NCBI GenBank assembly: GCA_028275825.1
Contig: JAPWTX010000011.1
Location: 1-46,971 of the forward strand
Source of the DNA: Ignisphaera sp.
GTDB taxonomy: Archaea > Thermoproteota > Thermoprotei_A > Sulfolobales > Ignisphaeraceae
Direction: 5' to 3'
DNA: 46,971 nucleotides
In this document: positions 1 through 46,971 of the stretch, piece after piece
How the letters are laid out: each line of letters opens with the position of its first letter
How positions within the stretch are numbered: the first letter of the stretch is position 1
The notes under the pieces: generated by a model
Seen by the model: only the letters and a program-made list of their open reading frames with translations
What the model was told of the DNA's origin: nothing
Databases searched by the model: none
Position numbers and translations under genes: made by a program

Positions 1-268
1 AGTTACACACATCAACTACAAAAGCTATCACCTTTCTCTCAGGGAACCTCTCCTTAAGGAAGTTCTTCACCTTCTCAAGATTTTCAGCGCTCAAATCCAT
101 TAGCGCAATATCTGCACCAAACTCTGCCAGCCCATAGGCAATAGCACTACATATACCACCTCCACCACCAGTGACAACAGCTTTCTTACCACTCAAATCA
201 AATAACTTTCTAAAAGAGATATTTCTCAATTCATTTAAAGACTCTTCCAAAGACATAATATTACCCAT
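1..268 (-). CDS. Short-chain dehydrogenase/reductase, N-terminal part (cut by window edge)
   Basis: The reading frame runs off the left edge, so only the first ~89 residues are visible. After a ~25-residue lead it shows the SDR nucleotide-binding signature VVTGGGGGIC (the family's TGxxxGxG pattern) and an acidic residue at the end of the second strand (ALMDLS), as in NAD(H)-preferring SDRs. The substrate cannot be told from this part. The first ATG is at 268; a second in-frame ATG at 256 (MSLEES) is equally plausible. It is divergent from the alcohol dehydrogenase at 603, and the two may share a carbohydrate or polyol theme, but that is inference. Confidence 0.8.
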   Translation of the reverse strand, partial: MGNIMSLEESLNELRNISFRKLFDLSGKKAVVTGGGGGICSAIAYGLAEFGADIALMDLSAENLEKVKNFLKERFPERKVIAFVVDVCN

Positions 269-560
269 TAAACTAGCCTATATAACCAGCTTTTTAATAT
301 GAATTCATATTTTAAACATTATGGTTCTAACTCGCTATTCATAACTACATGAAATAATAACATTAAAACTAGGGAAAAGCTGTTCAGAGACATTAATATA
401 AATTGCTATTTTACAGAAATTGTTGAATTAGTTAAAGCATTTCATCTTATTTTGTATTGTATAAAGTAGAGATTAAATGATGCGAAGCTATTTCCATACT
501 TCGTTTTATGCATATGCATCGAACTTGCGTTATAGTAATAGTCAAAACCCGCCAAATAGG

Positions 561-570
561 TTATAAATAT
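561..570 (+). promoter_or_regulatory. TATA box of the alcohol dehydrogenase gene
   Basis: TTATAAATAT lies 33-42 bases before the ATG at 603. This places transcription start roughly 10 bases before the start codon, the short-leader arrangement common in these archaea. A weak ribosome site AGGGGT is at 591-596. Confidence 0.5.
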
Positions 571-602
571 AGGTTTAACATTATAGATTTAGGGGTCTTA
601 AA

Positions 603-1622
603 ATGAAGGCTCTTGTTATAAGTAAGCCTTTTGAGGGGTCTGTGAAGGAGGTTGAGGATCCTAGGCCTGGTTTTGGCGAGGTTATTGTTGGTGTTAGGGC
701 TTGTGGTGTTTGTGGTACTGATATCCATATTTATAGGGGTGAGGAGCCCAGGGTTCGTTACCCTGTTATACCTGGTCACGAGTTTTCGGGCATAGTTTTA
801 GATGTTGGGGGTGGTGTTGAAGGTGTTTCTATTGGTGATCACGTTGTTGTGGATCCCAATATTTACTGTGGTTCTTGTTACTACTGTAGGATGGGTCTTG
901 TTCATTTCTGTGAGAAGTGGGAGGGTATAGGTGTTACTAGAAATGGTGGTATGGCTGAGAAAGTGGCTGTACCAGCTAAAGCTATCTACAAAATATCTAA
1001 AGATGTACCGTTTGAGGTAGCAGCTTTAGCAGAGCCCCTATCGTGTATTCTCCATGGGATAGACCTTGTATCTCCTTACAATGCCCAAAATATAGCTATA
1101 TTTGGTGCTGGCCCCATAGGGCTCATATTTCTATTGCTTCTAAAGAGGTTCACATCTGCAAAGATAGCTGTCTTCGAAATTTCAAGTCATAGGCTAGACG
1201 CGGCTAGAAAACTTGGTGCAGATGTAGCTGAAAACCCTCTAAACATTGACCTTGCCAAGGTAGCTAAAGAAGTTACAAATGGAAAAGATTTCGATATAAT
1301 TATAGACGCTACAGGTAGCATAGATGCAGTATCTAGAATACTCAAGCTAGATATTATAGCACCAGCAGGAAAAGTGCTACTATTCGGCGTAGCACCACCA
1401 AATAAAAAAGTTGAAGTTGAGCCCTTCCTAATATACAGAAAAGAGGTGAAGATTCTAGGATCATACGTAAACCCATACACAATGCACAGAGCAGTAAATA
1501 TCCTAAGAAATGTTATAGAGCTAAACAGCATAGTTGATAAGATAGATCTCGAAGAAGCTCTAGACATTCTAAGAGGAAAACCCAGGAAATTCTACATAAA
1601 ACCTGTCATTGTATTTCAATAA
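603..1622 (+). CDS. Zinc-dependent medium-chain alcohol/polyol dehydrogenase
   Basis: This is a 339-residue MDR-superfamily enzyme that oxidises an alcohol or polyol with NAD(P). The catalytic zinc site is visible as C34-GVC37-GTD, GHE at 58-60 and E144 in AEPLSC. The structural zinc lobe has four cysteines at 89, 92, 95 and 103 (CGSCYYC...C). The Rossmann loop GAGPIG is at 168-173. Length and order match the sorbitol, threonine and glucose dehydrogenase branch; the substrate cannot be decided from sequence alone. The gene stands alone, with a TATA box at 561-570, and converges on the copper ATPase gene. The ~290 bases between the two 3' ends hold only AT-rich sequence with T-runs. Confidence 0.88.
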   Translation: MKALVISKPFEGSVKEVEDPRPGFGEVIVGVRACGVCGTDIHIYRGEEPRVRYPVIPGHEFSGIVLDVGGGVEGVSIGDHVVVDPNIYCGSCYYCRMGLVHFCEKWEGIGVTRNGGMAEKVAVPAKAIYKISKDVPFEVAALAEPLSCILHGIDLVSPYNAQNIAIFGAGPIGLIFLLLLKRFTSAKIAVFEISSHRLDAARKLGADVAENPLNIDLAKVAKEVTNGKDFDIIIDATGSIDAVSRILKLDIIAPAGKVLLFGVAPPNKKVEVEPFLIYRKEVKILGSYVNPYTMHRAVNILRNVIELNSIVDKIDLEEALDILRGKPRKFYIKPVIVFQ

Positions 1623-1911
1623 TTCCCAACACATCTAAACCATAAGAATATCCACACGATTCTCCCACAATGCAAACCATCCTATACTTAAGAAAACAGC
1701 CCTAAAACATCAAGCTAGATACATTTGGCAATTTCCCCACTGTACTTTGCAAAAACTTTTAATAACAACACCCTTAGCGCCTTTCAATCAATCTATTCTA
1801 ACACAAAACAATACTCTCTTAAGCTATTCTTCTTACAACAAAAATTTTAATTTTATTGCATAAAAGTTAGCATTTCTCATAGGTCTGCTAAACATGTTTA
1901 ATTGGATTGAA

Positions 1912-4302
1912 TTACATAATCTTGCTTCTAGCCAGCGTTAAGGAGTTTAATATGACTGAGACATCGCTTAGTATCATTGCTACAGCAGCTATTTCAGGTC
2001 TTAAAGTTATACCAATGCTGTGTAGAGCCCCCATAGCTATTGGAACTAAAATCAAGTTGTATATAAATGCCCAGATTAAATTCTCAATAGATTTTCTTCT
2101 AACTTTATCGCTAAACAACATCATGATCTTTACACTTTTTAGCTTCTCGTTCATTATAACTACATCCCCAGCTATCTTAGCTATATCAGAGCCGCTACCC
2201 ATAGCCATACCGAGGAATGCTTTACTAATTGCACCAGCATCGTTAATGCCATCGCCTACGAATAGCACTTTGAAACCTTTCCTCTGCAGCTCTTCTACAA
2301 GTTCTATCTTATCGCCTGGTGTAAGCTCTGAATAGAATTCGTTAATTTTAAGATTCTTTGCAACTACTTCAACAGTTTCTCTACTATCTCCAGAAGCTAT
2401 AACAGTCTTTATACCCATCTTTCTCAGGAAATCAATCACATCTATAGCATCTTCTTTAACGTTATCTCTTAGAAGTACTATTCCTGACAAAACTTTGTTC
2501 ACTCCGATGAAAATAACTGTGTATCCATACTTTCTATACCCTGCTACGAGATTCTTAATGTCTTCAGGTATAGCTATACCCATCTCGGTAACCAGTTTCT
2601 CAGAACCTATGACAACTTCGGAGTTGCTCGCCTCAGCTATTATGCCTAGACCAGGGATGTGGTCGTACTTACTTGGTTCATTGTATATATATCCATTATC
2701 TCTACAGTACTTTAGGATTGCTGAGGCTAGAGGATGTTCACTTCTACTCTCTGCGCTACACACAACTCTCATAACCTCTTCCTCGGAACCATTAAACACT
2801 ATCACTCTATCAACAGCGGGTTTTCCAATAGTTAGAGTGCCTGTTTTATCAAACATAGCAATATCTATGGCTAAAGCCCTTTCAAATACATCACCCCTTC
2901 TAACGAGTAGACCGAATTTAGTGAGTTTGTATACTGCAATTGCGTAGACCATTGGTATAGCTATGCCTAATGGGCATGGACATGTAACCGCTAGTACAGA
3001 TGCCATGAATAGAACAGCATTTTCAACACTATCTCTAGTAAACCAGTAGATGAAAGTTGCTAAACTAAGTATAATTATTATCCAGGTCATGTAGCCAACA
3101 ATTTTATCCGCTATTACCTGGGTTCTTGGTTTGGTAAAAAGCGATTCTTTAACAGTTTCAACTATATGGGAAAGAACTGTATCTCTACTTACTCTAGTAG
3201 CTCTCACCTTGATATATCCATTCACAAGAATTGTACCAGCGAAAACAGGGTCTCTACTCTCTGCTTTCTTAAGCTTTGGCATGGATTCCCCAGTAAAAGC
3301 AGATTCATCTACATAACCCCACCCATCTATAACAACACCATCTACAAGTATTTTCTCACCTGCCTTAAATTCAACAATATCGCCAACAGAAACATTCTCG
3401 ATATCAACCTCCTCAACAGCACTATCTCTAACCACCCTAACCTTCCCCTTCAAAAACCCTCCAAGTCTCTCAATCTCTTCAGCAACTCTACCTCTAATCC
3501 TCGACTCGATAAACTTGCCCAACCCAACAAAACCAAGAACCCCTGCAGAGGCTTCAAAGAAAGTCTCTGAGCTCTTTAGAAATCCCAACATTATAGCTGT
3601 GCTAAATAAGTATGAAGATAGAGATGATAACGCTATTAAAGATTCCATTGAAGGGCTAAACCTTGCTAAGGACCTCAGCCCTTTCAAAACTATATCTATA
3701 TTGAGTAGAACAACAATTGTTGATATCGAGAAGAATAGAAAATCTCTGTAAATCCAAAGAGGTAGAGAAATCTTTGTTAAAACACCGAGATTATGATATG
3801 CAATGGCAATTAAAGCTAAAACAAATGCCGTAAACCTTGTATATTTCTGAACATTGTGAGAAACTTCAAAACCAATTCTCTTAACCACCTCTCTAGAAGG
3901 TTCAATCCCAAATTTCTTCAAATAATTCTCTAGCTTCTCGCGGGAAACTGTGTAGGGATTATACACAATTCTCATGATGCTTGATACAGGAGATATCCTG
4001 CAATCTATAACCCCTGGGATCTTCTTAAACCTACTCTCCAATGAGTGAATCTCTTCACCTTCAACATCTATGAAAACCTCGAGATATTCTTTTACAACAT
4101 CATACCCAGCTTCTCTAATAGCCTTAACAATTTCATTAAGAGAAGCATATGCATAATCATACTCTACAATAGCTTCACTTGAAATATAATCGGCTCTAAA
4201 ACTTAAAACCCCCTTAATACCTACAACCTTTCTCTCAATACCATAGATACACGAAGGGCAATCAACGCCTATAATTTTCAATCTCTCAACAACTTTACTC
4301 AA
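1912..4302 (-). CDS. copA: Copper-type heavy-metal P1B-ATPase
   Basis: This 796-residue membrane pump probably exports Cu(I) by ATP hydrolysis. In order it has an N-terminal HMA domain with the metal site GVDCPSC (~13-19); a second HMA-like domain (~70-135) that has lost its CxxC; transmembrane segments; the actuator loop TGES; the ion-binding motif TCPCPLG in TM6; the phosphorylation site DKTGTLT; an N-domain HP pair (SEHPLA); and the hinge GDGIND. TM7 carries the YN pair of Cu(I) pumps. In TM8, where Cu pumps have M-x-x-S-S, this protein reads MILSD, so the second Ser is Asp780. The start is TTG, preceded by a GGGGGT ribosome site. The YHS gene follows the same strand upstream. Confidence 0.9.
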   Translation of the reverse strand: MSKVVERLKIIGVDCPSCIYGIERKVVGIKGVLSFRADYISSEAIVEYDYAYASLNEIVKAIREAGYDVVKEYLEVFIDVEGEEIHSLESRFKKIPGVIDCRISPVSSIMRIVYNPYTVSREKLENYLKKFGIEPSREVVKRIGFEVSHNVQKYTRFTAFVLALIAIAYHNLGVLTKISLPLWIYRDFLFFSISTIVVLLNIDIVLKGLRSLARFSPSMESLIALSSLSSYLFSTAIMLGFLKSSETFFEASAGVLGFVGLGKFIESRIRGRVAEEIERLGGFLKGKVRVVRDSAVEEVDIENVSVGDIVEFKAGEKILVDGVVIDGWGYVDESAFTGESMPKLKKAESRDPVFAGTILVNGYIKVRATRVSRDTVLSHIVETVKESLFTKPRTQVIADKIVGYMTWIIIILSLATFIYWFTRDSVENAVLFMASVLAVTCPCPLGIAIPMVYAIAVYKLTKFGLLVRRGDVFERALAIDIAMFDKTGTLTIGKPAVDRVIVFNGSEEEVMRVVCSAESRSEHPLASAILKYCRDNGYIYNEPSKYDHIPGLGIIAEASNSEVVIGSEKLVTEMGIAIPEDIKNLVAGYRKYGYTVIFIGVNKVLSGIVLLRDNVKEDAIDVIDFLRKMGIKTVIASGDSRETVEVVAKNLKINEFYSELTPGDKIELVEELQRKGFKVLFVGDGINDAGAISKAFLGMAMGSGSDIAKIAGDVVIMNEKLKSVKIMMLFSDKVRRKSIENLIWAFIYNLILVPIAMGALHSIGITLRPEIAAVAMILSDVSVILNSLTLARSKIM

Positions 4303-4386
4303 AAAGGTACCCCCAGCTTAAGCAGATTGCTATTATATAGAGGTTACTAAGAATAGCAAAAGATAAGAGATTTAGATGAGCATTCT

Positions 4387-4569
4387 TCACCTTGTTCTCT
4401 CCATAAACTCTTTTCTAGGGCCATGAGTTAAATAGTATTCTGGATCCTCATCAAAAGCTTTTTTACAATAATGACTACAAAAGTAATATACTTTACCTCT
4501 ATAGATAGATTTATACCTAGTCTTCTGAGGATCTACCTCCATACCACAAACAGGATCTATAGCATTCAT
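4387..4569 (-). CDS. YHS-domain small metal-binding protein
   Basis: This 60-residue protein consists of little more than a YHS domain: DPVCGMEVDP near the N-terminus, then YFCSHYCKKAFDEDPEYYL. The cysteines of CGM and of CSHYC are the likely metal ligands. YHS domains often accompany copper P-type ATPases, and this gene sits 84 bases upstream of copA on the same strand, so a role in copper delivery or binding is likely by context. Confidence 0.85.
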   Translation of the reverse strand: MNAIDPVCGMEVDPQKTRYKSIYRGKVYYFCSHYCKKAFDEDPEYYLTHGPRKEFMERTR

Positions 4570-4781
4570 AACGCAGTATACCTACTTTAAGAGATATCCC
4601 TAAAGTTAAAAACATTACCAGTGTGACACCTATTTTAAGATTGTAGTGCGAGCTAAACAAAGCAAATTTATTACCAATAGTAGAATAACCATATTTTAAA
4701 GCAATACAAGCTTTAAGGATCTGAAAAATAACAGTTAAAATTTTAAACTAGGGATACGAAACATCCTAGAGGTGATATTCA

Positions 4782-5255
4782 TTGTCTAAAAATCTTACAG
4801 ATATCTTTAAGGAAATGGTTGAGAAAGAGAAAGTCTATGCTGAAGCTCTTATAGAGCTTAGTGAGAAGATCCATCACCCAGTTTTGAGATCAATTCTTGC
4901 TGGAATCGCTAATGACAGTCTAAAGCATTCACGTTTTTACGAAGCTTTAGTAGAATTAGTGTCTTCTGTTCAATCCGTTCTATCTCAAGAAGAATTACGA
5001 TTAATTTCCAAAGAGATTGATAAACATATTGAAACTGAGGTCAGAATGGTGAAACTAGTTAGTGAAATGCTTAGAAAAGTTGATGATCCTAGAGTTAAAC
5101 TTGTGCTCTCTGCTATATATAGCGATGAAGTTGAACATCACAGACTTCTTATTGATGTGAAGGAGAATTTAGCTAAGGCAGAAACACTATCTGAAGAGGA
5201 TATCTGGAACGCTATTTGGAGAAATAGCCCTTGGCATGGAACACCAGGAGGTTAA
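4782..5255 (+). CDS. Ferritin-like (rubrerythrin-type) four-helix protein
   Basis: This 157-residue, all-helical protein has a carboxylate/histidine pattern of the ferritin-like superfamily: EKEKVYAEAL in helix 1, NDSLKHSRFYEAL in helix 2, ETEVRMVKL in helix 3 and DEVEHHRLLIDV in helix 4. There is no rubredoxin domain. A diiron site used for peroxide or iron handling is likely, but the substrate is unknown. The start is TTG with a strong ribosome site GAGGTGA at 4769-4775, seven bases away. The C-terminal tail (NSPWHGTPGG) is outside the fold. Confidence 0.7.
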   Translation: MSKNLTDIFKEMVEKEKVYAEALIELSEKIHHPVLRSILAGIANDSLKHSRFYEALVELVSSVQSVLSQEELRLISKEIDKHIETEVRMVKLVSEMLRKVDDPRVKLVLSAIYSDEVEHHRLLIDVKENLAKAETLSEEDIWNAIWRNSPWHGTPGG

Positions 5256-5558
5256 GCAATAGATCTCTATCCTATAGGTACTATGCATCAACATGATAAG
5301 ATTTAGACAGCCATAAGATTTTTCTCTTAAAGCACCCTCTGTAATAACTACTTACCTTTTTCTGCAACACATTATATACCTGAACTCAAATATCTCAATT
5401 ATTTACATTGAACTCTATTTTCATGAATTTATCGAGATTATGATAATCAATGAAACTATGTGAAATTTGTTAACAAATTAAGTTGCTAATAACATGACAA
5501 TCTCTCGATGGAGAAGCTGAGACTAATTCTAGATATGACGAAGATCTATAACCTAGTG
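5256..5558. other. Intergenic region without a recognisable gene
   Basis: About 300 AT-rich bases lie between the ferritin-like gene and the IS-derived remnant. I see no open frame with sense, no RNA fold and no operator copy. Confidence 0.5.
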
Positions 5559-5825
5559 CTCTGACCTCCTCCCCGCCCTGAAGTGCGAGGGTTCCCCTAG
5601 AGCGAGGAGGTTTGGGACTACATTCCCTCTTCCCGAGGGTTCAATCCCGGGCCTGGTCTCCAGCCCGTTACCCCTATCCCTCTCGGGACTCGGGGCTATG
5701 GATAAGCTGCTTATCATCGCCATTGGCTCAAAGAGTTTAACACTCATCACCAAGATCAGTTAAACAAAGAGAATTTATAAACTTTTATCATCCCCGCCTT
5801 GAAAGGCGAGGCTTTCAATTGTAAA
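5559..5825 (-). mobile_element. Non-coding IS200/IS605 (tnpB-type) remnant, copy A
   Basis: Read on the minus strand, a left-end hairpin (GCCTCGCCTTTCAAGGCGGGG, at 5791-5811) is preceded by TTTACAATTGAAA. It is followed by ~200 bases that become GC-rich, and then by a right-end hairpin with CCTCGCACTTCAGGGCGGGG and GGAGGTCAG at 5559-5597. Terminal hairpins of this CCCCGCC...GGCGGGG form are typical of archaeal IS200/IS605-family elements. No transposase or TnpB frame remains; the 66-residue frame inside reads like a decayed tail. The GC-rich interior may keep the guide-RNA scaffold region of a tnpB element, which is inference. Copies B (44416-44575) and C (45779-45826) share the left half or the ends. 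Confidence 0.6.
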
Positions 5826-6001
5826 GGTTTATTAGAGGTGTTGTTCAGCATGTATTTGATGAGATATAGGATTCTGGGTTACATCTCTCGAAAAGGAAAC
5901 TTTACGTCTAAGGTTTTGAGCAGCTCTTTCTTATAAAGTTAACAAAATCTTTGCAATATGAGAGAGGCTACGATGTTATGCTCAATGCTTTGTTAAATTG
6001 A
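5825..6001 (+). pseudogene. Possible degraded reading frame with two in-frame stops
   Basis: Directly after the IS-derived remnant one frame reads FIRGVVQHVFDEI, stop, DSGLHLSKRKLYV, stop, GFEQLFLIKLTKSLQYERGY and ends at 6001. The amino-acid composition of all three pieces is protein-like, suggesting a short gene that has decayed. I do not recognise the family. It could also be chance. Confidence 0.25.
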
Positions 6002-6104
6002 GAAGCAATGTTAGTCTTTGTCTATGCACCCCATCTTATCTCTAACCATATTTCAAGAATATCTATCTAAAACAATACCTAGAAAGACATAGCTACTCAT
6101 TTTG

Positions 6105-6767
6105 TTAAATTTTTCTGCATAGTGAGTTCAAAATCTTTTCTATCCTCTTATACATGTTTTCGAAGATCTCTCTATGGATATTGCTTTCAATAAAGGCTTT
6201 AATTCTCTCAGTAAATAGAGCTGTTTCTCTACAAAGATTCTTCACATGTTCTTGCTTAACTTCATCATTTATAGGCTTTTCAGCTTGAAGCTTTGGATTC
6301 CCCTCCATAAACCCTTCAGGGTAGTACCAGTCTTTAAACCATGTAAAACCATTCTCAAGCAACATGAATCCTATTCTCGTTAAATGTGGTGGAACACCAA
6401 TTTCTAGTGCTTTCCAAGTTTCTTTATCATAGATATACTCAATAAATAGTCTTTCCCCTGCTCCAATAGAGCTTGATAAGCATTTAATTAAGTTTTTCTC
6501 TATATCGGTGTTATAGAATACGAAAACCTTATCGTCAAAACTTATCTCAGGTACTATAGAGAATACCTCTATCCATTTCCTATAGAACGGGGGTCTACCT
6601 TCAAAGATCTTTATAACTAGTAATCTGTACCAAGTATTTCTATACTCTATGTAGAACTCTATATTCTTTTCCTCTGGAAATCTCCCACCTTTCTTAACTG
6701 TTTTTACATCAAAATCTTTTACAGCATTGAAAACATCACTACATACCATATTTCTCCCATGACTCAT
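6105..6767 (-). CDS. Conserved hypothetical protein, last gene of the oxidoreductase operon
   Basis: This 220-residue soluble protein has no signal peptide or membrane segment. It contains a distinctive aromatic stretch ENGFTWFKDWYYPEGFMEGN and a helical C-terminus. It may belong to the archaeal DUF1122 family; this is recalled from the GFMEGNPKLQ-like stretch and is unproven. It begins one base after the stop of the beta-subunit gene, so translation is probably coupled and the function linked to 2-oxoacid metabolism. No catalytic motif can be named. Confidence 0.6.
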   Translation of the reverse strand: MSHGRNMVCSDVFNAVKDFDVKTVKKGGRFPEEKNIEFYIEYRNTWYRLLVIKIFEGRPPFYRKWIEVFSIVPEISFDDKVFVFYNTDIEKNLIKCLSSSIGAGERLFIEYIYDKETWKALEIGVPPHLTRIGFMLLENGFTWFKDWYYPEGFMEGNPKLQAEKPINDEVKQEHVKNLCRETALFTERIKAFIESNIHREIFENMYKRIEKILNSLCRKI

Positions 6768-9612
<2,845 letters not shown>

Positions 9613-9617
9613 CTAAT

Positions 9618-9929
9618 CTAATCTCCTATAGGTGCTTCTTCAGCAACAGATTCATCAATAACAACACCACTTACAACTATATGCTCTTTAAAATGCTTCT
9701 CTAGTTCTTCTTCATCAACAATGGTTTTCCTACATGTCAAACAATATAACCATCCCTGTTGCTTTAAAACATGCTTAAGCTCATCTAAAGAAACCTCTCT
9801 AAACTTATCACAGATCTCTACAGTTTCTACAACAGATCCTGCTTCTATCTTCAAATCACATAAACCTAGATATGGATTATGGATATTTGGTTTAAAGTAT
9901 ATGCAATGAATGCAGCTCTTTCTATTCAT
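9618..9929 (-). CDS. Small two-part zinc-binding protein in the oxidoreductase operon
   Basis: This 103-residue protein has an N-terminal Cys cluster (CIHCIYF, GLCDLK, CDKF) that could bind zinc or iron. A C2H2-like finger YCLTCRKTIVDEEELEKHFKEH follows at about 62-83, with an acidic tail. The stop lies five bases before the alpha-subunit start, and the ferredoxin gene is six bases upstream, so it is translated with the oxidoreductase. Its function is not known; a structural or regulatory partner of the complex is possible. Confidence 0.6.
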   Translation of the reverse strand: MNRKSCIHCIYFKPNIHNPYLGLCDLKIEAGSVVETVEICDKFREVSLDELKHVLKQQGWLYCLTCRKTIVDEEELEKHFKEHIVVSGVVIDESVAEEAPIGD

Positions 9930-9935
9930 AAATTA

Positions 9936-10190
9936 CTACTCCTCGACCTTCTCAATCTTTATAGCATTAACAGGACATACATCAGCACCAGCTTTAGCAC
10001 ATCCATATAGTTCTTCAGGTATTTCCCCAATAGATATATTATCATCTGTCTTCACACTATACCTATCAACAACTTTATTCTTCCCATTATCAAGACCAAG
10101 CTCATATACTTCAGGACATGTAGCTGGAGCTGCTCCACAAGCAATACATGCAACCCTATCTATAACAATACGATACTTAACCAAGATCAC
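9936..10190 (-). CDS. Ferredoxin, [4Fe-4S], with an unusual ligand pattern
   Basis: This 84-residue protein aligns with archaeal monocluster ferredoxins: CIACGAAPATCPEVYEL near the N-terminus and GCAKAGADVCPVNAI near the C-terminus. Cysteines are at 15, 18, 25, 64 and 72. The position of the third classical ligand (the last Cys of CxxCxxC) is Ala21, so Cys25 or Cys64 may act instead. It heads the 2-oxoacid:ferredoxin oxidoreductase operon and is the natural electron acceptor. The start is GTG at 10190. Confidence 0.85.
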   Translation of the reverse strand: MILVKYRIVIDRVACIACGAAPATCPEVYELGLDNGKNKVVDRYSVKTDDNISIGEIPEELYGCAKAGADVCPVNAIKIEKVEE

Positions 10191-10369
10191 ACCACAAAAC
10201 TCGTTACTGAGTTAAAATAAAAAGTTTTCCATAGTAAACCAGAAAATTCAACCATAAATTAAGGATTCTATATTAAACCAAACTAAGTATTGATATCGGA
10301 ACCTAGCAATTTTCTAGGGAATTCAATACATTTCACAATGAATTCGTTACTTGATAAAAAGATGTTAAC

Positions 10370-10516
10370 ATGCGGTACGCCAATATGCTATATTGTTCAT
10401 ACCCAATATTTAGGTTTGTTTTCTTAATCATAATGATTGCTTTAGTAACATTATCTTTTGGAATATTCTTAAGATGCAAAAAAGAAAAATATTGTCACTC
10501 AAATTGCTGTCATTAA
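10370..10516 (+). CDS. Possible 48-residue membrane protein with Cys-rich tail
   Basis: An ATG at 10370 (or 10385) opens a frame to TAA at 10514-10516. One strongly hydrophobic segment (FVFLIIMIALVTLSFGIFL) is followed by a short basic, Cys-rich tail, RCKKEKYCHSNCCH, which could bind a metal or cluster. It lies 48 bases before the rubrerythrin ATG and just before that gene's TATA-like box. No ribosome site is clear. The rest of the 10191-10552 interval holds nothing else recognisable. Confidence 0.35.
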   Translation: MRYANMLYCSYPIFRFVFLIIMIALVTLSFGIFLRCKKEKYCHSNCCH

Positions 10517-10564
10517 GGAAAAGTTTAATTTTTAATCCATATATAATAGGCTTTGGGTATCTAT

Positions 10565-11119
10565 ATGGTTAGACCCATGACTAAAGACACTTTGTTGTCA
10601 GCTTTTGGAGGAGAGTCTATGGCTCACATGAGGTATCTCATATTTGCCGAGATTGCTGAGAAAGAAGGTTTCAAAAATGTTGCAAGGCTCTTTAGAGCAA
10701 TTGCATTTGCTGAACAAGTTCACGCAACTAATCATTATAGAGCTTTGAGGGAGTATAATGAGGATGCTAAAATTGTTGCAGGTGCTCCTATAGGTCCTGG
10801 GAACACTAGTAAGAATCTAGAGTTAGCTATAAGAGGTGAGGAGTTTGAGATCAAAGAGATGTATCCAGCATACCTAGAGATTGCCAGATATCAAGGTGAG
10901 AAAGAGGCTGAACTTAGTTTTACCTATGCTTATAGAGCTGAGCAAATCCATGCACAGCTATATAGAGAAGCTAAAAACTATGTTGATAAAGGTCAAGATT
11001 ACCCCATTGAGGGTAAGATATGGATATGCCCAGTATGTGGACATACATATGTTGGTACTGAACCGCCAGAAAAATGCCCTGTCTGCGGTGCAGCTAAAGA
11101 AAAATATGTTGGTTTCTAG
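10565..11119 (+). CDS. Rubrerythrin
   Basis: This peroxide-reducing protein of anaerobes has an N-terminal ferritin-like diiron domain (GGESMAHMRYLIFAEIAEKEG, AFAEQVHATNHY, EKEAELSFTYAYRAEQIHAQLY) and a C-terminal rubredoxin-like Fe(Cys)4 domain (CPVCGHTY...CPVCGAAKE). I start it at the ATG at 10565 (MVRPMTKD) rather than the TTG at 10553, because a TATA-like CATATATAAT at 10539-10548 puts transcription start near 10565-10575. The ATG at 10577 is also possible. Reductant would come from rubredoxin or ferredoxin systems. Confidence 0.93.
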   Translation: MVRPMTKDTLLSAFGGESMAHMRYLIFAEIAEKEGFKNVARLFRAIAFAEQVHATNHYRALREYNEDAKIVAGAPIGPGNTSKNLELAIRGEEFEIKEMYPAYLEIARYQGEKEAELSFTYAYRAEQIHAQLYREAKNYVDKGQDYPIEGKIWICPVCGHTYVGTEPPEKCPVCGAAKEKYVGF

Positions 11120-11165
11120 CTAAAACACTACTTTTACTACTCTCAATTATTTTAAATTGAGATAA

Positions 11166-11714
11166 TTAAGCTTCAGTCATAAGCTCTGTAAGCAAGTTCT
11201 TAACAATATCTTTAACATTCAACTCCTTAGATAACTCCTCTATTTCATTGTTTGTGTTGCGAACTATTTCATCTACTTTATAACCAAGTTTCTTATAGTC
11301 TATACCTATCAATAGCGTTGCTATGTAATTACATAACCTAGTAAACTTTGCCTCAAAATCCTCTTGGTTTACATATCTTTTGTAAAGCTCTTTAATTATC
11401 TCATTATCTATGTACCTCAACACGTAATCTTCTTCAATACGGTTTTTCAATTCCCCTAGTTTTAAACCTATAGGTTTTGTAATATCGCCTGTAAAAGCCT
11501 CTCCTATATCGTGTACAAGTGTGTAGAGAGCTACCTTACCTATATCTATTCCTTGTATTCTACTGCCAATCTCTATACAGATAAATGCTGATAAAAAGCT
11601 ATGCTCAGCTACTGTCTCTGCCAAAGGAGTTGGAACTCCTCTTAATAGCCATCCAGTTCTCACTAAGTTTAGAAGTATTTTTGCATATAGAACACTGTTT
11701 GGAATAACAATCAC
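11166..11714 (-). CDS. HD-domain phosphohydrolase (YfbR/HDDC2-like nucleotidase)
   Basis: This 182-residue metal-dependent hydrolase has the HD superfamily signature: RTGWLLRGVP, AEHSFLSAF, and LVHDIGEAFTGDI with the HD pair around residue 68. Length and motifs resemble the YfbR/HDDC2 group, which removes phosphate from deoxynucleoside monophosphates; the exact substrate is inference. The start is GTG at 11714. It lies 21 bases after the ThiF-like gene on the same strand and may be co-transcribed. Confidence 0.85.
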   Translation of the reverse strand: MIVIPNSVLYAKILLNLVRTGWLLRGVPTPLAETVAEHSFLSAFICIEIGSRIQGIDIGKVALYTLVHDIGEAFTGDITKPIGLKLGELKNRIEEDYVLRYIDNEIIKELYKRYVNQEDFEAKFTRLCNYIATLLIGIDYKKLGYKVDEIVRNTNNEIEELSKELNVKDIVKNLLTELMTEA

Positions 11715-11735
11715 CTACACTATGTAGAGTTCTAT

Positions 11736-12788
11736 TTAGAGATAGTATATAGCACCAAGATTATTCAACTCTTTTAATATATTATTGTAAAGGTCTTCTG
11801 ATTTAGAAAATTCTCTAATATTTCTAATAAGTGCTTTTCCATTATCTAAAAGCATTATATCAATATCACCAATCTTAATATAAGCAACTTTATCATCAAA
11901 TACCTTGATATACCTAAAACTATTGTTTTCTCTCAACTTAGAAAAATCTATCTTGAGAATTTTCTCAGGAAAAACTTCAATTATATTCGATCCACAAGCA
12001 TATCTAATTCTTTCACCTTCTCTCTTATTCAGAAAAATAAATTCTTTTTTAACGCAAGCGGGGCATTCAGGATTTCTATTCAATTTTATCTTACTAATAG
12101 TTAAGTCCAGTGCATCAACTACAAAAAGATCTTCTTCAACAGGTAATTCTAGTAAGTACTTTAAAGCTAAAGTTGATGCAATAGATGTTACTAGTGAAAC
12201 AATAGCATTTGATACCCCAATTACCTCACATACATTTTCTCTTCTTCTATATCTTCTACTAACTAGACATTGATAACAAGCACCTTTACTAGCATTAATA
12301 AATTTCGTCATACCATACCATCTTTCAACACCCATCATAATCCAATGTTTGTTAAGAACAATACAAGCTTCGTTTATTAATAACCTTGTCTCAATATTAT
12401 CACTACCATCAATTACAAGATCGACATCGCTAATGAGTTTCTCAATGTTATCAGCAGAAACACTATCAACTATATACTCTACACTAATTGAACTATTAAT
12501 CTCACGTAATCTCTTTGCACAGGAATATGCTTTTGGTAGATTTTCTAAAGCATCTGATTCTCTAAAAAGATGGGTTCTGTGCAGATTACTTAATTCAACA
12601 ACATCTCTATCTACAACCCTTATAAAACCAACGCCAGCTCGAGCTAAGAGCTCTGCTACGGCAGTACCTGTAGCGCCACAACCGATTACAATAACCCTGC
12701 TCTTAAAGAGTTTAGTCTGTCCTTTCACACCAATTTCTCTTAATATTATCTGCCTTGAATATCTCTCAACAAAGCTGGCTAGTTCCAT
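11736..12788 (-). CDS. ThiF/MoeB/HesA-family E1-like adenylyltransferase
   Basis: This 350-residue enzyme would adenylate the C-terminus of a ubiquitin-like sulfur carrier (ThiS, MoaD or SAMP type). The nucleotide loop GCGATGTAVAELLARAGVG is at ~36-54, followed by VDRDVVELSNLHR, DGSDNIETR and two zinc-binding CxxC pairs (CYQC and CPAC). The extra C-terminal ~100 residues have no motif that I recognise. The start ATG is preceded by GAGGA. An operator-like palindrome at 12801-12817 sits directly upstream, tying it to the sulfur gene set. Confidence 0.87.
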   Translation of the reverse strand: MELASFVERYSRQIILREIGVKGQTKLFKSRVIVIGCGATGTAVAELLARAGVGFIRVVDRDVVELSNLHRTHLFRESDALENLPKAYSCAKRLREINSSISVEYIVDSVSADNIEKLISDVDLVIDGSDNIETRLLINEACIVLNKHWIMMGVERWYGMTKFINASKGACYQCLVSRRYRRRENVCEVIGVSNAIVSLVTSIASTLALKYLLELPVEEDLFVVDALDLTISKIKLNRNPECPACVKKEFIFLNKREGERIRYACGSNIIEVFPEKILKIDFSKLRENNSFRYIKVFDDKVAYIKIGDIDIMLLDNGKALIRNIREFSKSEDLYNNILKELNNLGAIYYL

Positions 12789-12800
12789 CTATACATTCCT

Positions 12801-12817
12801 CTATAACATTGTTATTT
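12801..12817. promoter_or_regulatory. Sulfur-regulon operator candidate 1
   Basis: CTATAAC-ATT-GTTATTT is one of eight copies of the inverted repeat in this window. It lies 13 bases upstream of the ThiF-like start codon, next to its ribosome site, where a bound protein would block transcription or initiation. Confidence 0.6.
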
Positions 12818-12901
12818 ATAGATAACTAGATGTATAAGGCTAATAAACTTTAGCTCTATGCAAAGAACCTCTATAAAGTAGCAGCCTCTCTACATCAAGG
12901 T

Positions 12902-14077
12902 TTAAAAATTAAGTGCTTGAGCTAAATCCTCTATAATGTCTTCAACATCTTCTAATCCTATAGATATCCGTACAAGATTATCTGTTATCCCAAGCTTTGG
13001 CCTATGTTCTGGGTCTATAAATTTTGCAGCTGCTTTCGACGGTATTACAGCCATAGACTCTGTCCCTCCGAGGCTTGGGCACCTTTTAATCAGTTTAAGA
13101 CTCTTCATAAACATTATGACATCGTTATAGCTACCTTTTAATCTAAAGCTTAGTACTCCTCCAAATAGAGGTCTCTCGAATAATTTCTTTGCAATGTCGT
13201 AGTAAGGATTCTTTGTAAGCCCTGGGTACATAACTTCTTCAACTTTTGGATGCTCAGCTAGATACTCTGCAACTGCTTGTGCACCTCTACTTTGTTTCTC
13301 AAATCTTACCTCAAGTGTTTTAACTCCTCTTAGAATCATGTATGCTTCAAATGGCTGCAGGATACCTCCAAGCATTCTTCTCCACTCCCATAGAGCACTT
13401 GTAATGTTTCTATAACCAGCAATAATACCTCCAACAACATCATTATGACCGCCAAAGTACTTCGTCATGCTGTGAACAACAAGTTTAGCACCATATTCAA
13501 TAGGTTTTATTAGTATCGGTGTTGTAAATGTATTATCAACTACAAGAACTACTTTATCTAGTAAATCTAGATGTTTGTGTAAGTATTCAAGATCTATAAC
13601 CTTGTTCGTAGGGTTTGTTATAACCTCTACAAAAATAATAGAAGTACTGCTATCCACTGCTTTAACAATTGATTCAGCTGATGGCCAAACTTTTTCAACT
13701 TTTACACTAAGCTTAGGAGATAGGTTATCTAAAAGAGCAAAAGTTGAACTGTAAAGCTCCATAGGTACAACTATTTTTCCACCTGGCTTCAGATAGTTTA
13801 GAAGTGTAGTCGAAATTGCTGCCATACCACTGTTAAAGGCAAGAGCATCCTCGGCATTCTCCAGCTTTGTAACAACTCTTTCTAAAGCTCTTGTAGTTGG
13901 ATTCTCTTCTCTACCATAGCGAAGATAATTCCCTCTATCAATAAATATAGCTTCACCAATTTCATAATCTATGTATTCATAGACAACACCCAGATAAATT
14001 GGTGGTATATGAGAACCTAGCGAATCTTTATGCTCATGTCCATGAATGGCATCTGTGGAAAGCCTTCCCCTACCCAT
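12902..14077 (-). CDS. Cystathionine gamma-synthase/lyase family PLP enzyme
   Basis: This Cys/Met-metabolism PLP enzyme (gamma-elimination or replacement) has ~391 residues from the chosen start. Visible features are the early RLSTDAIHG, the YxRxxNPT-like YGREENPTTRALE, FNSGMAAIS, VDNTFTTP and the PLP lysine in VHSMTKYFGGHNDVVGG. The C-terminal half has SLGGTESM and VRISIGLED. Whether it makes cystathionine, cleaves it or handles homocysteine cannot be told. The ATG at 14077 is chosen over the GTG at 14086 because GGTGA ends just before it. It is divergent from CysO, and both could use the operator at 14143-14159. Confidence 0.9.
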   Translation of the reverse strand: MGRGRLSTDAIHGHEHKDSLGSHIPPIYLGVVYEYIDYEIGEAIFIDRGNYLRYGREENPTTRALERVVTKLENAEDALAFNSGMAAISTTLLNYLKPGGKIVVPMELYSSTFALLDNLSPKLSVKVEKVWPSAESIVKAVDSSTSIIFVEVITNPTNKVIDLEYLHKHLDLLDKVVLVVDNTFTTPILIKPIEYGAKLVVHSMTKYFGGHNDVVGGIIAGYRNITSALWEWRRMLGGILQPFEAYMILRGVKTLEVRFEKQSRGAQAVAEYLAEHPKVEEVMYPGLTKNPYYDIAKKLFERPLFGGVLSFRLKGSYNDVIMFMKSLKLIKRCPSLGGTESMAVIPSKAAAKFIDPEHRPKLGITDNLVRISIGLEDVEDIIEDLAQALNF

Positions 14078-14142
14078 AGTTTTCACCTAGTGTTTTAATA
14101 ATCCATATTATTGAAAACCTTTTAAATTTTCTTTTTATAAAA

Positions 14143-14159
14143 CTATAACATAGTTATAG
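14143..14159. promoter_or_regulatory. Sulfur-regulon operator candidate 2
   Basis: CTATAAC-ATA-GTTATAG has perfect 7-bp arms. It lies in the divergent interval between the transsulfuration enzyme and CysO, beside the AT-rich box CTTTTTATAAAA at 14131-14142, so it could control both genes. Confidence 0.65.
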
Positions 14160-14320
14160 ATAAATGTATTGTATCCAAAAGTTTATATTACTTCTTCATT
14201 AAATATGTTATTGGTGAATTATCTACGTATTTAGAAGATGTAGATAGGATTGTATGCAATGATGATATAGGTTTTGAAGAGTTTTTAGCTATAGTTAGCG
14301 ATATTTTCAGGAAAGGAGGT

Positions 14321-15415
14321 GTGGATGTAACTATAGTTATTGATGAAGAGAGCAGACATGTTATTAATAATAATAAGCTTTGTACAGCATTGAAGAGAAT
14401 TGGTGTTAAATTCATACCTGTATCGCATAAAGATTTAGAGAAAGTATTTGTATCGTTAGAAGATATGGGCTTTTTTGAAGACATTAAACCTAGTAAATAT
14501 AGAGTTTTCATGGATACGGAGGAGCTTCTCTATAAGAATTGGCCAACACCTTTAGTAAGATTGAAAAATTTATCAAGTAGTGATAGAACTATTTGGGCTA
14601 AGCTAGAGGGGTTTAATCCGTGGAGCATGAGTGTAAAGGATAGAATTGGTTGGTATATGTATAGAGAAGCTATTGAGAAATTAGGTAAAGATAGAGTTAG
14701 TTTACTTGTAGAAGCTACATCAACGAATACAGGTTTGGCTATAGCTGCTATGTCTGCTATCAATAAATCAAAGTTGAAAGCATTTGTACCATCAACAGTT
14801 TCTAAAACTGGTGAGATATTATTGAAAATTTTTGGTGCTGAAGTTATAAGATCCCCAAAACTTTTAACAGTTGAACTTATAAATGATGTTGAAGAAATAG
14901 CTAAAAAGGAAGGTGCTATCCATTTAAATCAGTTCTATAATGATGCTAATTTCGAAGTTCATTTAAGATATACAGCTAAAGAATTAGAGTTACAGATTAG
15001 AGAAGCAGGGATAAAGCCTAAAGCTATTGTTGGTGGTCTAGGGACATCTGGACATATATCAGCTATATCATTCTACTTCAAGAATAGATTCAAAGGAGTT
15101 AAAATCTATGGTGTTGTACCTGCACCTAGCACATCTATACAAGGTATAAGAAGAGTTGAAACAGGAATGAAATGGATTCACTTCGTAGAGTTAGACAATA
15201 TAATAGAGATTACGCCAGAAGAGGCTATAGAAGGTGTTCTAGAGATTGTCAGGAATGAAGGTATATTTGTTGGATTAAGTAGTGGAGCTGTATATACAGC
15301 GTTTAAGAAAATGGTGAAAGATGAAAGGCTTGGTGAAGGAGATTACATTCTGATCTTCCCCGATATAGGTTTTAAATATGTAGAACAGATATCAAGGAGT
15401 ATTGACAAAGAATGA
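14321..15415 (+). CDS. cysO: CysO-type cysteine synthase (O-phosphoserine sulfhydrylase family)
   Basis: This PLP enzyme makes cysteine from an activated serine and sulfide. PLP lysine is in SMSVKDR; substrate and phosphate loops are ATSTNTG and GGLGTSGH. QFYNDANFEVH and GIRRVETGMKW match the Aeropyrum pernix O-phosphoserine sulfhydrylase as I remember it. The annotated GTG start at 14321 touches AGGAGGT, leaving no spacing. The same frame stays open ~50 codons upstream, and its text (ELSTYLEDVDRIV...) resembles the N-terminal extension of CysO, but no ATG, GTG or TTG occurs there. The true start is therefore uncertain, or a frameshift hides it. Confidence 0.87.
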   Translation: MDVTIVIDEESRHVINNNKLCTALKRIGVKFIPVSHKDLEKVFVSLEDMGFFEDIKPSKYRVFMDTEELLYKNWPTPLVRLKNLSSSDRTIWAKLEGFNPWSMSVKDRIGWYMYREAIEKLGKDRVSLLVEATSTNTGLAIAAMSAINKSKLKAFVPSTVSKTGEILLKIFGAEVIRSPKLLTVELINDVEEIAKKEGAIHLNQFYNDANFEVHLRYTAKELELQIREAGIKPKAIVGGLGTSGHISAISFYFKNRFKGVKIYGVVPAPSTSIQGIRRVETGMKWIHFVELDNIIEITPEEAIEGVLEIVRNEGIFVGLSSGAVYTAFKKMVKDERLGEGDYILIFPDIGFKYVEQISRSIDKE

Positions 15416-15534
15416 ACCATGCAATTCTTGAGCAACGTTTCTAATACGACCTGTAGATATAACCTTTTTAGTTATCTTCAAAGTCCTTTATTGAATTACT
15501 AGTTTTAGGAAAGAAGATAGAGGTATAAAATGCT

Positions 15535-16428
15535 TTAAGTATTTATTGATTCTAGTGTAGGTATAACTTTTTTAGGAAGTAGCTCATCTAAGCTTCCACT
15601 TCTGTATCCAAGTAGATCTAATGTAACATATTTGTATCCAAGTTTTTGTAATTCAAGCGCTATGCTATCCATTACTTTTTCGTCGAAAAATTTTCTTCTC
15701 TCGTTTGGATAAACCTCTATTCTAGCTATATAACCGTGATCACGAACTCTAACCAGTGATACTTCCGTTAATTTTTTCACTATTTTCTCTGCTTCAGCTA
15801 TTCTCTTCAATTTTTCAACAGTTATAGTTTCTCCATATGGTATTCTAGATGCTAAACAAGCCATGGGGGGTTTATCCCAGTTCGGAAGACCAAGAGCTTT
15901 TGCTAGCAACCTAACTTCGTCTTTCGTTACACCAACTTCTGCTAAAGGACTTCTAACACCTTTTTCTTTGAATGCTAAATACCCTGGTCTATGTGTATTG
16001 AGATCTGATGCATTTGTGCCATCAACTATTGCTTTTGCATTCAATTTCTTTGCAATGTCCAGTAATGCTTTTGCAAGAGATTTCTTACAGTAATAACACC
16101 TATTGAAAGGATTGGAAACGAAGTTTGGATTTTCTAGTTCATCGCTTTCAATAAGAATATGTTTAACATCGAAAATTTTTACAATTTCTTTTGCCCAATA
16201 AAGATCTTCTTCTGGATAGGTGGGAGATATAGCTGTAACAGCAATAACATTTTCTCTATTAAGCGCATGAACAGCTGTAACTAAAACAACAGAGCTATCA
16301 ACACCTCCTGAGAAAGAGATTATAATGGGTTCTCCAACTGTTTTAAACCATTCTATAAGTTTATCAAATTTGTTCTTCAACTCATCTCCAAGTATTGAAT
16401 AATTAATTGAGATTTCTTTAATCTCCAT
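15535..16428 (-). CDS. larE: LarE-like ATP-dependent sulfurtransferase (PP-loop)
   Basis: This PP-loop ATP pyrophosphatase has SFSGGVDSSVV near the N-terminus, the LarE-type NPFNRCYYCKKSLA, VDGTNASD and MACLASRIPYGE. LarE proteins donate sulfur, often sacrificially from a Cys, to the nickel-pincer cofactor; related proteins serve other thiolations. The cofactor partners LarB and LarC are not in this window, so the substrate is open. The ATG at 16428 is preferred over the GTG at 16446 because GAGGGT lies between them. An operator copy is at 16484-16500. Confidence 0.87.
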   Translation of the reverse strand: MEIKEISINYSILGDELKNKFDKLIEWFKTVGEPIIISFSGGVDSSVVLVTAVHALNRENVIAVTAISPTYPEEDLYWAKEIVKIFDVKHILIESDELENPNFVSNPFNRCYYCKKSLAKALLDIAKKLNAKAIVDGTNASDLNTHRPGYLAFKEKGVRSPLAEVGVTKDEVRLLAKALGLPNWDKPPMACLASRIPYGETITVEKLKRIAEAEKIVKKLTEVSLVRVRDHGYIARIEVYPNERRKFFDEKVMDSIALELQKLGYKYVTLDLLGYRSGSLDELLPKKVIPTLESINT

Positions 16429-16483
16429 AGCCAAACCCTCAACCACATAACTACATCATAGGCTGAGTTTATAATCCTAACAC

Positions 16484-16500
16484 TTATAACAAAGTTATTC
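16484..16500. promoter_or_regulatory. Sulfur-regulon operator candidate 3
   Basis: TTATAAC-AAA-GTTATTC lies 56 bases upstream of the LarE-like start, in the divergent interval shared with the DUF438 gene. The arms match at six of seven positions. Confidence 0.55.
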
Positions 16501-16737
16501 CAACAAAACGCTTAAAACTAATATCTTTGCTATTTAAGATATGGAATAAATTGGTTTACTTAATGACGTAAACAACACTCTCCATACTTTGTTATAATAT
16601 TCTACCTTTATTTTGTACTCAATGCTAAAGATTTTTATAGAGAGGTTTATAGACACTTTATTGATGAACTCCATAGATTTTACTATAGGTATCCTTATAT
16701 TTTGAGTCGCATTCTACTAGTTGCTCGGTGATAACTC

Positions 16738-18060
16738 GTGTCATATTTGGATATGAGTAGAAAAATAGATCTAGTTAAAGAACTATTGAAATCTATACAT
16801 AGAGGGGTAAGTGTCGAAGAATTGAAGAAGAAGTACAGCGATATATTAACGCAGATATCACCCATCGAGATACCTTTGATTGAGCAGCAGCTTGTTAGAG
16901 AGGGTATTAGAATAGATGATATCTTAAAGCTTTGCGATCTTCATGTAGAGCTCTTTAGAGAGTTTCTGCAGTCTCGTGAGCTTAGGGGGGTTCCTAAAGG
17001 TCATCCAGTAGACCTGTTTATGAGGGAGAATGAGTGGATTTTGAAACAAGCTGAGGCTCTTTCACTATATGTATCTGCATTTGCTAATACAACTGATGAG
17101 AATTCTAGAAAGAGTTACTTTGAAGTGGTGAAGAAGATATTGTCTGAGCTTAAAAAGATTAGGCTTCACTATAGAAAGATACAGATGCTTGTATTTCCAT
17201 ACCTTGAGAGGAGAGGAATAGCTGCCGTTCCAAGAGTTTTATGGGGTAGAGAAGATCAGGCAATGGTGAAGATCAGGCAATTATTAGAACTATTACCTAA
17301 AATTAATATTGTTGATACGTCTTCAGCTAAACTAGTGTCTGAAAAAGCTTTAGAGATTGCTAAAGAGGTTAGCGAGCTTGTGTTCAGAGAAAACAAGATT
17401 CTGTACCCAGCAGTATATGCACTGTTTAGTGAGGGTGAGTGGGTCGCTATAGCTGAGATAGCTAACGAGATGGGCTGGCTGATAGATATCGGGGAAGTTG
17501 AGTGGAAACCTAGTGCAAAACCTGTACTACCATATGAAATAGATGGAAGGATCTCACTTCAACAAATTGAGGCATTGCCACAAGAGTTTAGGTCAATGGC
17601 TTTAGCTAAAGGTGTTGAACCTGATAACTATGTAGTTAAGAGAGATAACGATATAGAGCTTTCAACAGGTTTCCTAAAACCTAATGAGGTTGACGCTATA
17701 TTCAGGTCTCTACCTCTAGAGACCACATATGCTGATATCAATGATAGGGTGAGGTTCTTTAGCGAGAGCAAGCTTGGCAGAGGTTTTGTAAGGACGAAGA
17801 CGATCCTTGGTAGGAGGATAGAGTTTTGCCATCCACCAAGGCTAGAGAAGCTAGTTAGACAAACTGTTGACGAGCTAAAGCAGGGTAAGGAACCCTATAG
17901 AGAGTTCTGGACAAAACTTGGAGACTCCATAATAAGGGTCCTTATAGTCCCTGTGAGGGGAGCTAATGGAGAGTACTTGGGCACAGTAGAGATTGTTGAA
18001 GATATGACTGAGATACTTAACAAACCTGAGGAGATTAAGAAGAAGATAATGGTGCTTTGA
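16738..18060 (+). CDS. DUF438/hemerythrin-like/PAS sensor-type protein
   Basis: This 440-residue cytoplasmic protein has an N-terminal DUF438 domain (~1-75, EELKKKYSDILTQISPIEI). A helical hemerythrin-like middle follows with repeated acidic/His positions (GHPVDLFMRENEW, LHYRKIQMLVFPYLE, FRENKILYPAVYALF). The C-terminal PAS domain (~320-430, ADINDRVRFFSES...RIEFCHPP...EYLGTVEIVEDMTE) could bind heme or flavin. Such proteins are thought to sense O2, NO or redox state. The start is GTG with a GGTGAT ribosome site. Its stop overlaps the start of an HTH regulator and flavodiiron protein follows, an arrangement that points to oxygen or NO response. Confidence 0.8.
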   Translation: MSYLDMSRKIDLVKELLKSIHRGVSVEELKKKYSDILTQISPIEIPLIEQQLVREGIRIDDILKLCDLHVELFREFLQSRELRGVPKGHPVDLFMRENEWILKQAEALSLYVSAFANTTDENSRKSYFEVVKKILSELKKIRLHYRKIQMLVFPYLERRGIAAVPRVLWGREDQAMVKIRQLLELLPKINIVDTSSAKLVSEKALEIAKEVSELVFRENKILYPAVYALFSEGEWVAIAEIANEMGWLIDIGEVEWKPSAKPVLPYEIDGRISLQQIEALPQEFRSMALAKGVEPDNYVVKRDNDIELSTGFLKPNEVDAIFRSLPLETTYADINDRVRFFSESKLGRGFVRTKTILGRRIEFCHPPRLEKLVRQTVDELKQGKEPYREFWTKLGDSIIRVLIVPVRGANGEYLGTVEIVEDMTEILNKPEEIKKKIMVL

Positions 18061-18446
18061 TGAAGAGTGTCTACGAAATTTTATATAGATATGTATTACC
18101 AGCAATTAAGAAGAGGCTTGCAGAAGAGCTTCAGCTGCTAGGCTTCACAGAAAGAGATGTTGCAGAGATGCTCTCAGTATCTCAACCTTTGATATCTAGA
18201 TATAATAGGGGTGAAAGAGGTACCACTATAGATATTAAACAGTTTAAGGACCTAGATCTAAAGATAAAATATTTAGCTAGACAAATAGCTGAGAAAAAAC
18301 TAGACCCTATACAAATATACAGCGATCTCCATAAACTTGCAGCATACTTCATGGAGAAAAGATATGGATGTAAATTTCATAGAGAACTCGATGGTATAGA
18401 CCCAGGAAGATGTAATGTATGTCCAACGATATTCAACATCAAATAA
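18060..18446 (+). CDS. HTH transcriptional regulator with C-terminal Cys/His cluster
   Basis: This 128-residue protein has an N-terminal helix-turn-helix (LGFTERDVAEMLSVSQPLIS, ~25-44) of the archaeal Xre-like predicted regulator group (COG2522-type). The C-terminal YGCKFHRELDGIDPGRCNVC could bind a metal or Fe-S cluster. The start ATG overlaps the DUF438 stop by one base (TGATG), so the two are translationally coupled. It is related in layout to the HTH protein at 30066-30383. A redox- or metal-responsive regulator of the flavodiiron gene 40 bases downstream is a reasonable inference. Confidence 0.78.
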   Translation: MKSVYEILYRYVLPAIKKRLAEELQLLGFTERDVAEMLSVSQPLISRYNRGERGTTIDIKQFKDLDLKIKYLARQIAEKKLDPIQIYSDLHKLAAYFMEKRYGCKFHRELDGIDPGRCNVCPTIFNIK

Positions 18447-18486
18447 TAAAAACATATAAATAATGGTCTAAGTAGTTGTTTAAAAG

Positions 18487-19677
18487 GTGGTACAGATATC
18501 CGGAATAAAAGCATTTAAAATTATTGATAATGTTTTTTGGGTTGGTGCAAAAGATTGGAGTAGAAGACTTTTCGATTCTCTAATACCACTTCCAAAAGGG
18601 ACATCATACAATGCTTATCTAGTTATAGGTTCAGAAAAAATAGCTCTTATAGATACTGTTAACCCAGGGTTTGAAAAAGCTTTAGAGGATAAGATAAGAG
18701 ATGTTGTGGAGCCTAGAGATATAGATTATGTTATTATGAATCACGCTGAACCAGATCACGCTGGAGCTATACCCTATATCCTTGGTATTGCATCAAAAGC
18801 AAAGCTCATCACAACTTCAATAGGTTTAAAAATGGCTGAGATATTCTATGGCGTACCTATTGAGAGGATATTTGTAGTTAAAGATGGTGATAAAATATCT
18901 CTTGGTTCCAAGACTTTGAGGTTTATAGAAGCACCGATGCTTCATTGGCCTGAGACAATGTTTACATATCTAGAGGAAGATGGCATCTTATTTACATGTG
19001 ATTTCTTTGGTGCACATTTAGCGGAAGGGATGTTTGATGATGAAGTAGAGGATATTTTGATTCATGCTCAGAGGTATTGGGCAGAGATAATGATGCCCTT
19101 TAGATTTAGCGCTTTAAAAGCACTTGAGAAGATATCGAACCTTGATGTAAGAATTATAGCACCGTCGCATGGACCTATATATAGAAATCCGAAGAAGATT
19201 TTGTCCAAATACTTTGAATGGGCACAAGGAATAGCAAAAGAGAAAGTAACAATAATCTATACAAGTATGTGGGGATACACAGAAAAAGTAGTTAAATTAA
19301 TAGAGAGCGAATTGATTAAACAAGGAATCCATACAGTAGTCTATAACTTAGCTTATGTAGATATAGGTGATATAGCTAAGGATCTTGCAGATTCTAAAGC
19401 ATTAATAATTGCCACACCTACAGTGATAGGGTTTGCACATCCATTAACAATGCTAGCCATGTACATAGCAAAGCTATTGAAACCACCAGTAAAATACGTA
19501 GGACTTATAACACTTTATGCATGGGGGACAAATGCTGATAAACAGCTAGTCAATGCCTTAAAAGAATTAGGAGTAGAAATAATGGATACAGTTAATATCA
19601 ATGTAACTCCAACTGATAATGATATAAAAAGAGTTAGAGAATTAACAACTAAAATAGCACAAAAGATAAAGGAATGA
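18487..19677 (+). CDS. Flavodiiron protein (A-type flavoprotein, O2/NO reductase)
   Basis: This 396-residue protein has an N-terminal metallo-beta-lactamase-like diiron domain and a C-terminal flavodoxin domain. Diiron ligands are visible in NHAEPDHAG (H86, E88, D90, H91), LHWPETM, CDFFGAH and SHGPIYR. FMN binding is shown by IIYTSMWGYTEKVV at ~255 and GLITLYAWG. The enzyme reduces O2 to water or NO to N2O in anaerobes. The GTG start sits within AAAGGTGG. It follows the DUF438 and HTH genes on the same strand and probably belongs to their transcript. Confidence 0.93.
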   Translation: MVQISGIKAFKIIDNVFWVGAKDWSRRLFDSLIPLPKGTSYNAYLVIGSEKIALIDTVNPGFEKALEDKIRDVVEPRDIDYVIMNHAEPDHAGAIPYILGIASKAKLITTSIGLKMAEIFYGVPIERIFVVKDGDKISLGSKTLRFIEAPMLHWPETMFTYLEEDGILFTCDFFGAHLAEGMFDDEVEDILIHAQRYWAEIMMPFRFSALKALEKISNLDVRIIAPSHGPIYRNPKKILSKYFEWAQGIAKEKVTIIYTSMWGYTEKVVKLIESELIKQGIHTVVYNLAYVDIGDIAKDLADSKALIIATPTVIGFAHPLTMLAMYIAKLLKPPVKYVGLITLYAWGTNADKQLVNALKELGVEIMDTVNINVTPTDNDIKRVRELTTKIAQKIKE

Positions 19678-19771
19678 AAACATGGAAGATTTAAATCAGT
19701 AAGCCATTATTCTAATGAATAATTTTATGTTTTACATTAAAATCTTTTTAACTATTTTAATGAATTGTTCT

Positions 19772-20746
19772 TCACTTTATTTTTACCCTTATGATATATT
19801 CATATGCGGATTTAGCAGCTATAGCACCTTCTGCTGCAGCTGTTATTATTTGTTCAAATCTATATCTACATCTACCTCCTGCAATATCTCCGCAAGCAAA
19901 TATCCCTGGTAGATTCGTACTCATATCGGGATTTACCGCTATATAGCCATTTTCATCGAGTTCTAAGCCTATTGATTTAAGGAATTTTATTGGCGGCTCA
20001 GAGCCTATCTCTATGAAAACTCCATCTACATTGAGAATCTTTTCTTCATTTGTTACCATATTCTTTACTTTTACTTTGGATACCTTCTTATCGCCGAGAA
20101 TCTCTGTGATTACAGTATTTGTAATTATCTCTATTTTCGGGTTTTTCTTTGCTTTCTCTATATAATGAGGCATAGCTTTAAATGTTTCTCTTCTATGAAT
20201 TAGATACACTTTTCTAGCTATTGTAGAAAGGTGGAGAGCGCTTGAGAAAGCTGAATCTCCTCCACCAACAACAGCTACAACTTTATCCTTAAAGAACATA
20301 CCATCGCAAACAGCACAATAAGATACACCTCTACCGATAAATTTGTCTTCACCTGGTACACTAAGCCTCCTCTTCTCAACACCAATAGCTAGGATAATAG
20401 CGTATGCACAAAGCTTTCTACCCCCTTCTGTTTCTATACACCACATATCTCCTTCCCTCTTAACTTTTATTACAGCTTCGCCAACGATCATAGGAACTCC
20501 ATGCTTCTTAACATGAGTAGTAAAGAGTTCAGCAAGCTTAGCCCCTGGGACATCAGCTATCCCAGGGTAATCATCAACTAGAGGTGCTATAGCCATTTTA
20601 CCGCCAATATCTTTACTAACAATAACAGTATCAATATTAAATCTAGCTAAATAGAGTGCAGCTGTTAAACCAGCAGGTCCAGCACCAACAACAATACAAT
20701 CATATTTATTCTTAATCTTCTCAAACACAAGCTTAAATCTACTCAT
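19772..20746 (-). CDS. trxB: Thioredoxin reductase-like flavoprotein
   Basis: This FAD/NAD(P)-dependent disulfide reductase shows the FAD motif VVGAGPAGLTAALYLARF, the redox-active YCAVCDGMFF, the second dinucleotide motif VVGGGDSAFSSALHLS, and the C-terminal FAD contact GIFACGDIAGG. It would reduce thioredoxin or a glutaredoxin-like protein. The ATG at 20746 is chosen over the TTG at 20761 because family proteins start close to the FAD motif. Divergent from the FTR1-like gene. Confidence 0.93.
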   Translation of the reverse strand: MSRFKLVFEKIKNKYDCIVVGAGPAGLTAALYLARFNIDTVIVSKDIGGKMAIAPLVDDYPGIADVPGAKLAELFTTHVKKHGVPMIVGEAVIKVKREGDMWCIETEGGRKLCAYAIILAIGVEKRRLSVPGEDKFIGRGVSYCAVCDGMFFKDKVVAVVGGGDSAFSSALHLSTIARKVYLIHRRETFKAMPHYIEKAKKNPKIEIITNTVITEILGDKKVSKVKVKNMVTNEEKILNVDGVFIEIGSEPPIKFLKSIGLELDENGYIAVNPDMSTNLPGIFACGDIAGGRCRYRFEQIITAAAEGAIAAKSAYEYIIRVKIK

Positions 20747-20856
20747 ACTAGATCTACACAATTCACCACATTGAATAATATAGCGTTATATAAATTTTCA
20801 CTACATGACATAAAACTCTTTTTAACATCCTTTACTCAGCAACTTAATGCTTATAA

Positions 20857-20873
20857 CAATAACATTGTTATAG
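20857..20873. promoter_or_regulatory. Sulfur-regulon operator candidate 4
   Basis: CAATAAC-ATT-GTTATAG lies 21 bases before the FTR1-like ATG and ~110 bases from the thioredoxin reductase start. Its position fits control of the permease. Confidence 0.55.
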
Positions 20874-20894
20874 AAACATTTGGTGTCCGATAAA

Positions 20895-21737
20895 ATGGAT
20901 CTTCAAAGTGTGTCGCTAGCAATAATATTTTCAAGTTTTTTGGTAACATTTCGTGAAGCTTTTGAAGCAATACTACTAATGGTTATACTGATATCATATT
21001 TGAAGAAAACAGATGAAGTATTCTTAATAAAACCTGCTTACATGGGGGGCTCGCTGGGTGCTGTAATCAGCGTTACTGCTGGGGTCACTCTATACTTGCT
21101 GTATATATCAATAGATTTGGACTTAGCTGAAGCAATTGCGTCATTCATTGCTGTTCCAGTTATTACTAGCGTTGTTTACTGGATGGCTACTAAAGGTAGG
21201 GAGGTGATATATAAAGGTGTTACTAAAGCTATTGCTGGAGGTGTTGTAGGAGTTGTATTTACCGCATTTGTGTTCGTATTTAGAGAAGGTCTTGAAACAG
21301 TTTTGTTAACGCAGCCTTATGCACTTCGTGATATTGTAAGCACCTTCATAGGCATCCTACTTGGCTTAATAATTGCTTTAGCTATTGGCTACCTATTTTA
21401 TCGTGGTGCTTTAAAACTAAGTTTACGAATATTTTTCGTTATAACATCTATTCTTTTAGTTTTAATAGCTGGCGGTATATTGGGTTACGGTGTACATGAA
21501 TTCATAGAGTATCTGGAAAAGAATAGTTATGAGCTTGGTATTTGGAGAGAATATGCATATAAGTTACCAATAGACAGAAGTAATGTTCTATATGACAAGA
21601 ACATTGTAGGAGCTATATTAGCTTTAATGTTTGGATATGCTACAAAAATGGAGTTACTTAGATTCGTTGCTCAAATATCATACCAGATACTTGGCGTAAT
21701 CATTTTGTTAAAAATATATTCTAAACCTAAGAGATAA
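20895..21737 (+). CDS. FTR1-family iron/divalent metal permease
   Basis: This ~280-residue integral membrane protein has about seven hydrophobic segments. Two copies of the family's R-E-x-x-E iron-binding motif are present: FREAFEAILL in the first segment and FREGLETVLL in the fourth. FTR1/EfeU proteins import iron; this one lacks the periplasmic EfeO-like domain. The ATG at 20895 follows GGTG by eight bases; TTG at 20880 and GTG at 20883 are alternatives. An operator copy immediately upstream links iron uptake to the sulfur/Fe-S gene set. Confidence 0.87.
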   Translation: MDLQSVSLAIIFSSFLVTFREAFEAILLMVILISYLKKTDEVFLIKPAYMGGSLGAVISVTAGVTLYLLYISIDLDLAEAIASFIAVPVITSVVYWMATKGREVIYKGVTKAIAGGVVGVVFTAFVFVFREGLETVLLTQPYALRDIVSTFIGILLGLIIALAIGYLFYRGALKLSLRIFFVITSILLVLIAGGILGYGVHEFIEYLEKNSYELGIWREYAYKLPIDRSNVLYDKNIVGAILALMFGYATKMELLRFVAQISYQILGVIILLKIYSKPKR

Positions 21738-21850
21738 AAGAAAGGTTATCGTTTTTCATAGATATAAATATTGCAGCATCGTCTAGATTTTTAATACTAA
21801 GACAAAATTCTCCAAGGAACTTCTTAAATAAATATACGTAGTGGTTAGTG

Positions 21851-22645
21851 TTAGTGCTGATCATGAGATGTTGTTGCTAGGTCTTTAGCTATTATATCAG
21901 CTACTTTTCTACCTGATAACAGCATTGAGCTAAATATAGGTCCCATTCTTGGAAGTCCGTAGAGTGCTGCTACAGCCATTCCAGCTATGTACAGTCCTGG
22001 TAAGACTTTTCCAGTGTATTCAACAACAACGTTTTCTGATAGTTCTGAATATGCAGATTTCTCTCCTGCTAACATAATTTTTGATTCAGGTAGTTTCCTA
22101 GCTATAATCTGTAATACCTCTGCATCGTGACCTGTAGCATCGACTATCGCTCTACTTAATACGAAGAGCGGATCTACGTGAAGCCCAGACATTATTACTG
22201 CGCTCCACTGTATAACTACACCTTCTATTCTAAGCGGAGCATCTCTATATATAACATCTTCAATATGGATTCCGGTGATAATCTTAGCCCCAGAATCTAT
22301 AGCACCTACAGCTAGTTTTGCCATAAGCTCTGAAGCATCAACAATATAGAGATCCTCTTCATCATCGTGAGAATACCTAATGTTGAAATCCTTCAGTATA
22401 GGTATAACATTCTTGTCAACAACTATTTTGTGTAAAAGCATACCACCTCCACCAATACCACCACCAAAACTAAGCCTCCTCTCAAAAACAACAACCTTAA
22501 ACCCTTTATCAGCCAAGTACTTAGCAGCAGTCATACCAGCGGGACCAGCACCAACAATAACAACATCTACTCTAGACATTTCTAACCAATCTTTAGCAGT
22601 ATACCTCCAAATAGCCCTAGTTATCCTTTCTTCAAGAGTCTTCAT
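21851..22645 (-). CDS. thi4: Thi4-type thiazole synthase
   Basis: This 264-residue enzyme builds the thiazole (ADP-thiazole) moiety of thiamine from NAD and glycine. The nucleotide loop [21 protein letters not shown] is at ~28-48, followed by [11 protein letters not shown]. The position that carries the sulfur-donating Cys in yeast THI4 is His156 here (MSGLHVDPL), as in archaeal enzymes that use free sulfide catalytically. TGHDAEV and [12 protein letters not shown] are also conserved. No operator copy stands in front of it; the motif TTTTCGGG lies at 22691-22698. Confidence 0.9.
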
Positions 22646-22778
22646 AATAGATCCAAAGATTACAAAGTAGATTGTGTTTGGATATATAAATTTTCGGGAT
22701 TTGAAGAAATTATATCAATCAAAATTCTACGCAAAAATTTATAATCTGTTATAAAATATAGTAAGCATAGTGTTTAAC

Positions 22779-23013
22779 ATGCCTTTAGAAGTTAGAAACG
22801 TTATTACGAATGCTGTATATAGATGTGAAGTATGTGGAAAACTAACATCTACAACCAATAATATATAAAACATGCTGTATGAATAAACCAGTTATTCTAT
22901 GCAGTCGTGAATGTCTAAACAAATGGTTATCTGAGTGGGTAAAGAATCAAGATCAAATAATTAATAGAAGTCAAAACATTGGTAGAAGACCTTTAAGAAA
23001 ACTTCATCCCTAA
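22779..23013 (+). pseudogene. Small TRASH/treble-clef zinc-finger protein with a frameshift
   Basis: ATG at 22779 gives MPLEVRNVITNAVYRCEVCG and nine more residues before TAA at 22866. Dropping one T (22866) joins it to a frame reading KTCCMNKPVILCSRECLNKW and onward to 23013. Together they make a ~77-residue protein with CxxC, CC and CSREC that looks like a treble-clef or TRASH-type metal-binding domain. It is either a pseudogene or one sequencing indel. Confidence 0.5.
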
Positions 23014-23389
23014 AACTCACAACTTTAAACATATATAGCAAACAAACACCTTATATGAAAATCAGTTTATTATTATACCTTGAATAATGATACATCTTAT
23101 GAAAAACAATTTGAGCAAATCATTCATAATTCTAAGTAATACAAGAAGAATTACAAAAGCAACTTACAACATATGTTTCTACTAAAGGATATAACATAAT
23201 ATAAAACCATCTTATAAATCTCTACAAATAAACTTTCTTGAATTATCTTTTAATGATGTGCAGATATATACATTAATTAATATTGCAATAATTAGTAATA
23301 CTATTTAAGAAAAGGGCTAAGCAAAGAATTTTATTTTAACTATTTTGTATTCTTATGTTTTAAGGTTTAGATCAAGATTTGAAGGCTCT
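23014..23389. other. Very AT-rich interval without a recognisable gene
   Basis: About 375 bases lie between the broken zinc-finger gene and the broken DsrE-like gene. Short protein-like stretches occur (e.g. DTSYEKQFEQIIHNSK near 23090) but are cut by stops. No RNA fold or operator copy is seen. It may be more decayed coding sequence. Confidence 0.4.
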
Positions 23390-23766
23390 TTAAACATATA
23401 TTAGTATTGCGTCCTTTGCATCTTGAGCTAAAAATTCAACTAATCCACGTATTCCATCCATATTGCTAGTTAAATCGTTTATAGTTAAATTGTGAAAGGC
23501 CATAGTTGCTGGACATACGTATATTTTACCTCCTTCATTATGAAAGATTTCAAGTTGTTCTGATATTTTTGGTAATTTTTCATCCAATCATCATCTTCAT
23601 ATCCTTTCCTTAATCTTAAAACTCCTTTATAGGTAAAGAATATGGATACCTCAAATCCTAGTGATAGATATGATGTTGCAAGAGCTAAAGCAAATGAAAC
23701 ACATTCGTAGGAGTCAGTATTGATAATTAGAGCAACTTTCTTTGTCTTTAAATCAGTATTCATCAT
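23390..23766 (-). pseudogene. DsrE/DsrF-like sulfur-relay protein, frameshifted
   Basis: The N-terminal frame reads KVALIINTDSYECVSFALAL and on to RKGYEDDD, an alpha/beta DsrE-type start. The C-terminal frame reads ISEQLEIFHNEGGKIYVCPA and on to AQDAKDAILIYV, including a Cys in the place DsrE proteins often use to carry persulfide. The two meet near 23588, where one base is missing. The intact product would be ~123 residues. Its start overlaps the hemerythrin-like stop by one base, so both belong to one operon under the operator at 24371. Confidence 0.6.
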
Positions 23767-24292
23767 TATGCTAAGACCTTTGCTTTTAATCCTCGTTCTT
23801 TTCTTGCAGCATCTTTTATTCTTTCAGCCCATTCTAATAACGGAATATTCTCTCTTTCAACTCTCTCAAGATCTTCTACTAACTTCTTTAGCTCTTCTTG
23901 AGTTAATTTATCCGCAAAGAGAGTAATACCATCACATTCAATAGGATGTGATAGAATTTCAAACCGAACTACATCTACAAGCTTTTTAGCTTGTTCATCT
24001 GTAATCTCCCCCTTACTTAAGATTTCCACTAATTCTTTTGCTCTTTTAACTATTCGATCATGTACACCAAGTAGATACTCAAGATATTTTCTACCGAAGA
24101 ATTTTCAAACATAAGATAAAGACTTTCTTCCTCCCATCTAAAATGAGGTCCTACGAACCTATCTAAATCACTTAACATTTTTAGTGCTTTCTGTGAATCT
24201 CTCCTACTTATAGCATCTATAAGCTCGAATAGCATATCTCTAACTTTCCTATGATCATCCTTGAACTTAGATATAAGATCCAATTTTAACAT
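23766..24292 (-). pseudogene. Hemerythrin-like (HHE) protein, frameshifted
   Basis: Two frames join near 24102. The first reads LISKFKDDHRKVRDMLFELI and GPHFRWEEESLYLMFEN. The second reads FFGRKYLEYLLGVHDRIVKR and continues to RKERGLKAKVLA. Together they give a ~180-residue HHE-type protein with the H...HxxxE...H pattern of a diiron site. One base appears to be missing at the junction. The start is ATG at 24292 with GGTGAT five bases away. Operator copy 5 is 79 bases upstream. Confidence 0.6.
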
Positions 24293-24370
24293 ATCTATCA
24301 CCTTGTCATAAATAGCTTTACCTTGAGTAGTATCTCAACAATTTAAGTATATTCAATATAACACTTATAT

Positions 24371-24387
24371 CTATAACAAAGTTATAG
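24371..24387. promoter_or_regulatory. Sulfur-regulon operator candidate 5
   Basis: CTATAAC-AAA-GTTATAG has perfect 7-bp arms. It lies upstream of the hemerythrin-like/DsrE-like operon. The ~230 bases from 24302 to 24534 hold nothing else recognisable. Confidence 0.65.
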
Positions 24388-24534
24388 TTTCTATAAAAGA
24401 AAAGCTAAAATGTTGCTTATAAAGCCCTAAACCATAATTAACTTTCATTCATAATAAAGTATAATTTACAGAGATACCTATGAATTTGCTACCTAAGTAA
24501 TAAATAGTTAAACCAAAATAATGAAAATTAAAAT

Positions 24535-25017
24535 CTAGTTTGTTTGCATAGTTTGTTCATATACGTATGCTGTATCTTTAGTAAAAGCATATATTGTAAG
24601 GGGTTCTTTTAATTTTCCTTGCATTCCAGGGGATCCTGGAGGCATTCCAGGCAATGCTATTCCAAGTATATTTGGTTTCTCTTTCACAAGTTTAGTAATA
24701 ATACGGAATGGTACATGACCTTCGATAACATATCCTTGAACTATACTTGTATGACAAGAATATAGGTTTGGAGGTATACCTAGCTGTTTCTTTATCTCTG
24801 CAAGCTTTTCCTCAGCTACATAAGTAATGTTGACGATTACACCTTTACTTTTAAGATAATCAATGTATGCTAAACAACAACCACAATTCTCTTCAGCATA
24901 AACTGTAGCTACTATCTCTACCTCCTCCTTATATTGTCTATAATAGATTACACCACTTAGAATTAAAATCGTTACGAGAATAGCTAAAACTATTTTCATG
25001 AAAAACCGTTTATTCAT
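24535..25017 (-). CDS. DUF411-family metal-binding protein, membrane-anchored
   Basis: About 160 residues. An N-terminal hydrophobic segment (IVLAILVTILILSGVIYY) would anchor or export it. The DUF411 core follows: ENCGCCLAYIDYLKSKG with the CGCC site, then YSCHTSIVQGYVIEGHVP and LPGMPPGSPGMQG. DUF411 proteins are linked to copper or other metal binding, but the function is unproven. ATG at 25017 (MNKRFFMK) is chosen because AGGTCA precedes it; ATG at 25041 is an alternative. It follows the acylphosphatase gene on the same strand. Confidence 0.83.
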   Translation of the reverse strand: MNKRFFMKIVLAILVTILILSGVIYYRQYKEEVEIVATVYAEENCGCCLAYIDYLKSKGVIVNITYVAEEKLAEIKKQLGIPPNLYSCHTSIVQGYVIEGHVPFRIITKLVKEKPNILGIALPGMPPGSPGMQGKLKEPLTIYAFTKDTAYVYEQTMQTN

Positions 25018-25053
25018 GGTATGACCTAGACAGCGAGCCATATATATCAACTC

Positions 25054-25371
25054 TTATAAATCTTCTTCTCCTAGACATTTAATTATAGTAAAGTCGTTAT
25101 ATATCCCTGTATACATTTTTTCTAGCATTTTTACATAGTCTATTCTATAAACTTTATTCATCATAATCCTGTTCGCAAATTCGTCTATAACAGATTTCTC
25201 GCCTTCAACGTATATATTTACACAATCTTTACCTTGAATATTCTCTACATAACCTTTTAAATTTAAAGTTTTTGCTATTCTCCAAACATATCTTCTAAAA
25301 CCTACACCTTTAACTTCTCCACATAATGTAATGAGTAGAGCTTTATTCTTAAAAACTGTTTGCTGTGTCAT
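25054..25371 (-). CDS. acyP: Acylphosphatase
   Basis: This 105-residue protein shows the acylphosphatase signature: CGEVKGVGFRRYVWRIAKTL with the phosphate-binding Arg, then LKGYVENIQGKDCVNIYVEG with the catalytic Asn region. It hydrolyses acyl phosphates. The C-terminal ~20 residues are longer than the ~90-residue norm. It lies four bases after the SelD-like stop and is co-transcribed with it. Confidence 0.88.
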   Translation of the reverse strand: MTQQTVFKNKALLITLCGEVKGVGFRRYVWRIAKTLNLKGYVENIQGKDCVNIYVEGEKSVIDEFANRIMMNKVYRIDYVKMLEKMYTGIYNDFTIIKCLGEEDL

Positions 25372-25375
25372 GGTT

Positions 25376-26797
25376 TCACACTAATTTGAATTGAGATAAT
25401 ATTTTCTGATCAGCAATGTATTCCCTAAGTTTCTTCGGTGCTATAACCTCTGGTTTACCTTTTTCAATAACTTCTCCTATTACTGAAGGTTCTAATCCTC
25501 TTGATTTAAGCTCTTTAACTAAGTCATCTACAATGCCATCTGATGCGATTATTATAAATGGACCGTTTGTACCAGCTATAGCATTAGGAATTATATAAAG
25601 TTTTGTATCTATCCTAGATATCTCTGGGAATAAGAGTGGTACCTCGAACAACCTTATTTTTGTACCTGTTCTCTCAGCTAATTCCCTGACAACAAATATT
25701 CCAGGGCCTGTAACATCTGTTGTTACAGCTATATGTTCTTCTTCTTTAAACTCTTCAGAAATATCTGGGAGATACTTGTATATAGCTATAGCTGCTTCAA
25801 TATTTGGTTTAGATATTAACTCTACTGCTCTATTTTTAGCTTTCTCAACTTCATCGAATGAGATGCCGTAGCTCTCTAAATCTTTAATTATGCTTTCATC
25901 AATTATAGAGGATAGGTAGAGATTTATAGGGGCGAGTTCACCCATAGGTCTTGTTATAATAAGCTTCATCCCAGGCTCAACTCTATCTTCAAACATAGGC
26001 GGCTTTCTATCACTGTAACCCATAACTGTTCCCCCCATCAAGAGTCTTCCCCGCTTTGGCAGTACTTCATTAATTATCTCCACATTATATTGTTTAGCAA
26101 AAAACTCAGCATTTCTCCATAGTTTTTCTAATAGTTCTCCTGTTGGAGCATTTAATACAGGGATCATCCTTAGTTTTTTATGTACACCTAGGACAAATAT
26201 ATCGTTGAGTGAATTACTTATAGCTCCGCTTATCTGCTTTATATCGCCAGGTTCTTGGGAAGGATCAATTATATGTATAGTATCATTATTTACTGCTACA
26301 ACTCCTTCTCTACTACTAATATGAGGTATAAAGTCAAATAGTGCAAATTCGTCTTCTGGAAATGGTGTTAATATTGAGTGTCCTTTACCAATAGTTATGG
26401 AGTTTTTAGATCGGGATAAAGCTTTATATATTGGTGCTATTTTTTCTAGAAAACCCTCCGGGGAATCTGCATACCTTTGAAATACCTGAATAACTGTTAT
26501 AGCGTATAAATTTCTACCTTTAGATATAGATTCTAAGTCTTCTAAAGAAACATCTCTATCGCTACCCAAAGAGTATATCCTTCTATACACTTCATCAATA
26601 TCGCCAGGAATAATTAGAGCATCTTCTCTTGGAGCTATATAAAGATTCAATCCTTTGAGTTCTTCTCTAAGCACTTTTATAGATGGGTAAACAACTCTTA
26701 AAAGATCAACCTTAACAGCACAACCAGTAGCCAATGCTAAAGGATTTAAACCAAGATCTTTATAATACTTTATTCTCTCCAAAATGTCTTCAAACAA
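25376..26797 (-). CDS. SelD-related (selenophosphate synthetase-like) AIR-synthase family protein
   Basis: This ~473-residue ATP-dependent enzyme of the PurM/SelD fold is longer than classical SelD (~345). Near the N-terminus LALATGCAVKVDLL matches the GCxxK active site of SelD, with the Cys and Lys in place. Later motifs are GGTVMGYSDRKPP, DRVEPGMKLIITRPMGE, DVTGPGIFVVRELAERTG and GTNGPFIIIAS. TTG at 26797 is preferred because GAGGTGA sits just upstream, after the tusA stop; an ATG at 26830 inside tusA is also possible. It probably activates selenide or sulfide as a phosphorylated species, given TusA and YeeE/YedE next to it. Confidence 0.78.
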   Translation of the reverse strand: MFEDILERIKYYKDLGLNPLALATGCAVKVDLLRVVYPSIKVLREELKGLNLYIAPREDALIIPGDIDEVYRRIYSLGSDRDVSLEDLESISKGRNLYAITVIQVFQRYADSPEGFLEKIAPIYKALSRSKNSITIGKGHSILTPFPEDEFALFDFIPHISSREGVVAVNNDTIHIIDPSQEPGDIKQISGAISNSLNDIFVLGVHKKLRMIPVLNAPTGELLEKLWRNAEFFAKQYNVEIINEVLPKRGRLLMGGTVMGYSDRKPPMFEDRVEPGMKLIITRPMGELAPINLYLSSIIDESIIKDLESYGISFDEVEKAKNRAVELISKPNIEAAIAIYKYLPDISEEFKEEEHIAVTTDVTGPGIFVVRELAERTGTKIRLFEVPLLFPEISRIDTKLYIIPNAIAGTNGPFIIIASDGIVDDLVKELKSRGLEPSVIGEVIEKGKPEVIAPKKLREYIADQKILSQFKLV

Positions 26798-26802
26798 TAC
26801 TC

Positions 26803-27054
26803 TCACCTCTTCACAATAGTTATTCTCCACACACCTCTCTCGATATTTTCAACCGAGAGAACTTCATGACCATCTTCTTTAACAGCTCTAGGCACATTCT
26901 CACAGGATGGTGGATTGTCCGTTAATACTTCCAGCACCTCACCATTGTTAAGTTTAGCTAACACTTTCTTTGTATAGATTACTGGATATGGACATGTATA
27001 CCCTCTTACGTCTAATAAATATCTCCCTTCATTAATTTTTACAAATTTCACCAT
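26803..27054 (-). CDS. tusA: TusA/SirA-family sulfur carrier 1
   Basis: This small sulfur-relay protein has LDVRGYTCPYPVIYTKKVLAK with the CPxP active site; the Cys carries persulfide or selenium. The rest matches the beta-alpha-beta fold (EVLEVLTDNPPSCENVPRAV). ATG at 27054 is chosen because GAGGA lies six bases before it; ATG at 27060 directly touches that site. It is first in the tusA-selD-like-acylphosphatase-DUF411 series, divergent from YeeE/YedE, with operator copy 6 directly upstream. Confidence 0.9.
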   Translation of the reverse strand: MVKFVKINEGRYLLDVRGYTCPYPVIYTKKVLAKLNNGEVLEVLTDNPPSCENVPRAVKEDGHEVLSVENIERGVWRITIVKR

Positions 27055-27064
27055 ATGCATTCCT

Positions 27065-27081
27065 CTATAACTTTGTTATTA
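27065..27081. promoter_or_regulatory. Sulfur-regulon operator candidate 6
   Basis: CTATAAC-TTT-GTTATTA lies 10 bases before the tusA ATG and overlaps the start-proximal leader. Confidence 0.6.
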
Positions 27082-27170
27082 TACTAGTAAACGAACAGTA
27101 CTTAAAAACTTAACTCTAGGGACACAGATCATCTTATTACTATTTCAAGTTATACTATTAATGCTTAAAT

Positions 27171-27187
27171 CAATAACTATGTTATAG
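27171..27187. promoter_or_regulatory. Sulfur-regulon operator candidate 7
   Basis: CAATAAC-TAT-GTTATAG lies 24 bases before the YeeE/YedE ATG. Together with copy 6 it gives the divergent tusA and yedE promoters one operator each. Confidence 0.6.
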
Positions 27188-27211
27188 ATAATATAATTAA
27201 GGGTGAGCGAT

Positions 27212-28417
27212 ATGACATCTAAAGAAATGGGTTTTAAGGATTTCATAAGACAGAAATTGGAAAAGATTTTTGGGAGTAAAGGTTGGAACAGTATAATAGC
27301 TGGTATATTAATAGGCCTAGTAAATATAATGTCATATATTTGGGTTAAGAAGCCATTTACAGTGTATACAGGGCTCCTAAACTGGGGTCAGCATATATAT
27401 AGCTTAATTGGGTTAAGTAGTATTGCTGGAGCACCAAAGCTTATACCGTTACTTGAACCTACTAGTGCTGGGGATATCGGTGCAATTATAGGAGCTATGA
27501 TTGCAGCAACTCTTGCTAATGAATTTGCTGTTAGGAGGGTTAGTAATAAGGTAGAGGTTTTTGAAGCTATAGCTGGAGGCGTTTTAATGGCTTTAGGAGT
27601 TGCATTAGCTTTTGGATGTAACTGGGGAGGATTCCTATCAGCTATAACATCATGGAGTTTACATGGATTTGCATTTCTAGTAGGAGCTATTATCGGAGGC
27701 TATTTAGGACTTAGGTACGTAGCTTGGAAAGCTGAGAGAATAATAAAAATAGTAAGTAGCAGCAGTGAAGAGTTTACCCAGATCCTTAATGTTAGTAATG
27801 CTAGGAAAGGTTTAGGCAAATATATGGCATTGGCGATAGCTATAATCATACTAACACTGTTAATTGCTTACTACGCTAGTATTGGTAGCCCAATGGTAGG
27901 AGGGTTGTTCATAGGTATAGCTATCGGTATACTTCTCCAAAGGGCAAGATTTTGTTTTGCAACAGCATTCAGGGATCTATTCAATGGACCTGAAAATGCT
28001 AGAGCGCTAGATATACATAAAGGTATAGCTATAGCTATTTTAACAGGCTCTATAGGGGTGTTTGCCTTAAAGTTCATGGGTATGGTTAAAGAGGATATAG
28101 GTGTAGCCCCGGTTCACATAATAAATATTCTAGGAGGACTGGTATTCATATTCGGATCAGTTCTAGCTGGTGGTTGCGCATCAGGAGTTTTATGGCGTAG
28201 TGGTGAAGGGCATGTCAAAGCGTGGATAGCATTATTGACAACAGTACTAGCATACCCAATATTCTCTCAATTAATAAGACCATATGTAGCTAATAATCCA
28301 AAGATATTTATACCGTATTCAATAGGATGGATTCAAGCATTTATCTTCATGATAATATTTGTAGTGCTCTACACACTATTCATACACTATTTAGAATATA
28401 AATATAGATATAGATGA
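27212..28417 (+). CDS. YeeE/YedE-family sulfur/selenium transporter
   Basis: This ~401-residue integral membrane protein has two Sulf_transp repeats and roughly 10 hydrophobic segments. The conserved Cys sites are LAFGCNWGGFLSA, RARFCFATAFRDLF and LAGGCASGVLWRSGEGH. Family members move thiosulfate or related sulfur compounds, and YedE has been proposed to move selenium. ATG at 27212 follows GGGTGA (27201-27206) by five bases; GTG at 27203 is less likely. It is divergent from tusA-selD-like. Confidence 0.9.
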   Translation: MTSKEMGFKDFIRQKLEKIFGSKGWNSIIAGILIGLVNIMSYIWVKKPFTVYTGLLNWGQHIYSLIGLSSIAGAPKLIPLLEPTSAGDIGAIIGAMIAATLANEFAVRRVSNKVEVFEAIAGGVLMALGVALAFGCNWGGFLSAITSWSLHGFAFLVGAIIGGYLGLRYVAWKAERIIKIVSSSSEEFTQILNVSNARKGLGKYMALAIAIIILTLLIAYYASIGSPMVGGLFIGIAIGILLQRARFCFATAFRDLFNGPENARALDIHKGIAIAILTGSIGVFALKFMGMVKEDIGVAPVHIINILGGLVFIFGSVLAGGCASGVLWRSGEGHVKAWIALLTTVLAYPIFSQLIRPYVANNPKIFIPYSIGWIQAFIFMIIFVVLYTLFIHYLEYKYRYR

Positions 28418-28515
28418 ATAACAAAACGAATTTTCAGAATACCCTTAATAAATTTTTATTATTATTAAATAGAATAAGTATGAATTTGATTTTGATTATA
28501 AAAATAGTATGGATT

Positions 28516-29067
28516 TTATCTTAAGATGTTCTCAATGTTATCTAAGTTCTTAATCAATTGCTCATGAACCCCAGCCCCCATTTTCTTCTCTATCTCTTCA
28601 AATTCTCTTAAAAGCTCTTCATCATCATCTCTAGTTAACACCATTAAAGCCATTTTAAACAATATATTATCCTCCTTGTATATATGGTCTCTAAGCAACG
28701 ATATGTAACTCAATGCATTATTTTTGAATTTATCTTTAGCTTCGATAGGCTTATTGAAAACTTCTAGAGATTCTCTCATTTCTCTTATATAACCTCTACC
28801 TAAATCATGTTCATATAACATAACCCCTATAGGTCCTCCCTCTCTAGGAATACCTCTTTGTTCTAGTAATGGGAATAAAACGTTCTCTTCTTTTCCATGA
28901 TAACATTTATCAGCAAATATTTGAAAGAATTCCAAAAGCTTATTGAGAACTTCTAAGGGTACATCCTCACCTCTTTCTATTCTTGTTACTGCTAGTTCAA
29001 GCAATGATAAAGCTCTTTCAATAATTCTATGTTCACTCATCAAAATCTCTATAGATCTCATAGACAT
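28516..29067 (-). CDS. Hemerythrin-like HHE protein
   Basis: This 183-residue four-helix protein has the hemerythrin diiron pattern: MSEHRIIERALSLLELA, CYHGKEENVLFPLLEQRG, YEHDLGRGYIREM and LRDHIYKEDNILF. It binds O2 or NO, or stores iron. It is a separate transcription unit without an operator copy. It resembles the intact form expected for the broken HHE gene at 23766-24292, but is a distinct gene. Confidence 0.88.
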   Translation of the reverse strand: MSMRSIEILMSEHRIIERALSLLELAVTRIERGEDVPLEVLNKLLEFFQIFADKCYHGKEENVLFPLLEQRGIPREGGPIGVMLYEHDLGRGYIREMRESLEVFNKPIEAKDKFKNNALSYISLLRDHIYKEDNILFKMALMVLTRDDDEELLREFEEIEKKMGAGVHEQLIKNLDNIENILR

Positions 29068-29226
29068 CCCTAGAATTCTTTAATATACTAAAATTAATAA
29101 ACTTGCCTACAATGAAATATAAAACAATTTATCTTTGTTAAAATCTCAAGATTTCTATTATCCTTTCTAATATATGATATTAGACACCAATAAGTATACT
29201 TTATTCTTGTGATGAAAACATCATAC

Positions 29227-29976
29227 TTATTGTGTTTTGCAACTTTGTTGACTCAATATTTCTGTAAACTTTCTCTCAATGAAATTTTTGTCAAGGGATT
29301 TTAAGTCAAATTCTAATGAATTTGAAATGAGTTTTTCTATAAATTCGTCATTTAATATTTTATTTTCTATGCTTTCAATATATTTGATGTTAGCTTTTGT
29401 TGCAATCTTTGAAGCTCCTATAGGACAAAACTCACCAACTTTTATAGAGTATTCATATGTCCCTATAAACTTTGCATATCTTATTATTTCCTCTTTATCA
29501 AAACCTATTAAAGGTCTAAGTATGGGAATTTCTGTAGCTTTATTGATTACAAAGAGATTGTGCAGCGTTTGTGAAGCGACCTGTCCTAAACTTTCTCCTG
29601 TTGCAAGAGCTTTTGCACCTATTTTTCTTGCGAATCTACTCGCAATTCTCATCATAGCTCTTCTCAACAAAATCATCATATGATCTTCTTTCACATATAA
29701 TGCTATTCTCGGTATTAATGGTCTTAAATCTATGACATAGAGCTTTGGTCTATACTTAGAAATCCATTTATCTGCTAAAACTTTCGCTACTCTAATAGCG
29801 CCATAAATATGCCTATCTCCACCTAAGTTAAACAATAGCATGTGAACCTCTAATCCTTTTCTCACTAAAAGCCATGTTGTTACGGGTGAATCTATACCAC
29901 CTGAGAATAGTATTAATACTACGCTCCTTTCATTTATTGGAGATTCGATATTCTGGACAAAAAAGTTTTTAGCCAT
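29227..29976 (-). CDS. ThiI-like PP-loop sulfurtransferase without THUMP domain
   Basis: This 249-residue protein is the PP-loop AANH domain of the ThiI (tRNA 4-thiouridine/thiazole) family: LILFSGGIDSPVTTWLLVRKG at the N-terminus, ATGESLGQVASQTLHNL in the middle and EFCPIGASKIATKANI near residue 190. Full ThiI adds NFLD and THUMP domains before it; here the PP-loop starts at residue ~20, so a separate RNA-binding partner or another substrate is likely. It is the gene nearest to the isc-like cluster on the same strand. Confidence 0.85.
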   Translation of the reverse strand: MAKNFFVQNIESPINERSVVLILFSGGIDSPVTTWLLVRKGLEVHMLLFNLGGDRHIYGAIRVAKVLADKWISKYRPKLYVIDLRPLIPRIALYVKEDHMMILLRRAMMRIASRFARKIGAKALATGESLGQVASQTLHNLFVINKATEIPILRPLIGFDKEEIIRYAKFIGTYEYSIKVGEFCPIGASKIATKANIKYIESIENKILNDEFIEKLISNSLEFDLKSLDKNFIERKFTEILSQQSCKTQ

Positions 29977-30065
29977 TACATAAACCTCTTCTATCTATCT
30001 GTATTTAAAAATAGCATTTTCTTTTCCTTGATAATACACCACTATTACTTGTTTTGATTATTATT

Positions 30066-30383
30066 TCATGGTATTTGTATTTTTATATGTGGTCTTATTC
30101 TCATACATATTTCGCACATCTCTATAGATTTTCCCTGCATTAATTCATCTGAGAATTCTCTTATTACTTTGTACATTTCAGTATTATTCAATATTTTTTC
30201 AAGACCCCTAATTTTCCTTCTTCCTTGTATAACATAGTTAATTAATGGTTGTGGTAATTTAGTTAATTTTGCTACTTGGAATTGAGACAAGCCATATCTT
30301 TTCATGAGGTCTAAAGCTATAGCGATTCTCACAGTAGTTGAATAATTCTTTATAAATACTTCGCAAAAAGATTTAGTTATCAT
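30066..30383 (-). CDS. HTH regulator with C-terminal CxxC, inside the Fe-S/sulfur cluster
   Basis: This 105-residue protein has an N-terminal helix-turn-helix (GLSQFQVAKLTKLPQPLINY, ~31-50) of the same Xre-like group as the protein at 18060-18446. The C-terminus carries SIEMCEICMRIRPHI, a CxxC that could bind an Fe-S cluster, a metal or persulfide. It begins four bases after the second tusA stop, so it is expressed with IscU-IscS. It is the best local candidate for the protein that reads the CTATAAC-N3-GTTATAG operator, by position and Cys content; this is inference. Confidence 0.75.
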   Translation of the reverse strand: MITKSFCEVFIKNYSTTVRIAIALDLMKRYGLSQFQVAKLTKLPQPLINYVIQGRRKIRGLEKILNNTEMYKVIREFSDELMQGKSIEMCEICMRIRPHIKIQIP

Positions 30384-30387
30384 TTTA

Positions 30388-30624
30388 CTACACCTCTAAA
30401 CTATCTACTGTTTTCTCTAAATATATTTCGTAGTAGTTATCTACATTATATACCTCGATTTTGGCTATTTCAAAAACCTCTATTGTTTGTTTCAGCATCT
30501 TTACGCAATCTTTTGATGTTGTTAAAACCACAAGTTTTTCGCCTTTCCTTAACTTTGACAAAACTGTTATAGTTTTCACCAAAGGTCCTGGGCATTCCTC
30601 GTTTCTAAAGTCTAAACGCTTCAT
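30388..30624 (-). CDS. TusA/SirA-family sulfur carrier 2
   Basis: This 78-residue sulfur-relay protein starts LDFRNEECPGPLVKTITVLSK, with the CPxP site and its single persulfide Cys, and has a second Cys in TSKDCVKML. ATG at 30624 overlaps the region just past the IscS stop and is preceded by TGGAGA; ATG at 30636 is an alternative. It probably accepts persulfide from the adjacent cysteine desulfurase. Confidence 0.87.
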   Translation of the reverse strand: MKRLDFRNEECPGPLVKTITVLSKLRKGEKLVVLTTSKDCVKMLKQTIEVFEIAKIEVYNVDNYYEIYLEKTVDSLEV

Positions 30625-30626
30625 TG

Positions 30627-31850
30627 TTATCTCCATGCACTTATCTTCCTAAGCCTTTCAACAGCTTTTGGAATAACATCTAAGGTATAATCTATATCCT
30701 CTTCTCTGTGGTAGTGAGATAATTTAAATAGTATGCTGCCATGTGCTTCTTCATGTTTTCTACCAATAGCTAATAAAACGTGGCTAGGCTCTAAAACTCT
30801 GCTACTACAAGCACTTCCACTTGAAACATAAATTCCATGAAGACTTAGCTCTACTGTGAGAGCCTCTCCTTCAACTCGAAGGAAACTCATATTAGCATTA
30901 TTATCAACTCTCATACCCCCTACTGGTCCGTTTACAAGTACTTCTGGTACTCTATCCAAAATACCTTTCATAAGTTTATCTCTGAGGTTCTTCACATAGT
31001 TAACTCTATAATTGAAATTACTAAACATTATTTCAACAGCTTTCTTAAACCCTGCTATAAGTGGTACATTTTCAACGCCTGGCCAAAGCTTCTCAACGCT
31101 TAGTTGTCCTTTCAATGGTGATTCTAATTCTACACCTTCTTTAACATATAGAGCTCCTACTCCTCTAGGTCCGTGAACTTTATGCCCACTTATCGTTAAC
31201 ATGTCAATATTAAGTTTCTCTACATCGATAGGAATCCATGAATAAGCATCAGCAGCATCTGTGTGGAACACAGCATTGGGGTTAGCAGATTTCACAATAT
31301 CAATAAGATCTTTTATTTTCTGAATAGTTCCTATCTCGTGATTAACTGTTTGGATACTAACCAATATAGTATCTTTATCTATGTAGTACTTTAGCATCTC
31401 TGGATCTACAAAACCCTCTCTATCTACAGGAACAAGAACTACTTTAAAACCAAAAAGTTCAGATGCAAATCTCGCTGGAAAAATTACACTTAGGTGTTCT
31501 ATAGCTGATACAACTACTTTTTTTCCTTTACCTTTATCTCTATTCTTGAGTAGAAAACCAAGTATTGCCAGGTTATTTGCTTCTGTACCGCTATGCGTAA
31601 ACACAATATTTTCCGGGTTACGAATACCAAGAGTTTTTGCTATAAGCTCTTTAGTTTCATAAACGATTTCTAGCGACTCCCAACCAATTCTATGGGTTAT
31701 CGAGGGATGTCCAAATCCTTTTTTATTGAAATAAGGCATCATTGCCTCTACAACTTCATCAGGAATGAAACCACTATTCTCTAGATCAAAATAGATCTCC
31801 TTTTGAGGTGTTCCATGAGACTCTAGTAGTTCTTTAACTTTCCTAGACAT
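30627..31850 (-). CDS. iscS: Cysteine desulfurase (IscS/NifS)
   Basis: This 407-residue PLP enzyme removes sulfur from cysteine for Fe-S and thio-cofactor synthesis. It has HSGTEANNLAIL, HTDAADAYSW, the PLP lysine in SGHKVHGPRGVGALY and the catalytic Cys in SSGSACSSRVLEPSHVL. It lies between a TusA-like gene (two bases upstream) and a TusA gene (two bases downstream) in the iscU-led operon. Confidence 0.95.
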   Translation of the reverse strand: MSRKVKELLESHGTPQKEIYFDLENSGFIPDEVVEAMMPYFNKKGFGHPSITHRIGWESLEIVYETKELIAKTLGIRNPENIVFTHSGTEANNLAILGFLLKNRDKGKGKKVVVSAIEHLSVIFPARFASELFGFKVVLVPVDREGFVDPEMLKYYIDKDTILVSIQTVNHEIGTIQKIKDLIDIVKSANPNAVFHTDAADAYSWIPIDVEKLNIDMLTISGHKVHGPRGVGALYVKEGVELESPLKGQLSVEKLWPGVENVPLIAGFKKAVEIMFSNFNYRVNYVKNLRDKLMKGILDRVPEVLVNGPVGGMRVDNNANMSFLRVEGEALTVELSLHGIYVSSGSACSSRVLEPSHVLLAIGRKHEEAHGSILFKLSHYHREEDIDYTLDVIPKAVERLRKISAWR

Positions 31851-31852
31851 AG

Positions 31853-32101
31853 CTAACCCCTTTTCCTAGCTATCATTAGTATAATTCCTTCACTGATTTT
31901 CTCAACTTTCTCTGCAAAGTAATTGTATTTAGATAGAAATAGTTTCAATGCATTTTCAGGTATATCCTCTTCTCTAAAAATTATCTTAATTTCATCAAAA
32001 CCTTCAGATGCTACTGAAGGTAGTAAATTACTAATTTTTATAATTGGATGAGAAGTACAACCAGCAGAAATATATCTAAGATCTAATTCCTTAACCTTCA
32101 T
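31853..32101 (-). CDS. TusA-like protein with altered active site (CTSHP)
   Basis: This 82-residue protein has TusA-like length and strand/helix order: an early ELDLRYISAGCTSHPIIKIS where TusA has LDxRG..CPxP, then EGFDEIKIIFREEDIPENAL. The Cys is kept but the CPxP is replaced by CTSHP. It overlaps the IscU stop by four bases and ends two bases before IscS, so it is a fixed part of the cluster. It may be a dedicated sulfur shuttle between IscS and IscU. The family call is by pattern and is tentative. Confidence 0.5.
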   Translation of the reverse strand: MKVKELDLRYISAGCTSHPIIKISNLLPSVASEGFDEIKIIFREEDIPENALKLFLSKYNYFAEKVEKISEGIILMIARKRG

Positions 32102-32613
32102 CTAACCTCACCTAGAGCTTTCATAGATTTATAGTACCTCTCCATCATCTCCTCTTCTTCAAACACTTGTTTCTCCTCAATTGTTAAATCTTTTGGTAGC
32201 CACTCAGGATGCTTCCCAATTTTCTTATAATAAGCCCTTACACCCCTCTTCAAAGCTCCTACAGCTAAAATACTACAGTGATATTTTATCGGTGGTAACC
32301 CCCCAAGTTCATCTGATAGCATTTTCCACGAAATTCGCCATGCATCTTCAACTCTTTTACCTTTTATCATCTCAGTTAATATACTCGCAGCAGCAATATT
32401 AGCTGCACATCCATAGCTTTCAAAAGTAGCTCTCTCTACAATATCTTGACCATCAATATTTACAATCTTTAGGTAAAGCCTAATCATGTCTCCACAAGCT
32501 GGACTACCGGCGCTTTCAACAATAGTAGCATCTTCTAATGGACCAAGGTTCTTAGGATTACGAAATATTTCAAGTACCTTAGGACTATAGGGCAATGGTA
32601 TTCTAGTACTCAT
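32098..32613 (-). CDS. iscU: Fe-S cluster scaffold, IscU/NifU N-domain type
   Basis: This 171-residue scaffold assembles [2Fe-2S]/[4Fe-4S] clusters. The three cysteines are in SPACGDMIRLYL (with the regulatory Asp), YGCAANIAAAS and KYHCSILAVGALKRGVRAY. ATG at 32613 (MSTRIP) is chosen; the longer GTG start at 32631 would lie inside the operator. First gene of iscU-tusA-like-iscS-tusA-HTH, all within four bases of one another. Confidence 0.93.
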   Translation of the reverse strand: MSTRIPLPYSPKVLEIFRNPKNLGPLEDATIVESAGSPACGDMIRLYLKIVNIDGQDIVERATFESYGCAANIAAASILTEMIKGKRVEDAWRISWKMLSDELGGLPPIKYHCSILAVGALKRGVRAYYKKIGKHPEWLPKDLTIEEKQVFEEEEMMERYYKSMKALGEVR

Positions 32614-32622
32614 TTTATTCAC

Positions 32623-32639
32623 CGATAACACTGTTATAC
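32623..32639. promoter_or_regulatory. Sulfur-regulon operator candidate 8
   Basis: CGATAAC-ACT-GTTATAC lies nine bases before the IscU ATG. The TATA-like TTTATAACTTT (minus strand, ~32645-32656) is just beyond it, so the site sits between promoter and start codon. Confidence 0.6.
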
Positions 32640-32793
32640 TTCGTAAAGTTATAAATATTTCTTACATGAAAATATAGTGTTTTGGTAAAGATTAAGAATT
32701 TCTACTTGAAATATCCGTGTCTTTATATCGAAGTACTTAGATATTATGAGAGATAATGTTGAGAAAGCCCCTCCAATAATTCCTAAAACCTAT

Positions 32794-32807
32794 CCGAAAA
32801 TTTTCGG
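32794..32807. promoter_or_regulatory. Palindrome CCGAAAATTTTCGG, possible second operator
   Basis: A perfect 14-bp palindrome, extending imperfectly to ATCC...GGGAT, lies 46 bases before the ATG of the split Fe-S gene at 32854. TTTTCGGG half-sites also occur at 22691-22698 (before thi4) and 33628-33635 (before the zinc-ribbon gene). Confidence 0.35.
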
Positions 32808-32853
32808 GATAAATTTTATTTTAAATATTATCAATAGTAAGTTTTGTGGTAAA

Positions 32854-33300
32854 ATGAAGTTCGTTCAATGGCCTTTAAAAATACTGTTAGTACATCCTCA
32901 AGCACCTTTCTTAGCAGAAAATAGGATAGTTATTGTAGCAGATTGCGTTGTTTTAATGAGACCAGAAATAGCTAAGCTATATGATGAGGGTGTTCCTATC
33001 TTGATAGGATGTCCATTACTTGAAGACCCGGATGCTACGATAAATAAGTTGAAGCTTATATTAGGTACAGATAATGTGAAAGATGTGGATGTTATTACTA
33101 TGGAAGTTCCATGCTGTCAAGCTCTTCATATGATGGTTAAGCAAATAGCTTCAGAGAATAATCTTAAACATAGGTTTACCCATAAGATTGTTAGGATATT
33201 TACAAAAGAAGTTGAGGAATGGAGACATGGCCAAGTTGATGAATCTATGATAGAACTTGAAAGAATTGCTCACAAAGGCTTGAACGATGAAGAAGTGTAG
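32854..33300 (+). CDS. C-terminal domain of an archaeal/bacterial 2x[4Fe-4S] protein, as a separate gene
   Basis: About 148 residues from ATG 32854. WPLKILLVHPQAPFLAENRI, then IVADCVVLM, ILIGCPLLEDPDATINKLK and MEVPCCQALHMMVKQ match the C-terminal half of widespread 4Fe-4S proteins of the type ferredoxin domain followed by WPIQLHL...VGCPKLDD...MEVPCC. The ferredoxin half is encoded by the next gene, which overlaps this one by 14 bases. The cysteines (ADC, GCP, PCC) may bind a further cluster. The frame stays open back to ATG 32746, but that lead lacks family similarity. Function unknown; a redox carrier or sensor is likely. Confidence 0.7.
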   Translation: MKFVQWPLKILLVHPQAPFLAENRIVIVADCVVLMRPEIAKLYDEGVPILIGCPLLEDPDATINKLKLILGTDNVKDVDVITMEVPCCQALHMMVKQIASENNLKHRFTHKIVRIFTKEVEEWRHGQVDESMIELERIAHKGLNDEEV

Positions 33301-33595
33301 GCTTATAGTATCAGTAGATCTAAGTAGATGTGTTGGCTGTGGTAGATGTGTAAAAGCTTGTTTAACAGGTGCACTAGCATTAGTTAATGGAAAAGCGAAA
33401 CTAGTAGACGAAAAGAGATGTGATGGATTTGGATCATGTATAGCTGCATGTCCTCATAATGCAATATCTTTAACACTTAGAGAAGCTGAGGAATTTGACT
33501 GGAGTATATTGTTAAATGTAAAGCTAAGTGATTGGATAGAGAAATTTAGACTGACATCGAGAAAAATAACGGGCTATACACTAAGCTTTGACTAG
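33287..33595 (+). CDS. Two-cluster ferredoxin-like protein (split partner of previous gene)
   Basis: This 102-residue protein has RCVGCGRCVKACLTGAL as the first [4Fe-4S] site and RCDGFGSCIAACPHNAI as the second, where Phe replaces one Cys. In fused family members this site reads CDGLGAC, so the change is normal for them. REAEEFDW at the end matches the linker (REAEPYDE) that leads into the C-terminal domain in fused homologues. Here that domain is the upstream gene, so the order is reversed and the two are coupled by a 14-base overlap. Confidence 0.83.
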   Translation: MKKCRLIVSVDLSRCVGCGRCVKACLTGALALVNGKAKLVDEKRCDGFGSCIAACPHNAISLTLREAEEFDWSILLNVKLSDWIEKFRLTSRKITGYTLSFD

Positions 33596-33682
33596 ATGAC
33601 AAGTTTCTATATTTTGCTTCCCTAATATTTTCGGGGAAAATTTTTTATATTCTAAAACCGTTGACATATCCTGGCGCTCACT

Positions 33683-33967
33683 ATGTTTAAATACTGCCCT
33701 GGGGCTAGGTCTATTGTTAATCCAAGAATAATAATAACAAAGTGCCCTCATTGTGGTGGTGAGATTGAGTTCTTTGAGTATGAAACAGAGATTACGTGTT
33801 GGCATTGTGGAAGAACTGTTAGAAGAAATCCTTCTGAATCATGTATATTCTGGTGTAATGCAGCTATTGATTGTATTAAAAATCTTAAAGAATTAAAGGT
33901 TATATCTGAAGATGTTGCAGATAATCTCATAAATCTTGTGAAGAAGTATAGAGAATCAAAATCTTAA
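33683..33967 (+). CDS. Zinc-ribbon protein with C-terminal Cys motif
   Basis: This 94-residue protein has CPGARSIVNP at the N-terminus, a zinc ribbon CPHCGGEIEFFEYETEITC then WHCGR, and the characteristic SCIFWCNAAIDC. Similar small proteins are widespread in anaerobes and are often mislabelled phosphohydrolases; their role is unknown. Structural zinc plus a possible Fe-S site is the likely content. It sits 88 bases after the ferredoxin-like gene, with the motif TTTTCGGG in between. Confidence 0.75.
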   Translation: MFKYCPGARSIVNPRIIITKCPHCGGEIEFFEYETEITCWHCGRTVRRNPSESCIFWCNAAIDCIKNLKELKVISEDVADNLINLVKKYRESKS

Positions 33968-34043
33968 TATTAAATAGAGTTACTCGATCTATAACGATAA
34001 GATAAGAATTTACTGAGCAGTGCCTACAGTATATCGGTTAACT

Positions 34044-34658
34044 ATGGCTTTATACAAAGTCTGTATAAAAATTAAAACAGATTGTGAAATCATTAAGTTT
34101 GCATCAAGAGAACAAGTAATTGAGATACTAGACGTCAGATTTATTAATGAAGATAATGTAAGACATCTTATTAAAATACCTGTAAACCTTATAAGAAGTG
34201 AGCTTGTTTCACATCCATTTAATAAATTCAATGTTATTAAGATAGATAAAGATGAGAAATTCTGTATAATTGATGTATGGAAATCTCCTTGTTCTATATG
34301 TAGAATATTGAGAGATGAGAACGTGTATATGATCAAAGCGAGAGCGAGCAAACCTGCTATTGTTAGCTACATCTTTACATGTGATGAATATACATTGAAA
34401 AGAATTAGAGATATTTTCGAGGCAAATAAATTTGAACACTCTATAGAAATACTTAACGAAAACAACGCAGTATTGACGCCTAGACAAGAATACATCTTGT
34501 CACTAGTATTCGACTTGGGGTATTTCGATTATCCACACAGAATAACTCTAGAAGAATTAGCAAAAATACTTGATATGTCGCCTTCTGCGCTAAGTGAAAC
34601 CCTTAGAAGAGCTATAAAGAGATTGATAATAAATTATTTAACTCAATCAAAAGACTAA
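34044..34658 (+). CDS. HTH_10 (Bat-type) transcriptional regulator with CxxC
   Basis: About 204 residues. The C-terminal ~60 residues form the archaeal Bat-type HTH_10 domain (LTPRQEYILSLVFDLGYFDY and LEELAKILDMSPSALSETLR). The N-terminal ~140 residues resemble the ligand-sensing part of such regulators and carry KSPCSICRIL, a CxxC that may sense metal or redox state. ATG at 34044 (MALYKVCI) is chosen over the GTG at 34020. It is a second candidate for control of the neighbouring Fe-S and sulfur genes. Confidence 0.8.
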   Translation: MALYKVCIKIKTDCEIIKFASREQVIEILDVRFINEDNVRHLIKIPVNLIRSELVSHPFNKFNVIKIDKDEKFCIIDVWKSPCSICRILRDENVYMIKARASKPAIVSYIFTCDEYTLKRIRDIFEANKFEHSIEILNENNAVLTPRQEYILSLVFDLGYFDYPHRITLEELAKILDMSPSALSETLRRAIKRLIINYLTQSKD

Positions 34659-35251
34659 TCATTGAAACGAAATTAACTATTATAAAGCTGCAGATTTTAA
34701 ACCACTAGTAGTTAAAAAGGACAATTTAAAACAGATTTTGATGAGTTTAATCTTCTCTACTCTAAATAATGAAATTCCATGCTACGAATAAAATATATTC
34801 ATGAAATCAATAGCTAATTCATCATAAATACAGAGATAGTTACAAGATTATCCCGAAATAGGTTTAGACTTTTCATGATACCAAATACCTTACAACTAAA
34901 ATACCTCTTACCATGCTTAGTATACTTTGGTGTTATAATGAGTAAAGAGGAAAAGAAAGAAAATTCCATGAAACAGAAGAAGAGCTCTGGATGTAGAAGA
35001 AGGCCAAAGTAGTTAAGTTGACGATTTATTTGTTTGAATTGATTTTATTTTTAACATTAAACCAAGAGATATGTAATTCCTTTTAATAGTCAAGTTTTTC
35101 TGTGTAGCTTTGTATAAGCATTTTCAGTTATGTATCACCTCGTAAAACTCTTGTACTCAGTTCAAGAAATTTATATGTAGATATAAACTTAGGATATAAT
35201 TTGAATGACGAGGTGAAAGCTCTTAGAGAATAATTTAAAAGGTTTTACTTT
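34659..35251. other. Long intergenic region, mostly empty
   Basis: About 590 AT-rich bases. Apart from a 24-residue lysine-rich frame at 34938-35012 (listed separately) I see no gene, no RNA fold and no repeat. ATCCCGAAAT near 34851 is a single half-site of the TTTTCGGG motif. Confidence 0.4.
34938..35012 (+). CDS. Possible 24-residue lysine-rich small protein
   Basis: ATG to TAG gives MSKEEKKENSMKQKKSSGCR followed by RRPK. It is highly basic with one Cys. A TGTTATA sequence stands directly before the ATG. Small basic frames arise easily in AT-rich DNA, so this is only a candidate. Confidence 0.2.
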   Translation: MSKEEKKENSMKQKKSSGCRRRPK

Positions 35252-35605
35252 ATGGGATTGGTAGGAGTTAAGATAACTGTTAGAAATACTGAAACAGCTA
35301 TTAGTAAAGAAGTTGAACTTCTTGTTGACACAGATTCTATATTTACTTGGGTTAGTAAGGAAGTTCTTGAAGAGATAGATATCAAATCTAAGGCTAGATT
35401 ATTTGAAACTGTTGATGGTGGAGTTGTTGGGAGAGTTATTGGTATAGCTACTATAAGCTACAAAAGGTTTGAAGATTATGTAGAGATTGTCTTTGCCGAG
35501 AAAGGTGATACTGAGGTTCTTGGTGTTGTAGCTCTTGAGACTCTTGGTCTTGAAGTTGATCCTATTAAACGTGAACTTAGACATGTTAATTATTTAGCTA
35601 TATAG
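35252..35605 (+). CDS. Retropepsin-like aspartyl protease fold protein, active site altered
   Basis: This 117-residue protein of the clan-AA type has KEVELLVDTDSIFTWVSKEV in the place where family members read LVDTGAxxTWLP. VLGVVALETLGLEVDPIKRE near the end is the typical family close. The catalytic Asp-Thr-Gly is Asp-Thr-Asp here, so protease activity is doubtful unless tolerated. It lies 16 bases before the HepT gene; the three genes probably form one unit. Confidence 0.75.
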   Translation: MGLVGVKITVRNTETAISKEVELLVDTDSIFTWVSKEVLEEIDIKSKARLFETVDGGVVGRVIGIATISYKRFEDYVEIVFAEKGDTEVLGVVALETLGLEVDPIKRELRHVNYLAI

Positions 35606-35621
35606 ATTGTTGTGATGAGCT

Positions 35622-36032
35622 ATGCCTATAGATATAGATGTTATTGAATCAAGGATAAGAGATGTTGTAGAGGTTATTAACGAGCTTAAGAGACTTACAT
35701 CTAAGAGTTTTACTGAGATGAGTATTGATGAGATTAACTCCATGAAGTACAATGTAATAGTTCTTGTAGAAGCCTTGGCATCTATATGTTTACATATAGC
35801 TGTTGATCATTTTGGTTTAAGACCAAAATCTTATACTGAATGCTTTAGAGAGGTTTCTCGAAGACTTGGTGTAGAGTGTTACAGAGATCTAGAGGCTTTA
35901 GCAAGACTTAGAAATCTACTTGTTCACAGATACTGGGTTGTAAGAGATGATATTGTGTACAACAATGTTAAAACAGATTTTAGATGTGTTAATGAATTCA
36001 TTGAGAAAATAAAGAAGTTGGTGAAGATATGA
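35622..36032 (+). CDS. hepT: HEPN-domain toxin of the HepT/DUF86 family
   Basis: This 136-residue all-helical protein has the HEPN ribonuclease motif R-x4-H-x-Y seen as RNLLVHRYW at ~106-114. In HepT/MntA systems the toxin cleaves RNA and is silenced by AMP addition from MntA at the motif's Tyr. It overlaps the nucleotidyltransferase gene by four bases (ATGA), the standard order of this toxin-antitoxin type. Confidence 0.88.
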   Translation: MPIDIDVIESRIRDVVEVINELKRLTSKSFTEMSIDEINSMKYNVIVLVEALASICLHIAVDHFGLRPKSYTECFREVSRRLGVECYRDLEALARLRNLLVHRYWVVRDDIVYNNVKTDFRCVNEFIEKIKKLVKI

Positions 36033-36436
36033 GTATAGAGTATTACGAGGTTGATGATGTAGATAGAGTTGTTAAGATTGTTAAAGAGGTTTTAGAGAGA
36101 TTCGAGTTTATCGAGATAGCTGTTCTATTCGGTTCTATTCTTAGAAGAAACTTTATTAGAGATATCGACGTAGGTCTAGTTGTTGATAGAGAGATAAGTT
36201 TTAAAGAATTCAATGAAGTTGCTTCAACTCTAGAACAAACGTTAAATATCCCAGTAGACCTTGTAATACTCAACGATGCACCACCACTCATAAGATTTAA
36301 AGCTCTTGTTGAAGGTATCAAGATTATTGTTAGAGATAGAAAGAAATTGTTTTACATAATTTCAGTAAGTTTTATGGAGCTTAAAGATATGAAGGAGAAA
36401 CTAAGAATACTAGGAATAGAAGAGCCTCATACATAG
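36029..36436 (+). CDS. mntA: MntA-family minimal nucleotidyltransferase antitoxin
   Basis: This 135-residue nucleotidyltransferase has the polymerase-beta-like signature VLFGSILRRNFIRDIDVGLV, i.e. GS followed by the Asp-x-Asp metal site. VDLVILNDAPPLIRFKALVEG closes the family core. In characterised pairs MntA adenylylates HepT to neutralise it. Translation is coupled to hepT. Confidence 0.88.
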   Translation: MSIEYYEVDDVDRVVKIVKEVLERFEFIEIAVLFGSILRRNFIRDIDVGLVVDREISFKEFNEVASTLEQTLNIPVDLVILNDAPPLIRFKALVEGIKIIVRDRKKLFYIISVSFMELKDMKEKLRILGIEEPHT

Positions 36437-36561
36437 GGATAACTTGTAGAGGGGTTTCCCCGAGACAATAATTTGTGAATAGCTGTAAATATTTTTTAAA
36501 TACTTAGCAAGCGGTAAGTACTAGGCAATGGTTTAAACATGTGTTGAGAGTCTAAGGAGAG

Positions 36562-37173
36562 CTAAAGATTTGTCCGGTATTCTTGGTTGTGTAGAGCTGT
36601 TTCTTTTCTTAGTCTAGCTCTCATCATTATTTCTTCGTGTAGATTTCTTCCTGTTGTATCTATAGCTACTATCAGTGGTCCGAAGTTCTCTACTTCTAGA
36701 ATCCATATAGCTTCTGGTATCCCGAGGTCGAGCCAGTGGGCATCTACAACACGTTTAATTGTTTGTGCTGCTAGAACTCCTACACCACCCGTGAACGTAA
36801 CGTATACTGCACCGAATTTTCTGCATGCTTCTGCTGTTCTAGGTCCCATGCCTCCTTTCCCTATAACCATTCTAACCCCTAGCTTCTCAATAACTTCGTA
36901 TTCGTATACCTCCATCCTGGTACTCGTTGTTGGCCCTGCTGAGATTACATTCCATTCACTACCTTTCTTAATGACCACAGGTCCGCAGTGATATATAGCT
37001 GAATCCCTGGGGTTGAATGGTAGAGGTTTTCCTTCTCTTAGGTACTGGACAATTCTTTTATGTGCTTGATCTCTAGCTGTGTATAGAGTTCCGGAGATGT
37101 ATACTATATCCCCTACCCTAAGCTTCTCCACATCTTCTCTAGATAGAGGTGTTCTAAGCTTATATACCTCCAT
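36562..37173 (-). CDS. fumB: Class I fumarate hydratase, beta (C-terminal) subunit
   Basis: This 203-residue subunit of the two-subunit Fe-S fumarase (or tartrate dehydratase) family interconverts fumarate and malate. Visible motifs are GTLYTARDQAHKRIVQYL, YHCGPVV, SAGPTTSTRME and GKGGMGPRTAEAC. It starts nine bases after the alpha-subunit stop, so the two form one operon in the citric acid cycle. Confidence 0.92.
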   Translation of the reverse strand: MEVYKLRTPLSREDVEKLRVGDIVYISGTLYTARDQAHKRIVQYLREGKPLPFNPRDSAIYHCGPVVIKKGSEWNVISAGPTTSTRMEVYEYEVIEKLGVRMVIGKGGMGPRTAEACRKFGAVYVTFTGGVGVLAAQTIKRVVDAHWLDLGIPEAIWILEVENFGPLIVAIDTTGRNLHEEIMMRARLRKETALHNQEYRTNL

Positions 37174-37182
37174 ATGCTTCCC

Positions 37183-38055
37183 TCACTGCTCAACAATATA
37201 ACTTCCATTGGGTTTAACTATAGCTTTAGCTCTTCTAGCTGCCCAGCATTGGAAAGCTATAGCTATTGCATATGTAGCTGGATGTCTATACGCATACTCT
37301 ATATGTACATCTAGTGCATAGATCTTCCCACCCATACCCATAACACCTATACCCAGGGAATTGATGGTTCTCAGCAACTCTACCTCTAGATCAGCAACCA
37401 TAGGCTCTGGATGTCTAGAACCTATCCTCCTAATCGTAGCAGCTTTCTTCGCTAAATACATAGCTTGATCAGCAAGACCAGCAATACCCACCCCAATTAT
37501 AACAGGTGGACACGGTTTTGCACCTGCATCTATAACAGCATCTAGAACAACTTCCTTAATCTTCTCAAACCCTTCCCCTGGAGAAACCATCCTAAGGGTA
37601 GATACATACTCAGAGCCACCACCTTTAGGAACAACAGTTACCTCTAGAACATCACTACTAGGATCCACACTATCCCACGCGATTACAGGTATATACCTAC
37701 CAGTATTATCCCCTGGATTAAACCCTGTAAAAGGATTAACAGTATTCGGTCTCAAAGGTATAACCTTTGTAGCAATCTTCGTAGCCTCAACCAATAACCC
37801 CTCTACCAGATCTATCCATGGAAATCTAGCCCCAAGCTTAACATAGAAAATAAGCAGACCTGTATCCTGACATACAGGAACCCCTAGCTTCTCAGCCAAC
37901 TCTATATTCTTCAGAATAGCATCGAGATGAACCTTAGCTATAGGGTTATCCTCTTCACCATAAACTTTCTTAAGAGCCTCCTTAACATCAGGCGGTAAAT
38001 AGATTACAGCCTTCTTGACAGCCTCTACAACAGCTCCAACAATAACATCCTTCAT
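37183..38055 (-). CDS. fumA: Class I fumarate hydratase, alpha (N-terminal) subunit
   Basis: About 290 residues. The three [4Fe-4S] cysteines are in VPVCQDTGLLIFYVKLG, KPCPPVIIGVGIAG and FQCWAARRAKAIV. Substrate-binding NPFTGFNPGDNTGRY and GGGSEYVS are also present. ATG at 38055 is chosen over the TTG at 38073 because GGGTG stands between them. Fumarase and tartrate dehydratase share this fold; fumarase is more likely in a central-metabolism context. Confidence 0.92.
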   Translation of the reverse strand: MKDVIVGAVVEAVKKAVIYLPPDVKEALKKVYGEEDNPIAKVHLDAILKNIELAEKLGVPVCQDTGLLIFYVKLGARFPWIDLVEGLLVEATKIATKVIPLRPNTVNPFTGFNPGDNTGRYIPVIAWDSVDPSSDVLEVTVVPKGGGSEYVSTLRMVSPGEGFEKIKEVVLDAVIDAGAKPCPPVIIGVGIAGLADQAMYLAKKAATIRRIGSRHPEPMVADLEVELLRTINSLGIGVMGMGGKIYALDVHIEYAYRHPATYAIAIAFQCWAARRAKAIVKPNGSYIVEQ

Positions 38056-38318
38056 ATCCAACACCCATATCAATGTCTACAATCTAAACAAAATAACTAT
38101 ATATTAAGCTTCTTCAGCAGATCTCCAATTTTAACACATAATCGCTAATAAATCAAAACTCTTACCATAGATATGAAGAACACAGCAACAATTAACAGTA
38201 TCCATGATTCTAAGTAGTTCTATATATGAATCTGTATAGAGAGAAGATAACGATGCCTTTTGCAGCTGTTTCTAGTTTCACACAGGTTTATAAGGTTTGA
38301 CACTATTAAACATCTTGA

Positions 38319-38458
38319 TGAGATTCCCTGTGAGGGGCGAAGAGCCTGCAAGGGCTCTCCCCAAGGGCAGCAACCCAAGGTGTGGGGTCTCCGGGGTGGC
38401 TCTGAACGCCCCTAAGGCGGATGCAGATCCAAGGAGCGGTGCGGGGGAATGGAGATGA
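38319..38458 (+). ncRNA. GC-rich structured segment, possible tnpB-tail/guide-RNA scar
   Basis: About 140 GC-rich bases in AT-rich surroundings. AGGGGCG at 38333-38339 can pair with CGCCCCT at 38407-38413, enclosing a hairpin AGAGCC-TGCAAG-GGCTCT. An ATG at 38319 opens a 45-residue frame (MRFPVRGEEPARALPKGSNP... to GAGEWR) whose Gly/Pro/Arg-rich text resembles decayed tails seen at the 3' ends of archaeal tnpB elements, where the guide RNA overlaps the gene end. No tnpB body precedes it. The interval 38056-38318 holds nothing recognisable. An independent structured RNA is the other reading. Confidence 0.35.
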
Positions 38459-39510
38459 GGCTATGACCATAAAGCAATATGAATCTATATAAGAGCTGAA
38501 CCCCAGAAGCAACTGGTACCGCTCCAACAAGCTCTCTATACCTCGGCAAAGCACTATTAACAACTATCACATTACCGATGGCCTTGGCTATGTAATTCCT
38601 ACATTCATCCCCAAACACAGCATTCTCAACAAAACCTTCCAAACGACGCAGGGCGTCAGATATGTCTACCTCGATATCCCTCTCTATAATTGGTACTATT
38701 GTGAGTAGGGGGCGGGATTCTCGAAGCCTACACTTAACCCTAACACTAGGTGATGCTAGCCTGAATATCTCTGAGGCATTTAATAGTAGCTCAAGAGCCG
38801 CTATATTTGCTCCAATGGGTTTAGAGGTGAAAACCTCCTTAGTAAGATCGATAATGTCTGATAAGGCTTTGGAAAGCTCGAGGATTAGAGACTGAGGTAG
38901 CTCTATGTATTCACCTTTACCTCTCTCTACAAACTTTCCTCTGCTTTCTGCTTCAGGCTCCTTCATAGACTCAGCAATATCATTGAATTCTTTGGTTATG
39001 TCGATCTCTAGACTTGTCACGCCTTTTACTGTATCAATGCTTAGTTGCAGATCCTTAGCTATGGTTTCGAGTATTTCTTTCATTACATTGAATCCTCCAC
39101 CTTTTCCAGAGACGCTAATCTCGTAAGTTATGCTCATGTCTTTAGCCAAGTTCTTAAACCTATCTAGCAATATCTTCACATACTTTGATTCGGTGTCCAG
39201 GGTTCTGCTCTCTGCATTACTAAGTCTTAGTTTGAGCCCTATAACTATTGGGAGATCCTCATCATGACTCCACACAACCTTGTCGTAACCCCACCACCTG
39301 TGGAAGAGATTTGGATTTAATCCACGAACCCATTCAAGTATTTGCGTGAGTAGCTCAAAAATTCTACAAGAGCTGTTTTCCAGACCCGTTCATGCCTACA
39401 ACAATCAGTAGCTTTGTTGGTGCTGAGAGCTCAAAGTCTTTAAGTGACTTGAAATTCCTTATCCAAATCCTCTCAAGCTCCGCTAACTTACCAAGCTCTC
39501 TTAAGCTCAT
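38412..39510 (-). pseudogene. P-loop ATPase (AAA/SMC-like), frameshifted in Walker A and truncated
   Basis: The N-terminal frame reads MSLRELGKLAELERIWIRNF then KSLKDFELSAPTKLLIVVGMNGSGK and stops early. Removing one base (plus-strand G at 39375) restores the Walker A as GMNGSGKSSCRIFELLTQIL and the frame continues for ~300 residues (WVRGLNPNLFHRWWGYDKVV, DLPIVIGLKL...). No Walker B/signature end is visible. The frame ends in sequence that is the antisense of the GC-rich segment at 38319-38458 (SIPPHRSLDLHPP), so the true C-terminus seems lost. Likely once an ATPase with an RNF-type start like RecF/OLD relatives. Confidence 0.6.
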
Positions 39511-39690
39511 TGCTAAGTACCTACTCTCTGCATTCAGTACAGTAATTTGCTTGTCTAGGATATTAACTGTATGTACCTCACAGCTTTAGATCGCTAGGAG
39601 TGAGTAAGCGTTTAGGGCTTGGCGTGGTTATTGTGAGAACGTTGCTTTGCTGATTTCTTTCAATGTTCGTGAATGTTCATTGTATCTATA

Positions 39691-39706
39691 TTAAACGTTT
39701 GTTTAA
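39691..39706. promoter_or_regulatory. Inverted repeat in the nad operon promoter
   Basis: TTAAAC-GTTT-GTTTAA has perfect 6-bp arms and lies 67 bases before nadA. It overlaps or abuts the TATA-like GCTTAAAAGG (39708-39717). A repressor binding here would block NAD synthesis genes. Only one copy was seen. Confidence 0.35.
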
Positions 39707-39772
39707 AGCTTAAAAGGTTCCACCTCTAGTGTAGATACCTAGGCTCTGAAATACTTTTGTTTGTGATGATTT

Positions 39773-40711
39773 TTGTTGAGTCTTGTTGATGAGGTTCGTA
39801 GGTTGAAGAGGGAACGTGGAGCTGTAATCCTTGCGCACAACTATCAGCTTCCAGAGGTTCAGGATGTAGCTGATTTTGTTGGTGATAGCCTCGAGCTCTC
39901 TATTAAGGCTGCTGAGGTTGGTGCTAAGCTAATTGTTTTCTGCGGAGTTGATTTCATGGCTGAGCAGGCTGCTGTGATAAACGATTTTGCAACTGTTCTT
40001 CACCCTGATCCAGATGCTAGGTGCCCTATGGCTGCAATGATAAGCGTTGATGATATTCGTAGAGCTAGGAAGCTATTCCCAAGAGTACCAGTTGTTATCT
40101 ATGTTAATAGCCCCGCTGTTGTTAAGGCTGAGGCTGACTATGTTGTTACAAGCGCTAATGCTGTAGATGTTGTTAAGGCTGTAGAGAGCGACATTATTAT
40201 CTTTGGTCCTGATAGGCACTTAGCTGAGTACGTTGCTGAGAAGACAGGCAAGATCGTTATCCCAATACCGCCAAACGGTCACTGCCCAGTTCATGTAAGG
40301 TTTAGAGCTGATGAGGTAAGGATCCTAAAGTCTCTATATAGAGACGCTGTATTCATTGCTCATCCTGAGTGCCCTGCAGAGGTAAGGTCATTAGCAAGCT
40401 TTGTTGGTAGCACAAGTCAGATGATCAAGTTTGTTAAGAGCTGTGATAGCTGTAGGCAGGTGATTGTAGGTACAGAGGTTGGTATAATACATAGGCTTGC
40501 TAGGGAGAACCCAAACAAGGTGTTCATACCGGCATCAACAAGCGCTATCTGCACAAATATGAAGAGGATAACTCTTGAGAAGGTGTACAGAAGCCTTAGG
40601 GATGGTGTCTACAGGGTTGAGGTGCCTAGGGAGGTGGCTGAGAAGGTGAAGAGAGCTATAGAGAACACGTTTAGAGTTCTCGGAAGGGAGCCTCCATGGT
40701 CGAGGAGATAA
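39773..40711 (+). CDS. nadA: Quinolinate synthase A
   Basis: This 312-residue [4Fe-4S] enzyme condenses iminoaspartate with dihydroxyacetone phosphate to quinolinate. Cluster cysteines are C84 (DARCPMAAM), C171 (NGHCPVHV) and C260 (SAICTNMK). AHNYQLPEVQDVADFVGDSL opens the first domain. TTG at 39773 is the start, with GTGATG about eight bases upstream. First gene of nadA-nadC-nadX, which overlap one another. Confidence 0.95.
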   Translation: MLSLVDEVRRLKRERGAVILAHNYQLPEVQDVADFVGDSLELSIKAAEVGAKLIVFCGVDFMAEQAAVINDFATVLHPDPDARCPMAAMISVDDIRRARKLFPRVPVVIYVNSPAVVKAEADYVVTSANAVDVVKAVESDIIIFGPDRHLAEYVAEKTGKIVIPIPPNGHCPVHVRFRADEVRILKSLYRDAVFIAHPECPAEVRSLASFVGSTSQMIKFVKSCDSCRQVIVGTEVGIIHRLARENPNKVFIPASTSAICTNMKRITLEKVYRSLRDGVYRVEVPREVAEKVKRAIENTFRVLGREPPWSRR

Positions 40712-41556
40712 TCTTTAGGAAGTTCCTAGAGTTTCTAGAGGAGGACATACCTTTCTGGGACGCAACAACAGAGGCTGTGATACCTAGAAACATTGCTGTA
40801 AGGGCTCAGGTAATAGCTAAGCAGAGTGGTGTTGTTGTTTGTGTAGAGGATGTTGCTCACTTTCTTAAGAGGCTTGGTCTAGGGGTTAAGGAGCTTGTTA
40901 GAGATGGGGACATAGTTGATAGGGGTACACCAGTGCTTGAGATAGTTGGTGATGCTAGGACTATGCTAGCTGTTGAGAGAACAATTATCAATATATTGAT
41001 GCATTGTAGTGGTGTTGCTACAGAGGTTAGGAAACTTGTTGATATTGTTAGAAGGGTTAACCCAAGGGTTAGGGTAGCAGCAACAAGAAAGACACTACCT
41101 GGGCTTAGATACTTTGAGAAGAAGGCTGTTGCTATAGGTGGTGGAGATACTCATAGGCTATCACTATCGGATGCTATCCTTATTAAGGATAATCATCTAA
41201 GGATTGTTGGGAGTGTTGAGGAGGCTGTGAAGCTTACTAAGGCGAAGGCAAGCTTTGCTCATAAGGTAGAGGTCGAGGTATCAACAGTTGAAGGTGCCCT
41301 CAGAGCGGCTGAGGCTGGTGCAGACATAATAATGCTTGATAACATGTCTCCTCAGGAGGTTGCCAAGGTTGTTGAGGAGCTTAGGAAGAGAGGCTTAAGG
41401 GATAGGGTAGTTATAGAGGTTTCTGGAGGCATAACAGCTGAGAACATAGCTGAGTACGCAAAGCTCGATATAGATGTCATTAGCTGTGGATACATAACAC
41501 TATCTGCTAGAGCTCTTGACATGAGTCTCGAGGTTGTTGAGGTGATTAGGAGGTGA
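40696..41556 (+). CDS. nadC: Quinolinate phosphoribosyltransferase (nicotinate-nucleotide pyrophosphorylase)
   Basis: This 286-residue enzyme turns quinolinate and PRPP into nicotinate mononucleotide. Conserved stretches are CSGVATEVRKLVDIV, ATRKTLPGLRYFEKKAV, GGGDTHRLSLSDAILIKDNH and EVEVSTVEGALRAAEAGADI. It overlaps nadA by 16 bases with GGGAG five bases before its ATG, and overlaps nadX by four. Confidence 0.95.
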   Translation: MVEEIIFRKFLEFLEEDIPFWDATTEAVIPRNIAVRAQVIAKQSGVVVCVEDVAHFLKRLGLGVKELVRDGDIVDRGTPVLEIVGDARTMLAVERTIINILMHCSGVATEVRKLVDIVRRVNPRVRVAATRKTLPGLRYFEKKAVAIGGGDTHRLSLSDAILIKDNHLRIVGSVEEAVKLTKAKASFAHKVEVEVSTVEGALRAAEAGADIIMLDNMSPQEVAKVVEELRKRGLRDRVVIEVSGGITAENIAEYAKLDIDVISCGYITLSARALDMSLEVVEVIRR

Positions 41557-42368
41557 GGGTAGCTATAATAGGTTGTGGAGCTATAGGCTCTGTCCTTGTA
41601 GAGGCTATATGTAGAGAATCTATAAAGGCTGGGCTAGTAGCGCTAATGGATATCTACTCAGAGAAGTGCGAGAACCTTGCAAAGAGCTTCTGCAGGGAAT
41701 CCCTCAACATCGCTATATGTAGGGATCTAGAATGCTTACTGAATGTGAAGCCTCAGCTAGTTGTTGAAGCAGCTTCTCAGCAAGCTGTAAAGGAATATGT
41801 TTCTAGAGTCCTTAGTCATGGGATAAGCGTTGTTGTGCTAAGCGTTGGTGCACTACTTGATGAGGATATTCTCAAAGCTGTTAAGGGGGCTTCTAGAGCT
41901 GGTAAAGCAAGGGTCTACATACCTTCGGGAGCTATAGCATGTCTAGACGCTGTAAAGGCTCTTGCTAATGCGGGGATTAATAGAGTTGTGCTAAGGACTT
42001 ACAAGAATATCAGGGCTTTTGATTCAGAGACCTTGAGGAAGCTAGGCTTTGGCGAGGTGAGGGAGAGGATAAAGATATTTGAGGGCAGAGGAGATGTAGC
42101 AGCTAAGCTATTCCCGGCGAATGTAAATGTTGTTGCAACGCTAGCTTTAGCAGCTGGGCAGATACCATGGGTAGAGGTGTACGCTGATCCCAAGCTAGAG
42201 AAGAACATCCATGAGATAGTTGTTGAAGGAAAGGCATCAACAATCAGCATTAGAGTTGAGAATGTTCCGCACCCAAGAAACCCAAGAACAAGCTACTTAG
42301 CAGCACTCTCAGCTGTGCAGTTGCTTAAGGAGCTTGTGGAAGAGGAGAGCATTACTGTAGGTACTTAG
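41553..42368 (+). CDS. nadX: L-aspartate dehydrogenase
   Basis: This 271-residue NAD(P)-dependent enzyme makes iminoaspartate for NadA and replaces the O2-using NadB oxidase, which suits an anaerobe. The Rossmann loop VAIIGCGAIGSVLVEAI is at the N-terminus; VVEAASQQAVKEYV, IPSGAIACLDAVKAL and LFPANVNVVATLALAAG follow. The start is GTG within the nadC stop (GTGA). Position as the third nad gene supports the call. Confidence 0.92.
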   Translation: MRVAIIGCGAIGSVLVEAICRESIKAGLVALMDIYSEKCENLAKSFCRESLNIAICRDLECLLNVKPQLVVEAASQQAVKEYVSRVLSHGISVVVLSVGALLDEDILKAVKGASRAGKARVYIPSGAIACLDAVKALANAGINRVVLRTYKNIRAFDSETLRKLGFGEVRERIKIFEGRGDVAAKLFPANVNVVATLALAAGQIPWVEVYADPKLEKNIHEIVVEGKASTISIRVENVPHPRNPRTSYLAALSAVQLLKELVEEESITVGT

Positions 42369-42610
42369 TGCACATCTAGAAGGAAAGTCTTTCTCAAGGA
42401 CATTCTGCTAGGCACCTCTATACCAAGAGCATCAACTACTTTATCAACAACCTTCATACTTAAATCAGGACTATAGCTGTACTCTTTAAGTGCGTTCTTA
42501 AGCACTGATACATCTACCCTTACTATTGCTGAGTACCAGTCTAGGTATCTCTCCCTATCCCTAACAAACCTATCTATAGCCGTAGTGGGGTCTGCATCAG
42601 CTGTAATCAC
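42365..42610 (-). CDS. Hypothetical 81-residue protein, possibly a fragment
   Basis: GTG at 42610 opens a frame (ADADPTTAIDRFVRDRERYL, DWYSAIVRVDVSVLKNALKE...) that ends opposite the nadX 3' end, overlapping it by four bases. It is soluble and helical, with no motif that I know. A second piece of protein-like frame lies just upstream (42636-42776) in a different frame, so both may come from one decayed gene. Confidence 0.35.
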   Translation of the reverse strand: MITADADPTTAIDRFVRDRERYLDWYSAIVRVDVSVLKNALKEYSYSPDLSMKVVDKVVDALGIEVPSRMSLRKTFLLDVH

Positions 42611-42635
42611 TTGTGATTAGCTGTAAATACTTGGG

Positions 42636-42776
42636 CTAATCACCTTCTATGACTACTAACACCTTAACCCTCTTCCCATGGAACTTCCTGAGCCTCTCCT
42701 GATAATCCTTAGGTGGGTAGAGCAATTCTGTTTCCAGAGTATTTCGATACTGATGCTTCAAAAATGTAGACAATGC
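42636..42776 (-). pseudogene. Protein-like remnant upstream of the 81-residue frame
   Basis: A ~46-codon frame between stops reads TLETELLYPPKDYQERLRKF then HGKRVKVLVVIEGD and stops. The text is protein-like and resembles the start of a small archaeal protein; the family is unknown to me. No good start codon or ribosome site is visible. It may be the N-terminal part of the gene whose C-terminal part is at 42365-42610. The rest of 42777-42949 holds no gene. Confidence 0.3.
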
Positions 42777-42949
42777 TCATGAAACCACCAAAGATATAAG
42801 AACTAGAAAAATTTATAAACATTGCTAGCAAAACCTAGTTGTTGCTGATAGCCTATGAGCCTCTCTATGAGGGGTTGGTGAAAGTGTTGAGTTGCTAGAT
42901 CAATTCATCTACAGCTAATTAAAACTAATTAAAACCTATGCAGATCCCG

Positions 42950-43981
42950 CTACGGCTTGTCTATTTCCTGTGCTTTTTCCCATATACTGCTAAGCTCATC
43001 TTTGATGTAGGGTTCTTCAAATTTCTCGATAGAGCCGTTCTTTCTATGTAGTATTGTGTAGTGTCCTGAGAACTCTGCTACTTTCCCTATTATGCTTGCT
43101 CTTATTCCTTGTTTTTCCAGCGTTTTTAATGCTTTTTCAACACTATGCCTAGGTATTGTTGCTATGAGAACTCCTGAGCTTATTAGCTTTAGGGGGTCTA
43201 TGGCAAGTGCTTTGCATATTGTTGCTGTTTCTTCTGCTATGGGTATTCTATCTTCCCATATCTCAATGGTTTTATTGGATGCATACGCTATTTCCACAAC
43301 CCCTCCTATGAGCCCACCCTCTGTAGGGTCATGCATTGCTGTTGCCAGCCCTGCTTCAGCTAGTGCTAGAGCTTCCCTCAAAACGCTCACCATCTTCAGA
43401 AACCCCCTACCCCTCTCAATAACATCAACTGGAACACCATGCTTTAGAAGCACATCCTTGAAGTCTGTAGCCAGTATCGCTGTGCCCTCTACACCTACAG
43501 TCTTAGTCATTATAACCAGGTCGTCAGCTAAAGCCCCAGAACTCGTAACATACCTACCCCTCTCACCCAAGCCAATGGCAGTCACTGATATTAATGGTCT
43601 TGCGAGTCCAGGGGTAAACTCTGAATGGCCCCCAACAACCATTGCACCAATCTCCTTAGCAGCCTCATCTATCTGCCTCGTTATCAAATCAACAACATCT
43701 TCACCAGCATTTTCATGCAGAAATAAAACTGGCAACAACCACCTTGGCCTAACCCCTCTAACAGCTATATCATTTGATGCTATATGAACAGCAAGCCAAC
43801 CCAAATGCTCTACAGCCCCTGTTATCGGATCTGAGTGAACTACTATAACCCTATCCCCACCAACATCTATTATAGCTGCATCCTCACCCACACCAGGCCC
43901 AACAACAACACTAGAATCTCTAACACCAACTCTGCCAAACACATACCTCTTCAACACATCAGGATGAAGCTTTCCCCCCAA
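42950..43981 (-). CDS. HypE-like AIR-synthase family protein lacking the C-terminal Cys
   Basis: About 343 residues. GGKLHPDVLKRYVFGRVGV, GPGVGEDAAIIDVGGDRVIV, ASNDIAVRGVRPRWLLPVLF, GGHSEFTPGLARP and MHDPTEGGLIGGVVEIAYAS are those of the HypE/ThiL/PurM family. True HypE ends in a Cys that carries the carbamoyl/cyano group; this protein ends EKAQEIDKP without one, so it is a paralogue with unknown substrate rather than the hydrogenase maturation enzyme. TTG at 43981 is chosen because the family starts there; ATG at 44020 is the longer option. Confidence 0.82.
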   Translation of the reverse strand: MGGKLHPDVLKRYVFGRVGVRDSSVVVGPGVGEDAAIIDVGGDRVIVVHSDPITGAVEHLGWLAVHIASNDIAVRGVRPRWLLPVLFLHENAGEDVVDLITRQIDEAAKEIGAMVVGGHSEFTPGLARPLISVTAIGLGERGRYVTSSGALADDLVIMTKTVGVEGTAILATDFKDVLLKHGVPVDVIERGRGFLKMVSVLREALALAEAGLATAMHDPTEGGLIGGVVEIAYASNKTIEIWEDRIPIAEETATICKALAIDPLKLISSGVLIATIPRHSVEKALKTLEKQGIRASIIGKVAEFSGHYTILHRKNGSIEKFEEPYIKDELSSIWEKAQEIDKP

Positions 43982-44145
43982 ACAAACCACCAAAAACTCA
44001 TTACAAAAACTATTAAGCATAAAACTGCATTAAGAACATAACGCTACAAAAATTGATAGCAAACCTCATCATTCATCCCCTCAACCCAACCTAAGCACAT
44101 CATCAGCAACACCCTTAACCACAAAAACCACTAATATATACTACA

Positions 44146-44219
44146 TGGGGCCGCGGGGATTTGAACCCCGGACCACGGGGGCCCAAGCCCCGCATTCTAC
44201 CAAGCTAAACTACGGCCCC
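44146..44219 (-). tRNA. tRNA-Pro (anticodon UGG)
   Basis: A full cloverleaf folds on the minus strand: acceptor GGGGCCG/CGGCCCC, D-stem GUUU/GAAU with loop AGCUUGGUA, anticodon stem CGGGG/CCCCG with loop CUUGGGC (anticodon UGG), variable UGGUC, and T-stem CGGGG/CCCCG with loop UUCAAAU. The discriminator base is A; the CCA end is not encoded and there is no intron. Confidence 0.96.
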
Positions 44220-44415
44220 AAAACCACTAGTAAATTAATATGTTTTGTGAAAACCTTTTAAAGTTATTGCACCATATCTCAACAGCTTTTCAGATATAAA
44301 ACAAGATAAGTTTTACCTTATCTACTTCTATTCTCTGCTTTCCGATCTATTCTTGTTTGTCAGCTCTCTAACTTTTTATGTTGTTATTTGTTGAAGTTAT
44401 GCTAATATTTATAAT

Positions 44416-44575
44416 GCCCACTACCCCTACCCCTCTCAGGCTCGGATTATGGCTATTCCAATCATCATTGCCTGGGGCTTACAAAGCCTAAACATTCATC
44501 ACCAAGGAGCACTAGAGAATACATGACTTATAATCTTTTATCATCCCCGCCTTGAAAAGTGGGGCTTTCAGTTAC
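44416..44575 (-). mobile_element. IS200/IS605-like remnant, copy B (left part only)
   Basis: On the minus strand the left-end hairpin GCCCCACTTTTCAAGGCGGGG (preceded by GTAACTGAAA) and the following ~140 bases align with copy A at 5559-5825, including GATGATAAAAG, CTTGGTGATGA and GAGAGGGGTAGGGGTA. The right half and right-end hairpin are missing. It is more diverged than copy A and shows no coding capacity. Confidence 0.55.
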
Positions 44576-44746
44576 AACCCTGTTAACAGAACCACAGGTA
44601 TTTGCAAATACTGTTAAGTGTCATTAACAGGGAAATACTTGTATATTTGATGTGAGAACAATATAACCACCTCTTCTAGGGATTTAGCTCCACAAGCTTT
44701 ATAAAACTCTTCAAACCACTGTTTTGCTGTATAGGTGGGGTTTGGG

Positions 44747-45034
44747 ATGAGTGCTGATGTTGAGGTGATTAAGAGGAAAATTGATGAGTGTATTCAGGAG
44801 TTGAACCGCTTTAAAATGTTTTCTTCTGAGGCGAGGTCGGCTATAGAGTACTTAGAGAGGTTGAAGGCTATGTTAGGAGATTTGAATAGGCAAAAAGCTC
44901 AAGAGGCGATAAAAACTTTTGAAGAGATGTATAGAAGAGCCCAGCCATATGCAATGTTCATTCCAAAGACTATGGAGAACGCGAAGCTCATTAAGGAGTG
45001 GCTTGAGAAAAAACTCCCTGAGCTCCCACCATAA
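44747..45034 (+). CDS. Small helical/coiled-coil protein of unknown function
   Basis: This 95-residue, almost fully helical protein has heptad-like spacing (VIKRKIDECIQELNRFKMF, YLERLKAMLGDLNRQKAQEA). The C-terminus is WLEKKLPELPP. There is no membrane segment or metal motif. ATG at 44747 is chosen because GGTGGGG stands six bases before it. It follows IS-derived copy B and is not in an operon. I do not recognise the family. Confidence 0.6.
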   Translation: MSADVEVIKRKIDECIQELNRFKMFSSEARSAIEYLERLKAMLGDLNRQKAQEAIKTFEEMYRRAQPYAMFIPKTMENAKLIKEWLEKKLPELPP

Positions 45035-45168
45035 AACCCTTTTTCACTACCCAGCAACTGTGTCATATACTGTTTCTTACATATTTCTGCCTACATTGTA
45101 TCCAGCATGATGAAAAGCGGATCGCATTTTGAGGAGTATTCTGATATTGTGTTCTTTGGGCGGAGTTA

Positions 45169-45372
45169 CTATGGTGGTTTAACTTCTTTGAGTTTCTCGC
45201 TTGCTAGTTCTCCTCCAACCCCCCAGTTCTCTTTTGGTATTTCGTGGATTACTACCTCAACTGCTTGTGGAGGTATTCCAAGTTCTTCAAATACCTTGGT
45301 TACCCCCTTAACTATTTTCTGTTTAGCTTCTTTAGAAACACCACTCCACATATATACATGGACTATGGGCAT
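45169..45372 (-). CDS. 4-oxalocrotonate tautomerase-family protein
   Basis: This 67-residue protein starts MPIVHVYMWSGVSKEAKQKI. Pro2, exposed after Met removal, is the catalytic base of this family. The helix, loop and final strand (VEVVIHEIPKENWGVGGELA) fit the 4-OT fold. The frame is open 20 codons upstream, but the ATG at 45372 gives the required N-terminal Pro and is preceded by GAGG. Substrate unknown. Confidence 0.85.
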   Translation of the reverse strand: MPIVHVYMWSGVSKEAKQKIVKGVTKVFEELGIPPQAVEVVIHEIPKENWGVGGELASEKLKEVKPP

Positions 45373-45778
45373 CCCAGCCTCACCAACTACTTTTACTAAA
45401 GCCCAGAAATATAATTCTAGATGCAAATACATTGACAGATTGCATAGCTTTAAAACACCTTAACATATTTGCAGCAAGATATAGTATACAAACAATGCAA
45501 AAAATTCAACATACATGCTCGCCATCTACATTACTATTGTATTATTAGAAGTATTAGGTTTTTGAAATCTAGTTCCAGGGTGTATCACTTCTAAGCGGTA
45601 ATTTACTTATTTAGAGTATATTAATAGTTGAGCTCTTTCTAGTGAAATTCTATGCCAAGTTTATTAAGCGAGGTTATTCAAATGCTTCTAATAGTTTTTA
45701 TGTTTGAAATAAGGGTTAGTTGTAGGAATTGCTATAGTGATGTTAGGATAAAAACTTCTACACCATATCTACAAGTTA

Positions 45779-45826
45779 TCTGACCCCCCTTCTCACCCTG
45801 GAGAGCAGGGCTTTCAGTTGTAAAAG
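45779..45826 (-). mobile_element. IS200/IS605-like remnant, copy C (fused ends)
   Basis: On the minus strand, TTTACAACTGAAAGCCCTGC and a hairpin (CCCTGCTCTCCAGGG) are followed directly by GAGAAGGGGGGTCAG. The first part matches the left end of copies A and B. The last part matches the right-end flank of copy A (GGAGGAGGTCAG). It looks like a minimal element with both ends joined and the interior lost. Confidence 0.45.
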
Positions 45827-45904
45827 TTTTTGAAAAACTGCTATAAACTTTCATAGTTAAAATCAACAACTTTCTGTAGAGGTTTTGTATACATGTAGAT
45901 CCGT

Positions 45905-46292
45905 CATGTAGATCTGTTTAGAACTGTGGTTCAGGTTGCTATTGTTGTTAGAGATTTGAATAAAGCTGTAGATTATTGGAGTGAGGTTCTAGGTTTAAAA
46001 CCTTCGGCTATTGTTGAAACAGAGAGTTATGAAAACTAGGATGATGTTTAGAGGCTCTCCTTCGCAAGGTAGAGCTAAGCTAGCTTTCTTTAATTTGAAT
46101 AATATTGTTCTCGAGATTATAGAACCTATAGGTGGTCTAAGCACATGGAGTAAGTTTCTTGAGAAACATGGGGCTGTTTCGTGGCTGATGTTTAGGAGTT
46201 ATATTTATAATCTCTGGCTCTGCTTATTAGCTGTTGATGAGAGGCAGTGTTCCCGGCAAACTGGTTTAGCAGCTCTCAAGGCTTTTCAATAA
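45905..46292 (+). pseudogene. Glyoxalase/VOC-family protein, frameshifted and decayed
   Basis: The first frame reads DLFRTVVQVAIVVRDLNKAV then DYWSEVLGLKPSAIVETESY, a typical first VOC half, and ends at a stop near 46037. A second frame continues with MMFRGSPSQGRAKLAFFNLN then NIVLEIIEPIGGLSTWSKFL, the usual next part (ELLEP..., then the metal-binding HG region), before losing similarity around 46185. The start region holds a 13-bp tandem duplication and no clean start codon. Confidence 0.55.
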
Positions 46293-46971
46293 CTATCATA
46301 AGTTCATCAGCTAGCTTATTGCTTATCTATACCTCTACCTCTATATGAGAAATAACAGTGTTTGTAGCAACAGAAATCCCTTCCCTAGTATTTTTCAACT
46401 CTTGCATCATTTCTAATTCTATACACTCTTACAGTACCTTCAGCAGTGTCATAGATTTCTACAAAGGTATCTCTAGGGAGGTCTAGTCAGAGAGCCAGTT
46501 TCTCGGTAGCTTTTACAGGTGGAAGTATTTGAGGATTTGGAGTTTCAAAACTTGTGTTCACAGGTGCAGTTGTTTCTGGCACTTTATCTCCATACCTTAT
46601 TTGACTCTTACTCCAACACCCAAACTCTTTACCTTAAGAGCCTTGCCAAGTCTCTAGGCCTTATATGGCTAATCCTACTAAGCTATCAATACGGAGGTTC
46701 TTGTGCTTATGAAGCTTAAAAACCCTTGGCTAGAGCTGTGAAATGCTCATGGCAACCCTAGGGCTTATGAACCCAACTTCCAATTGATCCTAGTGCATGG
46801 CGTGGTCTCGGCATCTCTTTGTAGCATTATATATCTTCCCGCCAGGATGTTGGCAAACGCTGTTTTATACCCAGCTAGGAGAGATACATTAGTGAACTTA
46901 GTTAGGTGTTTGTCTATGCCTAGGCGTTGGTGCTGTCGTTGGAAGCGTTATGGAGTTAGGTTTCATGTTGA
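46293..46971. other. Right-end region without a supportable gene
   Basis: About 680 bases with only short frames. The last ~50 bases contain a protein-like LGVGAVVGSVMELGFML in one frame, which may be the beginning or a piece of a gene beyond the window. Between 46720 and 46850 the GC content rises and the minus strand carries Pro/Arg-rich frames like those at decayed tnpB ends. Nothing firm can be called. Confidence 0.4.

Follow-up and report, generated by a model that had tools for sequence, protein, structure and literature searches.

The window analyzed here is a stretch of 46,971 nt that makes up one contig (C7) of the 1.81 Mb genome of a heat-loving archaeon. The initial annotation described a SelD-like gene that retains a GCxxK site, is coupled to tusA and faces a YeeE/YedE transporter gene, with genes for an acylphosphatase and a DUF411 protein following, and each of these was found where it had been placed. 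Next to the module are genes for DUF411, DsrE-like and hemerythrin proteins. The features of the locus are as follows.

24535–25050, minus strand: DUF411 protein (PF04214, 83.7 bits), the final gene of the run
25054–25371, minus strand: acylphosphatase (PF00708, 61.3 bits) with catalytic Arg26 and Asn44
25376–26830, minus strand: SelD-like protein (NF038049, SelD_rel_HyperS; NCBIfam match of 607 bits, cut-off 250)
26803–27060, minus strand: TusA-type sulfur carrier, TusA1 (PF01206, 90.5 bits), with a CPYP cysteine, C23
27066–27080: predicted operator palindrome for tusA-SelD-like-acylphosphatase, TATAACTTTGTTATT, 6 bp from the tusA start
27172–27186: predicted operator palindrome for yeeE, AATAACTATGTTATA, 31 bp from the yeeE start
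27203–28417, plus strand: YeeE/YedE-family transporter (Sulf_transp, two halves; PF04143, 148 bits) with conserved cysteines 139, 251 and 325

The SelD-like ORF gives 484 aa from a GTG start and 473 aa from a TTG at 26797, which lines up with the ATG start of a congener (L041), just past the overlapping TusA1 stop. The TTG is probably the true start, given that the gene of a close relative begins there and that the GGTGA ribosome-binding site overlaps the TusA1 stop; this overlap would couple translation of tusA and the SelD-like gene. The longer reading exceeds E. coli SelD (347 aa) by about 137 residues, close to the 130 first estimated, and most of the extra length is an insert of ~95 residues, located after C37 and before D183 and carrying a GKGHSI motif.

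The match to NF038049, a family named 'SelD-related putative sulfur metabolism protein', spans residues 16–482 at a score far above cut-off, and by its sequence the protein is a clear member of this published family; the core of the system is not new. The family was described in Sulfolobales and Thermoproteales by Li et al. 2014 (BMC Genomics 15:908, PMC4210487), with the catalytic Cys kept, SirA/TusA and Prx-like neighbors, an acylphosphatase fused in Thermoproteales, and thiophosphate proposed. Desulfurococcales were said to lack the gene, none was reported outside Crenarchaeota, and the text makes no mention of YeeE, YedE, pfam04143 or Thaumarchaeota. Reviews of 2022 and 2026 restate this computational proposal without new data, the latter (PMC13188914) treating the family as speculative. 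The initial annotation had missed both this publication, with its identical sulfur proposal, and the standing of acylphosphatase as a core partner. The present locus shares with the published description the protein family, the TusA (SirA-like) neighbor, the acylphosphatase partner and the sulfur/thiophosphate proposal, whereas the YeeE link, the shared operator and an operon with unfused acylphosphatase go unmentioned in the text of that paper.

Identity to SelD is ~17%, and SelD models score under their cut-offs (TIGR00476, 28 bits, cut-off 125; PRK14105, 56 bits, cut-off 291). The catalytic site (G-C37-A-V-K40) is preserved, with C37, K40, D183, N206, D210 and D372 invariant in 39 of 39 relatives, as is the insert motif (K149-GHSI). 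When aligned by profile to true SelD (98.2%, E 5.5e-14), N206, D210 and D372 correspond to SelD N87, D91 and D227, and D183 was assigned to D68 by motif. Regarding the metal-binding Asp residues, on which the initial annotation had placed weight, the D68-, D91- and D227-equivalents are thus retained throughout, but the D51-equivalent, which faces D183 in a hairpin, is E, Q, D or S among the 39 sequences; the true SelDs of Thermoproteota included in the alignment likewise lack this Asp, with Asn or Ser in its place. Since the position varies, the 2014 claim that all Asp residues are kept is slightly too strong. The likeness to SelD extends to the predicted fold: an AF2 model (pLDDT 91.3, pTM 0.90) has as its nearest PDB folds human SEPHS1 (3fd5) and E. 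coli SelD (3u0o), at E 1e-17, followed by HypE, ThiL and PurM, whereas a profile search of PDB sequences with the SelD-like protein gave no match. The insert is predicted to fold well alone (pLDDT 94), and its best Foldseek matches are HypE chains (E 1.4e-3), a weak likeness to the HypE N-domain. An origin of the insert by internal duplication of the PurM N-domain is unproven, as the profile comparison was no better than column-shuffled controls.

The partner proteins also keep their characteristic residues. The CPxP cysteine is present in 62 of 63 TusA family members, all 21 acylphosphatases compared keep the catalytic Arg and Asn, and YeeE Cys139, Cys251 and Cys325 occur in 16, 20 and 21 of 22 homologs, respectively. 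The acylphosphatase, which in Thermoproteales forms a fused C-terminal domain of the SelD-like protein itself, is a core partner and not a bystander; its derivation from HypF was rejected, as ordinary acylphosphatase models score higher. In the SelD-like operon of two congeners (L039 and L041) a TusA2 homolog comes directly after the acylphosphatase, with a ThiF/E1-like homolog directly downstream.

The acylphosphatase partner and its fusion would be directly explained if the SelD-like enzyme acted in the manner of HypE or PurM, phosphorylating a carboxylate or amide oxygen to an acyl- or imidoyl-phosphate; attack by TusA-borne sulfur would give a thiocarboxylate- or thioamide-type product, and the acylphosphatase would clear stray acyl-phosphate. 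Such chemistry fits the fold search, in which HypE, ThiL and PurM rank shortly after SelD, and the ThiF/E1-like gene after TusA2 in congeners. HypE uses a C-terminal Cys, however, while the CxxK here is of the SelD type, invariant and N-terminal as in SelD, and SelD models outscore that of HypE (56 bits for PRK14105 against 28 bits). We consider this scheme unlikely.

YedE, YedF and SelD form a selenium set in bacteria (PMC5322559), and the same three superfamilies stand together here. The archaeal proteins do not reach the cut-offs of that set: YeeE scores 149.7 with the selenium model selen_YedE_FdhT (cut-off 350) and 51.2 with a second YedE model (cut-off 200), while TusA1 scores 68.5 and 50.1 with YedF models (cut-offs 79 and 110) and is missing the DsrE domain of YedF. 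The search for selenium machinery covered SelU, tRNA-Sec, SelB and true SelD. The genome has no match to SelU, no tRNA-Sec above the gathering score (RF01852) and no SelB above cut-off. The eight best RF01852 matches were rejected as tRNA-Ser, Leu, Arg and Gly, and the SelB-like matches, all below cut-off, were read as ordinary translation GTPases. True SelD is found in 14 of 398 genomes of the phylum and in none of the 58 with a SelD-like gene. Membership of the bacterial selenium set, entertained at first, is therefore not supported.

A true selenophosphate synthetase serving unrecognised selenium use (an orphan SelD) would account for the SelD fold and catalytic residues, and the selenium models YedF and YedE are among the best family matches of TusA and YeeE, if below cut-off. 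This is made very improbable by the missing SelU, tRNA-Sec and above-cut-off SelB, by the separation of true SelD from the SelD-like gene across the phylum, and by the predicted co-regulation with sulfur and Fe-S genes through a shared operator. Selenium is an unlikely substrate, since the genome is without SelU, tRNA-Sec and above-cut-off SelB and no carrier of the family has a true SelD. Sulfur in place of selenide, as the initial annotation suggested, is likely.

An operator for each side of the divergent pair had also been predicted, and from the sequence comparisons both appear real. The tusA-side and yeeE-side sites share the palindrome WATAACNNNGTTATW (WATAACN3GTTATW), which two congeners (L039 and L041/L042) carry in the corresponding position. 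The window is enriched in it, with 16 matches when up to two mismatches are allowed, where 5.9 would be expected (0 of 100 shuffles), and seven of the nine exact copies in the genome fall within this 47-kb contig (binomial p about 3e-10). Exact copies in the contig precede the ThiF-like, cystathionine gamma-synthase and LarE-like genes (the last divergent to DUF438-HTH-FprA), FTR1 / thioredoxin reductase, a hemerythrin-like gene, tusA and yeeE, at 6 to 71 bp from the nearest start. The other predicted members and candidate regulators are as follows.

11736–12788, minus strand: ThiF/E1-like protein, predicted regulon member (PF00899; site at 12802–12816)
12902–14086, minus strand: cystathionine gamma-synthase/lyase-type enzyme, predicted regulon member (PF01053; site at 14144–14158)
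15535–16446, minus strand: PP-loop protein that we take to be LarE-like, predicted regulon member (weak PP-loop Pfam matches; site at 16485–16499, common to this gene and the divergent DUF438 gene at 16738)
18057–18446: small HTH protein (HTH_A) with C-terminal cysteines, candidate regulator
20880–21737, plus strand: FTR1-family iron permease, predicted regulon member (PF03239; site at 20858–20872)
30066–30383: small HTH protein (HTH_B) with C-terminal cysteines, candidate regulator, in the IscU/IscS run
30388–30636, minus strand: second TusA, TusA2 (PF01206, 51.1 bits)
32098–32631, minus strand: IscU-like scaffold (PF01592), heading an IscU/82aa/IscS/TusA2/HTH_B/ThiI-like run, with a near-exact operator copy at 32624–32638

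The run headed by IscU is likely to belong to the same regulon. In a sister species (G398, L142) the same sites occur at five syntenic genes, IscU among the genes with a site, and in a genome of another family (G377) copies flank FTR1 and other genes, with eight exact copies against one in the control. Genome-wide counts in most relatives are at background relative to a reversed-pattern control, and the regulon is proposed because of the clustering in the window, the synteny in G398 and the excess in G377, not from such counts. The link of the SelD-like family to a local sulfur and iron-sulfur gene set appears to be new.

An alignment-based scan of genome contigs gave 57 SelD-like loci, and neighborhoods were counted in 52 intact loci (51 from named genomes and the window). 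The neighborhood is conserved in relatives, as first supposed: TusA lies within 6 kb of the SelD-like gene in 43 of the 52 loci (32 of them with TusA directly adjacent and on the same strand), acylphosphatase is a partner in 29 (fused in 10, next to the gene in 19), and the same 6 kb distance takes in YeeE at 20 loci and a rhodanese at 12. The commonest order, whole or in part, is yeeE-tusA-SelD-like-AcP-tusA2. The divergent yeeE layout is special to the genus of the window, yeeE being upstream in the same direction in most relatives. Marine Thaumarchaeota have the order SelD-like-tusA-tusA-rhodanese with yeeE nearby (L071, L072, L079 and L080), and the SelD-like gene of Sulfolobaceae has no tusA directly beside it. 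In a tree of the family the fused SelD-like/acylphosphatase forms all group together in a single clade. Most YeeE-linked sequences belong to a main clade of Thermoproteota families joined by records labeled Geothermarchaeota and Thaumarchaeota; the marine Thaumarchaeota form a separate clade, so that YeeE linkage occurs in two distant groups. Transfer between lineages is likely, although MAG labels can be wrong.

Among 398 genomes of the phylum, 44 have both the SelD-like gene and YeeE, 14 the SelD-like gene only, 28 YeeE only and 312 neither, an odds ratio of 35 that is not corrected for kinship. The 14 of 58 carriers without detectable YeeE include some incomplete genomes. Within the genus of the window, the two carriers in this sample have both genes and the four non-carriers neither. 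YeeE/YedE belongs to the SelD-like set, as shown by its place beside the gene in both of these clades and by the co-occurrence over the 398 genomes, and this link to a sulfur importer appears to be new.

The sister species G398 keeps the island without the AcP-SelD-like-TusA1 module. A scar of 78 bp of DUF411 (the 3' end, window 24553–24630) and 313 bp of YeeE (28047–28359) remains, and a second gap spans DsrE-HHE. The acylphosphatase, SelD-like and TusA1 genes were thus lost jointly in one deletion, and these scars show that the module was present in the common ancestor and is dispensable in G398. Such patchiness, together with the DUF411, DsrE-like and hemerythrin genes alongside, would suit a stress or detoxification module, not a biosynthetic one, that included these three and dealt with excess thiosulfate, polysulfide or sulfite or with metal-chalcogen stress. 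In the maps of other relatives, however, the SelD-like family does not retain DUF411 and hemerythrin as neighbors, and the ATP cost of activated sulfur is odd for detoxification, which leaves this explanation improbable.

We favor, at slightly better than even confidence, an archaeal module for sulfur uptake and ATP-dependent sulfur activation. In bacteria, E. coli YeeE requires a TusA-type partner for thiosulfate uptake, and the authors of that work describe the acceptors of the YeeD-bound sulfur as unknown (PMC11073785). The archaeal locus likewise pairs a YeeE-type transporter, with three conserved cysteines, and a TusA-type CPxP carrier. It differs from TsuA-TsuB (YeeE-YeeD) in that the proteins are below cut-offs (YeeE scores 101.9 and 97.1 with TsuA models, cut-offs 400 and 645) and in the SelD-like and acylphosphatase genes that follow, which are absent from the bacterial pair. 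For substrate, product, acylphosphatase role and direction of flow we infer the following course. YeeE would import thiosulfate or a similar sulfane-sulfur ion, and TusA1 would take the sulfur on its CPxP cysteine, steps that are proposed because of the YeeE/YeeD work and the thiosulfonate carried by Metallosphaera TusA (PMC4175335). The SelD-like enzyme would accept the sulfur at Cys37 and, with ATP and metal held by D183, D210 and D372 and aided by Lys40 and Asn206, would form a phosphorylated, activated sulfur. Its product is most likely thiophosphate, paralleling selenophosphate from SelD; we hold this identity less firmly than the model as a whole, and the use of sulfur rather than selenium more firmly. 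The acylphosphatase, a separate gene here and fused in Thermoproteales, may hydrolyze a phosphoryl intermediate or by-product, and the product would feed co-regulated sulfur users such as cysteine/homocysteine enzymes, IscU/IscS and thiolation enzymes.

The acylphosphatase role is the weakest step, the chemistry of this enzyme being aimed at carboxyl-phosphates, with no obvious tie to thiophosphate synthesis. Also counting against the model are the YeeE scores under the TsuA and YedE cut-offs, the variable D51-equivalent, the 14 of 58 carriers without YeeE and the separate TusA of Sulfolobaceae. A broader proposal, which we offer tentatively, is that inorganic thiophosphate is a general activated sulfur donor in thiosulfate assimilation, controlled through the operator found also at genes for Fe-S assembly and iron uptake, with the SelD-like enzyme the missing acceptor for YeeE/TusA-borne sulfur.

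With YeeE as a conserved partner, thiosulfate becomes the likely source of the sulfur and TusA the protein that would deliver it, and the predicted product can be tested; the SelD-like enzyme is also a candidate for the acceptors of YeeD-bound sulfur (PMC11073785). Formation of thiophosphate, if it occurs, would provide an activated sulfur compound analogous to selenophosphate and would bear on whether selenium use arose from a sulfur pathway. The family also occurs in lineages resembling Desulfurococcales and in Thaumarchaeota from marine and groundwater settings, a range for which the label 'hyperthermophilic sulfur-reducer' is too narrow.

The extra region of the SelD-like protein carries an invariant GKGHSI motif (residues 149-153 in the window protein) that is similar to the GGHSI motif of SelD, and at the place where SelD usually has GGHSI the SelD-like protein has GGTVMG instead. 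Selenophosphate synthetase proper in some Thermoproteota (genes L159-L161, from G106, G237 and G249) is encoded by a gene that contains a single in-frame TGA. Since in L160 and L161 this codon occupies the active-site position (HGUSCK), a selenocysteine-containing SelD occurs in Thermoproteota, and selenocysteine decoding is probably also present in the phylum. A 2026 review (PMC13188914) does not mention Thermoproteota under that name.

A divergent SelD-like subgroup, scoring 232-267 bits and so around the family cut-off, is found in one other Thermoproteota family (f50; G227, G390, G215, G283, G326 and G354), with genomes of about 3 Mb. YeeE was not found in the two of these genomes that score above the cut-off. 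Marine Thaumarchaeota MAGs carry SelD-like operons with two TusA genes and a rhodanese resembling 3-mercaptopyruvate sulfurtransferase (L071, L072, L079, L080 and other Thaumarchaeota loci), and these lie beyond the published range of the family.

The palindrome WATAACNNNGTTATW, with half-sites AAC-N3-GTT, is the operator of a likely regulon in the archaeon, whose members include sulfur genes, IscU/IscS for Fe-S assembly, and iron permease genes. Its sites lie both in the window and in L142, the syntenic locus of the congener G398:

Sites of the palindrome (positions)
Window: 12802, 14144, 16485, 20858, 24372, 27066, 27172, 32624
L142: 4311, 5646, 7985, 12338, 18269

The half-sites are the inverse of the SurR core, GTT-N3-AAC. 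Candidate regulators are two small HTH proteins with C-terminal cysteines, one of which sits within the IscU/IscS run, a position like that of bacterial IscR.

The former place of the SelD-like module in G398 is marked by a deletion scar:

L142 14227-14757 (contig C50): remnants of DUF411 and YeeE

FprA is likewise fragmented in this stretch.
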